Made by a program: the position numbers and the translations under genes
Source: a virus
IMG/VR virus record: IMGVR_UViG_3300033153_009355
Location: 1 to 42,608 of that record
Length of the DNA: 42,608 nucleotides
Direction: 5' to 3' (one strand)
In this document: piece after piece, positions 1 to 42,608 of the stretch
How positions within the stretch are numbered: the stretch's first letter is position 1
Layout of the letters: every line of letters starts with the position of its first letter
The notes under the pieces: generated by a model
Databases searched by the model: none
Seen by the model: only the letters and a program-made list of their open reading frames with translations
What the model was told of the DNA's origin: nothing

Positions 1-99
1 ACCAAATAAATCATAGGTCTTCAGGATACATTCTTCTGCGTTCTTCTTGTCGAGAGTAAAATCTTCTCTTTCTATATTTCGGCACATTCTCTCGATAAG
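1..99. repeat. Terminal direct repeat, left copy
   Basis: Bases 1-99 are identical to 42510-42608 and also to 41405-41503. The two terminal copies are what an assembler leaves when it closes a circle with an overlap of 99 bases. The sequence is also the 5' coding part of a duplicated gene, so the contig ends lie in a genuine repeat. The coding frame runs through the join (see the CDS at 1-126). Confidence 0.9.
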
Positions 100-126
100 A
101 GCTTGTGTTTTGGGTGAGTAGTCCAT
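1..126 (-). CDS. DUF6745-like protein, 5' end (continues at 42608)
   Basis: This is the start of the gene whose remainder lies at 41550-42608. Read from ATG at 126-124 it adds 13 residues (MDYSPKTQALIER) before the MCRNIER start visible at the right end, giving a protein of 361 residues on a closed circle. The ATG shares its A with the TAA stop of the 98-residue gene at 126-422 (TAATG), the usual coupling in this genome, so this is the natural start. Function is discussed at the main part of the gene. Confidence 0.8.
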   Translation of the reverse strand, partial: MDYSPKTQALIERMCRNIEREDFTLDKKNAEECILKTYDLFG

Positions 127-422
127 TAGTCACCTACCCTTCTCATTTCTTCTTCGAACGGGTCGAACTCCTGCTCTCGTTCCACAATATAAGTGTCGGG
201 TGCTATCTCTCTTACACCATGCTCTTCGTGGTCTATGTGCGTTACTCCTGACCTAAAATGCATCACGCCGTCCTTTTCATAGACCGTATAATCCCCGTCT
301 ATAAGTCTATGAGCATGACCCGTTACCTCACCCCTTGCCAATATATTCGTTTTTACTTCTTTAGCCCCTTCTGGTATTGCTTTGATACTTTTGATACACA
401 AATCACCATGTCTGTAAATCAT
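126..422 (-). CDS. Small conserved phage-type protein, partner of the DUF6745-like gene
   Basis: A 98-residue soluble protein preceded by a strong AAGGAGGTG site. It begins MIYRHGDLCIKSI and has the segments ARGEVTGHAHRL, THIDHEEHG and a C-terminal EREQEFDPFEEE. I recognise this type (GD near the start, GEVTGHxH, HEEH, then QxEFDP) as a recurrent small phage/bacterial protein of unknown function; the paired histidines could bind metal, which is inference. Its stop overlaps the start of the DUF6745-like gene (TAATG), so the two are translationally coupled. A copy of its last residues is found as a fragment at 41476-41550, which shows that the duplicated unit once included the end of this gene. 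Confidence 0.7.
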   Translation of the reverse strand: MIYRHGDLCIKSIKAIPEGAKEVKTNILARGEVTGHAHRLIDGDYTVYEKDGVMHFRSGVTHIDHEEHGVREIAPDTYIVEREQEFDPFEEEMRRVGD

Positions 423-449
423 TACACACCTCCTTTTTGTAACTTGGTT

Positions 450-734
450 TTAAAGAAACTTGCGAATTGATATGTTATTCCCCATCCCCTTTTTCACATT
501 TAATATATTTATTTTTATAGTCGCCTTTTTGAGTATTTTCATATAATCATTATAATCCCCCTCTGGTTTATAATTATATGCTATTACATGATGTAACTTA
601 TCATGCCCTATATACCGCCCGCAGGTTTCAAATATAATTGGCGGATACATTACCGCATCCTCATTATTTTTATCTTCAAGCTGGTAATGATCATACCAAG
701 TGATAGCTACTCGTTTATTTATAAGATTTTTCAT
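450..734 (-). CDS. Hypothetical protein, 94 aa
   Basis: A soluble, basic protein with start ATG at 734 and a weak TAGGA site. A central stretch (ETCGRYIGHDKLHHVIAY, about residues 36-53) followed by MKILKKATIKI resembles small phage proteins that form a compact beta barrel around a G-x-x-I-G-D-K-x-x-V-I-A core. I cannot assign a function. It is a downstream member of the leftward replication operon and slightly overlaps the hydrophobic gene at 715-864. Confidence 0.55.
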   Translation of the reverse strand: MKNLINKRVAITWYDHYQLEDKNNEDAVMYPPIIFETCGRYIGHDKLHHVIAYNYKPEGDYNDYMKILKKATIKINILNVKKGMGNNISIRKFL

Positions 735-864
735 TCCTACACATCCAATATCTTATCGTATCAGCATAACAAGCCGAAAAAATAAATGGCATGCTGAAGA
801 TAGTAACGATAATTGCAAATATAAAACGCACCATAAACAATGATACAATTAAAATATTATACAT
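715..864 (-). CDS. Small hydrophobic protein, 49 aa
   Basis: The ATG at 864 lies inside the end of the zinc-protein gene (stop at 857) and the stop at 715 lies inside the next gene, so it fills an otherwise empty gap in the operon. The first 34 residues are almost entirely hydrophobic (MYNILIVSLFMVRFIFAIIV onwards) and end in SACYA, so it could be a membrane protein or have a cleavable leader. No clear ribosome binding site precedes it; expression would rely on coupling. This makes the call tentative. Confidence 0.4.
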   Translation of the reverse strand: MYNILIVSLFMVRFIFAIIVTIFSMPFIFSACYADTIRYWMCRNEKSYK

Positions 865-1273
865 TTTTGGCATTTTTCAATTCCAGTTTTAATGCCATCT
901 CAAGTGTTTTTAGATAACTCATCGTAAGTCTCGGCATGGTTTTTTCTGCGATCAACAGTTTTTCTCTATAATCTTTCCCATACTTTTTAGCTATTTGCTT
1001 CTTCATTCTCTCTTTTGCTTCCGGGTTTCTGTGCCATTCATTGTGGCATAGTTTTGCCCAATATGCGGGATACCAGCAGGCAAGCATTAAATTCGGGATA
1101 TAAAACTTCAATCGGGGGTGCGCCCCTTCGCCGAGGATATGAAACAGCGATATATTTGTCTGATACCGCCCACAGAACTCGCAACGGCTTCCACGCTCTT
1201 TTTTCAGCTTTTTTCTTATCAATGCCTTTATTCTATCTTCTAAAAGTTTACGCTGTGATTTCTTCTTCGTCAT
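857..1273 (-). CDS. Zinc-finger HNH/NinG-like protein
   Basis: 138 residues with a basic helical N-terminus (about 1-28), a CEFCGR zinc knuckle (about residue 32), a histidine in LFHILGEGAHPRLKF, then NLMLACWYPAYW and LCHNEWHRNP. The order C-x2-C, His, Asn-x-x-x-x-C and C-H-x-E-W-H is the layout of small HNH-type or lambda NinG-type zinc proteins that cut DNA or process recombination junctions. That agrees with its place below a NinB-like gene and a replication initiator. The active-site assignment is by pattern only. The ATG at 1273 has an AAGGAT site and overlaps the upstream gene by 26 bases. Confidence 0.5.
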   Translation of the reverse strand: MTKKKSQRKLLEDRIKALIRKKLKKERGSRCEFCGRYQTNISLFHILGEGAHPRLKFYIPNLMLACWYPAYWAKLCHNEWHRNPEAKERMKKQIAKKYGKDYREKLLIAEKTMPRLTMSYLKTLEMALKLELKNAKNV

Positions 1274-1664
1274 AGTAATCCTTATATATTTGTAATATAG
1301 CGGATACTCTTTTTTGATTTATTGTATCTTCTTTTGGTATATGTTTTTTCATAAATACGAGCCAAAATAAATTTGACATATTTTTAGCATACACTTCTTT
1401 ATATCTTTCTATATATCTAACTATAATACCTTGCCTCCAGAACTCGTCCTTGACTTCATATTTTGAATTTACAGCTTTTTTGTCTATATATTGCCTTATT
1501 TCTATCGGTTTATCCGGGTATGGCTCAAACCTACAATCAGATATAAATTGAGTTAGCCAATATGCACACTCAAAATTGAACTCATCTATGCTTATTTCCT
1601 TATTTCTTAACTGTTTTAACAGATTTTTCCCTAATTCCGGCATACCTTGCTCTACTTCCGCCAT
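1248..1664 (-). CDS. Hypothetical replication-operon protein, 138 aa
   Basis: A mostly helical, acidic protein (MAEVEQGMPELGKNLLKQL at the start, YKDYYDEEEITA at the end) with aromatic-rich middle helices (FWRQGIIVRYIERYKEVYA). Its start overlaps the end of the replication initiator by 13 bases, the position where many phages carry a helicase loader or initiator partner. I see no Walker motifs, so an ATPase loader of the DnaC type is unlikely. A role in replication is inferred from position only. Confidence 0.5.
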   Translation of the reverse strand: MAEVEQGMPELGKNLLKQLRNKEISIDEFNFECAYWLTQFISDCRFEPYPDKPIEIRQYIDKKAVNSKYEVKDEFWRQGIIVRYIERYKEVYAKNMSNLFWLVFMKKHIPKEDTINQKRVSAILQIYKDYYDEEEITA

Positions 1665-2458
1665 TTGTCTATGCCCTCCGCGTCATCTTTATACTTTCCT
1701 TCTAATACCTTGAGATAGTTTTCATCGTTTTTTATCAGCCAATCGAATGAGATTCGCCACCCTCTTTTATTATTACCCTTTAAAAAGCTACTTCTTGGTA
1801 TTAAGGAGATAGCAGTATTTATATTCTCGACAAAATGCTTATTTTCAAACCTTCTCTTTAAATGCAATCTTCTTCCTTCCGATATTCTTATTATCCTTGA
1901 AAGTGTGGGAATTTTATCACAGACAAGGTTCCAGGAGGAGAGGATTTTCTTTTCAAGCATTAAATAAGGGCTACTGTCCTTACCTACCTTACCTATATCT
2001 ACACCTATATCTCTATTATTAATGTCTTTACTATGTATACATATATTTAACTTATCTTTACTTATCTTTACTTTACTTATTGCAGAGTCCTCTGGAGTAC
2101 TCTGGAGTACTCTGGAGTACTCTGGAGGTGGTATCTTGCTTTTCGCTTCTTTGTTCTTATCTATCCTCTGGTGGTCATGAAAGCGCGATATTTGTAAATA
2201 CCTGTTTTCATTTATGTTATACAACTTTATCAATCCAACATTATGAAGGTCGCACAATGCTTTTTCTATGGTTTTCTCCGTCCACCCAAATTGTGGAACG
2301 CACTCTATTTTAATATCTGCTGGGTCAGCAACAAATCTGCCCTCGACGTCTACATGGGGATATATCATAAAATATAATGTTCGTGCCTTGTCGTTCTTTA
2401 AGGCACCCATTTTTTTGCTTCTGCGTATTTCTTTCTTTATCATTCTCCCATCTGCCAT
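1652..2458 (-). CDS. Phage replication initiator (winged-helix, O/replisome-organizer type)
   Basis: 268 residues in two parts. Residues 1-105 match the winged-helix N-terminus of phage replication initiators: [56 protein letters not shown], then YLQISRFHDHQRIDK. A low-complexity linker follows (about 110-165). The C-terminal part (about 170-268) has the usual ending with RSSFLKGNNKRGWRISFDWL and YLKVLEGKY. Such proteins bind iterons and bring the helicase to the origin. The linker is coded by short direct repeats (see 2051-2127), the arrangement known from lambda O, where the origin lies inside the gene. The start ATG overlaps the upstream stop (TGATG). Confidence 0.8.
   Translation of the reverse strand: MADGRMIKKEIRRSKKMGALKNDKARTLYFMIYPHVDVEGRFVADPADIKIECVPQFGWTEKTIEKALCDLHNVGLIKLYNINENRYLQISRFHDHQRIDKNKEAKSKIPPPEYSRVLQSTPEDSAISKVKISKDKLNICIHSKDINNRDIGVDIGKVGKDSSPYLMLEKKILSSWNLVCDKIPTLSRIIRISEGRRLHLKRRFENKHFVENINTAISLIPRSSFLKGNNKRGWRISFDWLIKNDENYLKVLEGKYKDDAEGIDKWRK
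2051..2127. other. Candidate replication origin: 10-bp iterons beside an AT-rich stretch
   Basis: TCTGGAGTAC is repeated three times in tandem at 2091-2120, plus seven bases of a fourth copy to 2127. Next to it, CTTATCTTTA is repeated twice (2051-2070) and followed by the related CTTTACTTAT. The region from about 1980 to 2080 is A/T-rich. Both repeats are 10 bp, one helical turn, and lie in the linker-coding part of the initiator gene. This matches the iteron plus unwinding-element layout of lambda-type origins; the function is inferred. Confidence 0.5.
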
Positions 2459-2880
2459 CAGGGTTTCTCCGTTTCATATTGTTCCCAGAAGGCTCTTGTG
2501 TCTATATTAAATATATCCTGCACAACCTCATCAACACGTTGCATATATTCGCCAAACTCTGTCTTGGTCAAATCAGTTGTCGTTGCTTCTTCAATCTCTT
2601 TAAATTTTCCCCTATCGAATATTTTTTCTGATAAAATATAAGCTTTTAAATCTAAATGCAATGCTTCTGGGGAAAAATGCCCTTGATCTTTAAGCCCCGC
2701 CTCGTTTATTAACCACGTCAAAAACAGCCAATATAGCGAGTTTTGTGAAATGGTGCGGGTAGACCCCCATTTTACCGTAATAATCGTTCCTACGGGCGGT
2801 ATTTTGCGATTAAAGCGTATTACAGCGAGCAGTTCAGACCCAGTTTTTATCTTTAAGACCTTACCCTGCACTTTTGGCAT
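2458..2880 (-). CDS. NinB-like recombination protein
   Basis: 140 residues. The central signature [18 protein letters not shown] (about residues 45-62), followed by [15 protein letters not shown], a threonine-rich [14 protein letters not shown] and a C-terminal helix, is the pattern of phage NinB-type proteins. These bind single-stranded DNA and act with annealing proteins in lambda-like recombination. It sits directly between the exonuclease/annealing genes and the initiator, which supports the call. Start and stop are both coupled to neighbours (TAATG upstream, TGATG downstream). Confidence 0.6.
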
Positions 2881-3074
2881 TAAAAATCCACCCCTTCTTC
2901 GCTTCGCCTTTTCTTATCAAATATATAAAAAACTGTATTTGGGAATATATTAAATTCTACAAACTGCTTTCCTTTGTCGGTTTCTTTGTAAGTGCCAACC
3001 TTGAGCCATCTAACCTCTTCGTTGCCATTCTTGTCTACCCACGATTTCTTAACACATATATCTTTGTAAGTCAT
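2880..3074 (-). CDS. Small conserved phage protein, 64 aa
   Basis: Begins [20 protein letters not shown] and continues with [20 protein letters not shown] and [12 protein letters not shown], an alternating pattern typical of a small beta-barrel protein. Short proteins of this form (KKSW-DKNGNE-WLKVGT-ET-KGKQF) are common beside phage recombination genes, but their function is unknown to me. It is tightly coupled: ATG overlaps the exonuclease stop (TAATG) and its own stop overlaps the next ATG. Confidence 0.65.
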
Positions 3075-3676
3075 TATCTTACCCTTTCCGTTATGCTGTC
3101 AAGTTCTGCGCAGAATTCCTCAAGCTCTTTTTCAAGTGCTTTTAAAAACTTTTTATCCGGCTTTATTCTTATAAGCAGAGGACGGAGGCCAGGATAGAAG
3201 CTGAAGAAGTCCACCCATTTGCGCCCAGTTACCAATAACTGCCCCTGTATTTGCTGAAAATACTCTTTCGGCAATTCGTTATTAAGTAAATATCCTATAT
3301 GAACCGCACTTGAAGGGCATTTAATCTCAATAAGACCACCCTTCCCCACAAGCCCGTCTGGAGAGCAGGCAAATAGCTTGCGGTCGTCTTTATAGCAGAT
3401 ACCGACCTCTTGAACGTCGTTTCCTGTGGTAAACTCGTAGAATGCCCTCGCTTCGGGTTCGAGTTCTGTGCCCCGTTGCATATGAATGCTCTGGTAGGTT
3501 TCTTCTGCGGTCCCCGTAATCCGCTCGGCCACAAGGCGGTACATATACTTCTCTCTCTGCTTTGACGGTTCTCCCTTCAGGGTTACTATCTTATCAAAGT
3601 TAGAGCTTGTAGGTATCCCAAGACGGCATTTTTTCCACTCATCTGTGCCTTGGATTATATTTTCTTCAAAAATCAT
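3074..3676 (-). CDS. YqaJ-type viral exonuclease
   Basis: 200 residues with the whole fold of the YqaJ/lambda-exonuclease family: QGTDEWKKCRLGIPTSSNF near the start (substrate-binding Arg-x-Gly-x-x-x-Ser), MQRGTELEPEARAFYE (about 66-81), the metal-binding SPDGLVG (about 108-114), GLIEIKCPSS (E-x-K, about 117-126) and QIQGQLLVTGRKWVDFF (about 141-157). These enzymes digest one strand of a double-strand end so that an annealing protein can bind. The Erf-type annealing gene lies two genes upstream in the same operon, forming the usual exonuclease/annealase pair. Confidence 0.85.
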   Translation of the reverse strand: MIFEENIIQGTDEWKKCRLGIPTSSNFDKIVTLKGEPSKQREKYMYRLVAERITGTAEETYQSIHMQRGTELEPEARAFYEFTTGNDVQEVGICYKDDRKLFACSPDGLVGKGGLIEIKCPSSAVHIGYLLNNELPKEYFQQIQGQLLVTGRKWVDFFSFYPGLRPLLIRIKPDKKFLKALEKELEEFCAELDSITERVR

Positions 3677-3706
3677 GGTTTAAACCCTTATAGGAATGCC
3701 CGTTTT

Positions 3707-3919
3707 TCAATTCTTCTCTGCAACAAAACGGGGGTTTTTTTGTAAAACTCCTTCTACCCTATACCCACCCCTTACCAATTTATGTTTTTTGCCAAAACGG
3801 TAATAATAAAGGGGGCAAGTTTCAATTTCGCAGTTTTTAACTTCTGAAAAGGATCCGCCAGCACAGTCAAGGCATTTAAGGCGAATGGCTTTTAGGGGGG
3901 ATATTTGCCTTTTAGCCAT
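3707..3919 (-). CDS. Small zinc-binding phage protein, 70 aa
   Basis: Begins MAKRQISPLKAIRLKCLDCA and has a four-cysteine pattern: CLDCAGGS (about residues 16-19), then NCEIETCPLYYYRFGKKHKL (Cys about 29 and 34). This form (SPLKAIRxKCLDC-GGS-EVK-C-CPLY-YRFGK) is a familiar small phage zinc protein of unknown role, often inside recombination operons. Its ATG overlaps the Erf stop (TAATG). Thirty bases separate its stop from the exonuclease start region. Confidence 0.7.
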   Translation of the reverse strand: MAKRQISPLKAIRLKCLDCAGGSFSEVKNCEIETCPLYYYRFGKKHKLVRGGYRVEGVLQKNPRFVAEKN

Positions 3920-4620
3920 TATTTTTCCTTGCTCTTTTTGCGGTTAAGAGCCGTTATGGCTTGGTCATATTTGCTCGTAGGAAGCTGTGCAACGTCCTCT
4001 ACACCAAACGCTTTGCAGAATTTCGCTATTACAACCCCCTTGTCTGCGATAAGGTCAAGTATCTGGTTTGTCTGCTCTTCGGATATGGTGGTATTCGCAG
4101 ATTGGCCGTCATCATCTTGGTCGCAGGTGGCAAGACCGGTCAAGGCGAGAAGCGTATAGCGTTCGAGATAGGTAATCGTTGAACCTATCGCCTGTATTGC
4201 GTTTTTTGAACCGGACATATCCGCCGAAGCCGATAGCGAGGTTTCCTCACTATGCCCTTTGACATGGGTAATTTTACAAGTTACAATTATTTGCCCATTT
4301 TGTTTTGTATTCCATGAAGCGGAAAGCCCGTGCTTTGATAGCTCAAAGTTAATTTTTTCCGTTACATTAGCCAAAGAAGCATGGCTATATTTTACATCTT
4401 TATATTTAACGGTCCGGTCTTTGTCGATTTTGGGCGGGTTAGCTTTGAAAGCCGCCATTGCCTCGTGATATGCCTTCTTCGCTTCGTTCCTCTCCCACCG
4501 TTCTTGAAGGGTAAGCAACTTTTCTAATTTATCGAGGTCTGCCCCCTTTGATATTGCAAGTTCTATCACCTGCGACGGTATCCGGTTTTCTGCTTTTTGC
4601 AGTTTAGTATCTTGTTCCAT
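3919..4620 (-). CDS. erf: Erf-type single-strand annealing protein
   Basis: 233 residues. After a helical N-terminus (about 1-55) come the Erf family landmarks: KKAYHEAMAAFKANPP, YSHASLANVTEKI (about 89-101), the G-rich strand segment GLSASWNTKQNGQIIVTCKI, and AIQAIGSTITYLERYTLLALTG (about 139-160) followed by DQDDDGQ. Erf proteins form rings on single-stranded DNA and anneal complementary strands, in P22 as part of genome circularisation. The C-terminal third is a small helical domain. The start has its own site in the end of the upstream gene and overlaps it by 17 bases. Confidence 0.85.
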   Translation of the reverse strand: MEQDTKLQKAENRIPSQVIELAISKGADLDKLEKLLTLQERWERNEAKKAYHEAMAAFKANPPKIDKDRTVKYKDVKYSHASLANVTEKINFELSKHGLSASWNTKQNGQIIVTCKITHVKGHSEETSLSASADMSGSKNAIQAIGSTITYLERYTLLALTGLATCDQDDDGQSANTTISEEQTNQILDLIADKGVVIAKFCKAFGVEDVAQLPTSKYDQAITALNRKKSKEK

Positions 4621-4780
4621 GATATTCCTCCCTATTTAATTGACGGGCTTCTCGGTCACGATAAAAATCCCTCAAATCATCGTCCGAAAATTCTTCTTCT
4701 GCATCTGTGCATCCGTTCGGGCAAATGTAGCCATAAAAATCATCTGGGTTTAATTTTTCTCCGCATTTTTCGCAAAACAT
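4604..4780 (-). CDS. Small zinc-ribbon protein, first gene of recombination operon
   Basis: 58 residues from ATG at 4780, chosen because GGAGGTG lies at the right distance; an upstream in-frame start at 4828 would fall inside the structured leader and has no site. Residues 1-20 (MFCEKCGEKLNPDDFYGYIC plus PNGC) form a C-x2-C...C-x3-C zinc ribbon, followed by an acidic, charged tail (DAEEEFSDDDLRDFYRDREA). It overlaps the Erf start by 17 bases and is the first gene after the structured RNA at 4802-4863. Confidence 0.7.
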   Translation of the reverse strand: MFCEKCGEKLNPDDFYGYICPNGCTDAEEEFSDDDLRDFYRDREARQLNREEYHGTRY

Positions 4781-4921
4781 ACGCACCTCCTCAATAAAAA
4801 AGTCCGAGAGGGGTAAATGCTGGGACACAGCCCCGGCGTCTCACGATCGCCGACCTCTCGGACATATAAAAAAATCGTCCTTATATTTACCCTTTTTTGT
4901 TTACCCACCTGATCCCCCGTT
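4781..4921 (-). promoter_or_regulatory. Structured leader of the recombination operon (riboswitch/attenuator candidate)
   Basis: This 141-base gap between the MerR-like gene and the zinc-ribbon gene holds a perfect 10-bp closing stem, GTCCGAGAGG (4802-4811) with CCTCTCGGAC (4854-4863). It encloses two hairpins: GCTG/CAGC (4819-4822 with 4828-4831) and CGGCG/CGCCG (4834-4838 with 4848-4852), together a three-way junction. Read on the minus strand the closing stem is followed at once by TTTTTT (4801-4796) and then the AGGAGG of the next gene, so it can act as an intrinsic terminator. Two upstream GGGTAAA copies (minus strand, 4906-4900 and 4892-4886) can pair with TTTACCC inside the junction (4818-4812). 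That pairing could compete with the stem. I do not recognise a known riboswitch class. Confidence 0.55.
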
Positions 4922-5269
4922 CTATGCTTTTTCCGCTACACCGATAATTCTATCGAAATCCGCCAATAGCTCTTTTATATTAGGAAGTAATGTTGTGGCA
5001 ATTTCAAGGCGCCCCATAACTTCCCGCTTGATATTATCGTTTCCTTGGAACCACGCAATAATGTTATTATTATTTAAGTGTAGCATTAACTTTAAAACCA
5101 CAACGATTTTTGCTTTTTTAAGATTTTCTTCTGTATATTCTCTGCGCCCCTTTTTATTTCTTGCAATATCACCCAACAAATTAAAACTTTCCCAATGCCT
5201 TAACTGCGATGGCACAATATCAACGCCCAGATCTTCTTTTATTTTTCTGCATAACTCGATCGGTTTCAC
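4922..5269 (-). CDS. MerR-like transcription regulator
   Basis: 115 residues. The first 55 form a MerR-type winged helix: MKPIELCRKIKEDLG, then VPSQLRHWESFNLL (the recognition segment with R-x-W/Y-E), and GRREYTEENLKKAKIVVVLK. A helical C-terminus of about 55 residues may mediate dimerisation; there is no cysteine-rich effector site of the metal-sensing type. It has its own sigma-70 promoter (5306-5334) with a TATA-centred palindrome in the -10 region, suggesting autoregulation. In position it is a candidate control gene for the early leftward operon. Confidence 0.7.
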   Translation of the reverse strand: MKPIELCRKIKEDLGVDIVPSQLRHWESFNLLGDIARNKKGRREYTEENLKKAKIVVVLKLMLHLNNNNIIAWFQGNDNIKREVMGRLEIATTLLPNIKELLADFDRIIGVAEKA

Positions 5270-5305
5270 CTTAAAATATCTCCTTTCTTTTTAGCTTTAT
5301 AAACA

Positions 5306-5334
5306 AGTATATACTAAAATTTGCCAGATGTCAA
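5306..5334 (-). promoter_or_regulatory. Sigma-70 promoter for the MerR-like gene
   Basis: On the minus strand TTGACA (5334-5329) and TATACT (5311-5306) are separated by exactly 17 bases, a near-consensus promoter about 40 bases upstream of the MerR-like start. The -10 is half of a perfect 10-bp palindrome, AGTATATACT (5306-5315), a possible operator. Confidence 0.75.
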
Positions 5335-5381
5335 GTTTTTTAGAGATTTTTTTTTAATAAAATTAAAACTATATTTATAAA

Positions 5382-5588
5382 TCAACTATATTGTTTTCCG
5401 GCCCGCCTACAAGTAAGACAGATTTTTTTTTCATTTTTAGCCAAGGCAAAGCCACAAATAGGGCACATAATACTGGAGTTATACTTTTTTACTTTTGTAT
5501 GCCTAAAATATATTTTTGAAAAAATACTCCAGTTATAATTATGTTTACTATTCGCCATTTGAAAATCTGGTTTATACGGGCTTGACAT
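5382..5588 (-). CDS. Small protein with C-terminal zinc ribbon, 68 aa
   Basis: Starts at 5588 (MSSPYKPDFQMANSKHNYNW) a few bases after AGGGGGGA. The C-terminus carries MCPICGFALAKNEKKICLTC, a C-x2-C...C-x2-C ribbon (about residues 42-60). The middle is aromatic and basic. No function can be assigned. The coding stretch contains the 8-base element ACTGGAGT/ACTCCAGT in opposite orientations about 60 bases apart. Confidence 0.55.
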   Translation of the reverse strand: MSSPYKPDFQMANSKHNYNWSIFSKIYFRHTKVKKYNSSIMCPICGFALAKNEKKICLTCRRAGKQYS

Positions 5589-5597
5589 AGATCCCCC

Positions 5598-5813
5598 CTA
5601 TCCATTTATAACATCTTTTAATGTATATATAAGTTTTTGTATTTCCGGCTCATTCTCTTTTATAAAACTCACCGGCAATCTAATCTGCGAAGTTCCTATA
5701 TCAAGCACAACTTCATTGTCGCTTTTTCTTGTATAAAATTGTGCATTTTCAAGCTTGCTGATCGTAATCGTTGGTCTATTGCTCAATTTAAGCGTAAATC
5801 TATTTTTTATCAT
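5598..5813 (-). CDS. Hypothetical protein, 71 aa
   Basis: A soluble protein starting MIKNRFTLKLSNRPTITISK after a GAGGGG site, with alternating hydrophobic residues (EVVLDIGTSQIRLPVSFIKE) suggesting a small beta-sheet fold followed by a C-terminal helix. Not recognised. It lies in the leftward operon ahead of the zinc-ribbon gene with a 9-base gap. Confidence 0.55.
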   Translation of the reverse strand: MIKNRFTLKLSNRPTITISKLENAQFYTRKSDNEVVLDIGTSQIRLPVSFIKENEPEIQKLIYTLKDVING

Positions 5814-5872
5814 ACTCGCGCCCCTCTTTTTTAAAAAGTCTTGAATTTGGGCCGATTTTGTGCGAAAAACCG

Positions 5873-6116
5873 CTATTTTTTAATAGCTCTCAAACCCTTT
5901 TCTGCGTCATCTGCTATGGCTATCCTTATAATTTTCCCGCAATGCTCACAGGTTAAGCAGGGCTCGCAATACAAAACCCACAATCTCGGGTCATTTTTAT
6001 CTTTTTCAAAGGTATAATTGACGTTTATATTTGTCAAGCTGGTCGGTCATAAACTTCAATTCCTTTTTATCTTTTACTGCTACAGATAACCGTATCGGCG
6101 TCCATTTGTTATCCAT
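5873..6116 (-). CDS. Small zinc-binding protein, possibly made by +1 frameshift at CTT TGA
   Basis: An ATG at 6116 overlaps the RlpA-like stop (TAATG) and has a perfect AGGAGG 8 bases upstream. It opens a frame of 36 codons (MDNKWTPIRLSVAVKDKKEL onwards) ending in TAC CTT TGA at 6008-6006. The +1 frame continues without a stop for 44 more codons to a TAG at 5873 and codes a protein-like sequence with C-E-P-C and C-E-H-C pairs, a zinc site. A slip on CTT TGA, the slippery stop known from release factor 2, would fuse the two into 80 residues. The alternative is a separate second gene from a TTG upstream in that frame, which lacks a clear ribosome site, or a real or sequencing frameshift. Confidence 0.5.
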
Positions 6117-6487
6117 TATTTTACCTCCTTTATAGATACCTTTTCAATGCCCCGCTCAAGCTCGCTAATAGTAGCAAACGCCTTTTTGGATAAATCCAAT
6201 CTCCGTCCATGGTTATATAAGCTTTTGCTCGGCCCCCTGTCGGTAACAACCACACACACGGTTTTCCCGTTGCGCAGGTTCGTAACAAAGAGCTTTGTCC
6301 CAAATGGGTAATCCCATGACGCACATGTAAGTTTTTCGTCATCCAACGCCCCCCCGTTTGCCATTATTCCGCTCGTGCCCTCTCGCATACAACTCTCTAC
6401 GCTATACCAAGAGGTTTTTGTTATTACATCAGAGTAGCAATTTTGCCATGACAAAATCAAAAGCACGACTAATAAGCTGATTTTCAT
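6116..6487 (-). CDS. RlpA-like secreted double-psi beta-barrel protein
   Basis: 123 residues from ATG 6487, preceded by a long G run as ribosome site. The signal peptide is MKISLLVVLLILSWQNCYS. The mature part is nearly only the RlpA domain: TKTSWYSVESC, ASWDYPFGTKLFVTNLRNGK (about 58-77), VVVTDRGPSKS (the conserved D-R-G-P) and GRRLDLSKKAFATI. In bacteria RlpA cuts septal peptidoglycan strands lacking stem peptides or binds them. A phage copy could remodel or degrade the wall, or alter division. It is paired with an outer-membrane-like gene 10 bases upstream. The usual lipobox is absent (N before C), so it is probably periplasmic. Confidence 0.8.
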   Translation of the reverse strand: MKISLLVVLLILSWQNCYSDVITKTSWYSVESCMREGTSGIMANGGALDDEKLTCASWDYPFGTKLFVTNLRNGKTVCVVVTDRGPSKSLYNHGRRLDLSKKAFATISELERGIEKVSIKEVK

Positions 6488-6497
6488 ATCCCCCCCC

Positions 6498-7007
6498 CTA
6501 AAATTTATATCCAAAAACAACCATCCAGTTGTTGAATTTTGAATAATCTTCATTAAACCCCATATATGGGGAATTGGTTTCCATATCCATATCGGCGAAG
6601 GTAAATCTTCCCTCGATGATAAATTTCCCGAAGTCAATGCCTGCAAAAACCTTACCGTTGATTTCATTCTCAAGGTCTGCGTCATATTCGTAGTATTCAC
6701 TAAAAAAAGTATAGTAATATCCTACCCCACTCCCAACATAGACCCATTTATCAAAATAAATTTTTCCGGCAATAAACGGATCTACAAGATACGCCATGCC
6801 GATATCCGAAAACCTTGACGCAAAAGTATTTACGCCCGCTTCAATGCCGAAATGCCCCATTTTCTTCTCATAGCTCAACTCAATTACTGGGCTGTCTTTC
6901 ATGCTGTTACCGGTCAAATCGAGGTATCCGGTTTTGACTTTAAAAAAGTCTTCTCCATAGCACGGTGTCGCTATCAAGAGCAATATTAGTAATAGATATT
7001 TCATCAT
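6498..7007 (-). CDS. Predicted outer-membrane beta-barrel protein
   Basis: 169 residues with a signal peptide (MMKYLLLILLLIATPCYG) and a mature part of alternating aromatic/hydrophobic strands (VIELSYEKKMGHFGIEAG, KWVYVGSGVGYYYTFF, GKVFAGIDFGKFIIEGRFTF) that ends in GYKF, a C-terminal Phe as used by the Bam complex. The length suits a barrel of about eight strands. The AGGGGGATG site serves either of two adjacent ATGs. Together with the RlpA-like gene downstream it suggests early modification of the host envelope, for example superinfection exclusion; that role is inference. Confidence 0.7.
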   Translation of the reverse strand: MMKYLLLILLLIATPCYGEDFFKVKTGYLDLTGNSMKDSPVIELSYEKKMGHFGIEAGVNTFASRFSDIGMAYLVDPFIAGKIYFDKWVYVGSGVGYYYTFFSEYYEYDADLENEINGKVFAGIDFGKFIIEGRFTFADMDMETNSPYMGFNEDYSKFNNWMVVFGYKF

Positions 7008-7085
7008 AAATCATCCCCCTGCGTACTATTATTGTCTTTTTTAATAAATAGTTGTGCAAAAATATCCCGCAAATTATAATATCCT

Positions 7086-7271
7086 TTACAATGCAGCCAG
7101 CACCAAAGCTTCAAGCGTATGCAAAATACTTTCATCAACATCACCCCCCTCACGCAATATTTTAATACTTTTTTCAATATCTTTTAATGATTCAAGGCGA
7201 GCTTGGATATATCCGTCATCAAACCCAGCTTCATAACTATCTTCAAATATAACTTTTTTTGATGTTTCCAT
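7086..7271 (-). CDS. Small acidic helical protein, 61 aa
   Basis: The start at 7271 (METSKKVIFEDSYEAGFDDG) was chosen for its GGGGG site; upstream in-frame codons lack one. It has a charged helical body (ARLESLKDIEKSIKILREGG) and a hydrophobic C-terminal helix. No known family. It overlaps the coupled gene upstream by 29 bases. Confidence 0.55.
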   Translation of the reverse strand: METSKKVIFEDSYEAGFDDGYIQARLESLKDIEKSIKILREGGDVDESILHTLEALVLAAL

Positions 7272-7464
7272 AACAAACCCCCTTTTGATTTTTGTAGATA
7301 AGAGACAAGCACATATTAAAATGCCCGACAAGGTGCGGAAAATGTTTTTTTATCTCGCTACAATATATCCCCCTCAATTGATGGATCGGTTTTCTGCTCA
7401 CCCCCTTTATATTGCGATTATTAAGCCACATGATTAGCTCTTTTTTTGTATGCCGCAAATACAT
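7243..7464 (-). CDS. Small basic protein, 73 aa
   Basis: The ATG at 7464 shares its A with the TGA of the membrane gene at 7464-7679 (TGATG) and follows GCGGGG, so it is the coupled second gene of the operon. It begins MYLRHTKKELIMWLNNRNIK and continues with SRKPIHQLRGIYCSEIKK, a short helix-turn-helix-like basic region of the KKELI-x-WL type seen in many tiny phage proteins. The remainder is Cys/Tyr-rich. No function is assigned. Confidence 0.45.
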   Translation of the reverse strand: MYLRHTKKELIMWLNNRNIKGVSRKPIHQLRGIYCSEIKKHFPHLVGHFNMCLSLIYKNQKGVCYGNIKKSYI

Positions 7465-7679
7465 CAGAATAACCCCGCTAACGTTTTTCCGACCTTGACA
7501 ACTGGGACGATCTTCTCCCCCGTTTCGTGCAATCTCTGCCATATATCTTTCGCTGGCTTCGTATCCTTGCCGTTAAATGTTACATTTAGCGTTGCATTAG
7601 TAAAAAACTGATAGACTAAAAATAGCATAAATAGTTTGAATATCAACGAACTCGTGAAAGCTTTGCGTGATTTTTTCAT
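7464..7679 (-). CDS. Small membrane-anchored protein, first leftward gene
   Basis: 71 residues after a strong GGAGGTG site. A basic start (MKKSRKAF) is followed by one transmembrane segment (SSLIFKLFMLFLVYQFF, about 10-26) and a C-terminal soluble part with VVKVGKTLAGLF. It is the first gene after the leftward promoter at 7703-7730 and so probably the earliest made; an exclusion or membrane role is a guess from position. Confidence 0.6.
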   Translation of the reverse strand: MKKSRKAFTSSLIFKLFMLFLVYQFFTNATLNVTFNGKDTKPAKDIWQRLHETGEKIVPVVKVGKTLAGLF

Positions 7680-7702
7680 TTATTTCACCTCCCATCGTTA
7701 GA

Positions 7703-7730
7703 AGTATATCACATATTTTAACTTTGTCAA
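7703..7730 (-). promoter_or_regulatory. Leftward early promoter
   Basis: On the minus strand TTGACA (7730-7725), 16-base spacer, TATACT (7708-7703), with TGA just before the -10 (extended -10). The element ATGTGATATACT is shared base for base with the rightward promoter at 7813-7841. It drives the leftward operon beginning at 7679. Confidence 0.75.
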
Positions 7731-7760
7731 CATTTTTTTTAAAAAAAAATTATAAATTAT

Positions 7761-7778
7761 ATTATACTTCTGTATAAT
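7761..7778. promoter_or_regulatory. Dyad operator candidate between divergent promoters
   Basis: ATTATAC (7761-7767) and GTATAAT (7772-7778) form a perfect 7-bp inverted repeat around TTCT, placed between the two divergent promoters. Its GTATA/TATAC half sites also occur in the palindrome at the MerR-like promoter, so the MerR-like protein is a candidate binder. Confidence 0.45.
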
Positions 7779-7812
7779 AAGCCAAACCCAGAAAAATAAC
7801 TACCCCAAAAAT

Positions 7813-7841
7813 TTGACAAATAGCAAAAGATGTGATATACT
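7813..7841 (+). promoter_or_regulatory. Rightward promoter
   Basis: TTGACA (7813-7818), 17-base spacer, TATACT (7836-7841), with extended -10 (TGA). The leader that follows (7842-8012) holds no gene I can support, only a weak 49-codon hydrophobic frame. It reads into the small gene at 8013. Confidence 0.75.
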
Positions 7842-8012
7842 AATAAAAGCGGAAACTCTTAAAATGTGTATATTATTATATTTAATATTTAAGTTCTTTT
7901 ATATAAGAAACGACTCCTTTCCATATGACTGTATACTTTTATCGTTTCTATGCAGTCTTGATACATTAGCTTTTACGTCTTTATTGCGTTGTATGCGCTT
8001 AAGGAATCGCTA

Positions 8013-8180
8013 ATGTTATGGGAAATTGCATTATTGCGAGAAGCCAGAAAAATCATTCAATTAGGCGGAGAGGTGCGGTTTATCGTTGAGAAACGAGGGG
8101 ATGGGCGGGTGCCTCTCATATTATCTTATCCAAACAATAAAATACGTTGTGATGAGATAAAGATCTTTTCAGAAGATTAA
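8013..8180 (+). CDS. Hypothetical protein, 55 aa
   Basis: Starts at ATG 8013 (MLWEIALLREARKIIQLGGE), seven bases after AAGGA, and continues with VRFIVEKRGDGRVPLILSYP. The mix of one helix and two or three strands looks like a small regulatory or DNA-binding protein but no motif is clear. It is the only gene between the rightward promoter and the hairpin at 8226-8267, so it could be an immediate-early product separated from the late genes. Confidence 0.5.
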   Translation: MLWEIALLREARKIIQLGGEVRFIVEKRGDGRVPLILSYPNNKIRCDEIKIFSED

Positions 8181-8214
8181 AAACTTTTTTAAAAAAATAC
8201 GATACAATAATCGC

Positions 8215-8242
8215 TGACATTACTAAAGCGATACGGTATAAT
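8215..8242 (+). promoter_or_regulatory. Possible late promoter overlapping the hairpin
   Basis: CTGACA (8215-8220), 16 bases, TATAAT (8237-8242). The -10 lies in the left arm of the inverted repeat at 8226-8267, so a protein bound to that repeat would block it. It is placed to start the packaging and structural genes from 8318. Confidence 0.4.
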
Positions 8243-8275
8243 AACCCATGTTATTACCATATCGCTTATTTTTTT
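8226..8275 (+). terminator. Hairpin with T-run: terminator or operator before the late genes
   Basis: AAGCGATACGGTATAATAAC pairs with GTTATTACCATATCGCTT (8226-8245 with 8250-8267) around CCAT, with one mismatch and a 2-base bulge, and is followed by ATTTTTTT. On the plus strand this is a good intrinsic terminator for the 55-residue gene. If so, late transcription needs antitermination or the overlapping promoter. Confidence 0.6.
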
Positions 8276-8317
8276 ATATAACACATTTATAATTAATAAC
8301 TTACAACACAAAAAATT

Positions 8318-8689
8318 ATGAATAATAATCAAGAAAAAGCAAGAGAGAGCAAGAATATAGTAAAAAGGGATAGTAGAGGCCGCATTCTTCCAGGATATTC
8401 AGGTAACCCAAGCGGAAGACCCCCAGGATTAAAGTCTAAAACTACCGAGATAAAGCTCGCCTTCTATGAAGCTTTCGAAAGACTGGGCGGTGTGAATGGC
8501 TTACTGCGATGGATTAAATCAAACGAGGAGCACAAGAAAGATTTTTATAAGATGCTTCTTTCCATACTGCCAAAAGAGATAGACAAGGCCGGGCTTGAGA
8601 ATGTAATAACCGCTACCAACATGATTGTAATACAGAATGATAAAAGAGATCGTATTCAATCTGACAGAGAAGCAAACGATAGCGTATAG
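8318..8689 (+). CDS. Terminase small-subunit-like protein (DUF5681-type)
   Basis: 123 residues with the signature GRILPGYSGNPSGRPPGLKS (about 21-40) followed by TEIKLAFYEAFERLGGVNGL, LRWIKSNEEHKKDFYKMLLS and ILPKE. This DUF5681-type form is found directly before large terminase genes and is taken as a small-terminase analogue that recognises DNA. It overlaps the large terminase by 53 bases, the usual arrangement for the pair. Confidence 0.65.
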   Translation: MNNNQEKARESKNIVKRDSRGRILPGYSGNPSGRPPGLKSKTTEIKLAFYEAFERLGGVNGLLRWIKSNEEHKKDFYKMLLSILPKEIDKAGLENVITATNMIVIQNDKRDRIQSDREANDSV

Positions 8690-9995
8690 GTATCTGACAA
8701 ATGAAGAAAGTTGCTCTGTTTTATTTGGCGGTGCTAAGGGTGGCGGCAAGTCTTATTTTTTATGCGTATGGACTTTATTGTGGACATACCGTTTGATAAA
8801 GCTATTTGGGCTAACAAAGAGTAAATACCCTCTCCCGCTTGGTTTCATAGGCCGTAAAAGAGCGGTCGATTTTAACGATACAACCATGGAAACATTCAAA
8901 AAGGTTGTCCCGGCTCATTTGATTGAAATAAAACCCCATGATAAGGAAATAATATTCGAGGAAACCGCCAAAGTATTATACGGCGGCCTCGATGATGAGC
9001 AGAATATAAATAAGTTTAACTCTGCCGAATTTGCGTTCTTTGCCATAGATCAAGCCGAGGAAACACTACGAAAAGAACTCGCCGTCCTTCGTGCTTCTCT
9101 GCGGTTAACCTACAATGGGATAGCCCCGCCCTATAAAGAGCTTTATACTGCAAACCCTGCAGAATGCTGGCTGAAAGATGATTTTGTCTTGGGCAACAGA
9201 GAGAATGGTTATTTTGTTCCCGCCCTGGCGGATGATAATCCGTACTTGCCGGCAAACTATAAGCAAACCCTGCGAAGTGCTTTCGCCTTTGAACCGGATT
9301 TATTAAAGGCATACCTTGAGGGCGACTGGGATGCTTTTTCCAATATAGAGGACGCTCTTGTAAAAATCTCGTGGGTTAACAAATGCCGGAATAATAATCT
9401 TGGCGAACAAGAAGAAGATGATATCCGCATCGTTTCGGCTGATATAGCTACAAAGCACGGAAGCAACTGCACGGCGATCCTTTACCGCTTTGGGCATACT
9501 ATCGCAAGTATAGAAGAATATCAAAATATGTCCTTGCCGCTTACAACGGGGAATATTCAAAGAAAATATAGAGTTAAAAACGCAAGTTCAGTCGTAATCG
9601 ACAGCGATGGAGTAGGCGAGGGCGTAGGGGATATGCTTACCGAGAAAAAAATCCCCCATTATGAATTTCATGGGGGATATGCTTATCAAGCTATGGATAC
9701 CCAGAAATTCAGAAATCTACGCACGCAATTTTATTGGGTAGTTGCCAAGAAGATGGAGCGGGGACTATATGACTTGTCAAAACTTCCGGATGAGAAATTC
9801 CAGAAGCTAAAAAGCCAGCTCTGCGCAATTAAAGTCAAAAAGCCGGATGGGTTGGGGCGCTTTCAAATAGAGACAAAAGAAGATATGCGGGCAAGAGGGA
9901 TAATGAGCCCGGATATTGCAGACAGCTTAATGATGAGCGAATACGCTTACTGGATGGAAAACTATTCCCACATTCAAGAATACAAATACAGATGA
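8637..9995 (+). CDS. terL: Terminase large subunit
   Basis: 452 residues. The ATPase domain has Walker A GGAKGGGKS (about 31-39), and Walker B FFAIDQAEE (about 134-142). A coupling-type segment (YTANPAECW) follows. The RNase-H-like nuclease domain shows its three acidic sites: VSADIATKHGSN (about 267-278), VVIDSDGVGEGV (about 319-330) and SPDIADSLMM (about 429-438). The enzyme cuts concatemeric DNA and pumps it into the prohead at the portal. A size of about 450 residues fits headful-type P22-like or related enzymes. ATGA overlap links it to the next small gene. Confidence 0.92.
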   Translation: MIKEIVFNLTEKQTIAYRYLTNEESCSVLFGGAKGGGKSYFLCVWTLLWTYRLIKLFGLTKSKYPLPLGFIGRKRAVDFNDTTMETFKKVVPAHLIEIKPHDKEIIFEETAKVLYGGLDDEQNINKFNSAEFAFFAIDQAEETLRKELAVLRASLRLTYNGIAPPYKELYTANPAECWLKDDFVLGNRENGYFVPALADDNPYLPANYKQTLRSAFAFEPDLLKAYLEGDWDAFSNIEDALVKISWVNKCRNNNLGEQEEDDIRIVSADIATKHGSNCTAILYRFGHTIASIEEYQNMSLPLTTGNIQRKYRVKNASSVVIDSDGVGEGVGDMLTEKKIPHYEFHGGYAYQAMDTQKFRNLRTQFYWVVAKKMERGLYDLSKLPDEKFQKLKSQLCAIKVKKPDGLGRFQIETKEDMRARGIMSPDIADSLMMSEYAYWMENYSHIQEYKYR

Positions 9996-10132
9996 GCGTA
10001 AAATCTTTTATAAAAAAGTTTATAGATAAGAAAGCGGACGAACTTGCAGACTATAATCAAGACAGAGAGAATACACATCGGGTAGAATTTGTGGATGGTA
10101 AGCTAAAAATAACAAAATTGGTAAAAACCTAA
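9992..10132 (+). CDS. Small basic protein, 46 aa
   Basis: Starts at 9992 within the terminase stop (ATGA overlap). It begins MSVKSFIKKFIDKKADELAD and ends in a strand pair HRVEFVDGKLKITKLVKT. It is amphipathic and lysine-rich. The tight coupling and complete coverage of the gap support a real gene; function unknown. Confidence 0.6.
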   Translation: MSVKSFIKKFIDKKADELADYNQDRENTHRVEFVDGKLKITKLVKT

Positions 10133-10144
10133 AAGGAGGGTCAT

Positions 10145-10558
10145 ATGCCAAAAATAGTGCCGTTTGGGAATAGAATACTCGTAAGGCGCCGCAAGGTGGG
10201 AGAGAAGGCAGGTTCGCTATATCTGCCCGATAGCGTGAAAGACAGAAATACGGATATAGCTGACGTTATAGAAGTGCCGGAATTAACATTCAGCGATAAA
10301 TATATACTTGATAATGCCGAAAAGGTTATCGGTGTTATGACGGAGAAGGTAAAACAGGGCGACTCGCACGCCCTTACGGCTCTTTTAGAAATAAATCATT
10401 TTGTTAAAATAAAATCAATCAAACCTGGGGATGTTGTTTTCATGTCCAAATATGTGGGGACTACATTCCACGAAACGGGCAAAAACGAAGAGTTAACTCT
10501 CGTATCCGGCGATGATATTATCGGCTATGTTGTGGGGGATAAAAATGGAAAACAATAA
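10145..10558 (+). CDS. GroES-like co-chaperonin
   Basis: 137 residues after AAAGGAGGG. The GroES fold is clear: PFGNRILVRRRKVGEKAG (about 6-23), a mobile-loop equivalent with GSLYLPDS (GroES has GGIVLTGS), then ADVIEVPE, and at the end IKPGDVVFMSKYVGTTF (GroES: VKVGDIVIF) and LTLVSGDDIIGYVV. Between VIEV and IKPGD, where GroES has a short roof hairpin, there is a helical insert of roughly 40 residues (SDKYILDNAEKVIGVMTEKV onwards). Phage co-chaperonins such as T4 gp31 replace GroES to fold large coat proteins in GroEL. Its place between terminase and portal fits that role. Confidence 0.8.
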   Translation: MPKIVPFGNRILVRRRKVGEKAGSLYLPDSVKDRNTDIADVIEVPELTFSDKYILDNAEKVIGVMTEKVKQGDSHALTALLEINHFVKIKSIKPGDVVFMSKYVGTTFHETGKNEELTLVSGDDIIGYVVGDKNGKQ

Positions 10559-10784
10559 CGGAAACGGAAAAAGCCCGATTATTAAGTTTGAATACAATAA
10601 GGAGACAAAACAGATAGAGATTGAGCGGGCGACCAATAACGTGGCTCTGCTCTCTCATATTGTCGCATTGATTAACTATGAGATTATGGAATTGCTTGCT
10701 ATCGCAAAAATGAAGAACGAAGCAAAAAAGAAAACCATCATCAAGGCAACTGGTAACATAATAAACAGATTGCGAGGAAGCTAA
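10545..10784 (+). CDS. Hypothetical protein, 79 aa
   Basis: Starts at ATG 10545 (MENNNGNGKSPIIKFEYNKE) after GGGGGA, overlapping the co-chaperonin end by 14 bases. After a flexible Asn-rich start and a beta pair, residues from about 30 on are helical (NVALLSHIVALINYEIMELL, AIAKMKNEAKKKTIIKATGN). One base separates it from the portal gene. No family recognised. Confidence 0.6.
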   Translation: MENNNGNGKSPIIKFEYNKETKQIEIERATNNVALLSHIVALINYEIMELLAIAKMKNEAKKKTIIKATGNIINRLRGS

Positions 10785-10785
10785 T

Positions 10786-13011
10786 ATGAACGGACTTTTT
10801 GACAATAATTTAAATAATCCCAACTCCCCGATAGTTCCGGATGAAGAAATTAAGCGTGAGATAAACGAAGCCAACGAGAAGGAATATCTTGCAAAAATCA
10901 GCAAAAAGAATAAGAAGGGGCTTATCAAGCTTGATATAATCGAGCGGGAGAGGATAGCAAAGCATATATGCGACTTATATAATCAAAATATATCAAGCCA
11001 TAATGAGAAATGCGACAAAATAGATAAATATGACGAAATATTTAGAATGGTTCCGGAGAATACTGCGGATAGCGATACCCCAAACTACCGGTCTCCGCTT
11101 TCAACGGTAACGCTTGAAACGATACACGCTAACTATATGAATGTATTTTTCACCCCCAAAGATGTGGCAAGGGCGCTGCCCACAGAACCGGGGGATACGA
11201 ATAAGATAAGCAAGCTTGATACTTTCATGAATTGGTCGATGACCAACGAAATGGATTTATTTGCCAATTGCGACAGATTATTCCACTCCTCAAGCAAGAA
11301 CGGCGAAAACCCTTATATGGTGCACTGGGTCAAAGAATACGGGACTGAAATCAAAAAAGAACCAATCATGAACCCCATGAACCCAGGAGAACCATTGCTG
11401 GATGAGGAAACCGGGGAGATCATATATCAAGAGCGCGAGGAGAGCAAAGTTATATATGACGGGCCGAAACTCGAAGTATTCAGCCGTAAAGATTATATTT
11501 TGCCCGAAAATGCTGTCGAAGGCAAAAAACTGGACTGGGAAATGCGGCGTGTTCGTTTAAGCGCCGATACGGTATTGCGTAATGAATTGAAGGGTAAATA
11601 CTATAAGGGCGTATTCGATGAGATAGGCGGCTGGGGCGTAACAAGCGAAGGCGATACACATATAGAAGATAAAGAAGGCAACCAAATACCGCTCGGCAAG
11701 GATGAAAAGATATTTATCATGTTTTTCGGTAATTTGCGGGTAAATGCGATAAAAGACGAAAAAGAAGGCGATGAAGTTTATGAAGAATTGGAAGATGAGT
11801 TTATCGCTGTCGTTGAGATAAAAAGCCAAACATTATGCGAGTTGCGGAAAAATAGGTTTCCTTTCAAGGAAAGGCCTATCGGACTTGATCTATGTATCCC
11901 CGACGATGAAGGCAGAATGGAAGGAACCGGCATAATCGAGTTTATGAGCGGCCCGCAAAGCTGTTATGACGCATTGTATAATCAATATATATTTGGGACA
12001 ACTCAATCCAATAACCCGTTTGGTTTCTTCACGCCATTTGGCAATACGAAGAAGGAGCCCATCAAAGTTAAAAGCGGGACATTATACCCATCTCCAGATC
12101 CGGGGGGGGTCAATATTATAAAGTTGCCGCCTCCGGACAATTCGTTGCTTAAAGCTATGGAAGAGACGAGAAATTGGGCTCAATTGCTTTTCGGGATAAG
12201 CGATTACCAAGCAGGTGTAGAATCGCAAATAGATCCATCGGCTCCTGCCAAAAAGGCAGAAATTGTATTAGCACAGGGCAATGTCCGCTTGAATTTGATA
12301 ATCAAAAGAAAAAATAAGACAATAAAGGATATACTCCGCCGGTGGTTCCTGCTCTATCGTGAAAATATGCCAAAAAATAAGCTAATGAGGATTACCGGAG
12401 AAGAGGGCGGATGGACATTCCAACAGATGACAATCGAGGATTTCAACCTTAAGTCTATCCCGGATTTTGAATTGACGGGTAATATACTAAATGCCAATAA
12501 AACCCTTGAGGCGCAGAAAGCTATTAGTATATACCAGATATTGATACAAAACCCATTCTTTAGCCCGCAGATAAAAGGCGGCGTGCAATCGCTTCACGCT
12601 CTTACTAAATGGCTTATGGATAAACTTGATGAGACCGGAATATCGAGGTTTATCCCACAGCCAAAAGAGATGGTGGCAACGCCCGAAGAAGAAAACGCAC
12701 GCTTTATGCAGGGCGACGAAGGAGACCCGACAGAGGGAGAGGATCACGTCTATCACATAAAAATACACCAACGCTTGCTGTTGGATCCGACAATTGACGA
12801 TAAAATAAAGTCTAATGTTATAAAACATATACAAAAAACAACAGACTTGATGAAAAAAGAGCTAACCGCTCGAATCGTCATGTCGCAAATAGGAGGGGCG
12901 CAAAATGTACCAGTACCCGAAAGAGGAATACCCTCTTCTGGCGGACTTCTTCAAGAGCGAGGAATGGGAACAATTCCGCAAGCTAATAACAGAAACGCTG
13001 TCAATTTATGA
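10786..13011 (+). CDS. Portal protein (P22-like length)
   Basis: 741 residues. It forms the dodecameric ring through which DNA enters and leaves the head. It has an acidic helical N-terminus with HICDLYNQN, a clip/wing region with FSRKDYILPENAVEG and WEMRRVRLSADTV, FPFKERPIGLDLCIPDDEGR and MEGTGIIEFMSGPQSCYDAL (stem helix region), then DPSAPAKKAEIVLAQGNVRL and a long C-terminal helical part with SLHALTKWLMDKLDETG. Length and layout fit podovirus portals of the P22/large type (about 700-750) rather than the 400-500-residue HK97/SPP1 types. A C-terminal GGAQNVP tail follows, possibly a barrel. It overlaps the next gene by 107 bases. Confidence 0.85.
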   Translation: MNGLFDNNLNNPNSPIVPDEEIKREINEANEKEYLAKISKKNKKGLIKLDIIERERIAKHICDLYNQNISSHNEKCDKIDKYDEIFRMVPENTADSDTPNYRSPLSTVTLETIHANYMNVFFTPKDVARALPTEPGDTNKISKLDTFMNWSMTNEMDLFANCDRLFHSSSKNGENPYMVHWVKEYGTEIKKEPIMNPMNPGEPLLDEETGEIIYQEREESKVIYDGPKLEVFSRKDYILPENAVEGKKLDWEMRRVRLSADTVLRNELKGKYYKGVFDEIGGWGVTSEGDTHIEDKEGNQIPLGKDEKIFIMFFGNLRVNAIKDEKEGDEVYEELEDEFIAVVEIKSQTLCELRKNRFPFKERPIGLDLCIPDDEGRMEGTGIIEFMSGPQSCYDALYNQYIFGTTQSNNPFGFFTPFGNTKKEPIKVKSGTLYPSPDPGGVNIIKLPPPDNSLLKAMEETRNWAQLLFGISDYQAGVESQIDPSAPAKKAEIVLAQGNVRLNLIIKRKNKTIKDILRRWFLLYRENMPKNKLMRITGEEGGWTFQQMTIEDFNLKSIPDFELTGNILNANKTLEAQKAISIYQILIQNPFFSPQIKGGVQSLHALTKWLMDKLDETGISRFIPQPKEMVATPEEENARFMQGDEGDPTEGEDHVYHIKIHQRLLLDPTIDDKIKSNVIKHIQKTTDLMKKELTARIVMSQIGGAQNVPVPERGIPSSGGLLQERGMGTIPQANNRNAVNL

Positions 13012-13114
13012 CCAAAAGGTGCATTTAAGAGAGAACAAGACAAGAGAAGTTGATGTCGGTATTTGTATGGGGATAAAATTGATACTCGGTATTGCAGAAG
13101 ATTTTGGGGGTTGA
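12905..13114 (+). CDS. Hypothetical protein inside portal 3' end, 69 aa
   Basis: Has its own AGGAGG site eight bases ahead of ATG 12905 and starts MYQYPKEEYPLLADFFKSEE, with WEQFRKLITETLSIYDQKVH and GICMGIKLILGIAEDFGG. Proteins of this small helical type with a final GIKxIL helix often lie directly after phage portals. The role is unknown; the overlap of 107 bases with portal is large for this genome but the site is strong. Confidence 0.65.
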   Translation: MYQYPKEEYPLLADFFKSEEWEQFRKLITETLSIYDQKVHLRENKTREVDVGICMGIKLILGIAEDFGG

Positions 13115-13115
13115 T

Positions 13116-13313
13116 ATGCCTTGGGATGTCAAGGGGGCGCATAAGCACAAAAAGGGATTGAGCAAGTCGCAAGCGAAGAAGTGGGCGAGAATAGCAAATG
13201 GTGTTTTAAAGACCTGTCTTGCAGAGAACAAAAGCGAAAAAGAATGCGAGGCGAGGGCGATACGCATTGCCAATGCAAGTGTCGGCAAAGGTTCAAGCAG
13301 GCGGAAAAGATGA
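13116..13313 (+). CDS. Small conserved basic phage protein, 65 aa
   Basis: Start at 13116 chosen for the GGGGGT site and because MPWDVKGAHKHKKGLSKSQA is the usual beginning of this type; upstream ATG 13092 lies in the previous gene. It continues with KKWARIANGVLKTCLAENKS and ECEARAIRIANASVGKGS. The motif KKWxxIANxVLxxCL...CExxAIRIAN is common in phage structural modules, similar in style to ChaB-like proteins. Function unknown. ATGA overlap couples it to the next gene. Confidence 0.7.
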   Translation: MPWDVKGAHKHKKGLSKSQAKKWARIANGVLKTCLAENKSEKECEARAIRIANASVGKGSSRRKR

Positions 13314-13480
13314 AAAACAATATAGATTGGTATATAAATGTGGCAATACGGCACGAAATTGAGAGCTTGGACGATAAGTTTACCGGTAATATAGAGTTTC
13401 GCCTTAATTTTAAGAACGGTTCTATTGCCAATATGAACTGCACGAAAAATAAGAGTATTGTCAAGCTGGTTGAGAAATGA
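13310..13480 (+). CDS. Hypothetical protein, 56 aa
   Basis: The ATG at 13310 overlaps the upstream stop (ATGA) with GGCGGAAAAG before it. It starts MKNNIDWYINVAIRHEIESL, continues DDKFTGNIEFRLNFKNGSIA, and ends in a basic tail: one helix then a beta hairpin. No family known to me. Confidence 0.55.
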   Translation: MKNNIDWYINVAIRHEIESLDDKFTGNIEFRLNFKNGSIANMNCTKNKSIVKLVEK

Positions 13481-13566
13481 CGCTTATACAATTCATAATA
13501 GCGTTAGTTCTGATAATAATTCTCTATTTGTTGATAATAATATCATTAAGCAAAGGGGGTGAATAA
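13477..13566 (+). CDS. Single-pass membrane miniprotein, 29 aa
   Basis: Starts with ATGA overlap at 13477 and ends with TAATG at 13566. Almost the whole product is one transmembrane helix (MTLIQFIIALVLIIILYLL), ending SKGGE. The 3' end codes the GGGGGTG site of the next gene. The double coupling supports translation; it may mainly serve to connect translation of its neighbours. Confidence 0.5.
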   Translation: MTLIQFIIALVLIIILYLLIIISLSKGGE

Positions 13567-13754
13567 TGCCGGGAACCGGGAGTATGCCAGCACGACAAAG
13601 GCGGGCAGGAGCAAGAAACGGAATAAGGAAAGATGCGCTATTGGCAGATAGCGAGGTAAAAAGCGTAAAGACTACTGGTATAGAAAACCTTGATTCTGAA
13701 ATGGGTATTAAGCCGAGTATAGGCATCGGTAGCGTAAAAAGAAAGGAGATATGA
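13566..13754 (+). CDS. Low-complexity basic protein, 62 aa
   Basis: Begins MPGTGSMPARQRRAGARNGI, then RKDALLADSEVKSVKTTGIE. It has a Gly/Arg-rich unstructured N-terminus and little predicted structure, as in small head-assembly or DNA-binding proteins. It is preceded by AAAGGGGGTGA and coupled at both ends. Not recognised. Confidence 0.5.
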   Translation: MPGTGSMPARQRRAGARNGIRKDALLADSEVKSVKTTGIENLDSEMGIKPSIGIGSVKRKEI

Positions 13755-13924
13755 TGGTTCGGTTGAGGAAATCTGCCAAGAAAATAATAAAAAAGGTCAA
13801 GCCAAAGAGTAAGATTCAGAGGCTTGTGCGGCTTGACAATGTATCAAAGTACGAAGCAAGAGGATATAAAATAATCCAAAAAGACATGGGGCGGGAAAAA
13901 GAGCTTGTCCTAATGGAAAAGTAA
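13751..13924 (+). CDS. Small basic protein, 57 aa
   Basis: Two adjacent ATGs (13751 and 13754) follow AGGAG; either gives MVRLRKSAKKIIKKVKPKSK with or without an extra Met. It is rich in Lys/Arg for 25 residues, then LVRLDNVSKYEARGYKIIQK, a small strand-helix form ending in a charged tail. It may bind nucleic acid, by charge only. It lies just before the scaffold gene. Confidence 0.55.
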   Translation: MMVRLRKSAKKIIKKVKPKSKIQRLVRLDNVSKYEARGYKIIQKDMGREKELVLMEK

Positions 13925-13937
13925 AGGAGATAATGCG

Positions 13938-14870
13938 ATGACCGAAGGAACGAAAAAGGCTAATAACCTTACGGAAGAAGAATTGGCAAAACATGATGAC
14001 GAGCGCTTTAAGGAAATTAGTGCAAAAAGCGAAGAAGAGCGCACGCCGGAAGAAAAGAACGAGTTGAACGAGCTGAAAGAAAGATACTCCAAAAGAGTAC
14101 AGAAAAGAATAGACAAGGAAGTCTGGGCGAGAAAGGCGACAGAAGAACAGCTTGAGGAAGAAAGAAGGCGCAGGGAAGAATTAGAATCACGCCTCAAGGA
14201 TTTAGAAAATAAGCTAAAGACTGATAATCAAAAACCGGTGCATAACGAATTTGTTACGATAGGCGACAAGAAGTTTTATACAGACGAAGCGCTTATGCAG
14301 CAAATACGAGACGGGAAGATTACAGAAGCAGAGGCGGTGCGCTATCAACAAGATAGACTGAAAGAAGAAGCTGTCGTTGAAGCCGAGAAGCGCCTTGAAG
14401 AACGCAGGAAAGCCGTTGAGGATAATAATATTAGGAGAAAGGACGCCGAGTGGGTGCTTGAGCATTATCCTAATTTTTCTAAAAAGTTGCCGGACGGTTC
14501 CATAAATCCTAATTTTAACCCGGAAGACCCGCTATATAAATTAGCTACGGATATTTATAAAGAAGGATATGCCGCCAACCCGAAAGGATTAAGTCTGGCG
14601 ATAAAAAGAGCTAAACAAATATTGAACATAAAAGACGAACGCATTGACTCGTCGGATGATTTGCATATCGACAGCGGCACACCACCCGATAAGCCAAAGC
14701 GGAAAGATAAAAAAGACGAAATAACGCTGTCTGATGACGAAAAAATCGCAGCGGAAAGGATTTACCTACGGGGCGATATTATAAACCCGAAAACTGGTAG
14801 GCCGTACCAGACTGCCGAAGAAGCTCATGCAGCAGCTTTAGAGGCAAAACGGTTAAGGAGGGCGAAATGA
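13938..14870 (+). CDS. Scaffold protein
   Basis: 310 residues, very charged and helical. An N-terminal coiled coil (EELAKHDDERFKEISAKSEE to ESRLKDLENKLKTD, about 15-95) is followed by a KFYTDEALMQQIRDGKITEA segment, WVLEHYPNFSKKLPDGS, and a basic C-terminal region with KPKRKDKKDEITLSDDEK and a final Arg-rich helix. This composition and position, directly before the decoration and coat genes, are those of phage scaffolds that guide prohead assembly and are then released. The basic C-terminus would contact the coat. No protease gene is seen beside it, so it may leave intact as in P22. Confidence 0.75.
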   Translation: MTEGTKKANNLTEEELAKHDDERFKEISAKSEEERTPEEKNELNELKERYSKRVQKRIDKEVWARKATEEQLEEERRRREELESRLKDLENKLKTDNQKPVHNEFVTIGDKKFYTDEALMQQIRDGKITEAEAVRYQQDRLKEEAVVEAEKRLEERRKAVEDNNIRRKDAEWVLEHYPNFSKKLPDGSINPNFNPEDPLYKLATDIYKEGYAANPKGLSLAIKRAKQILNIKDERIDSSDDLHIDSGTPPDKPKRKDKKDEITLSDDEKIAAERIYLRGDIINPKTGRPYQTAEEAHAAALEAKRLRRAK

Positions 14871-15418
14871 CAGACAAAAAAATTGTCCAAGAAACAAAAG
14901 AGACGCAAAAAGAAGCAGTAAAAGAAACACCAGAGATAAAATTATCAGGAAGCCCAACTGCTACAAAGCAGGAAGTTAAATTTGGCGACTATAATGCCAA
15001 TATCATACGAGATTTTGACGGGAAGATAGACCCGTTTTATCTCGAACAAAAAGACCCAGATTACGCCTATCGGTTTATAAGAGATGAGCAAAAAAACATA
15101 GCGACAAAGACAAGCAATCTCTTATTACAAAAAGGCGGATGGAGGATTTGCCCACGAGAGCATCTTATAAATAAATTAGGGCTTGACGAAAAGCGAGATT
15201 TGGCTCCCGACGGTTTATTGCGAAGAGGAGACCAGATATTGTGTTTTATGCCGAAAGCCCTATTTGAAGAAAAAGAAGCTTTCAAGAAAAAACAGGCGGA
15301 TGCTCCGGTAAAGAATATACAGCGTATGCTGGATAAGGGTGATGATTCCGTAGAGATTTCTACTGGTATTCACTCTACGATGAAGGGATTACAAACGAAA
15401 AAATCATTAGGTATGTAA
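14867..15418 (+). CDS. Head-module protein, 183 aa
   Basis: ATGA overlap with the scaffold. The first 40 residues are disordered and Lys/Glu/Thr-rich (MTDKKIVQETKETQKEAVKE). The ordered part has DPDYAYRFIRDEQKNIATKT, LLLQKGGWRICPREHLINKL and RRGDQILCFMPKALFEEKEA. Proteins with PDYxYRFI and GW-hydrophobic segments recur next to phage coat genes, but their role (assembly or minor head protein) is not known to me. Confidence 0.6.
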   Translation: MTDKKIVQETKETQKEAVKETPEIKLSGSPTATKQEVKFGDYNANIIRDFDGKIDPFYLEQKDPDYAYRFIRDEQKNIATKTSNLLLQKGGWRICPREHLINKLGLDEKRDLAPDGLLRRGDQILCFMPKALFEEKEAFKKKQADAPVKNIQRMLDKGDDSVEISTGIHSTMKGLQTKKSLGM

Positions 15419-15429
15419 AGGAGTAAGAT

Positions 15430-16002
15430 ATGGCAAACAGAGATAATCCTTGTGGGTTTATCCCTGTACAGAAATTGGACGGTTCTAAAATCCCAGAATG
15501 GACGTTTCCTGTCAACTCTGTTGGCTCGAATATGTTTGTCGGGGATTTGGTATATGCCACATCCGACGGTGATATTGACGTAGCAGCGGCCGATCAGGGC
15601 GATGCTGTTGTTGGTGCTGTTACTGCTATTTACGATGAGAATATGACGCCGATAGGACATCCGAATAGCACGGTTTCAACGAAATACTTGCCGTCAGGTG
15701 ATACGGGATATGCTAAAGTGGCGCTGGCGTTGCCTGACGCTATTTTTAGAGTCCAATCTGATTCAGGGACAAATGTAAGTGAAACTTCGAGATGGCAAAC
15801 TGCAAATCACGTTGCCGGTACTGGTAACACAACTACCGGAATATCGGCGCACGAACTTGACGCAAGCGATATTGGTACTGGTGCGCAGTTAAAGATTCTC
15901 GATAAAGTAGATGAACCTAACAATGCATGGGGCGATGCTCACGTTGATTTGTTGGTTATAATTAGCGAGAGCTGGTTCTATGATGCAACAGCCGGCGTAT
16001 AA
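15430..16002 (+). CDS. Capsid decoration-like protein
   Basis: 190 residues, beta-rich, starting MANRDNPCGFIPVQKLDGSK and containing VGDLVYATSDGDIDVAAADQ, GAVTAIYDENMTPIGHP and DVHVDLLVIIS-like C-terminal strands. A barrel with this VGDxV-x-D-x-x-G-x-V pattern directly before the coat gene is typical of head decoration/stabilising proteins. It is preceded by AAAGGAG. Confidence 0.6.
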   Translation: MANRDNPCGFIPVQKLDGSKIPEWTFPVNSVGSNMFVGDLVYATSDGDIDVAAADQGDAVVGAVTAIYDENMTPIGHPNSTVSTKYLPSGDTGYAKVALALPDAIFRVQSDSGTNVSETSRWQTANHVAGTGNTTTGISAHELDASDIGTGAQLKILDKVDEPNNAWGDAHVDLLVIISESWFYDATAGV

Positions 16003-16021
16003 GAGTAGAAAGGAGTAGAAG

Positions 16022-16924
16022 ATGCCAATTTCAACAGCTACTATTGTTGATGCTCTTGACGCCAACTGTAATAAAATGTTTCAAGATGGTCTTACAAGTT
16101 GGGGTGAGGAGTATAAGAAGATATTTAATGTATTAACAAGCACAAAACAGAGCGAAAAAGACTCTTATGAGTCTGGCTTCGGTCTTATGCCCGAAAAGCC
16201 AGAAGGGGTTGTTGCGCAATATGACGTTATCAAACCCGGGATTGAAGAGACCTACACACATAAGACTTACGCTCTGGGTTATGAAATAACAGAAGAAGCT
16301 ATCGAAGATAACCTTCAAACGCCGGAGACGTTTAATAAACTTCCCCAGGCGTTGAACAGAAGTGCTATTGAGACAGTAGAGATTACCGCTGCTAACGTGT
16401 TTAATAACGGGTTTTCTACTACTGGCTTTGATGGAAGCTATTTGTTTGCTACTGACCATCCGACTCTTGACGGTGGAACACAGAGCAATACACCTTCAAC
16501 CGCTGCCGATTTATCGGTATCGTCATTGACAAGTGCCTTGACGAACATCGAGAAGTTGACAGACGAGCGTGGCTTAAAGAGGCCCACGAAGGCAGTTTTG
16601 CTTGTCGTCCCAGTTGATAGTTGGAATCTTGCCGAGGAGCTTATTGGTTCAGAATACAAACCGTATGTTGCCAATAACGAGGTAAATGCTCTCCAGAAGA
16701 AAGACTTGCAGTATTTTGTATGGCACTATTTGACAGATACCGATGCATGGTTTCTTTTGTCAGAGAAGTCAGAGAATATGCTCAAGTTCTATTGGAGGGT
16801 AAAGCTCGGTTCGTTAAGACGTGGAACCGATTTCGATTCTACGAATTTAAAGCACCTTGCCCGTATGCGTTTTTCGGTAGGATATTCACACTACTTTGGC
16901 ACATACGGCTGTGCTGGAGCATAA
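16022..16924 (+). CDS. Major capsid protein (HK97-fold type)
   Basis: 300 residues. It has the layout of Mu-like/HK97-fold coat proteins: N-terminal helix, a P-domain segment with KPGIEETYTHKTYALGYEIT and EEAIEDNLQTPETFNKLPQA, LNRSAIETVEITAANVFNNG (spine helix), DGSYLFATDHPTLDGGT (the LF-T-x-HP motif), and an A-domain with RPTKAVLLVVPVDSWNLAEE and a final beta segment ARMRFSVGYSHYFGTYGC. Preceded by GAAAGGAG. No N-terminal delta domain is evident, fitting the separate scaffold. Confidence 0.85.
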   Translation: MPISTATIVDALDANCNKMFQDGLTSWGEEYKKIFNVLTSTKQSEKDSYESGFGLMPEKPEGVVAQYDVIKPGIEETYTHKTYALGYEITEEAIEDNLQTPETFNKLPQALNRSAIETVEITAANVFNNGFSTTGFDGSYLFATDHPTLDGGTQSNTPSTAADLSVSSLTSALTNIEKLTDERGLKRPTKAVLLVVPVDSWNLAEELIGSEYKPYVANNEVNALQKKDLQYFVWHYLTDTDAWFLLSEKSENMLKFYWRVKLGSLRRGTDFDSTNLKHLARMRFSVGYSHYFGTYGCAGA

Positions 16925-16940
16925 AGGAAAGAGAAAAGCT

Positions 16941-17267
16941 ATGAGAAAAATCTGCTTGGTTTGTTTTATGAGCATGGTTTTACTTATGGTTAGTTTTTCT
17001 CTTGTCCTTGCCCAAACACCGAGACAGCCGACTTCATCGGAGGGCAAAACGACGTTTACCAATATAGCTGTCGTAGGTCTTGACGTTTCAGGAGTTCCGG
17101 GCTATATCGAGATGGTATCAAGCGCTGGTGAAACATATTACCTGTATATTGACGATACGGGTAACTTAAATGTTGCGTCAGCGCAAACGGTTGGTTCCGG
17201 AGCAAGTCCGCAGACTACCGATTGGAACAATTACGGTACTACAGTTGGTGAACAGCAAGATGATTAA
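16941..17267 (+). CDS. Secreted small protein after the coat gene, 108 aa
   Basis: Start at 16941 after AAAGGAAAGAG. A clear Sec signal peptide (MRKICLVCFMSMVLLMVSFS, then LVLAQ) precedes a mature part with TTFTNIAVVGLDVSGVPGYI and SSAGETYYLYIDDTGNLNVA. This is the kind of short strand repeat found in phage fibre or baseplate-tip proteins (gene of the GETYYLYIDDTGxLxV type). It is the first of nine late genes with signal peptides. Function unknown. Confidence 0.6.
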   Translation: MRKICLVCFMSMVLLMVSFSLVLAQTPRQPTSSEGKTTFTNIAVVGLDVSGVPGYIEMVSSAGETYYLYIDDTGNLNVASAQTVGSGASPQTTDWNNYGTTVGEQQDD

Positions 17268-17290
17268 CCATAAGTAAACAATGAGCCTAT

Positions 17291-17312
17291 GGGGGTGCTT
17301 TATTGCACCCCC
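17291..17312 (+). terminator. GC-rich hairpin after the coat region
   Basis: GGGGGTGC and GCACCCCC form a perfect 8-bp stem around TTTATT. No T-run follows (CCCGGGCCATAC), so it is not a standard terminator; it may pause polymerase, protect the 3' end of coat mRNA, or lower expression of the following membrane gene. Confidence 0.4.
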
Positions 17313-17326
17313 CCGGGCCATACAAC

Positions 17327-18481
17327 ATGAAAGAAACAACAATACTTACTATAATAGCCCTGTTTTTTGTTACCATTGCGAGCGCAATACCATTCCCGAG
17401 CTATAACGTATGGTTCGGGCAATATGTCGGCCTGCTTGCAATATTTTTTATATCATTAGTGCTTTACTTGTGGAATAAGAATAAACCACTCTCCCTGTTT
17501 CTTTCATTTTGTATATTGTCCACGTTCTCTGTAACAAGATTAAGCCCCAGGGCTATTATGCTTATGTATCAGATAAGCTTGGGGGCTGTATTTGTTTATG
17601 CTATCGCACAATTGAATTATAAAAATAGGGAAAAAATAAAATATGCGATAGCATTGCTTGTTATGCTTCAGTTTTTATGGATTATACTTCAATGGTGCGG
17701 TTTAGACCCGCTATTTGTATGTGTGTATAATGATAAAATGGATGGCTTGGTTGGTTTTAGCGGAGCCCCCAATCAGATAGGAGCTTTTTTCGCCATTACA
17801 TTGCCGATGATGCTTCATATACATCCGCTTCTTTCGATTATATCAATAATCGGGCTTATAGTATCGCGGTCATCTTTTGCTTTTGTGGCGGGCATTGTCT
17901 CCGGCTTGCTATATTGTTTTTTTGTTTATAGAAAATTTTTTTACTACATACTTATTGCATTTACGCTTATAAGCGCTTTCTTTTTAAAAAAGGTAGATAA
18001 CCCCTGTTTTGTAGATTTTAAAACCAGATTTGGCGTATGGGCTCATGCAATACACTCTACGATAGAGGGGGATATAAGCATGAAACATGCTGGGCGTGAG
18101 GGTATCGTCAAGACGAACCCGCTTTATGGCTATGGTTTGGGCAACTTTTTTGTAATATTCCCACGAACTCCGGAAAGGCCGTATTTTAATTATGAAAGGG
18201 AAAAATATAATCATGCCCACAATGAATATGTGGAGTCTTTTTTTGAGCTTGGCTATATTGGCATAATAATAATATTTTCAATGATAATAAAGTTTTTTAT
18301 CAATTTTCTATATACCATAAAAGATGAAGAAATAATGGCGTATTTTTGCTGTATAATGGCGATACTCATAAATTCAATGGGCAATTTTACTTTACATATA
18401 GCATTAAACGGGTTGTTGCTTATAGTATATTATGGCTTATTTGAAGGAGTTCGCATTGGGAACAAAACCAGGTTGGTATAA
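17327..18481 (+). CDS. O-antigen ligase/polymerase-like membrane protein (Wzy/WaaL family)
   Basis: 384 residues from ATG 17327 (an upstream in-frame TTG lies in the hairpin). About ten or eleven transmembrane helices, for example ILTIIALFFVTIASAIPF and LLSIISIIGLIVSRSSFAFV. A large periplasmic loop (about 225-305) carries the family landmarks: RFGVWAHAIHS, KTNPLYGYGLGNFFVIFP and KYNHAHNEYVESFFELGYIG, matching the H-N-x-x-L/V...E-x-G-x-x-G motif of Wzy_C proteins. These join or polymerise surface glycans. In a late phage operon it may change host lipopolysaccharide to stop superinfection or re-adsorption. It lies among structural genes, which is unusual. The next gene starts inside its end. 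Confidence 0.75.
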   Translation: MKETTILTIIALFFVTIASAIPFPSYNVWFGQYVGLLAIFFISLVLYLWNKNKPLSLFLSFCILSTFSVTRLSPRAIMLMYQISLGAVFVYAIAQLNYKNREKIKYAIALLVMLQFLWIILQWCGLDPLFVCVYNDKMDGLVGFSGAPNQIGAFFAITLPMMLHIHPLLSIISIIGLIVSRSSFAFVAGIVSGLLYCFFVYRKFFYYILIAFTLISAFFLKKVDNPCFVDFKTRFGVWAHAIHSTIEGDISMKHAGREGIVKTNPLYGYGLGNFFVIFPRTPERPYFNYEREKYNHAHNEYVESFFELGYIGIIIIFSMIIKFFINFLYTIKDEEIMAYFCCIMAILINSMGNFTLHIALNGLLLIVYYGLFEGVRIGNKTRLV

Positions 18482-18623
18482 AGGCAGGCAAAGGGAATGC
18501 TTTCGTTGCGGGTATTGGTATGGGGAAAAAGACAGCAGGATAACTTTAATAGACGGGCGCTGGACTTGTCGGGTATGTATTGATACGGTGACCGATAAAG
18601 ATAGAGCAAAACAGAAGCGATAA
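18456..18623 (+). CDS. Small zinc-finger protein, 55 aa
   Basis: A TTG start at 18456 is preferred, with GAAGGAG six bases upstream, giving GTKPGWYKGRQRECFRCGYW; an in-frame ATG at 18432 would add eight residues but has no site. Two C-x2-C pairs (ECFRCG and WTCRVC) make a zinc ribbon around KDSRITLIDGR. The lysine-rich end follows. Similar tiny zinc proteins appear in phage tail modules; role unknown. Confidence 0.6.
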   Translation: MGTKPGWYKGRQRECFRCGYWYGEKDSRITLIDGRWTCRVCIDTVTDKDRAKQKR

Positions 18624-18634
18624 AAGGGGGGCAT

Positions 18635-19006
18635 ATGAAGCGAGTAATTGTGATAATGCTGGTAATTCTTATGGTAAGCATGCCTTGCTTTGCAGGAAGA
18701 ATTACGAGGGACATAAATCCTGTCGTGAAGCAGGAAACATACACGTCGGCGCAGACTAATACCGCTATTTGGACGCCAGATAGCTTAAAAAGTATAGTTG
18801 TTACCGGATATACTATTAGTTCTGCCGACGAACAAGAGATTACTCTTGCAGCGTCAGATTCATTGGTAACAGTTCAAGTATCTGCGTCAGATCCGGTTAT
18901 ATCTCCGGCTGGATTTTTATGGAGAGGCAGCGCAAATGAAGTAATCAATGTTACAACAGCCGGGGGGCGTGTAAGCATAACAATAAATGGCTGGGAAGAA
19001 CAATAA
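18635..19006 (+). CDS. Secreted beta-rich protein, 123 aa
   Basis: Site AAAAGGGGGG, then a Sec signal peptide MKRVIVIMLVILMVSMPCFA cleaved before GRIT. The mature part (QTNTAIWTPDSLKSIVVTGY, EITLAASDSLVTVQVSA, INVTTAGGRVSITINGWEE) has the strand pattern of small phage tail/fibre-cap proteins that contain SIVVTGYTISS and VTTAG-VSITING. The presence of an export signal on such a protein is odd. Its stop overlaps the next ATG (TAATG). Confidence 0.6.
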   Translation: MKRVIVIMLVILMVSMPCFAGRITRDINPVVKQETYTSAQTNTAIWTPDSLKSIVVTGYTISSADEQEITLAASDSLVTVQVSASDPVISPAGFLWRGSANEVINVTTAGGRVSITINGWEEQ

Positions 19007-19212
19007 TGCAATCTAACCGAGAAGTAGTAATACGAAGATTACCAAAGCTGATTCTCGATAAACGGTTTTACGCAACAAAAAGAATGAAAATAGGAGATGA
19101 GGGGCAAATTGTTATTTATGGCCGTATCGACAACAACGATACCATTATAAAGACTATATATGTTAATAATGTAGATAGTATATTGCCGAAGAAAGATAAG
19201 CGAAATGCTTAA
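19006..19212 (+). CDS. Small beta-barrel-like protein A, 68 aa
   Basis: Starts MQSNREVVIRRLPKLILDKR, with KRMKIGDEGQIVIYGRIDNN and TIIKTIYVNNVDSI. The form (two-residue variable start, x-K-x-G-D-x-G-x-hydrophobic strand, then a strand pair ending in a V-x-x-V/I-D) is shared with the gene at 19399, so the two are probable paralogues. It looks like an OB-type mini barrel. Function unknown. Confidence 0.55.
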   Translation: MQSNREVVIRRLPKLILDKRFYATKRMKIGDEGQIVIYGRIDNNDTIIKTIYVNNVDSILPKKDKRNA

Positions 19213-19390
19213 TATAGCGTATAGACCGATTTTTGATGTGCCGGATGTTATATCAACCGGGCTTGGAGAAACAAAGATGGGGGATAAAATCCGCCTTATA
19301 GCTAATTATAAAGTGATAGAAAAGACAAAAAATTATACCATATTGCGAATTACTAATATTTATAATGCACCACAGGCGAGAAAGTTTTAG
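19205..19390 (+). CDS. Small beta-barrel-like protein B, 61 aa
   Basis: MLNIAYRPIFDVPDVISTGL, then KMGDKIRLIANYKVIEKTKN and ILRITNIYNAPQARKF. It shares PIFDVP, (M/V)GDKI, V-x-EK and I-x-NIY with the gene at 19617, so these two are paralogues. It overlaps gene A by 8 bases. Function unknown. Confidence 0.55.
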   Translation: MLNIAYRPIFDVPDVISTGLGETKMGDKIRLIANYKVIEKTKNYTILRITNIYNAPQARKF

Positions 19391-19398
19391 GAGGCATT

Positions 19399-19620
19399 AT
19401 GCAGACGAATAGAATTATGCCGGAAATAGAAACGCAAAAGAAACCCAATATATGGCTCAATAATGAAGTATTTGATTTTGTGAACAAATTAAAAGTCGGG
19501 GATAGCGGGCTTCTTAAAGCCACTCTTATATTAAATTCAGAAAGGCAGGACGGGGGCGAAGTTATAAAATCGCTTCGTATTGTAGATTTGAAACAAGCAA
19601 AAAAAGCGAGGAAAGAATGA
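19399..19620 (+). CDS. Small beta-barrel-like protein A', 73 aa
   Basis: Preceded by TTAGGAGGC. MQTNRIMPEIETQKKPNIWL, then KLKVGDSGLLKATLILNSER and VIKSLRIVDLKQAKKARK. Resembles the gene at 19006 in order and in the KxGDxGxL signature. ATGA overlap with the next gene. Confidence 0.55.
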   Translation: MQTNRIMPEIETQKKPNIWLNNEVFDFVNKLKVGDSGLLKATLILNSERQDGGEVIKSLRIVDLKQAKKARKE

Positions 19621-19811
19621 TATACGACGTTTCCCAGGGGCCGATTTTTGATGTGCCTAAAAATATGGCGATGAATATCGAGAGAAAAAGAGTCGGGGAT
19701 AAAATAAAAGCAACCATTGATTTTGAGGTTATGGAAAAGGATAAATCCGGCGTGCGCATACAGATAAATAATATTTATTTCAAAAGTAATGATAGGAGAA
19801 AGTATGTATAA
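19617..19811 (+). CDS. Small beta-barrel-like protein B', 64 aa
   Basis: MIYDVSQGPIFDVPKNMAMN, then RVGDKIKATIDFEVMEKDKS and VRIQINNIYFKSNDRR. Clear paralogue of the gene at 19205. Its 3' end holds the AGGAG site of the connector gene, which it overlaps by 8 bases. Confidence 0.55.
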   Translation: MIYDVSQGPIFDVPKNMAMNIERKRVGDKIKATIDFEVMEKDKSGVRIQINNIYFKSNDRRKYV

Positions 19812-20763
19812 TTACAGAGAGCTGCAAGAAAAAGTAGCCGTACTTGTACAGCGTTCTAATGACTCTGATTACAAAAATAAGATAGGGGTATGGCTCAATT
19901 TATCGCAATCATTTCTTGCTGATAGTTATGATTATTATACATCGCTTCAGGAGACATATGATTTTAACACCGCAGATGGTACGGAAGAATACCCCATGCC
20001 TAATAATTTTAACATACCGTTGCGTATAGTCGATTTAGATAATAATAATGTGTTGAATATTATAACCGAAGAAGAATATATTGATAGCTTTATTTCTAAT
20101 ATAGACAATACAGATGCCGAAGGCGTACCAAATGTAGCGAGAATATCCGGCGTATCCGGCACATTGACACAGATTTCATCTTCGGGGGATACGGTAAAAG
20201 TAAAAAGCTCATCTTCATCTGACGGGGGGGAAGTTATACGCATAAGAGGGTATCTTGATTCAAATCATTTGATAGAGGGATTTGAAGATATAACAATATC
20301 GGCTACAAACCCAACTACTTATGCATCTGGCACAACTACATTTTATAAGATACTTCATGTATCAAAATCAGAAGATACAACCGGATATATAACAATAGCG
20401 AATTCAAGCGATGTCGTCCTTGATTATCTCGGCCCCGTTGATAGAGTAGCAAGGCATAAAATAGTGAAACTTGGCGATAGCGTACCAGACGATACATATA
20501 GCATGAGAGTGCTATATAAAAGAATAGTCCCCAAAATGGTTAATAACAATGATTACCCATTTATCGAATGCGACAATTTTCTCATACTCGACGCTTGGGC
20601 GTGGGCATTAAGCCAAGATAAAGAGACAATGCCACACGCAGTCCAAGTATGGGCAAAGGCGAAAGAAGCCCTTATGGAAATATTGAGCAAAGAAAATAAC
20701 AGTCTCGGGCCCGACTTTGAGCATAAAATAATATCAAGGTGGACAAAAAGCCATAGAAGATGA
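19804..20763 (+). CDS. Head-tail connector/adaptor protein, 319 aa
   Basis: Start at 19804 (MYNYRELQEKVAVLVQRSND) after AGGAG. The N-terminal helices (KNKIGVWLNLSQSFLADSYD) and the strand TYDFNTADGTEEYPMPNNF are typical of podovirus tail-adaptor proteins (P22 gp4 and gp11-like class), which begin with short helices and a DG-x-x-x-Y-x-L/M-P turn. The middle (about 105-200) is an Ig-like insert rich in Ser/Thr (SSSSSDGGEVIRIRGYL). The C-terminal part holds YPFIECDNFLILDAWAWALS. It lies before the gp10-like hub, the expected order. Confidence 0.65.
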   Translation: MYNYRELQEKVAVLVQRSNDSDYKNKIGVWLNLSQSFLADSYDYYTSLQETYDFNTADGTEEYPMPNNFNIPLRIVDLDNNNVLNIITEEEYIDSFISNIDNTDAEGVPNVARISGVSGTLTQISSSGDTVKVKSSSSSDGGEVIRIRGYLDSNHLIEGFEDITISATNPTTYASGTTTFYKILHVSKSEDTTGYITIANSSDVVLDYLGPVDRVARHKIVKLGDSVPDDTYSMRVLYKRIVPKMVNNNDYPFIECDNFLILDAWAWALSQDKETMPHAVQVWAKAKEALMEILSKENNSLGPDFEHKIISRWTKSHRR

Positions 20764-22355
20764 AAAAAATATTACTTGTCTTATTGCTTTCTGTTTCTCT
20801 GACAACTAACGCATTCCCGCAAAGTAATCTTTTGAAAGTGCGTATTGACAGATTTGATGGCGGGCAAAATACTTATGATTTGCCAAACTCGCTTAATGCA
20901 AATCAGGGTACTATATGCACAAATGTTATAACAAACCGGCGTGGAAAGCTATCAAAGCGGAAGGGGCAGGCATTATTTGCTACGGATTTTTCTAACATGG
21001 CTCCGAGCGGTATCGGTTCATTTATGCCAGATAGTTCTACTTCGTATATGGTCGTAGCGTCCGGGCCAACGGTAATATATACAACCTCTGCTTCTGCAAG
21101 TTGGCTTACGGCCAATTTATCTAACGCTTTGACAACCGGGCATGATACAGAATTTTTACAAGCCGACAACCTTCTGGCGGTTCTCAACGGACAAGATTAT
21201 ACTGCTTTCTGGAATGGTACAACATGGGATCCGGGCTCATCCAGTACCGCTTCACCGCCTACTGGAACGACAGCCGCATGGCTGCTTAATTACTTTTTTG
21301 TAGCCGGAAATCCCACAAACCCAGATTGGATATATTATTCTAATAATCTTGATCCACAGACATTTACCGATACGGATATAATAAAAGTAAATAGCGGCGA
21401 TGGGCAAAAGATTGTTAGACTGGAACCGTTTAGGGAGTTTGAACTAATAGTTTACAAGGAAAGAAGTATTTATAATGTTGATTTAACAGATATAACCTCT
21501 ATAAGCGTAAAACCCATTACAACAGCTATCGGCTGTGTAGCACCAAGAACTGTTGTAAATATAGGCAATGATCATTGGTTTTTATCAAGCGTCCCATTCG
21601 GTATCAGAAGTCTTGTACGCTCAAGTTTTGACAAGATACTTATTGACATGGTGTCGCAACCAGTACAGGATTATTTTGATGGCACCGGCGATACCGTAAT
21701 AAATAAAACGCATATAGATAAAGCGTGTGCGGTTCTTTATGATGATAAATATATAATAGCGATACCAACCGGCATATCTACGGTAAACAACACGGTTTTG
21801 GTATATGATTTTATTACAAAAAATTGGTCTGTAATAGACGGCTGGTTTCCAGAGAAATGGCTTGTGTGGGAGAATAATCTTTATTATATAGACGCATTAG
21901 ACGGCCGTGTTATTCAATGTTTTACTGGCACTCAAGGGGATATGAGTTCCGGACCGACGGTTACTTCTTCTTCAGAGCCATTACAGCCAATTACTTATAC
22001 ATATGCTACGAAAGATATAGATTTTGATAATCCGGAAAATTATAAGCAACTTGATAGCATAGAATTGGAATTTGAACCGGTTGGGAATTATACAGCGACA
22101 GTTTATATCAATCTCGATGATGGGGGATGGCAGGAGGTAGGGGATATAGACATGAGTAGCGGGGCACCTACATTGCCTGTAGCATTACCATTTACCCTAA
22201 CAGCAAGCGGTATCGTGCTTGAAATGTTACAACTTCAACAATATGGCGAGTTTAGAAAAATCAGAGTAAAGATAGAGCAAAGCGGCACAGATGAGCTTTG
22301 CATACTACACTCAATAACAATATTTGCACAACTTAAAAACTGGAGGCGTGAATGA
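20760..22355 (+). CDS. P22 gp10-like tail hub / DNA stabilisation protein, with signal peptide
   Basis: 531 residues. After a Sec-type leader (MKKILLVLLLSVSLTTNAFP) the mature start FDGGQNTYDLPNSLNANQGT and NVITNRRGKLSKRKGQALF is the usual beginning of podovirus hub proteins (gp10 family). They form a beta propeller that plugs the head: LLAVLNGQDYTAFWNGTTWD, FFVAGNPTNPDWIYYSNNLD, FELIVYKERSIYNVDLTD, DHWFLSSVPFGIRSL, YIIAIPTGISTVNNTVLVYD. A C-terminal beta domain (about 410-531) has AQLKNWRRE at the end. The signal peptide is unexpected, since this class assembles in the cytoplasm. ATGA overlaps on both sides. Confidence 0.7.
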   Translation: MKKILLVLLLSVSLTTNAFPQSNLLKVRIDRFDGGQNTYDLPNSLNANQGTICTNVITNRRGKLSKRKGQALFATDFSNMAPSGIGSFMPDSSTSYMVVASGPTVIYTTSASASWLTANLSNALTTGHDTEFLQADNLLAVLNGQDYTAFWNGTTWDPGSSSTASPPTGTTAAWLLNYFFVAGNPTNPDWIYYSNNLDPQTFTDTDIIKVNSGDGQKIVRLEPFREFELIVYKERSIYNVDLTDITSISVKPITTAIGCVAPRTVVNIGNDHWFLSSVPFGIRSLVRSSFDKILIDMVSQPVQDYFDGTGDTVINKTHIDKACAVLYDDKYIIAIPTGISTVNNTVLVYDFITKNWSVIDGWFPEKWLVWENNLYYIDALDGRVIQCFTGTQGDMSSGPTVTSSSEPLQPITYTYATKDIDFDNPENYKQLDSIELEFEPVGNYTATVYINLDDGGWQEVGDIDMSSGAPTLPVALPFTLTASGIVLEMLQLQQYGEFRKIRVKIEQSGTDELCILHSITIFAQLKNWRRE

Positions 22356-23599
22356 GAAAAATAATAGTATTTTGTCTTATATTATTAATCGTTGGCAATT
22401 CTTACGCAGGGACTATATCTCGGCATACGACATATGCGACAGGTAGCGAGGTAAATGCTACAAACCTAAATGGCAATTTCAACAATATCATAAATGAATG
22501 CAACGGCGGGCTTGATAACAATAACGCCGATACTGCCAATGGATTTCGTTTTTATGAAGTATTGGGTGCCAACCCGAGCGCCGGGACAGAGGGGCGCATG
22601 GTATATAACACGGCAAACGATAATCTTGTCATAGATAACGGCTCTGCTTTTTCTACCGTTACATCTCTTGATTTAGCAACCGCGAACTCATGGTCAATCG
22701 GAGATAATTCAAGCGGAGATATTACCTTGACATTTAACGGCGACGGCGATGTTGATGGCACTCTTTATTGGGATACAAGCGAGGATTATTTTGCTCTGGG
22801 CGGTGAGGCATCAGGACTTGCGAATTATAACGGATTATATATAGGATTTGGCAGCCCAAATTTAAGATTAAAATCAAGCGGTTCGGTTATAGGTGATTTA
22901 TATTGTACCGGGGCTACATTCCTTGTCGGGACTAATTCAAGCAGCGGTATGACATTTTTTACGAATGGTGCTGGCATAATGGATTTAGAAGCTGGCGGCA
23001 CCGTTGTTATGTCTAATTTAATAGCAAGCCAGTATGTTAAAACAGATGCTAATAAAAAACTTATATCAAGCGCCACATTTACAGCAGGGCATTATTATCC
23101 AATAAATGGAAATATAAAAGAAGGCGATTCTGTAATTTTAGTTAATGGGAAAATAGAAAAATCAACACAACCAAAAGATAGCCGCTGTGTAGGGATTTAT
23201 ATATATAGTCAAGAGGTTAGGGATTCAATAACAAATATAGAACAAAAATGCGGATATGTTATATCCATTGGCGATAGTTCCGAATGGGAAAATACGATGA
23301 TAAAAGCGCCAAAATATGAGACAGACGAGAACCTAAAACCCAAAAAGCGTAATGGTAAAAATATTGTATTAGAAAAGGCAGAATACAATTCAAGAAAAGT
23401 CGGCATAGGATTAAAGGTGTGTGACGAGGGTGGGCAAATAAACGCCGGTGATTTGCTTTGCACATCTTCAACACCGGGGTATCTTATGAAACAAGATGAC
23501 GATATAAAACATTCTTACACAGTAGCCAAATCACTTGAAAATGTCCAATTCAAAAACGGAAAGGCAGAGGGGGTATATGGCTACTTAACAGTACATTAA
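22352..23599 (+). CDS. Tail fibre/spike-type protein with signal peptide, 415 aa
   Basis: Leader MRKIIVFCLILLIVGNSYA before GTIS. The mature start SRHTTYATGSEVNATNLNGN resembles fibre N-termini of the 'TFxDGEVLTAAxLNxxFN' type. The middle is repetitive beta (SWSIGDNSSGDITLTFNGDG, DGTLYWDTSEDYFALGG). The C-terminus (about 325-415) holds YNSRKVGIGLKVCDEGGQIN, AGDLLCTSSTPGYLMKQDDD and a final GVYGYLTVH, the V-G-D-L-L-x-T-S-x-x-P-G-Y domain common at fibre ends. It probably forms a trimeric fibre. Confidence 0.65.
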   Translation: MRKIIVFCLILLIVGNSYAGTISRHTTYATGSEVNATNLNGNFNNIINECNGGLDNNNADTANGFRFYEVLGANPSAGTEGRMVYNTANDNLVIDNGSAFSTVTSLDLATANSWSIGDNSSGDITLTFNGDGDVDGTLYWDTSEDYFALGGEASGLANYNGLYIGFGSPNLRLKSSGSVIGDLYCTGATFLVGTNSSSGMTFFTNGAGIMDLEAGGTVVMSNLIASQYVKTDANKKLISSATFTAGHYYPINGNIKEGDSVILVNGKIEKSTQPKDSRCVGIYIYSQEVRDSITNIEQKCGYVISIGDSSEWENTMIKAPKYETDENLKPKKRNGKNIVLEKAEYNSRKVGIGLKVCDEGGQINAGDLLCTSSTPGYLMKQDDDIKHSYTVAKSLENVQFKNGKAEGVYGYLTVH

Positions 23600-23613
23600 C
23601 GGGGGATATTATT

Positions 23614-24948
23614 ATGGGATTATGGGATAAGATAAAAGATACATTTACAGACATAGGGCATGAAGTATCCGACTGGATACCAAGAGAGGTTAAATCATAT
23701 ATACCAAGTGCTGTATCTACAGTAGCTAATGTAGTGCTTCCAGGCGCTGGTGTTACTCTTGGGCCGTTAACGGGCAAACTTCTCGGCGATGATTATGTTG
23801 GTGCCGGGTTGCAAGCCGGGTTTACAAGTTTTCTATCCCCGGGGACGTGGAATGCGATAACGGGCGGTGGTGCAAATAGCATATCTGAAGCGATAAGTAA
23901 TATGTTCGGCGGATCTTCATGGACAAAGGGAACTACGCCGACAGGCATACCATATTGGTTTGATAGTAGTGGTAATGTAAGATGGACAAAGCCAAGCAAT
24001 AATTTATTTTCACTTTTTGGTAATATGCCCGATATAAATAAATCAATATCAGGTTTGGAAAATTTATTAGGCGGATACCCCACCGGAGTTTCTGGAGGTG
24101 GTAATATGAGTATATATGGCAATCCTTATGGGGTCAAATACGGGACACCAAAATCTGCACAAGACTTATATCAACAGGCGTTAGATTTTTGGCAAAATAA
24201 TTATCCAAATATATTAAAAGCCAAAGAAAAAGCGATAGAAGAATTGGCGAACTTTGGCCCCGATTTCTTTTCTAAATATGATATTATAAAACCCACTCCA
24301 ATCACATCCGATTATTTTGATCAATTTACTCCCACATCTTTCGACGAAGCATTGACGAGTCGGTATTTTGCGGATGTATATCCAGAAGCTAAAAAAGAAG
24401 CGCTACACATATTATCAAAAACCGGCATGGCAGATCCATATAGAGCGGCGACTACGATGGGTAAGCTTCGTGGAGATATAGGAGTTAATATCGGCGAATA
24501 TCTTGCAAATAAGGCATATAATCAAGCAGTTCAAGGAATACAGCGAGAAAGAGATTTAATGAATCTCGGACAGGCGAGAGCAACTCTTGGTCTTGACACG
24601 ATTTATAAGCGCTTGGGCATAGACCCGACAATGTTAATAAATCCATATGTTGCTACGGATATAAATCAGTCAAATCTTTCGCTTGATACCGATTATCAAA
24701 ATGCCCTTACGCAAGCGGCGGAAAAATCCGCTAAAACCGGACTGGTTTCAAATTTAATTGGCGGTCTCGGCGGATATGTATTGGGCGGAGATGTGACAAG
24801 CGCATTGCAGGGTGCCGCTCTTGGCGGGACAATATCCCCATTATTTGGCGGTGATGCTGGATTTGATTTGGGTACATATTTAGCACTATCACGCTTATTT
24901 GATTCTGATGGTGATAACGAAGAAGAAGTATTATCTGTATTTAAATAG
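23614..24948 (+). CDS. Probable ejection (internal virion) protein, 444 aa
   Basis: Starts MGLWDKIKDTFTDIGHEVSD, then Gly/Ala/Val-rich segments (VSTVANVVLPGAGVTLGPLT) and amphipathic helices (AYNQAVQGIQRERDLMNLGQ). A second Gly-rich hydrophobic tract lies near the end (NLIGGLGGYVLGGDVTSALQ, GAALGGTISPLFGGDAG). Such Gly-rich, helix-rich proteins after the hub gene are typical of podovirus ejection proteins that leave the virion and form a channel across the envelope. No enzyme motif seen. Confidence 0.55.
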   Translation: MGLWDKIKDTFTDIGHEVSDWIPREVKSYIPSAVSTVANVVLPGAGVTLGPLTGKLLGDDYVGAGLQAGFTSFLSPGTWNAITGGGANSISEAISNMFGGSSWTKGTTPTGIPYWFDSSGNVRWTKPSNNLFSLFGNMPDINKSISGLENLLGGYPTGVSGGGNMSIYGNPYGVKYGTPKSAQDLYQQALDFWQNNYPNILKAKEKAIEELANFGPDFFSKYDIIKPTPITSDYFDQFTPTSFDEALTSRYFADVYPEAKKEALHILSKTGMADPYRAATTMGKLRGDIGVNIGEYLANKAYNQAVQGIQRERDLMNLGQARATLGLDTIYKRLGIDPTMLINPYVATDINQSNLSLDTDYQNALTQAAEKSAKTGLVSNLIGGLGGYVLGGDVTSALQGAALGGTISPLFGGDAGFDLGTYLALSRLFDSDGDNEEEVLSVFK

Positions 24949-24956
24949 GAGAAGCT

Positions 24957-26072
24957 ATGGCGAACTATCAATTAATGAACCGTAATATACGCAATATCGC
25001 TAATGTTCTTGCACAAGCACAAGCAGAGAAGCGAAAAAGAGAAGTAGAAACCCAAGAGATGATACAAAAAGCAATGCTTGATTTGCAAATGCAGAAAAAC
25101 CTTGCTGAATATAAAGCAAAATTGAATGCCCAAGACCCGTTAGCGCAATTATTAAAGACAGCAAAGGTCATGGAAGCTCTAAAAACCCTTGGGATAAGCT
25201 TCAATGATATATCCGAGCTTCGTGGTGATAGCTCTGGGGCGCCGGTTACTCCACAAAAGATACAGCGGCAAAATCAAGTATTAAATGCCAGACCATTTGA
25301 TAATTTATCAAAATTAAGAGGCACAGAATATAGGCCTGATTTTTTTGGCAGATTACAACCTACCAAATACGAAGATTTGGGAGTAGAGCAGGAGAAAAAA
25401 GAAATAAGCAAAGCTGTTGATATATCCGGACAACAGACAGAAAATTTTTTAAAGGGCAGAAGCGCACTTACTCGCCTTCAAAATGCATTTTCTCAATACA
25501 TGGCATATTCAAAACTTATGGGCAAAGAACAAGGCGGCTTTGGGACTCTTTATAAACTCAAGGGGGATATAGGTAGAAAGCTTGCGAGACTGCGTGGGGA
25601 AGAAAGGCCGGAATTATCTTATAGTGGGATGACGCAGACACTTGGGCAAGAGGTAGAAACGGCGCTTGCGTTATCACCGATATTAACAAATCAGAATAGG
25701 ATTATTAGAAGCATTGTATCTATGATTAAGGGCACCCTGCCGGAGCGTGGTATCACCGGAACGGAGAGAGCCGGACTTATAAGACAAAGCTTGCGTAATG
25801 CATATGGCATTATGCTCGGTCTGCAAAAGAATATGTTTACTCCAGAGCAGATAACAAAATTAAATAATATGGATAGCGACGAGATGAAAAAGGCATTGCA
25901 CAGACTCGCAACAAATGCCCTGGCTTCGGAAGAGGAAGAAAAGAATTTTGAGGCAATCTGGAATAACGTAAAAAATACACCGGCGGCCATTCCCGAAAAC
26001 CCATTTTTAGAAAATGTGGAAGGAAGCGATAGACTTAAATCTTTATTAAATAAATATGATGTATTAAAATAG
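24957..26072 (+). CDS. Probable ejection protein, 371 aa
   Basis: Almost wholly helical, with a long N-terminal coiled coil rich in Ala/Gln/Lys (RNIANVLAQAQAEKRKREVE, MIQKAMLDLQMQKNLAEYKA). A middle segment GYLARLRG-like (GDIGRKLARLRGEERPELSY) and RIIRSIVSMIKGTLPERGIT leads to a C-terminal helical part. Placed between two other ejection-type genes. No enzymatic motif. It is named by composition and position. Confidence 0.5.
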   Translation: MANYQLMNRNIRNIANVLAQAQAEKRKREVETQEMIQKAMLDLQMQKNLAEYKAKLNAQDPLAQLLKTAKVMEALKTLGISFNDISELRGDSSGAPVTPQKIQRQNQVLNARPFDNLSKLRGTEYRPDFFGRLQPTKYEDLGVEQEKKEISKAVDISGQQTENFLKGRSALTRLQNAFSQYMAYSKLMGKEQGGFGTLYKLKGDIGRKLARLRGEERPELSYSGMTQTLGQEVETALALSPILTNQNRIIRSIVSMIKGTLPERGITGTERAGLIRQSLRNAYGIMLGLQKNMFTPEQITKLNNMDSDEMKKALHRLATNALASEEEEKNFEAIWNNVKNTPAAIPENPFLENVEGSDRLKSLLNKYDVLK

Positions 26073-26086
26073 GGGATTTTTAAAAT

Positions 26087-27850
26087 ATGGACTGGAAAAC
26101 TATTTCTAACGACCCTGATTTTAAAAAACTGTCCGAAAAAGAGAAATATATTGTTAGAAAAAAATATTATACCAATGTTATAACAAAAGACCCCGAATTT
26201 AATGCTCTCTCGCCATTAGAGCGCAGGGAATTTTATGACAAATTTATGGGTATAAAATACCCCAAGCAGGGATGGATTAAAGATGTCTATCCAATTGTTG
26301 CTGACCCGCTAAAAGCAGCTATGGGTATCCCTGTTGATAAAAAAGATATATTGACTGGTGGGGATAATATAGATTTAAGACTGGCAAAAGCGGCGTTTAA
26401 TGTATTCCCAGAGAGGGTAAAGGTTCCTTTAAGAAAAGAAACACAACCGATAATAAATAGATTTAGAGCAGAACCGATTATACCAAAAGAAGAATCGACA
26501 AAAAGATTTTTACGACGCCCTGGGTTATTTGGTGCCGGAGTATATGCGGGGGAGCGTGTATCCCCACGAGATATTGCTGGAGTCGTTAGGGAAGCGGCTA
26601 TTGACCCGAGAACATATGTTACGCTAAAGCCCACAAGAACTTTAGCCGATAAAACAATAAATAGCGCCAATAATATTGTGAAATTCGGGAAAAGAATTAC
26701 AAATTTATCAAGACCGCAATATTTATATAACGTTATATTGCCAAAAGCGCAAGGTGCTATTGCAAGAAATCTGAAAAATTTTACCAATGGCATACAAAAT
26801 TATGCTATTAAGAAAAAGGTGCCGAAAGCGGCTGTAGATACTATAAAGAAATTTGGCTACAATATGCTTAAGAAATTGAGCAAGCAATATGATACCGATA
26901 CGATACTTTCACGAATAGAGGTTGGGTTTGACAGAAAGAGAAGTGTTGCCGACGCCGCATATAGGTCTGTATTAAAAAATACCCCGCCAAACAAGATTAT
27001 CCCCATTAAAAAGTTTTTTTATACAATGAGAAATGCATTGAGAAAAAAAGGATTTATTGATTTAGATGATAATTTAACAGCACGGGCAGAAGAATTGCGT
27101 GATCCGTTTTTTGATAAACTTATAAGAATGTATAAAGATGTGCAAAGGCATATAGTTAGCGGTGGCAAGAAAATGCCTACAGGCGGTATTAACAAAGAAG
27201 ATTTTTTACTTTATAGAGATTTGCTTAATAATCTATATAAAGATAATCCTACTTCAGTTATAACAAGTCAAATAAAAAAATCATTACTTGATGATGTTGA
27301 AAATGCTGGAATAGAAGGAATAAAGAGGGCTACCTCTTTAGAGAAGGAAGCATTTGAAGCAGAAAAATTATTCTATGATAAAACAAAAGGTGTATTGCGT
27401 TCGGGCATAAAAAATATGCTTAATAGGTTTCACAAACTTAATTCTTCAGATTTACAGCAATTAAGAAACATAGAGAAATATATAGATGTAAAGTTTGTAG
27501 ATGATTTAGATAAAATAGCAGCGGCAAAATATCTTGATGATATAGAACAGTCGTTATTATCGGATAGAGCTACGAAAAACGTAGCATCGCAATTAAATAA
27601 TGCGCTACAAAAGAAAAGCACGGATTTTGTAAAAAATCAATTATCTGACATATTGGGTGAAGCAACGGACGATATTTTTAATGAAATAATAAAACATAGA
27701 GACGCTTTGAGAGCCAGCACTATTGGCCGCAGATTATTATATGGCGGGGCAATGGTAGCACTCGGCTATCCCATGATAAGAAAAGTGGGCAGAAGAATGA
27801 TGGGGAATAAATCCGATACCGAGGATTACTATTCATATGGAGGGGAATAA
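26087..27850 (+). CDS. Probable large ejection protein, 587 aa
   Basis: Begins MDWKTISNDPDFKKLSEKEK with the repeated helix-turn units DPDFKKLSEKEKYIVRKKYY and DPEFNALSPLERREFYDKFM, a pattern often seen at the start of large podovirus internal proteins. The rest is basic and helical (about residues 100-560), with KNLKNFTNGIQNYAIKKKVP and FFYTMRNALRKKGFID, and ends with one hydrophobic stretch (LLYGGAMVALGYPMIRKVG). Membrane interaction during DNA entry is inferred. Confidence 0.5.
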   Translation: MDWKTISNDPDFKKLSEKEKYIVRKKYYTNVITKDPEFNALSPLERREFYDKFMGIKYPKQGWIKDVYPIVADPLKAAMGIPVDKKDILTGGDNIDLRLAKAAFNVFPERVKVPLRKETQPIINRFRAEPIIPKEESTKRFLRRPGLFGAGVYAGERVSPRDIAGVVREAAIDPRTYVTLKPTRTLADKTINSANNIVKFGKRITNLSRPQYLYNVILPKAQGAIARNLKNFTNGIQNYAIKKKVPKAAVDTIKKFGYNMLKKLSKQYDTDTILSRIEVGFDRKRSVADAAYRSVLKNTPPNKIIPIKKFFYTMRNALRKKGFIDLDDNLTARAEELRDPFFDKLIRMYKDVQRHIVSGGKKMPTGGINKEDFLLYRDLLNNLYKDNPTSVITSQIKKSLLDDVENAGIEGIKRATSLEKEAFEAEKLFYDKTKGVLRSGIKNMLNRFHKLNSSDLQQLRNIEKYIDVKFVDDLDKIAAAKYLDDIEQSLLSDRATKNVASQLNNALQKKSTDFVKNQLSDILGEATDDIFNEIIKHRDALRASTIGRRLLYGGAMVALGYPMIRKVGRRMMGNKSDTEDYYSYGGE

Positions 27851-27853
27851 ATA

Positions 27854-28153
27854 ATGGATTATGTCCCACGGGTAGGAACTATTATAGTAACAACTCTTAC
27901 AAAAGCGAATACTTGGTATCAAGTATTAACAAAGGCACAAGCCGCTAATATCAGGGGTTTTAAGATTAAATCAAGATATACTTATGGTGCACAATTAGCG
28001 GCACCATTCGACTATGCTTTTTCAGAAACGCCGGGTAATAATTATTGGTCTAACAATGGTGCGGGTGCGGGTGATAATGCAGCACCGAATACTGGGGTAT
28101 GGGCAAGAAGCGCTGTTGCCGGAACTGTCATAGAGGTAATGACATATGATTAA
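27854..28153 (+). CDS. Small beta protein before the long fibre, 99 aa
   Basis: MDYVPRVGTIIVTTLTKANT, WYQVLTKAQAANIRGFKIKS, then an acidic/Asn-rich loop and VWARSAVAGTVIEVMTYD. This is a sandwich-like form (strand, WYQ-x-L, RGFxIKSR) seen in small phage proteins next to tail fibres. Role unknown. It overlaps the next gene by 8 bases. Confidence 0.55.
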   Translation: MDYVPRVGTIIVTTLTKANTWYQVLTKAQAANIRGFKIKSRYTYGAQLAAPFDYAFSETPGNNYWSNNGAGAGDNAAPNTGVWARSAVAGTVIEVMTYD

Positions 28154-30761
28154 AAAATTAGCTATTGTTATAGCAATAGTTCTAACCCCGATTTTTGCTT
28201 TTTCGTGGGATACCTTTGGGACATTTAACGATTTTGGCCCCACGAGAGCATATCAGATATGGTATGATGACTATGAGGGCAATTTCTATAAATATTCTTC
28301 GCCGCCTACTGTGCAAAGTGCATTAAGAGAGCTTGGGGCTTCGCATGCTGTTGTCCATTCTACCTTTTTAAAACTCGATGCCTCTAATGACCCATTGACA
28401 GGGGATTTAGATGTAGGAAATAATAGTTTAGTCGTAGATACTGATACTTTAGTCGTTAATGCTACTGGGTATGAAGATAGGGTAGGTATTGGGACGGCGG
28501 TTCCTGCTACAAAACTTGAGGTATTAGGGGATATTACCGCCGCAGATATCCATTTGACCGATATGGTATACGGCACTCCCACATATACCTCTCTCCACGA
28601 TTTAGCCTCTGTTACGCAGTCGGCGGGGCTTATATCAGGCGGGATTATCAGCGATGCAGGAGGCGGCAATATAAATGTAACGGGAGGCTGTGGTCTTGCC
28701 AAAACGGTTGATAGTGAAATAGGCTTGACGAAATTTATTGATTTTGACGCAAGAAACGGGATTGCTATCGCAAATGACGGCAATAAATACACGATTTATG
28801 TCGATTATGACGCTACTCCGCAGATAAAAGTTACCAGTACCCCTTCAGTTGACATTGACCATACCACAAAGTTTTCAATAGGATCTTGTTTCTATAACGG
28901 AACCGATATGCATATCCTAAACGAAGCGGGGACAAGGCTGTATAACTTGGCTTACAGGGTTCACCACAGGGCGAGGGAATTAAGGGGTTTTGAAGTAGCG
29001 ACAGGCGGTTTGGTAACCTCTGACGGAGGCTCAAGGGAAATAGCAGTAACGAGCGGTGTTGTGTATGCCGGCAATAACAGGATAACCTTATCGCAGATTG
29101 CGGCAGGCTCAAATATTACCACTTGGTATTATAATGGCAGTGCGTGGGTATCGGGAACAGCAACGGCGGTTGACAATGTTTATTATAATAATATCGCTAC
29201 TGGACTTGAGAGTTTAGGGACGAAAAAATACGGGGTGCAGTGGATATACACTGATGTGGACAATCACCTGCATATGGTTTATGGGACTTTAAACGGGAGT
29301 TTATTTCAAGCCCAGAATTCTACCCGTCCGAGTTTTGTGCCGCCTATAATAAGCGACTTTGCCGTATGGATAGCAAGGGTTATTATCCAGCAGGGTGATA
29401 ATGAAATAGTAGAGATAGGGACTTGGGAAAGCACTGCAATCGGAATAACTACTCCAACACAGCATAACGAATTAGGGACATTGGCTTGGACTTCCTGCGG
29501 GCATACAGGCACAGCCTCAACATTCGCGGGCTTTGACGGTACCGGGTCAGCGGCGGAATATACGGAAAGCGATTATCTTTTGGCGGACGGAACGAGAAAC
29601 GGCGCAACTACACAGGCACAGACTTTTGATAATGAGATAATAGTCGGCGGCACTTCATCGGGGCAATCCCTTATTGATTTAGGGCTGGTGATAAATGAAA
29701 GCGGCGAAGCAACAGCAAATAGTGATTTTCGGGTGGAAACAGATAATTATTCAAATGCGTTGTTTATAGATGCTTCTGGTGATAGTGCTGATTTTGCCAT
29801 ACCTGTTACTATGACAGATAACCTCGTCTTAGACGATGCTAATTTAGAGTTCTCTACTGGTGGCGGTGCTGCAGATGTTAAACTTTACCGTTCCGCTGAA
29901 AACATATTAAAAACAGATGATAATTTTCAAATAGCACTTCACGCTGCCATTGGAGCAGATGCCTCTGTTGATTCAGACCTTGTGCTAAACATAGTTGAAA
30001 ACCTTTCTTTTGTAAATGAGAACAATACTTTGATGGAGTTTGAATCAACTTGGACTCCTTCTGAACTTCTTTCGGAAACTTCTCGCCTTTTTGGTTTGAG
30101 TATAGAAACTTATTATGATGATGCTGGAGCAGGATATGACCACGGTGCTGGGCGTGCAGGAATATTATATCCTTTCCGGTCTGACGCAATAATTACTGGA
30201 ACAACAACGGGAAATTTTTACAGGGAAAGTGCTTACAGGGGCGGTTCTTATAATAAGGGTTCAGGAAATCTTTCTATTGCTGAAGGATTTTACGGCTTGA
30301 TTGTAAATGATAGCAGTGAAGGGAATGATACGGGGGATATTACCAATGCTTATGGTGCAAGAGTAGAAGCACGTAATGATAAAGCAACAGGAGTAATTGA
30401 AAACTATTATGGGATGTATATTGGAACTCCGCAGGGTGGAGGCAGTTTTACAAATGTTTATGGTTTGTATGTGAGTGATTTAGCTGTTGCTGGTGTAGAT
30501 AATAGTTATGGAATTTATTTTGCTGGAACTGGTTCGGGCAATGGTATTAACTGGGCGGGAGATACCAATCTCTACCGTTCTACTACGAATGTATTAGCAA
30601 CTGATGATAGCTTTAAAATAGGAAATATTCTTAAACTCCCAGGAATAACTTCCGACCCAACTTCTCCAGATGATGGAGATATTTGGTATAGGAGCGATTT
30701 GAAAGAATTTAGGTGCAGGGCAGATGGAGTATCTTATAAACTAATGATGACGGGGATATAA
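28146..30761 (+). CDS. Large tail fibre protein with signal peptide, 871 aa
   Basis: Leader MIKKLAIVIAIVLTPIFAFS, then a fibre body: FLKLDASNDPLTGDLDVGNN (the 'LTGDLxVG' element of many fibres), HHRARELRGFEVATGGLVTS, a middle domain with WYYNGSAWVSGTATAVDNVY and HTGTASTFAGFDGTGSAAEY. LYRS-x-x-N-x-L-x-TDD-x-F occurs near residue 580 and again near 805. The C-terminus has KLPGITSDPTSPDDGDIWYR and a short RADGVSYKL ending, the usual fibre-tip strand pair. It probably binds the host surface, with the next gene as a possible tip protein. Confidence 0.7.
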   Translation: MIKKLAIVIAIVLTPIFAFSWDTFGTFNDFGPTRAYQIWYDDYEGNFYKYSSPPTVQSALRELGASHAVVHSTFLKLDASNDPLTGDLDVGNNSLVVDTDTLVVNATGYEDRVGIGTAVPATKLEVLGDITAADIHLTDMVYGTPTYTSLHDLASVTQSAGLISGGIISDAGGGNINVTGGCGLAKTVDSEIGLTKFIDFDARNGIAIANDGNKYTIYVDYDATPQIKVTSTPSVDIDHTTKFSIGSCFYNGTDMHILNEAGTRLYNLAYRVHHRARELRGFEVATGGLVTSDGGSREIAVTSGVVYAGNNRITLSQIAAGSNITTWYYNGSAWVSGTATAVDNVYYNNIATGLESLGTKKYGVQWIYTDVDNHLHMVYGTLNGSLFQAQNSTRPSFVPPIISDFAVWIARVIIQQGDNEIVEIGTWESTAIGITTPTQHNELGTLAWTSCGHTGTASTFAGFDGTGSAAEYTESDYLLADGTRNGATTQAQTFDNEIIVGGTSSGQSLIDLGLVINESGEATANSDFRVETDNYSNALFIDASGDSADFAIPVTMTDNLVLDDANLEFSTGGGAADVKLYRSAENILKTDDNFQIALHAAIGADASVDSDLVLNIVENLSFVNENNTLMEFESTWTPSELLSETSRLFGLSIETYYDDAGAGYDHGAGRAGILYPFRSDAIITGTTTGNFYRESAYRGGSYNKGSGNLSIAEGFYGLIVNDSSEGNDTGDITNAYGARVEARNDKATGVIENYYGMYIGTPQGGGSFTNVYGLYVSDLAVAGVDNSYGIYFAGTGSGNGINWAGDTNLYRSTTNVLATDDSFKIGNILKLPGITSDPTSPDDGDIWYRSDLKEFRCRADGVSYKLMMTGI

Positions 30762-30763
30762 TT

Positions 30764-31036
30764 ATGATACCTATTAGAAAAGGCGGGGCAAAGACGGTTA
30801 GCCCTGGGGCGAATAGTGTTACAATCACTTTCGCAAGCGATGACCAATATGCAAGTACACCATCATCTTTTCCTGCTGGTATGACGGTAATAGTTGTGGG
30901 TATTCCTGATTGGACAACATCGTTTAGAATATCAACAGCTCCAAATGTAAATTCTGTGGTCATCTCTTTCGGGACAAGTGCGGGTGCTTATGGAAACATA
31001 TTTTATTGGGAGGCACAGGGGGTAAAGTTAACATGA
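30764..31036 (+). CDS. Fibre-tip / lectin-like small protein, 90 aa
   Basis: MIPIRKGGAKTVSPGANSVT, ITFASDDQYASTPSSFPAGM, then VVGIPDWTTSFRISTAPNVN and SVVISFGTSAG, ending FYWEAQG. The order 'V-x-x-G-x-x-S-V-T-I-T-F...F-x-x-x-P...W...F...I-x-F-G' is that of H-type-lectin-like or fibre-tip beta sandwiches, often the last domain of receptor-binding proteins. Here it is a free gene 2 bases after the fibre gene. Confidence 0.55.
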   Translation: MIPIRKGGAKTVSPGANSVTITFASDDQYASTPSSFPAGMTVIVVGIPDWTTSFRISTAPNVNSVVISFGTSAGAYGNIFYWEAQGVKLT

Positions 31037-31791
31037 TAACCATATTAACTCTTTTTGCAGGCAGATACTATGTGTTAGAGGAATATTTATGGGGTCTATC
31101 AAACCTTGATTGGAACTTAAAAGATATAAAATTAATATGGTATTGTAATTCAGAGAAAAAAATGTTTCAGAGGATATTAAAGGAATACGGGAAAGAATTT
31201 AAAAATAAGTTTCATTCCGTAGAAATAATAATTGACACAAGCATTCCCACGTCGGGGCTGGCATTAAAACGAAAGTCAAGTGATATTCCTGTCCATCTTG
31301 ATAATATTCCACAATTATATAATAAAGCATTCGCTTATGTAGATACTGATTTAGTGTTAAGCTGGGAAGACGATGAAGTATTACCGAGCCATTGTATTAA
31401 AAGATTTGTAAAAGATATGGAATATGCTGATGTTAAAAATGTAACAGGAATAGTATTCGGAAGGCACGGGGAAAGATTAATACCAAAAGACATTATAAGA
31501 AGGAGAGTATATCCAGAAAATGATACTTGCAAAGAATTTGCGATTACAGTAATTCCCCCCAAATATACCTTTGGTGTGTGGGAAATAGGGATGACAGGAC
31601 TTGGGTGTAATATGCTGAAAATGGATTTTATAAAAAATTATACATTTAAACAGACATCTAATGAAAGCGAAAATTCTCTTACTGGGTGCGACTTGGTAAT
31701 GTCTTACGATATAATAAAAGCAGGGTTTAAAAATTTAATTGATTGGGATGTGAGGGTATTGCATTATGCCCCTGATGGGGAAATATATTAG
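31033..31791 (+). CDS. Glycosyltransferase family 2-like protein
   Basis: 252 residues from ATG 31033 (ATGA overlap, GGGGGT upstream). The GT-A pattern: MITILTLFAGRYYVLEEYLW at the start, IKLIWYCNSE, then AFAYVDTDLVLSWEDDEVLP (about 96-115), with an acidic W-E-D-D in the place of the metal-binding D-x-D, and SHCIKRFVKDM. A late W-E-I-G-M-T-G-L-G-C segment may bind the acceptor. It lacks membrane segments. The sugar and acceptor are unknown; with the O-antigen-ligase-like gene it suggests glycan modification of host surface or virion. Confidence 0.65.
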   Translation: MITILTLFAGRYYVLEEYLWGLSNLDWNLKDIKLIWYCNSEKKMFQRILKEYGKEFKNKFHSVEIIIDTSIPTSGLALKRKSSDIPVHLDNIPQLYNKAFAYVDTDLVLSWEDDEVLPSHCIKRFVKDMEYADVKNVTGIVFGRHGERLIPKDIIRRRVYPENDTCKEFAITVIPPKYTFGVWEIGMTGLGCNMLKMDFIKNYTFKQTSNESENSLTGCDLVMSYDIIKAGFKNLIDWDVRVLHYAPDGEIY

Positions 31792-31800
31792 AGGAAAAAC

Positions 31801-31824
31801 ATCATTAGTTGGTTTACTAATGAT
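31801..31824 (+). promoter_or_regulatory. Hairpin just before a ribosome site
   Basis: ATCATTAGT (31801-31809) and ACTAATGAT (31816-31824) form a 9-bp stem around TGGTTT, followed directly by AGGAG of the 30-residue gene. No T-run, so it is more likely an mRNA stability or processing element than a terminator. Confidence 0.4.
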
Positions 31825-31836
31825 AGGAGAAATAAA

Positions 31837-31929
31837 ATGGACATATTAACCCGCATAAGAATTTTAGAAATATCAGTATTGGTAATGATTATATGCCAAA
31901 TGTTTTTAATGTTAAGGGGAAATAAATGA
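31837..31929 (+). CDS. Single-pass membrane miniprotein, 30 aa
   Basis: Preceded by AGGAG. MDILTRIRILEISVLVMIIC then QMFLMLRGNK: a basic start, one membrane helix and a basic end. Ends at 31929, 13 bases before the next ATG at 31943. Function unknown. Confidence 0.5.
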   Translation: MDILTRIRILEISVLVMIICQMFLMLRGNK

Positions 31930-31942
31930 GGGCTGTAATATT

Positions 31943-32155
31943 ATGGAAATAAAAAAAATAGCTATTGTCAAAGAAGTAAATTTAACAAAGATTAGGGAGC
32001 AGATAAGAACCCTTGAAAACGACATCAAGATTAAAGAAGGCGGGGAAAAAGAGAGATTGATAGCCGAACTTAAAAAGGGCAGGGCATATTTAAAAGATGT
32101 TGAAGATGCCAAAGAAGTTGACGGCGAAAAGAACAAATCATTAAAGGAAAAATAA
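31943..32155 (+). CDS. Small coiled-coil protein, 70 aa
   Basis: MEIKKIAIVKEVNLTKIREQ, then a charged coiled coil (IRTLENDIKIKEGGEKERLI, AELKKGRAYLKDVEDAKEVD) and a lysine-rich tail. No signal or membrane segment. Its stop overlaps the spike ATG (TAATG). It may be an assembly helper of the next protein, by position only. Confidence 0.55.
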   Translation: MEIKKIAIVKEVNLTKIREQIRTLENDIKIKEGGEKERLIAELKKGRAYLKDVEDAKEVDGEKNKSLKEK

Positions 32156-33756
32156 TGCGGATTTTATTTATAACCTTTTTAATATTAAGCATCACAGCCC
32201 CTTCTTATGCTATGCGGTTCAATGATGAAAAGGCGTTAACGGCAATAAATTATTACAAGGCGGCTACCACAACAACGACTTCCCGCTCTTTAAATGGCGA
32301 TGACTTATTTGATGATGATTTCGGCGTGGGTGATTATGTTGAGTTTATAGGAACTGGTAACGCTTATGAAAGGGATTTATTTTTTACCATATCAACAGCA
32401 ATAGCGGCTACCTCATATACGGGTCATTGGGAATACAAATATCGTGATGGTGCTTATGTCAATGCCACCGTTGTTGACGGCACAAGTGATTTTTCCTTAA
32501 CTGGTGATAAAAATGTTACTTGGAATGTCAAAGATGTTTATTTCTTTTCTCAATTACATATAAGATACATCATTGACACGGTTGATACTCCGACAGAGGG
32601 CGGAGCATTTACCAAAGCAAAAACGGGTGACAATACAATTTATATAGAAAACGGCGACACTGTTACTTTTCAGCTTATACAGGCAGAGAATGACACTAAT
32701 GGCTGGAATGCTATGGAAAGGGTTCATTCAGCGGGCATAGTTGACAGGTTAGACCACTACCTAATTTATGCTCAACTTGAAATAGAGTCAGGCGGAACAA
32801 TATCCGACAATACTTATGGTAGTGCGATATTCAATGTCTGGGGCGGTAATGATGTGGCTTGCCTATTCACAAATGCTGTAGGCGGAACACTTACTTTAGG
32901 TTCACTTGATGCAGGCGGAAACGGATATAATGGCTTTGATATAACAACTACTTTTGGCGTGGGACACGCAAATGCCAGAATGGCGTTCCAGAATTATGGC
33001 GACCTTAATTTATATGGTTCAAGGATATATTCAGAAGCCAATGATATATCAGGAACAATGGACGGCAGGGATTGCCAATTAGCAAGGGTCAATTCTTTTA
33101 GTCCGACATTAGATTCAACCTCTGATAATTTAGTTATATTAGATACATCAAGAGGCTGGTTAGAGTTCGCCGCCGCAGGAAAAACTTATTACGGCATTAA
33201 ATATCACGGCTTCACAAGGTTTGGTGTCCATAGGGCTTCTGGGATTTGGTATGATTGCGAGTGGATGAGCGATGACTGGTATCTGCTTGATGATAACAAT
33301 TCAGGAAATGTATTTACCTTTGTCGACTGTTCACCAAAGCCTCTATACGTGGATTTTAGATATACAAGCCAATGGTTCTATTGGAAGCACAGGGTTAATG
33401 TCATAGTAAGAGATGAAAGCGGGGATTTAGTTAATGGGGCTACGGTGGTATGTAAGGATGTTGACGGGAATACTGTATTTACCAAAACGACAGACGCAAC
33501 TGGAATGATAGACGAGCAAGAAGTAATAGAAACGCAGATACAAGGACCTGCCGTTAGGGACCAGTTATATCTTGGGGTTGATGATGATGTAAGAACCCCT
33601 CATACTATAACAGCTACTTATGGAAGTAAGACTGGAAGTGTAAAGATTGACTTAAGTGCCTCATATGGAAGCACTAACCCACTTGCCATTAGAGTAGAAC
33701 CGCCTCAAAAGAATGGGTTTTACGACAGCACTTTATATGATGTAACTATCAATTAA
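32155..33756 (+). CDS. Tailspike-type beta-solenoid protein with signal peptide, 533 aa
   Basis: Leader MRILFITFLILSITAPSYA. The body (about 60-410) is rich in Gly/Thr/Asn strands of beta-helix type (YAQLEIESGGTISDNTYGSA, IFNVWGGNDVACLFTNAVGG, MAFQNYGDLNLYGSRIYSEA). From about 420 a carboxypeptidase-regulatory/Ig-like domain follows: RVNVIVRDESGDLVNGATVV, CKDVDGNTVFTKTTDATGMI. The C-terminus ends FYDSTLYDVTIN. It is probably an adsorption or polysaccharide-binding protein; no catalytic site can be read. Confidence 0.6.
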   Translation: MRILFITFLILSITAPSYAMRFNDEKALTAINYYKAATTTTTSRSLNGDDLFDDDFGVGDYVEFIGTGNAYERDLFFTISTAIAATSYTGHWEYKYRDGAYVNATVVDGTSDFSLTGDKNVTWNVKDVYFFSQLHIRYIIDTVDTPTEGGAFTKAKTGDNTIYIENGDTVTFQLIQAENDTNGWNAMERVHSAGIVDRLDHYLIYAQLEIESGGTISDNTYGSAIFNVWGGNDVACLFTNAVGGTLTLGSLDAGGNGYNGFDITTTFGVGHANARMAFQNYGDLNLYGSRIYSEANDISGTMDGRDCQLARVNSFSPTLDSTSDNLVILDTSRGWLEFAAAGKTYYGIKYHGFTRFGVHRASGIWYDCEWMSDDWYLLDDNNSGNVFTFVDCSPKPLYVDFRYTSQWFYWKHRVNVIVRDESGDLVNGATVVCKDVDGNTVFTKTTDATGMIDEQEVIETQIQGPAVRDQLYLGVDDDVRTPHTITATYGSKTGSVKIDLSASYGSTNPLAIRVEPPQKNGFYDSTLYDVTIN

Positions 33757-33768
33757 CAGGAAGGGAAT

Positions 33769-33840
33769 ATGGCAGACATAACGATAAGCATACCAGATGA
33801 GCTTGTAGTATGGTTTACATACAGTATAAATGGAAGTTAA
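33769..33840 (+). CDS. Miniprotein, 23 aa (possibly truncated)
   Basis: GGAAGG precedes ATG 33769. The product MADITISIPDELVVWFTYSI plus NGS starts like a well-known longer phage protein of the 'MA-x-I-T-I-x-I-P-D' type, but stops after 23 codons. It may be a decayed copy or a short ORF that couples to the next start. Confidence 0.35.
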   Translation: MADITISIPDELVVWFTYSINGS

Positions 33841-33841
33841 T

Positions 33842-34039
33842 ATGAGAAAATTAATATTTTTGTTAATTATCTGCCTTTTGGCAAGTCCTTGTCTTGCGGA
33901 GAAGTATTATGTTTTTATAGACAAGATAGGTTCGGTTGAAAAGGGCGAAGAGGCGGGGCAGAACGAAAAGGGCGATGTGATAGGATGCTATCCTTGCACC
34001 CCGCAATATAAACCAACAAGGGCCGAGCTATCACGCTAA
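33842..34039 (+). CDS. Small secreted protein, 65 aa
   Basis: Start at ATG 33842, one base after the preceding stop. Leader MRKLIFLLIICLLASPCLA, mature part EKYYVFIDKIGSVEKGEEAG and QNEKGDVIGCYPCTPQYKP with a C-x-P-C pair. One of a row of exported small proteins at the end of the late operon. Function unknown. Confidence 0.55.
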   Translation: MRKLIFLLIICLLASPCLAEKYYVFIDKIGSVEKGEEAGQNEKGDVIGCYPCTPQYKPTRAELSR

Positions 34040-34055
34040 ACAATAAGGAGAGAAC

Positions 34056-34403
34056 ATGAGAACATTTATTATTGCCTTGCTAATGATTATATTAGCAAGT
34101 CCACTGTACGCAGATAAGCAGGTAACACTGACCGATGTTGACAACTTACGGATAATCATCGAATTTAATGTATGGGATAGCTCGGCTGCGGCATATCAAC
34201 CCGCTGTTGTAATCGTGCGGGGCAATGCTACCGACGGAGAAGTGCAAAGAGGGGTAACTAAAATTCTGCGTATCGGTCAGCTTGGCAATCGGCTCTCTCC
34301 ATCACAAATATACACCGCTGTAAAAAATAATCTCGGACAGGCGGTTGCGAACAAAGTAAAAGAACTCTATCTCGACGGAATAGGGGAGGATATAAGCCAA
34401 TGA
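34056..34403 (+). CDS. Secreted protein, 115 aa
   Basis: AAGGAG site, leader MRTFIIALLMIILASPLYA, then DKQVTLTDVDNLRIIIEFNV and AAYQPAVVIVRGNATDGEVQ, and a helical end (AVKNNLGQAVANKVKELYLD). Not recognised. It is coupled by ATGA to the XhlA-like gene, so it may belong to the lysis cluster, perhaps acting in the periplasm. Confidence 0.55.
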   Translation: MRTFIIALLMIILASPLYADKQVTLTDVDNLRIIIEFNVWDSSAAAYQPAVVIVRGNATDGEVQRGVTKILRIGQLGNRLSPSQIYTAVKNNLGQAVANKVKELYLDGIGEDISQ

Positions 34404-34699
34404 ATGGAGAATTTGCCGAGCTTTACAGGGAAATCGACGGAAGGGTTACAAGGCTTGAAACAAAAGTGGAGGAGCGATGGAAGGCACATTCTGATACTGC
34501 GAAGATAAGATACGATGTGGCAGAAAAAAAATTTATAGATTTATTTGCCCTCTGCGGAGAGATACGGGACAAGGTTGCCGACCTTCCATGTAAAGAAAGG
34601 CATAGTATTTATACCAATATGAACAGACAATTAGGGGTGCTTTGGACGCTTGTAACACTTATAATCGGGGCTCTTGTCTGGAGAATTGTAAATGGCTAA
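34400..34699 (+). CDS. XhlA-like lysis-accessory membrane protein, 99 aa
   Basis: N-terminal coiled coil (FAELYREIDGRVTRLETKVE, ERWKAHSDTAKIRYDVAEKK), a middle Cys pair, and a single C-terminal transmembrane helix (GVLWTLVTLIIGALVWRIV). This coiled-coil-plus-tail-anchor plan is that of haemolysin XhlA-type proteins, which act with holins. Overlaps the next gene by 8 bases. Confidence 0.6.
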   Translation: MNGEFAELYREIDGRVTRLETKVEERWKAHSDTAKIRYDVAEKKFIDLFALCGEIRDKVADLPCKERHSIYTNMNRQLGVLWTLVTLIIGALVWRIVNG

Positions 34700-34937
34700 A
34701 TATGTCGGGTTCGGCATTACAATTCTATTGTTTGCTTTGACGTTTTTTAAAAGCTTTGGCGCCGTTAACGAAAAAGCAATGAACAATGAAAAGCGGATAA
34801 AAGAAGTAAAAGAAGATACGAAAGAGAGCAGAAAAGAATTTCAAGAATTTATGATGAAGCAGACCGAAATAGACACAAGACAGCAGACAATATTAGAGAG
34901 TATGGATAAAATGATAGAGCGACTAAATGCCAACTGA
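34692..34937 (+). CDS. Spanin-like inner-membrane protein, 81 aa
   Basis: An N-terminal membrane helix (YVGFGITILLFALTFFKSFG) followed by a long charged coiled coil (AMNNEKRIKEVKEDTKESRK, EFQEFMMKQTEIDTRQQTIL). The topology is that of Rz-type i-spanins, though a partner lipoprotein was not found. Position in the membrane-protein cluster supports a lysis role; not certain. Confidence 0.5.
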   Translation: MAKYVGFGITILLFALTFFKSFGAVNEKAMNNEKRIKEVKEDTKESRKEFQEFMMKQTEIDTRQQTILESMDKMIERLNAN

Positions 34938-35124
34938 ATTTAATGGATTTACCAGAATGATATTGCATGATTTAAAGCATGTGTCCATTGTTCTTAATAA
35001 AGCACATGAGGCAATGTTGAACGGCAGGCAGGTCGAAGCCGAGAGCAATATAAGGGTGGCAATAAACATAATTGACAGCGCAATACTGCGGGAATTAAAA
35101 ACGGAGAGGGAGCATGATAAATAA
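34927..35124 (+). CDS. Helical protein of the lysis cluster, 65 aa
   Basis: MPTEFNGFTRMILHDLKHVS, then IVLNKAHEAMLNGRQVEAES and NIRVAINIIDSAILRELKTE, three amphipathic helices without membrane segments. Overlaps both neighbours by about 11 bases. Function unknown. Confidence 0.5.
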   Translation: MPTEFNGFTRMILHDLKHVSIVLNKAHEAMLNGRQVEAESNIRVAINIIDSAILRELKTEREHDK

Positions 35125-35296
35125 AATAATCGACAAACTGTTAAGCGGGAGGTTCTGGCTTACCATAATGGCAGGGCTGGCTTTTATGTACTCTGTGTAC
35201 GCAAAGATATTACCGAGTGAGGCGGTGGCGAGTATAATAACAATGGTTTTCGTAAGTTATTTCGAGAGGCAAGACAGAACGAAGAAAGGAGAGTAA
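35114..35296 (+). CDS. Holin-like protein, 60 aa
   Basis: Two membrane helices (SGRFWLTIMAGLAFMYSVYA and AVASIITMVFVSYF) with a basic C-terminus (ERQDRTKKGE). The form MINKIIDKLLSGRFWLTI...PSEAVASI...VSYFxRQDR is typical of small phage holins that open the inner membrane at lysis. An endolysin gene is not evident beside it. Confidence 0.65.
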   Translation: MINKIIDKLLSGRFWLTIMAGLAFMYSVYAKILPSEAVASIITMVFVSYFERQDRTKKGE

Positions 35297-35297
35297 T

Positions 35298-35729
35298 ATG
35301 AGAAAGTGGGTAATTGTTTTAGCAATAGGGATTATGTTGTTACCGTCATTGTGCTATGCTGGCATAATAGCGGATAATTTGTCAAAATTGCCTGGTGTTA
35401 AGCAGGGCATCGGTTGGGATATTGAAGATGAGGACCTGCTCAATATCACCTCTGTTGATGCGGTAACATGGGGTGAGGGCAGGTTCGGCATGAAAGAGGA
35501 CAAGATAGGTCTTGGAGGTGGTATCGCTACCGACTTCGATGATACCACTTACCCAGTGGCAACATTGAATTATAAACTTGGCGGCTTACAAGATTTCGGG
35601 TTCAGTTACCCATTGCAAGAATTTGTGAATATCGAGGTTGGCGGCTTTCTCGGGCGTGATATAGATTCTAACAGCGATAAAGATTGGCATTGGGGAGTGC
35701 AGGCGAACATTATACAGATAAAATTTTAA
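35298..35729 (+). CDS. Predicted outer-membrane barrel protein, 143 aa
   Basis: AGAAAGGAGAG site. Leader MRKWVIVLAIGIMLLPSLCY plus A. Mature part with alternating strands (GRFGMKEDKIGLGGGIATDF, PVATLNYKLGGLQDFGFSYP, EFVNIEVGGFLGRDID) ending WGVQANIIQIKF with C-terminal Phe, as in outer-membrane beta barrels. Small size suggests few strands. It may act in lysis or exclusion; not known. Confidence 0.55.
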   Translation: MRKWVIVLAIGIMLLPSLCYAGIIADNLSKLPGVKQGIGWDIEDEDLLNITSVDAVTWGEGRFGMKEDKIGLGGGIATDFDDTTYPVATLNYKLGGLQDFGFSYPLQEFVNIEVGGFLGRDIDSNSDKDWHWGVQANIIQIKF

Positions 35730-35749
35730 CCAAAAGGAGATGGGGCGGT

Positions 35750-35827
35750 ATGACACTTCCGAGAGATAACTATTATACTATACATAAAGAAGAAGCAAAC
35801 GTTATGCTGCCCCATTTACTACAATGA
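35750..35827 (+). CDS. Miniprotein, 25 aa
   Basis: GGAG and GGGGCGGT precede ATG 35750. MTLPRDNYYTIHKEEANVML then PHLLQ. Its TGA overlaps the next ATG (ATGA), so at the least it passes ribosomes to the next gene. Confidence 0.4.
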   Translation: MTLPRDNYYTIHKEEANVMLPHLLQ

Positions 35828-36009
35828 AAAAATTTCTATTATACAAAGCATTGCTTTGGATTATGAATTCCCTCGATGATAAGGATTCGCTTACAGAGGC
35901 GTCCCGTGGTGTTGCTGAATATTTCGGGTATATGAAATTTAGTAATCTTTATAACAAATTATTAAAGTGGATGCAAGATGACTTATCGAAACTCAAAATA
36001 TATGAATAG
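35824..36009 (+). CDS. Hypothetical protein, 61 aa
   Basis: MKKFLLYKALLWIMNSLDDK, then DSLTEASRGVAEYFGYMKFS and a helical end. Small, helical and amphipathic. It overlaps the next gene by 32 bases. Not recognised. Confidence 0.45.
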   Translation: MKKFLLYKALLWIMNSLDDKDSLTEASRGVAEYFGYMKFSNLYNKLLKWMQDDLSKLKIYE

Positions 36010-36169
36010 CGGGAAACGCCCATACGGATTATTGCGATGGATTGATATAAAAAGGGAAATACACAGGGTATTCCCAGAGATAAAGCTAAAAGAAAAAGAA
36101 TTTAATAGGCGTGCAAAAGAAATACACAACGAAATAATGAGAGCAATAGCAGAGTATAATTATTATTAA
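35978..36169 (+). CDS. Hypothetical protein, last late gene, 63 aa
   Basis: MTYRNSKYMNSGKRPYGLLR, then a helical, basic body (WIDIKREIHRVFPEIKLKEK, FNRRAKEIHNEIMRAIAEY). Its TAA interlocks with the TAA of the convergent gene at 36166 (TTAA), so the two operons meet without a gap. Function unknown. Confidence 0.5.
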   Translation: MTYRNSKYMNSGKRPYGLLRWIDIKREIHRVFPEIKLKEKEFNRRAKEIHNEIMRAIAEYNYY

Positions 36170-36492
36170 CGAGATTGTGCGTTTATACTTCTGGTTATAT
36201 TATCTCTGTAAATCTGCCTATTTAATTTCATTTTTATATCAACATATAAAAACCACGTTTTTGCCGCTTCAAGTAAAATTTTATCGACTTCAAAAAATTC
36301 TTCTTTTGTTTTTTGTCTGATTATATAACCCCTGCTATCATAATACATAGTAGCTTTTTTTAAAAATTCATACCCCGTTTCTGTTGCTGATATTACATCA
36401 TTTTTTGCTATAATTGGTCTTGCAATATCAGTCGCAAAGCAAGTCGTTGTCGTTAAAATTAAAATCCCCGCAATCAGAAGATAACTTTTCAT
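36166..36492 (-). CDS. Secreted protein, last leftward gene, 108 aa
   Basis: Leader MKSYLLIAGILILTTTTCFA, then TDIARPIIAKNDVISATETG, YEFLKKATMYYDSRGYIIRQ and a helical, charged C-terminus. The signal peptide is followed by no known domain. Its start overlaps the upstream gene by 65 bases. Confidence 0.55.
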   Translation of the reverse strand: MKSYLLIAGILILTTTTCFATDIARPIIAKNDVISATETGYEFLKKATMYYDSRGYIIRQKTKEEFFEVDKILLEAAKTWFLYVDIKMKLNRQIYRDNITRSINAQSR

Positions 36493-36688
36493 AATACAAG
36501 TCCTCCGTTTCTGTATATATTGTCGAGTAACCTATTCTTTTCTCCAGCTTATTTATACTTTTTATCAAAACTTTTACTTCTTCCACTAATTCGTTTTCTC
36601 GTGTAATTGCTATATATTCGTTACAATGCTCTACCCACGCATAAAATAAAAGCAAGAGAATTATTATAACTATACCGATTTTCTCCAT
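36428..36688 (-). CDS. Membrane-anchored coiled-coil protein, 86 aa
   Basis: ATG 36688 follows GGGGGG; a GTG two codons earlier (36694) overlaps the preceding stop and may also serve. MEKIGIVIIILLLLFYAWVE is one membrane helix, then ENELVEEVKVLIKSINKLEK is a coiled coil, and the C-terminus is acidic. Spanin-like topology, but it lies in the leftward operon. Role unknown. Confidence 0.5.
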   Translation of the reverse strand: MEKIGIVIIILLLLFYAWVEHCNEYIAITRENELVEEVKVLIKSINKLEKRIGYSTIYTETEDLYYEKLSSDCGDFNFNDNDLLCD

Positions 36689-36690
36689 TT

Positions 36691-36855
36691 TCACCCCCCT
36701 ATTATGTGTATTATATTATTATACTCAAGGAAATATATTAGCAAAGTTATTAAGTATATCATAATAGTAACCAATGTAATTTTTGATAACTCTTTTAAGA
36801 ATGGCATAATTTTTCTCATGTTGATATATATTTCTTTTATATATTCATTTATCAT
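36691..36855 (-). CDS. Small membrane protein, 54 aa
   Basis: Coupled by ATGA to the gene upstream (stop 36852). MINEYIKEIYINMRKIMPFL, then KITLVTIMIYLITLLIYFLE as a membrane helix, ending HIIGG. Covers a gap that otherwise shows only a plus-strand shadow frame. Confidence 0.45.
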   Translation of the reverse strand: MINEYIKEIYINMRKIMPFLKELSKITLVTIMIYLITLLIYFLEYNNIIHIIGG

Positions 36856-36953
36856 AGAAAAGCGGGGTCAAGATGAAAAAATAGTAAACTTATTAGAGCA
36901 CCAAAAATAATAGAAATTATTATTATGCCAATGATTATAAATATATCCCTCAT
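36852..36953 (-). CDS. Single-pass membrane miniprotein, 33 aa
   Basis: ATG 36953 overlaps the upstream stop (ATGA) with AGGAGG eight bases before it. MRDIFIIIGIIIISIIFGAL, then ISLLFFHLDPAFL: one membrane helix. The strong ribosome site supports it. Confidence 0.55.
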   Translation of the reverse strand: MRDIFIIIGIIIISIIFGALISLLFFHLDPAFL

Positions 36954-37252
36954 TTATGCGCCTCCTTCCATAGTATAAATATTAAGCAACATATAGCATG
37001 GGCAAGGTGATGTAACCCGCTTTCCTGATCTTTAATCTCCCCCTTTTTCCATGCAGTTAAGTGCCGCAGGCAAGCCGAATAATATCTATTTTGTATATCG
37101 TGGACACGCTTCCAATTATCGGCTTCTGGGTATTTCTTTGCCCCGTAATTTAAGACCCTTATCACTTCCTCGATGGGTTCGATGGCGAGTTTAATAACCT
37201 TCTGTTCCCGAAATGATAACTTCGATACCTCGGCTATTATTCCATCGAGCAT
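36950..37252 (-). CDS. dATP/dGTP diphosphohydrolase-like protein (DUF5664 type)
   Basis: 100 residues with the DUF5664 pattern: VIRVLNYGAKKYPEADNWKR (about 31-50), RYYSACLRHLTAWKKGEIKD and ESGLHHLAHAICCLIFILW. The conserved Y-G-A-K-K-Y, N-W, R-Y-x-x-A-x-x-R-H and E-S-G-x-x-H-L-x-H-A are all present. The family is annotated as dATP/dGTP diphosphohydrolase-like and is all-helical, so a role in the phage nucleotide pool is likely. The exact substrate is unproven. Confidence 0.65.
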   Translation of the reverse strand: MLDGIIAEVSKLSFREQKVIKLAIEPIEEVIRVLNYGAKKYPEADNWKRVHDIQNRYYSACLRHLTAWKKGEIKDQESGLHHLAHAICCLIFILWKEAHK

Positions 37253-37455
37253 TTGTTCTCGTTCCTCTGTGCGTAATCAAGCGCGGCATATCCGAATAGG
37301 TCGAGCATCTCCATTACTGCCTCTCCTATGCAATTCTTGTGCCGCCAATCATTTCCATACTTTTTATGGGCTTCTATAATCCGCCTCCTTTCTATGGCGC
37401 AGAACTCGTCATAGTGCTTAAGTAAGACATCAAGGCTTACTTCATGTTTTCCCAT
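37237..37455 (-). CDS. Small helical protein, 72 aa
   Basis: MGKHEVSLDVLLKHYDEFCA, then IIEAHKKYGNDWRHKNCIGE and AVMEMLDLFGYAALDYAQRN. The E-A-x-x-K-Y-G-x-D-W and E-x-x-D-x-x-x-Y-A pattern is similar to MazG-like/dUTPase-like helical fragments, though much shorter. It overlaps both nucleotide-type neighbours and probably works in the same pathway. Confidence 0.5.
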   Translation of the reverse strand: MGKHEVSLDVLLKHYDEFCAIERRRIIEAHKKYGNDWRHKNCIGEAVMEMLDLFGYAALDYAQRNENKCSME

Positions 37456-37781
37456 AAATCCTCCAATGAGTAGAATATGGGAATTCCCAACTCCTTTGCC
37501 CTCTCTATCTCTGCCTGCGTTCCTCGGCTGTTCTCGCTGTTCGGGAGGACAAGTAGCGCCTCGGACCCCTCAAGCCATGCAAGGGAATAATTATAATAGT
37601 CCTCGACCTTTAATGTTTCCCCTTCCCTGAACAAGCTAAAATGATAATCGAACCATGGCACGAATGGCGCAAATCCCGCCCTTAATACATCAAGCCCTGC
37701 TCTCATGCCCCTTCCCATGTTGCGAAGGGTATCAAGCGTGTTATTGGCGCTGTAAGCCCCTGCCACGTACACCCTTTTCAT
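37437..37781 (-). CDS. Nucleoside 2-deoxyribosyltransferase-like protein (DUF4406 type)
   Basis: 114 residues: MKRVYVAGAYSANNTLDTLR (Rossmann start with V-A-G-x-Y-S), GLDVLRAGFAPFVPWFDYHF, YYNYSLAWLEGSEALLVLPN, and SENSRGTQAEIERAKELGIP with IFYSLEDL. This matches the DUF4406/DUF1937 family related to nucleoside deoxyribosyltransferases, with an Asp/Glu-rich loop and S-R-G-x-x-x-E-x-x-x-A motif. It may exchange bases on deoxyribose or hydrolyse them. Found beside the diphosphohydrolase-like gene. Confidence 0.65.
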   Translation of the reverse strand: MKRVYVAGAYSANNTLDTLRNMGRGMRAGLDVLRAGFAPFVPWFDYHFSLFREGETLKVEDYYNYSLAWLEGSEALLVLPNSENSRGTQAEIERAKELGIPIFYSLEDLWENMK

Positions 37782-37789
37782 ATATCCTC

Positions 37790-38938
37790 CTATATTTCAA
37801 GCTTAAATCCCCATGTTCTGGGACGCTTATCCGATACTCCAAAAAAATATTGACGCGGAACTGACATCTGGCCAAATCTCTCCCACGCATAATTGTCGTT
37901 TTCTATAAATGAGCCGTTTACTATGGTAAAAGACTTTGAGGAAACCGGTATTTCCATAGCAACGTGAAAATGTCCTATGCACTCTATATCATACGGAACC
38001 TCTATCCTCCGGCTCTTGCCCTGCCTCACAATACCGTAATAGGGCAAAGACATCCAAGAGTAAACAGAGTTTCCATGATGCAGGAGGTATCGCCATCCCC
38101 TTATCTTTTGAAGGTAATACCAGCTCTCGGGTACGATGAATTTTATCCTCGGCTCATGGGCAAAGACCATCTCAAGAATTTTCCCAAGATGATATTCAAA
38201 ATAGTTGCTAATCGGTTCCGCCTCTCTGTAAAAAGCCGTTCTCCCATGATTTCCCACCAGTTTTATATAAGTTACATTCTTAAAAATACCAAGAAAGGCT
38301 TTTAATAGATCTGTAAGAGCTTTGACGCCCATCCATAACTGCTCCCCCACGCCCATATCTATATTAAACCGCTGTCCAGGGAATATCCTATCATTATCTA
38401 TCATATCACCGACATCGAATATATACAGGTTGTCGAGCTTGAATGATGTCGATAACAGCTGGACTATGCTATATATCGAAGTGGCAAGATTGTTAAATCT
38501 TTTTATAACTATCTCTGTGTTGTGAGTAATGGAGGTTTTCCCAGTTTCTGGGTTTAGAAATGTGTTCTCTTTCCCAATGTGTGCATCACCCAAAAGCAGG
38601 ACAGCGTCTTCGTGTTGTTTTCCCGTAAATATTTTTTTATATGGCGTGACTATTGGGCCTATATCCTCTAACATTTTACACAGCGTTTTTGCAATAGCTT
38701 CGGCAGTTACCGAGTTCTCTGGCGTGCCTGTCCTTGCGCCAGCTTTCCTATATCTTTGCAATGCCTTTTTTAAGGCGGAATATGATATGTTTTCATGTTT
38801 TGCTACGGCTTTATATGTTCCCCTAATATCTTTTTGTTCCTCAAGCCAGTTAAATATTTGTTGCGTCCACATGATTTTTCCACTCTTGTCTCTTGGTATC
38901 TGCACACCCACCCCCTTTTTGTTTATAACGCTTAACAT
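37790..38938 (-). CDS. Metallophosphoesterase with N-terminal helix-turn-helix
   Basis: 382 residues from ATG 38938 (a GTG at 38905 with AGGGGG is an alternative). Residues 25-70 form a helix-turn-helix (IFNWLEEQKDIRGTYKAVAK, SYSALKKALQRYRKAG). The phosphoesterase core has LLLGDAHIGKEN (D-x-H), IFDVGDMIDND (G-D), KLVGNHGR (G-N-H), LLHHGNS and IECIGHFHVAME (G-H-x-H). These residues bind two metals in calcineurin-like enzymes. Phage enzymes of this type with a DNA-binding part may process DNA ends or recombination structures. The target is not known. Confidence 0.75.
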   Translation of the reverse strand: MLSVINKKGVGVQIPRDKSGKIMWTQQIFNWLEEQKDIRGTYKAVAKHENISYSALKKALQRYRKAGARTGTPENSVTAEAIAKTLCKMLEDIGPIVTPYKKIFTGKQHEDAVLLLGDAHIGKENTFLNPETGKTSITHNTEIVIKRFNNLATSIYSIVQLLSTSFKLDNLYIFDVGDMIDNDRIFPGQRFNIDMGVGEQLWMGVKALTDLLKAFLGIFKNVTYIKLVGNHGRTAFYREAEPISNYFEYHLGKILEMVFAHEPRIKFIVPESWYYLQKIRGWRYLLHHGNSVYSWMSLPYYGIVRQGKSRRIEVPYDIECIGHFHVAMEIPVSSKSFTIVNGSFIENDNYAWERFGQMSVPRQYFFGVSDKRPRTWGFKLEI

Positions 38939-38992
38939 CAACCTATACGACAATCGATTTGGACGGTAGTTTTTTGTTCCAGAACACTCTTT

Positions 38993-39979
38993 CTATGTTT
39001 CTTCTTCTCTTTTCCCTGCATACCCCCCCCTCAAGCTCACCTTTTCTTTTTCATAAACAACTTTCCACTTCTCTGGATGTCTGCCATTATAATTATATTC
39101 ACTAACATAAACCGCATGGTTCTGTTTTTCAGCCCAGCCCCAGAAAGCTTTATGGTTAAATTCTTCTTTTAAATAATTTACCGCTTCTTTTATTTTATAT
39201 GGTATGTCGCAATAGACAACGCTGTTGGGAGATATTTTTACATCTCTATAATCTTGTTGTAGTCGTTCCAGCCTCGCCAGTTGTTCCAGCTGTTGCAGTC
39301 GTTCCAGTCGTTCCAGTTGTTCCAGTTGTTCCAGTCGTTGCAGCCCCGCCAGTTGTTCCGGCTGTAGTTGTTGTAGTTGCAAAAAAGAATATCGCCTTTT
39401 CAAGTAGTTTGTTCGTATCCAATTAACAACCCTTAAATGTTCTCTCCGTCCGCCCCCCTCCCGATAGGTCTCTTTATATAAGTTCAAAAACACTTCTGGT
39501 TTATCTATCCTATATTTTTTCAAAACTTCTTTCAGAAAACCGTAAGTGTATAACTTTTCAAAATAAGACCAATTATCAAAGATTACAACATAATGAAATG
39601 CCTTCTTAATGGGTTCTATATCTTTTGGAAATAAATAACTTCTACCATTATTACCAAAACTCCAGACCCACCTTATATATGGGTCAGGCTTATCTTTTTT
39701 CAATTCATTACGAAACATTTCCCTGCTTATCCATCTTTTCTCATTTCTGTATTTGCCCGAAATCGCATCACAAAAAAGTTTTGGTGCGTTATTTATATCG
39801 TTGATAATATATTTTTTATACCCTCCGTGAAATAAATCGTGTTTTTTAATCATTAAGGCATGGGTGATAGCGCAACCACCAGCAAATAAATCATAGAAAT
39901 TATCTGCGATTGGGAACAAAGAAACAATTTCTCTGGCTATTTTAGACTTGCTCCCCAAATATGGTGCCCCGTAATTCAT
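38993..39979 (-). CDS. D12-class DNA adenine methyltransferase with inserted tripeptide repeat
   Basis: 328 residues. The Dam/D12 landmarks: APYLGSKSKIAREIVSLFP (SAM-binding motif X), NFYDLFAGGCAITHALM (motif I, D-L-F-x-G), and near residue 255 VVYCDIPYK in place of the catalytic D-P-P-Y, with Ile for the first Pro. The C-terminus has AFWGWAEKQNHAVYVSEYNY. Between the middle region and the catalytic motif, about residues 200-240 consist of L-x-x repeats (LQRLEQLEQLERLERLQQLE and more) coded by a 9-bp array. It should methylate adenine N6 in an unknown site; protection from host restriction is likely. Whether the repeat alters the target is open. Confidence 0.8.
   Translation of the reverse strand: MNYGAPYLGSKSKIAREIVSLFPIADNFYDLFAGGCAITHALMIKKHDLFHGGYKKYIINDINNAPKLFCDAISGKYRNEKRWISREMFRNELKKDKPDPYIRWVWSFGNNGRSYLFPKDIEPIKKAFHYVVIFDNWSYFEKLYTYGFLKEVLKKYRIDKPEVFLNLYKETYREGGGRREHLRVVNWIRTNYLKRRYSFLQLQQLQPEQLAGLQRLEQLEQLERLERLQQLEQLARLERLQQDYRDVKISPNSVVYCDIPYKIKEAVNYLKEEFNHKAFWGWAEKQNHAVYVSEYNYNGRHPEKWKVVYEKEKVSLRGGYAGKREEET
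39260..39376 (-). repeat. 9-bp tandem array in the methyltransferase gene (13 units)
   Basis: Units of nine bases, consensus CAGTTGTTC on the plus strand (variants CAGTCGTTC, CAGCTGTTG, CAGCCTCGC, CAGCCCCGC), in frame with the gene. They code L-(E/Q/A)-(Q/R/G): Leu is constant and the other two codons switch between a few alternatives. The units at the left and right edges are more diverged. Confidence 0.9.
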
Positions 39980-40020
39980 ATATCACCAGCCCATTCTTGC
40001 TATAATATGATATTAAAAAG

Positions 40021-40170
40021 TTAATTCTGACTTATTATATTATCTACCAGTCCGAAACTTAATATATAGATAATTGATAGCACAAATAATAGTGCCCAAG
40101 CATATGGAGCTACGCACATATAAAAACATATTTTATAAATCTTTAATTGCTTTTCTATATTTTTATTCAT
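40021..40170 (-). CDS. Small membrane protein, 49 aa
   Basis: ATG 40170 lies inside the upstream gene's end with GGGGGAG just before it. MNKNIEKQLKIYKICFYMCV, then APYAWALLFVLSIIYILSFG: one or two membrane helices. The gap 39980-40020 below it holds nothing recognisable. Confidence 0.5.
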   Translation of the reverse strand: MNKNIEKQLKIYKICFYMCVAPYAWALLFVLSIIYILSFGLVDNIISQN

Positions 40171-40462
40171 AACTCCCCCTTATTATATTATTATAATACC
40201 CATTTCCATTGTTGTAGAAAAAACCCTTGCCGGTTGTTATATCCCATATCATTATAAAGAAAATAATAAAAATGATTATTGCAAAAAACACACTTCTTCT
40301 GCGTTCTGTTTTTAATATTGGGTTGGGCAGGGAATAAAAAAGAAACATAAAATATAGAATATGTAATGGCATTGATATAAAAAATACAAAAAAGTCATTA
40401 TTGACGGTATATATAAGCAATATTGACAATATATAAGCAATCGTTATACAGATAATATGCAT
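40163..40462 (-). CDS. Polytopic small membrane protein, 99 aa
   Basis: Three membrane segments (ICITIAYILSILLIYTV, FFVFFISMPLHILYFMFLFY, SVFFAIIIFIIFFIMIWD) with a short basic loop KTERRR and an Asn/Gly/Tyr-rich tail. Not recognised. It lies just below the duplicated DUF6745-like gene and overlaps the next membrane gene by 8 bases. Confidence 0.5.
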   Translation of the reverse strand: MHIICITIAYILSILLIYTVNNDFFVFFISMPLHILYFMFLFYSLPNPILKTERRRSVFFAIIIFIIFFIMIWDITTGKGFFYNNGNGYYNNIIRGSYE

Positions 40463-40489
40463 TTCTTCCTTCTGTAATCCTTCTTCTCT

Positions 40490-41491
40490 CTACGCCTCCC
40501 ACGCTAAATTGTTATATTCGACAGGTGTCAGCTTGAAACTGTGCGCTTGGGCTTCATCAGCTTTCTCAAACTCATATGGCACAAACTTGACATATTCTCT
40601 ATTCGTGGAAGGGCAGAAGTAGCGGAGCAGCTTAACGACTCTATCCGGGATGAGGTTTTCAATTCCATAGAGTTCGTTACGGTCTGACTTGTCTATCAAT
40701 TTAGCGTCGAGTTCTTTTAACAGGTTCTTCGCACCATATAATTTAAGGGCGATATATCTTTGTTCTATATTCTTAAGCTTCAATATATCTTTAGCTGGAA
40801 GTTTTCTATTTGTTACCTTTTCCCATAGTTCTTTTCCAAATCCTACACCATGAATAAAGAAAAACTCGCTTCCCTTTTTCCACCTAATCGCCGGCTCTGT
40901 AAGTGAATGAAATCTTGGTGGTGTTGCTGTGTCTACTTTTACTATCGGAGTTGGTGCAAGATACAGGGTATCTTCATGTTCCGCCCTATACCCAAGTCCA
41001 TATTCTTTGGCTTGCATTAAAAGTTCGCAGTATTCTAAATATTTAAAATCGTTCTCATTGGGCAACTTGCCCTTATCTGGATTTTGGCAATACTCATATT
41101 CATAAATGTAATAATCGAAATCATAATCTAATGCAAACCACGCAAACTCCGCAGACCTCGCAGACCTCGCAGACCCCGCAGACCTCGCAGACCCCGCAGA
41201 CCTCGCAGACCTCGCAGAACTCGCAGATCTCGCAGACCACGCAGAACTCGCAGACCTCGCAGGGCCCGCAGCCCTCGCAGACCTCGCAGACATCGCAGAC
41301 CTCGCAGACCACGTAGACCACCCAGACCACGCACAATCACAAGCCCTGCTATACTCCTTGTCAAAAATATCAATGTACCATTTGACATTCTTTGGTCTTT
41401 TTAAACCAAATAAATCATAGGTCTTCAGGATACATTCTTCTGCGTTCTTCTTGTCGAGAGTAAAATCTTCTCTTTCTATATTTCGGCACAT
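40490..41491 (-). CDS. DUF6745-like protein, copy A, with tripeptide-repeat insert
   Basis: 333 residues from MCRNIEREDF at 41491. Order: N-terminal part (1-51), a repeat insert (about 52-119) of S-A-x units in which x is R, G, W, M, S or E, then a conserved part (about 125-333) with PRFHSLTEPAIRWKKGSEFF, FIHGVGFGKELWEKV, LPAKDILKLKNIEQRYIALK and a final VKFVPYEFEKADEAQAHSFK. The conserved part looks like what I remember as DUF6745, function unknown. Compared with copy B at 41550 it lacks the first 13 residues and differs at about ten positions outside the array. It has only a weak start site, so it may be less expressed. Confidence 0.65.
   Translation of the reverse strand: MCRNIEREDFTLDKKNAEECILKTYDLFGLKRPKNVKWYIDIFDKEYSRACDCAWSGWSTWSARSAMSARSARAAGPARSASSAWSARSASSARSARSAGSARSAGSARSARSAEFAWFALDYDFDYYIYEYEYCQNPDKGKLPNENDFKYLEYCELLMQAKEYGLGYRAEHEDTLYLAPTPIVKVDTATPPRFHSLTEPAIRWKKGSEFFFIHGVGFGKELWEKVTNRKLPAKDILKLKNIEQRYIALKLYGAKNLLKELDAKLIDKSDRNELYGIENLIPDRVVKLLRYFCPSTNREYVKFVPYEFEKADEAQAHSFKLTPVEYNNLAWEA
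41133..41339 (-). repeat. 9-bp tandem array in copy A (23 units)
   Basis: Twenty-three units with plus-strand consensus GCAGACCTC; variation is concentrated at bases 6-8 (CCT, CCC, ACT, TCT, CCA, CAT). Read in the gene frame: TCT GCG NNN, so Ser-Ala-x, with x changing. The repeat length keeps all three minus frames and plus frames largely open. Confidence 0.9.
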
Positions 41492-41503
41492 TCTCTCGAT
41501 AAG
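41405..41503. repeat. Internal copy of the terminal 99-base repeat
   Basis: Identical to 1-99 and 42510-42608; identity runs one base further (41504 = 100), then breaks off. It is the N-terminal coding part of copy A. Confidence 0.9.
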
Positions 41504-41550
41504 AACGGGTCGAACTCCTGCTCGCTCTCTACGATATAAGTGTAGTTCAT
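41476..41550 (-). pseudogene. Chimeric remnant of the 98-residue partner gene
   Basis: An ATG at 41550 overlaps the stop of copy B (TGATG) and opens 24 codons. The first part MNYTYIVESEQEFDPF copies the C-terminus of the 98-residue protein (TYIVEREQEFDPF). It then runs into the 5' end of copy A in a wrong frame (LSRECAEI). This is the junction of the tandem duplication. Confidence 0.75.
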
Positions 41551-42608
41551 CACGCCTCCCACGCTAAATTGTTATATTCGACAAGTGTCAGCTTGAAACT
41601 GTGCGCTTGTGCTTCATCAGCTTTCTCAAACTCATATGGCACAAACTTGACATATTCTCTATTCGTGGAAGGGCAGAAGTAGCGGAGCAGCTTAACGACT
41701 TTATCCGGGATGAGGTTTTCAATTCCATAGAGTTCGTTGCGGTCTGACTTGTCTATCAATTTAGCATCGAGTTCTTTTAACAGGTTCTTCGCGCCATATA
41801 ATTTAAGGGCGATATATCTTTGTTCTATATTCTTAAGCTTCAATATATCTTTAGCCGGAAGTTTTCTGTTTGTTACCTTTTCCCATAGTTCTTTTCCAAA
41901 TCTTACACCATGAATAAAGAAAAACTCGCTTCCCTTTTTCCACCTAATCGCCGGCTCTGTAAGTGAATGAAATCTTGGTGGTGTTGCTGTGTTTACTTTT
42001 ACTATCGGAGTTGGTGCAAAATACAGGGTATCTTCATGTTCCACCCTATACCCGAGTCCATATTCTTTGGCTTGCATTAAAAGTTCGCAGTATTCTAAAT
42101 ATTTAAAATCGTTTTCATTGGGCAACTTGCCCTTATCTGGATTTTGGCAATACTCATATTCATAAATGTAATAATCGAAATCATAATCTACTGCAATCCA
42201 TGCAGACCCCGCAGACCGTGCAGACCCCGCAGCCCTCGCAGCCCTCGCAGACCTCACAGAGCTCGCAAACCACGTAGACCACGCAGACCCCGCAGAACTC
42301 ACAATCCACGCAGACCCCGCAGACATCGCAGAACCCGCAGACCCCGCAGACCCCGCAGAACTCGCAGACCTCGCAGACCTCGCAGCCCTCGCAGCCCTCG
42401 CAGAACCCGCAGACCTCACAGAGCTCGCAAACCACGCACAATCACAAACCCTGCTATACTCCTCGTCAAAAATATCAATGTACCATTTGACATCCTTTGG
42501 TCTTTTTAAACCAAATAAATCATAGGTCTTCAGGATACATTCTTCTGCGTTCTTCTTGTCGAGAGTAAAATCTTCTCTTTCTATATTTCGGCACATTCTC
42601 TCGATAAG
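41550..42608 (-). CDS. DUF6745-like protein, copy B, with longer tripeptide-repeat insert (continues at 126)
   Basis: Main part of a 361-residue protein (348 residues visible from MCRNIEREDF at 42596; the true start is at 126 across the join). Same order as copy A: residues 1-51 of the visible part, repeat insert (about 52-134), then conserved DUF6745-like part with EPAIRWKKGSEFFFIHGV and YRVEHEDTLYFAPTPIV. The insert has WFASSVRSA twice, showing a second-level duplication inside the array. It is coupled to the 98-residue gene, so this is the parental copy. Confidence 0.65.
   Translation of the reverse strand, partial: LIERMCRNIEREDFTLDKKNAEECILKTYDLFGLKRPKDVKWYIDIFDEEYSRVCDCAWFASSVRSAGSARAARAARSARSASSAGSAGSAGSAMSAGSAWIVSSAGSAWSTWFASSVRSARAARAAGSARSAGSAWIAVDYDFDYYIYEYEYCQNPDKGKLPNENDFKYLEYCELLMQAKEYGLGYRVEHEDTLYFAPTPIVKVNTATPPRFHSLTEPAIRWKKGSEFFFIHGVRFGKELWEKVTNRKLPAKDILKLKNIEQRYIALKLYGAKNLLKELDAKLIDKSDRNELYGIENLIPDKVVKLLRYFCPSTNREYVKFVPYEFEKADEAQAHSFKLTLVEYNNLAWEA
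42193..42444 (-). repeat. 9-bp tandem array in copy B (28 units)
   Basis: Twenty-eight units of the same family as in copy A, five more than there, which accounts for the whole 45-base (15-residue) difference between the two genes. The order of variants differs from copy A, and a block containing ACAGAGCTC GCAAACCAC occurs twice. Confidence 0.9.
42510..42608. repeat. Terminal direct repeat, right copy
   Basis: Identical to 1-99 and 41405-41503. Joined to the left end, it gives an unbroken gene start, supporting a closed genome of 42509 bases, unless further copies of the duplicated unit were collapsed. Confidence 0.9.

Follow-up and report, generated by a model that had tools for sequence, protein, structure and literature searches.

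Temperate Bacillus subtilis phages are said to encode multispecific DNA methyltransferases. The specificity of multispecific phage methyltransferases, which are cytosine-C5 enzymes, is set by separable recognition modules of the size of a domain. In the Type I S subunit of EcoR124, 2–3 identical 12-bp units (the TAEL repeats) form a spacer, and a change in their copy number changes the DNA target (PMC3874165). The amino-acid tandem repeats of Borgs, found in ~178 proteins and with many unit lengths, are mostly perfect copies and poor in tryptophan (PMC9879509). Here we describe in-frame arrays in two gene families of a tailed phage and its relatives, which we read, with a probability of about 0.58, as a family trait: fast-turning, codon-locked arrays of a small alphabet, produced by slippage or recombination together with selection at the protein level, and serving as a changeable contact surface.

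The window, by which we mean the whole stretch of 42,608 nucleotides analysed, is a 42.6-kb tailed-phage record (IMG/VR IMGVR_UViG_3300033153_009355) in which a profile search found tailed-phage terminase, portal, and capsid genes; the features discussed are listed in Table 1. A preliminary description had reported in-frame 9-bp arrays in three genes, a D12 methyltransferase and two DUF6745-like paralogues. All three arrays are present, on the minus strand, the 23 and 28 units given there for the DUF6745 genes each including one edge unit, and both family assignments were confirmed by profile matches. PF02086 scored 49.1 bits (cut-off 22) on the D12 protein, which has the DPPY-like motif IV in the form CDIPY; PF20530 scored 28.2 bits on copy A (cut-off 27) and, on copy B, 25.7 bits in hmmscan, just under the cut-off, and 27.4 bits in the genome search. 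The best PDB matches of the D12 protein in Foldseek were E. coli Dam and T4 Dam (E 3e-4, probability 1.0), with TM-scores of only ~0.3. The D12 array comes to 13–14 units when the degenerate ones up to 39382 are counted, and the copy B array holds an internal multi-unit duplication (WFASSVRSA...ARAARAA twice). A period-9 autocorrelation scan of the 42.6 kb (background match 0.286 ± 0.077, threshold 0.68) returned exactly three stretches, which are these arrays, and Tandem Repeats Finder found no further long 9-bp array in the window, in agreement with the earlier statement that the genome has no other. Elsewhere in the window, a gene for a Wzy_C (O-antigen ligase/polymerase-like) membrane protein (17303–18481, plus strand) follows soon after that for the capsid, in the midst of the virion genes; the protein possibly serves surface-antigen conversion of the host. 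Three perfect tandem 10-bp direct repeats with the palindrome GAGTACTC lie at 2085–2127, inside a gene at 1652–2458 (minus strand), and could be a protein-binding site or iterons.

Table 1. Coordinates of the arrays, their genes, and neighbouring features in the window.
Feature	Position	Strand	Remarks
Direct terminal repeat, 99 bp	1–99 = 42510–42608		Record closes into a circle here
D12 class N6-adenine DNA methyltransferase (Dam-like), 328 aa	38993–39979	-	PF02086 E 8e-13; phrog_56 DNA methyltransferase; Foldseek
D12 array	39254–39382	-	11 clean L-[E/Q/A]-[Q/R/G] units at 39254–39352 plus degenerate units upstream in the gene
DUF6745 copy A, 333 aa	40490–41491	-	PF20530 E 1.4e-6
Copy A array, 22 A-x-S units	41135–41332	-	Scaffold codons GCG and TCT; x mostly AGG/GGG/TGG
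Spacer between the DUF6745 copies	41492–41549	-	Encodes MNYTYIVESEQEFDPF, left over from the 3' end of that gene of 98 aa which precedes DUF6745; tandem duplication scar
DUF6745 copy B, 348 aa	41550–42596	-	Protein 91% identical to copy A; PF20530 8e-6
Copy B array, 27 units	42195–42437	-	Scaffold codons as in copy A; unit order unrelated to copy A
98-aa partner gene	126–422	-	38 bp upstream of copy B after circle closure

The DUF6745 pair arose by a recent tandem duplication. Outside the arrays, 156/159 and 623/639 flanking bases are identical (19 differences in 798, ~98%), and what the intervening spacer encodes is left over from YIVEREQEFDPF in the upstream 98-aa gene. The flank differences, 10 synonymous and 9 nonsynonymous in 266 codons, suggest constraint from their pattern of substitution. 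The window thus holds two independent array families and not three; the earlier count of two families stands, and the DUF6745 pair does not supply independent cases. The 98-aa protein, which has no Pfam match, adjoins DUF6745 in phages and bacteria, mostly directly upstream. It was found beside DUF6745 at most phage loci and several bacterial loci among those examined (L244-L258, L260, L471, L476-L479, L486-L490), and the two genes therefore form a conserved two-gene module; its position next to DUF6745 also supports circular closure of the window. To judge from this linkage, the two proteins look like a functional pair.

We then compared the arrays with those of ~100 relatives. For DUF6745, a Ser-Ala array scan and a DUF6745 alignment scan gave 20 related loci; single-sequence scans for close relatives found one or none, and the bacterial genome scan with the DUF6745 alignment gave no matches. 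An x-S-A array is present in every phage DUF6745 relative among these loci whose array region could be read (19 arrays, including the two of the window), and these 19 arrays, with 399 units, make up our codon table, from which the truncated L259, L261, and L262 were omitted. No array was found in the DUF6745 genes of the six Microcystis phages examined. The unit is 12 bp long in other members of the family: xSSL in a Manatee Spring phage (AGC and CTC in 29/29 units; x = G, E, W, or R), QLx[D/G] in 46 units of a Mycobacterium abscessus prophage (CAG and CTC in 46/46; x = GGG 23, CGG 14, TGG 9), and QVx[A/D] in 38 units of Nocardia farcinica. With the same alphabet on 12-bp units, a length of nine is not special, and the shared 9-bp unit no longer speaks for a shared mechanism of the D12 and DUF6745 arrays, as had been proposed. 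Nor does their adjacency: a D12 gene over the cut-off occurs in 0/20 other DUF6745 phage records, several of which are fragments, and we rejected a link between the two genes as a general rule. Six bacterial DUF6745 loci (L483, L486-L490) have a leucine-rich-repeat-like sequence before the domain. Near-identical DUF6745 copies (L531/L532) lie on different replicons of Nocardia farcinica NCTC11134, the copy on plasmid 3 being frameshifted within the array, either by sequencing error or by real decay. A literature search found no paper mentioning DUF6745.

For the methyltransferases, a Leu array scan and a D12 alignment scan, the latter with 222 relatives found and 80 of them kept, gave 77 distinct L-[E/Q]-[R/Q/S] arrays of about 4–22 mixed 9-bp units, all in one place, just before the strand leading into motif IV; as the loci were chosen by array pattern, 77 is not a frequency among all D12 enzymes. 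In a partial control, 1 of 30 ordinary D12-profile loci from Lachnospiraceae genomes had an L-[E/Q]-x array and the other 29 had none. In the window, the array directly precedes DYRDV...VVYCDIPY (motif IV), a position shared by 16 aligned relatives. A literature search turned up no relevant account of phage methyltransferases with tripeptide or 9-bp repeats. Arrays of the x-S-A or x-S-A-A type, in which periods of 3 and 4 are mixed, also occur in several other phage proteins (L006, L044, L059, L013, L029, L069, L072); their codons are locked and their alphabets small (W/E/R/Q; K/E with S/Y; Y/D/R). Of these proteins, L069 matches DUF7666, and no Pfam family passes the cut-off for L006, L013, or L072. 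By this pattern, arrays with a codon lock may be widespread.

The scaffold codons are constant within an array and differ between phages, and the variation sits mainly at one or two toggle sites, where each letter can be reached from another by a single base change. In DUF6745, codon identity within versus between arrays was 0.992 versus 0.146 for Ser, 0.961 versus 0.284 for Ala, and 0.939 versus 0.480 for Arg, whereas the identity of the variable residue x was only 0.318 within and 0.272 between arrays. Individual scaffolds are nearly invariant (e.g., TCG 30/30 and GCT 29/30 in L249; TCC 25/25 and GCT 25/25 in L255; AGC 32/32 and GCA 32/32 in L256), and heterozygosity in the 16 arrays from outside the window was 0.65 at base 1 and did not exceed 0.10 at any other base. 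The variable codon is NGG in most units, that is TGG (W), GGG (G), or arginine as AGG or CGG, and W, R, and G account for 363/399 units. AGG and CGG arginines never occur together in any tabulated array; CGN codons other than CGG are mixed in L245. In D12 (77 arrays, 709 units), Leu codon identity was 0.865 within versus 0.206 between arrays and that of the codon-2 wobble base 0.942 versus 0.503, and heterozygosity was 0.41 at base 4 and 0.28 and 0.26 at bases 8 and 9. The second codon toggles between GAR and CAR, its wobble base mostly staying the same, and one base switches the third between R and Q or S (CAA/CGA in 17 arrays, CAG/CGG in 12, AGG/AGT in 8, AGA/AGC in 7, AGC/CGC in 5).

Variation mainly at one or two bases per unit could conceivably be due to targeted hypermutation, by a diversity-generating retroelement or similar, that rewrites the variable bases alone, and the window DUF6745 unit AGG-TCT-GCG indeed has its sole A at the variable site. 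This is highly improbable. No reverse transcriptase was found in the window, as had been noted before, or in 16 DUF6745 phage records (0/17). A random first base of NGG would mix AGG and CGG, but each array uses one or the other, which has a probability of ~10^-34 at equal odds (a rough bound) and argues against such mutagenesis. Moreover, unit number varies as well, and the D12 arrays toggle G/C and A/G, not A alone. One Ser-Ala hexamer is common to all letter classes in 17 of 18 DUF6745 arrays, which is indicative of descent from a shared seed: most likely, point changes in a single recent unit gave rise to the letters of an array, which were then copied, and the letters do not have the appearance of random hits on a single base.

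In both unit number and unit order, the arrays change much faster than the gene around them, which supports rapid diversification by unit gain and loss or by recombination, the latter proposed earlier as one hypothesis; the preliminary description had also asked for a comparison of related genomes, and in those compared the arrays differ. Between the window copies, the unit edit distance was 24 against 22.8 for shuffled arrays, so that their order is no more alike than by chance. The D12 pair L399/L411, with a 5' flank of 98% and a 3' flank of 94% identity, had an edit distance of 9 against 7.5 when shuffled, and the unit orders of L425/L457 (flanks 93–94%) and L386/L420 (92%) were likewise no closer than shuffled. 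L389, L392, and L396 have 17, 15, and 11 units between flanks that are 97–100% identical. At the other end, L413-415 and L443-445 have identical flanks with identical arrays in independent records, and the process is therefore not extremely fast.

Most of these sequences come from metagenomes assembled from short reads, a procedure that can distort the order and length of repeats but not the codon lock. Scrambling or collapse of the repeats during short-read assembly would be favoured by the length of the DUF6745 arrays (up to ~290 bp), which exceeds that of typical short reads; a single perfect 18-bp step is all that separates L389 from L392, and the two Nocardia copies differ only by gaps, one of them a frameshift. 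Nevertheless, misassembly cannot produce a codon lock with an alphabet, independent assemblies with identical flanks gave identical arrays, the same design occurs in records deposited as complete, and most D12 arrays are shorter than 150 bp. We therefore regard an assembly artefact as improbable.

Under the preferred reading of codon-locked arrays kept under selection, replication slippage or unequal recombination would add, remove, and relocate units, mostly as blocks. Repeated regrowth of an array from a small seed would homogenise the synonymous positions, point mutants restoring allowed letters would be amplified, and the mixed alphabet would be selected at the protein level, so that the array could act as a changeable contact surface within a conserved protein. 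The order of the units bears on the size of the steps. Runs of equal neighbours are absent (lag-1 z -0.5 and -1.5); in a simple simulation, single-unit slippage gave an excess of equal neighbours, unlike the data, and block events of ~4 or more units did not. Block events or selection on order must accordingly be assumed. Internal block duplications exceeded shuffles in only 2/18 DUF6745 and 4/64 D12 arrays. Weak lag-2 (D12, z 5.3) and lag-6 (DUF6745, z 3.0) signals in unit order were considered as a structural clue, rejected as such, and read as duplication steps instead.

Tandem units also expand spontaneously, and many bacterial genes contain 9-bp arrays, in whatever frame; our genome scan for NGG-Ser-Ala DNA arrays served as background only, since those examined were generic 9-bp repeats, for the most part uniform and frequently out of the Ser-Ala frame. 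All the same, slippage of simple sequence in the absence of selection is a very improbable account of the phage arrays, as the variable letters would vanish as fast as the scaffold codons homogenise. The reading frame is kept, the variation is mostly nonsynonymous, and many lineages use the W/R/G or the E/Q x R/(Q,S) alphabet again, each time on a different scaffold. The same alphabets on different codon scaffolds across many phages uphold the earlier view that selection for variable repeat surfaces, rather than chance slippage, is at work.

What the arrays do was approached through their position. T4 Dam aligned to the D12 profile on both sides of the array, with residues 4–113 before it and 148–185 after it; the stretch between, we take it, holds the end of the target-recognition region, and the D12 array falls in this stretch. 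AlphaFold gave the D12 array a weak, low-confidence helix (pLDDT 35–78) and the DUF6745 array no structure (pLDDT ~20) between well-predicted flanks. A fold search with DUF6745 returned no significant PDB match and no convincing solved relative; its only matches in the viral library were an uncharacterised fragment and, from Microcystis phage LMM01, a DUF6745 protein. Lying between the target-recognition region and motif IV, the D12 array most plausibly tunes DNA contact or target choice, in the sense of anti-restriction. The DUF6745 array is plausibly a ligand-binding segment, given that some bacterial DUF6745 proteins carry leucine-rich-repeat-like sequence at the array site. The arrays might otherwise be disordered sticker-and-spacer segments, with W/R as stickers and S/A/G as spacers, in which composition is selected and reshuffling is tolerated rather than useful. 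The predicted disorder of the DUF6745 array, its near-random letter order, and its stable W/R/G composition fit such segments, as does the mostly disordered state of Borg amino-acid tandem repeats (PMC9879509). They leave unexplained the D12 alphabet (L with E/Q and R/Q/S) and its fixed site in the methyltransferase, and the relatives with leucine-rich-repeat-like sequence in place of the array suggest binding. Sticker-and-spacer segments are thus possible, if on the whole unlikely. We also consider, as a doubtful extension of the contact-surface reading, a putative modular recognition code in D12, in which the tripeptide units, set in the target-recognition region, would come as four letters (E or Q followed by R or Q/S), with the W/R/G(/E) string of DUF6745 as its analogue for another ligand. 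If the D12 code were true, reshuffling of units would reprogram the methylation target and phages could outrun host restriction.

In essence, tandem units that move fast and combine a frozen codon scaffold with one or two toggle bases would be a simple, recurrent means of leaving part of a phage protein open to permanent change, with no dedicated diversifying enzyme involved. At least two unrelated families share the design across phages, and DUF6745 carries it also in bacteria. As one family is a DNA methyltransferase, the effect of the array on the methylation motif is directly testable; if array content sets that motif, phages carry a self-shuffling anti-restriction specificity module.

With diversity-generating retroelements the arrays share variation that is mostly nonsynonymous and restricted to a single segment of a phage protein. 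They differ in that no reverse transcriptase was found, the letters look as though copied from a single source, the number of units is variable, and the substitutions are not random and adenine-specific. Unlike a phase-variable contingency locus, they have 9- or 12-bp units and frames that stay open through the array, the frameshifted Nocardia copy excepted. Compared with the multispecific methyltransferases of phages, the module here is three residues long and lies in an N6-adenine enzyme. EcoR124 offers short in-frame repeats in a DNA-modification enzyme with copy number differing between variants (PMC3874165), whereas the D12 arrays have ~4–22 mixed 9-bp units in a Dam-type enzyme. Borg repeats resemble the present arrays as rapidly evolving in-frame tandem repeats of an extrachromosomal element, with unit lengths divisible by three, mostly predicted disorder, and homologues alike in amino-acid character and unlike in DNA (PMC9879509). 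In-frame units, like character on different DNA, and rapid turnover are thus common to both. In contrast to the near-perfect repeats that reside in Borgs, the arrays described here have mixed units of 9 or 12 bp with a defined alphabet of 2–4 letters at one or two toggle sites, and they belong to particular protein families of phages and bacteria, one of them W/R/G-rich, the window itself being a tailed-phage record.
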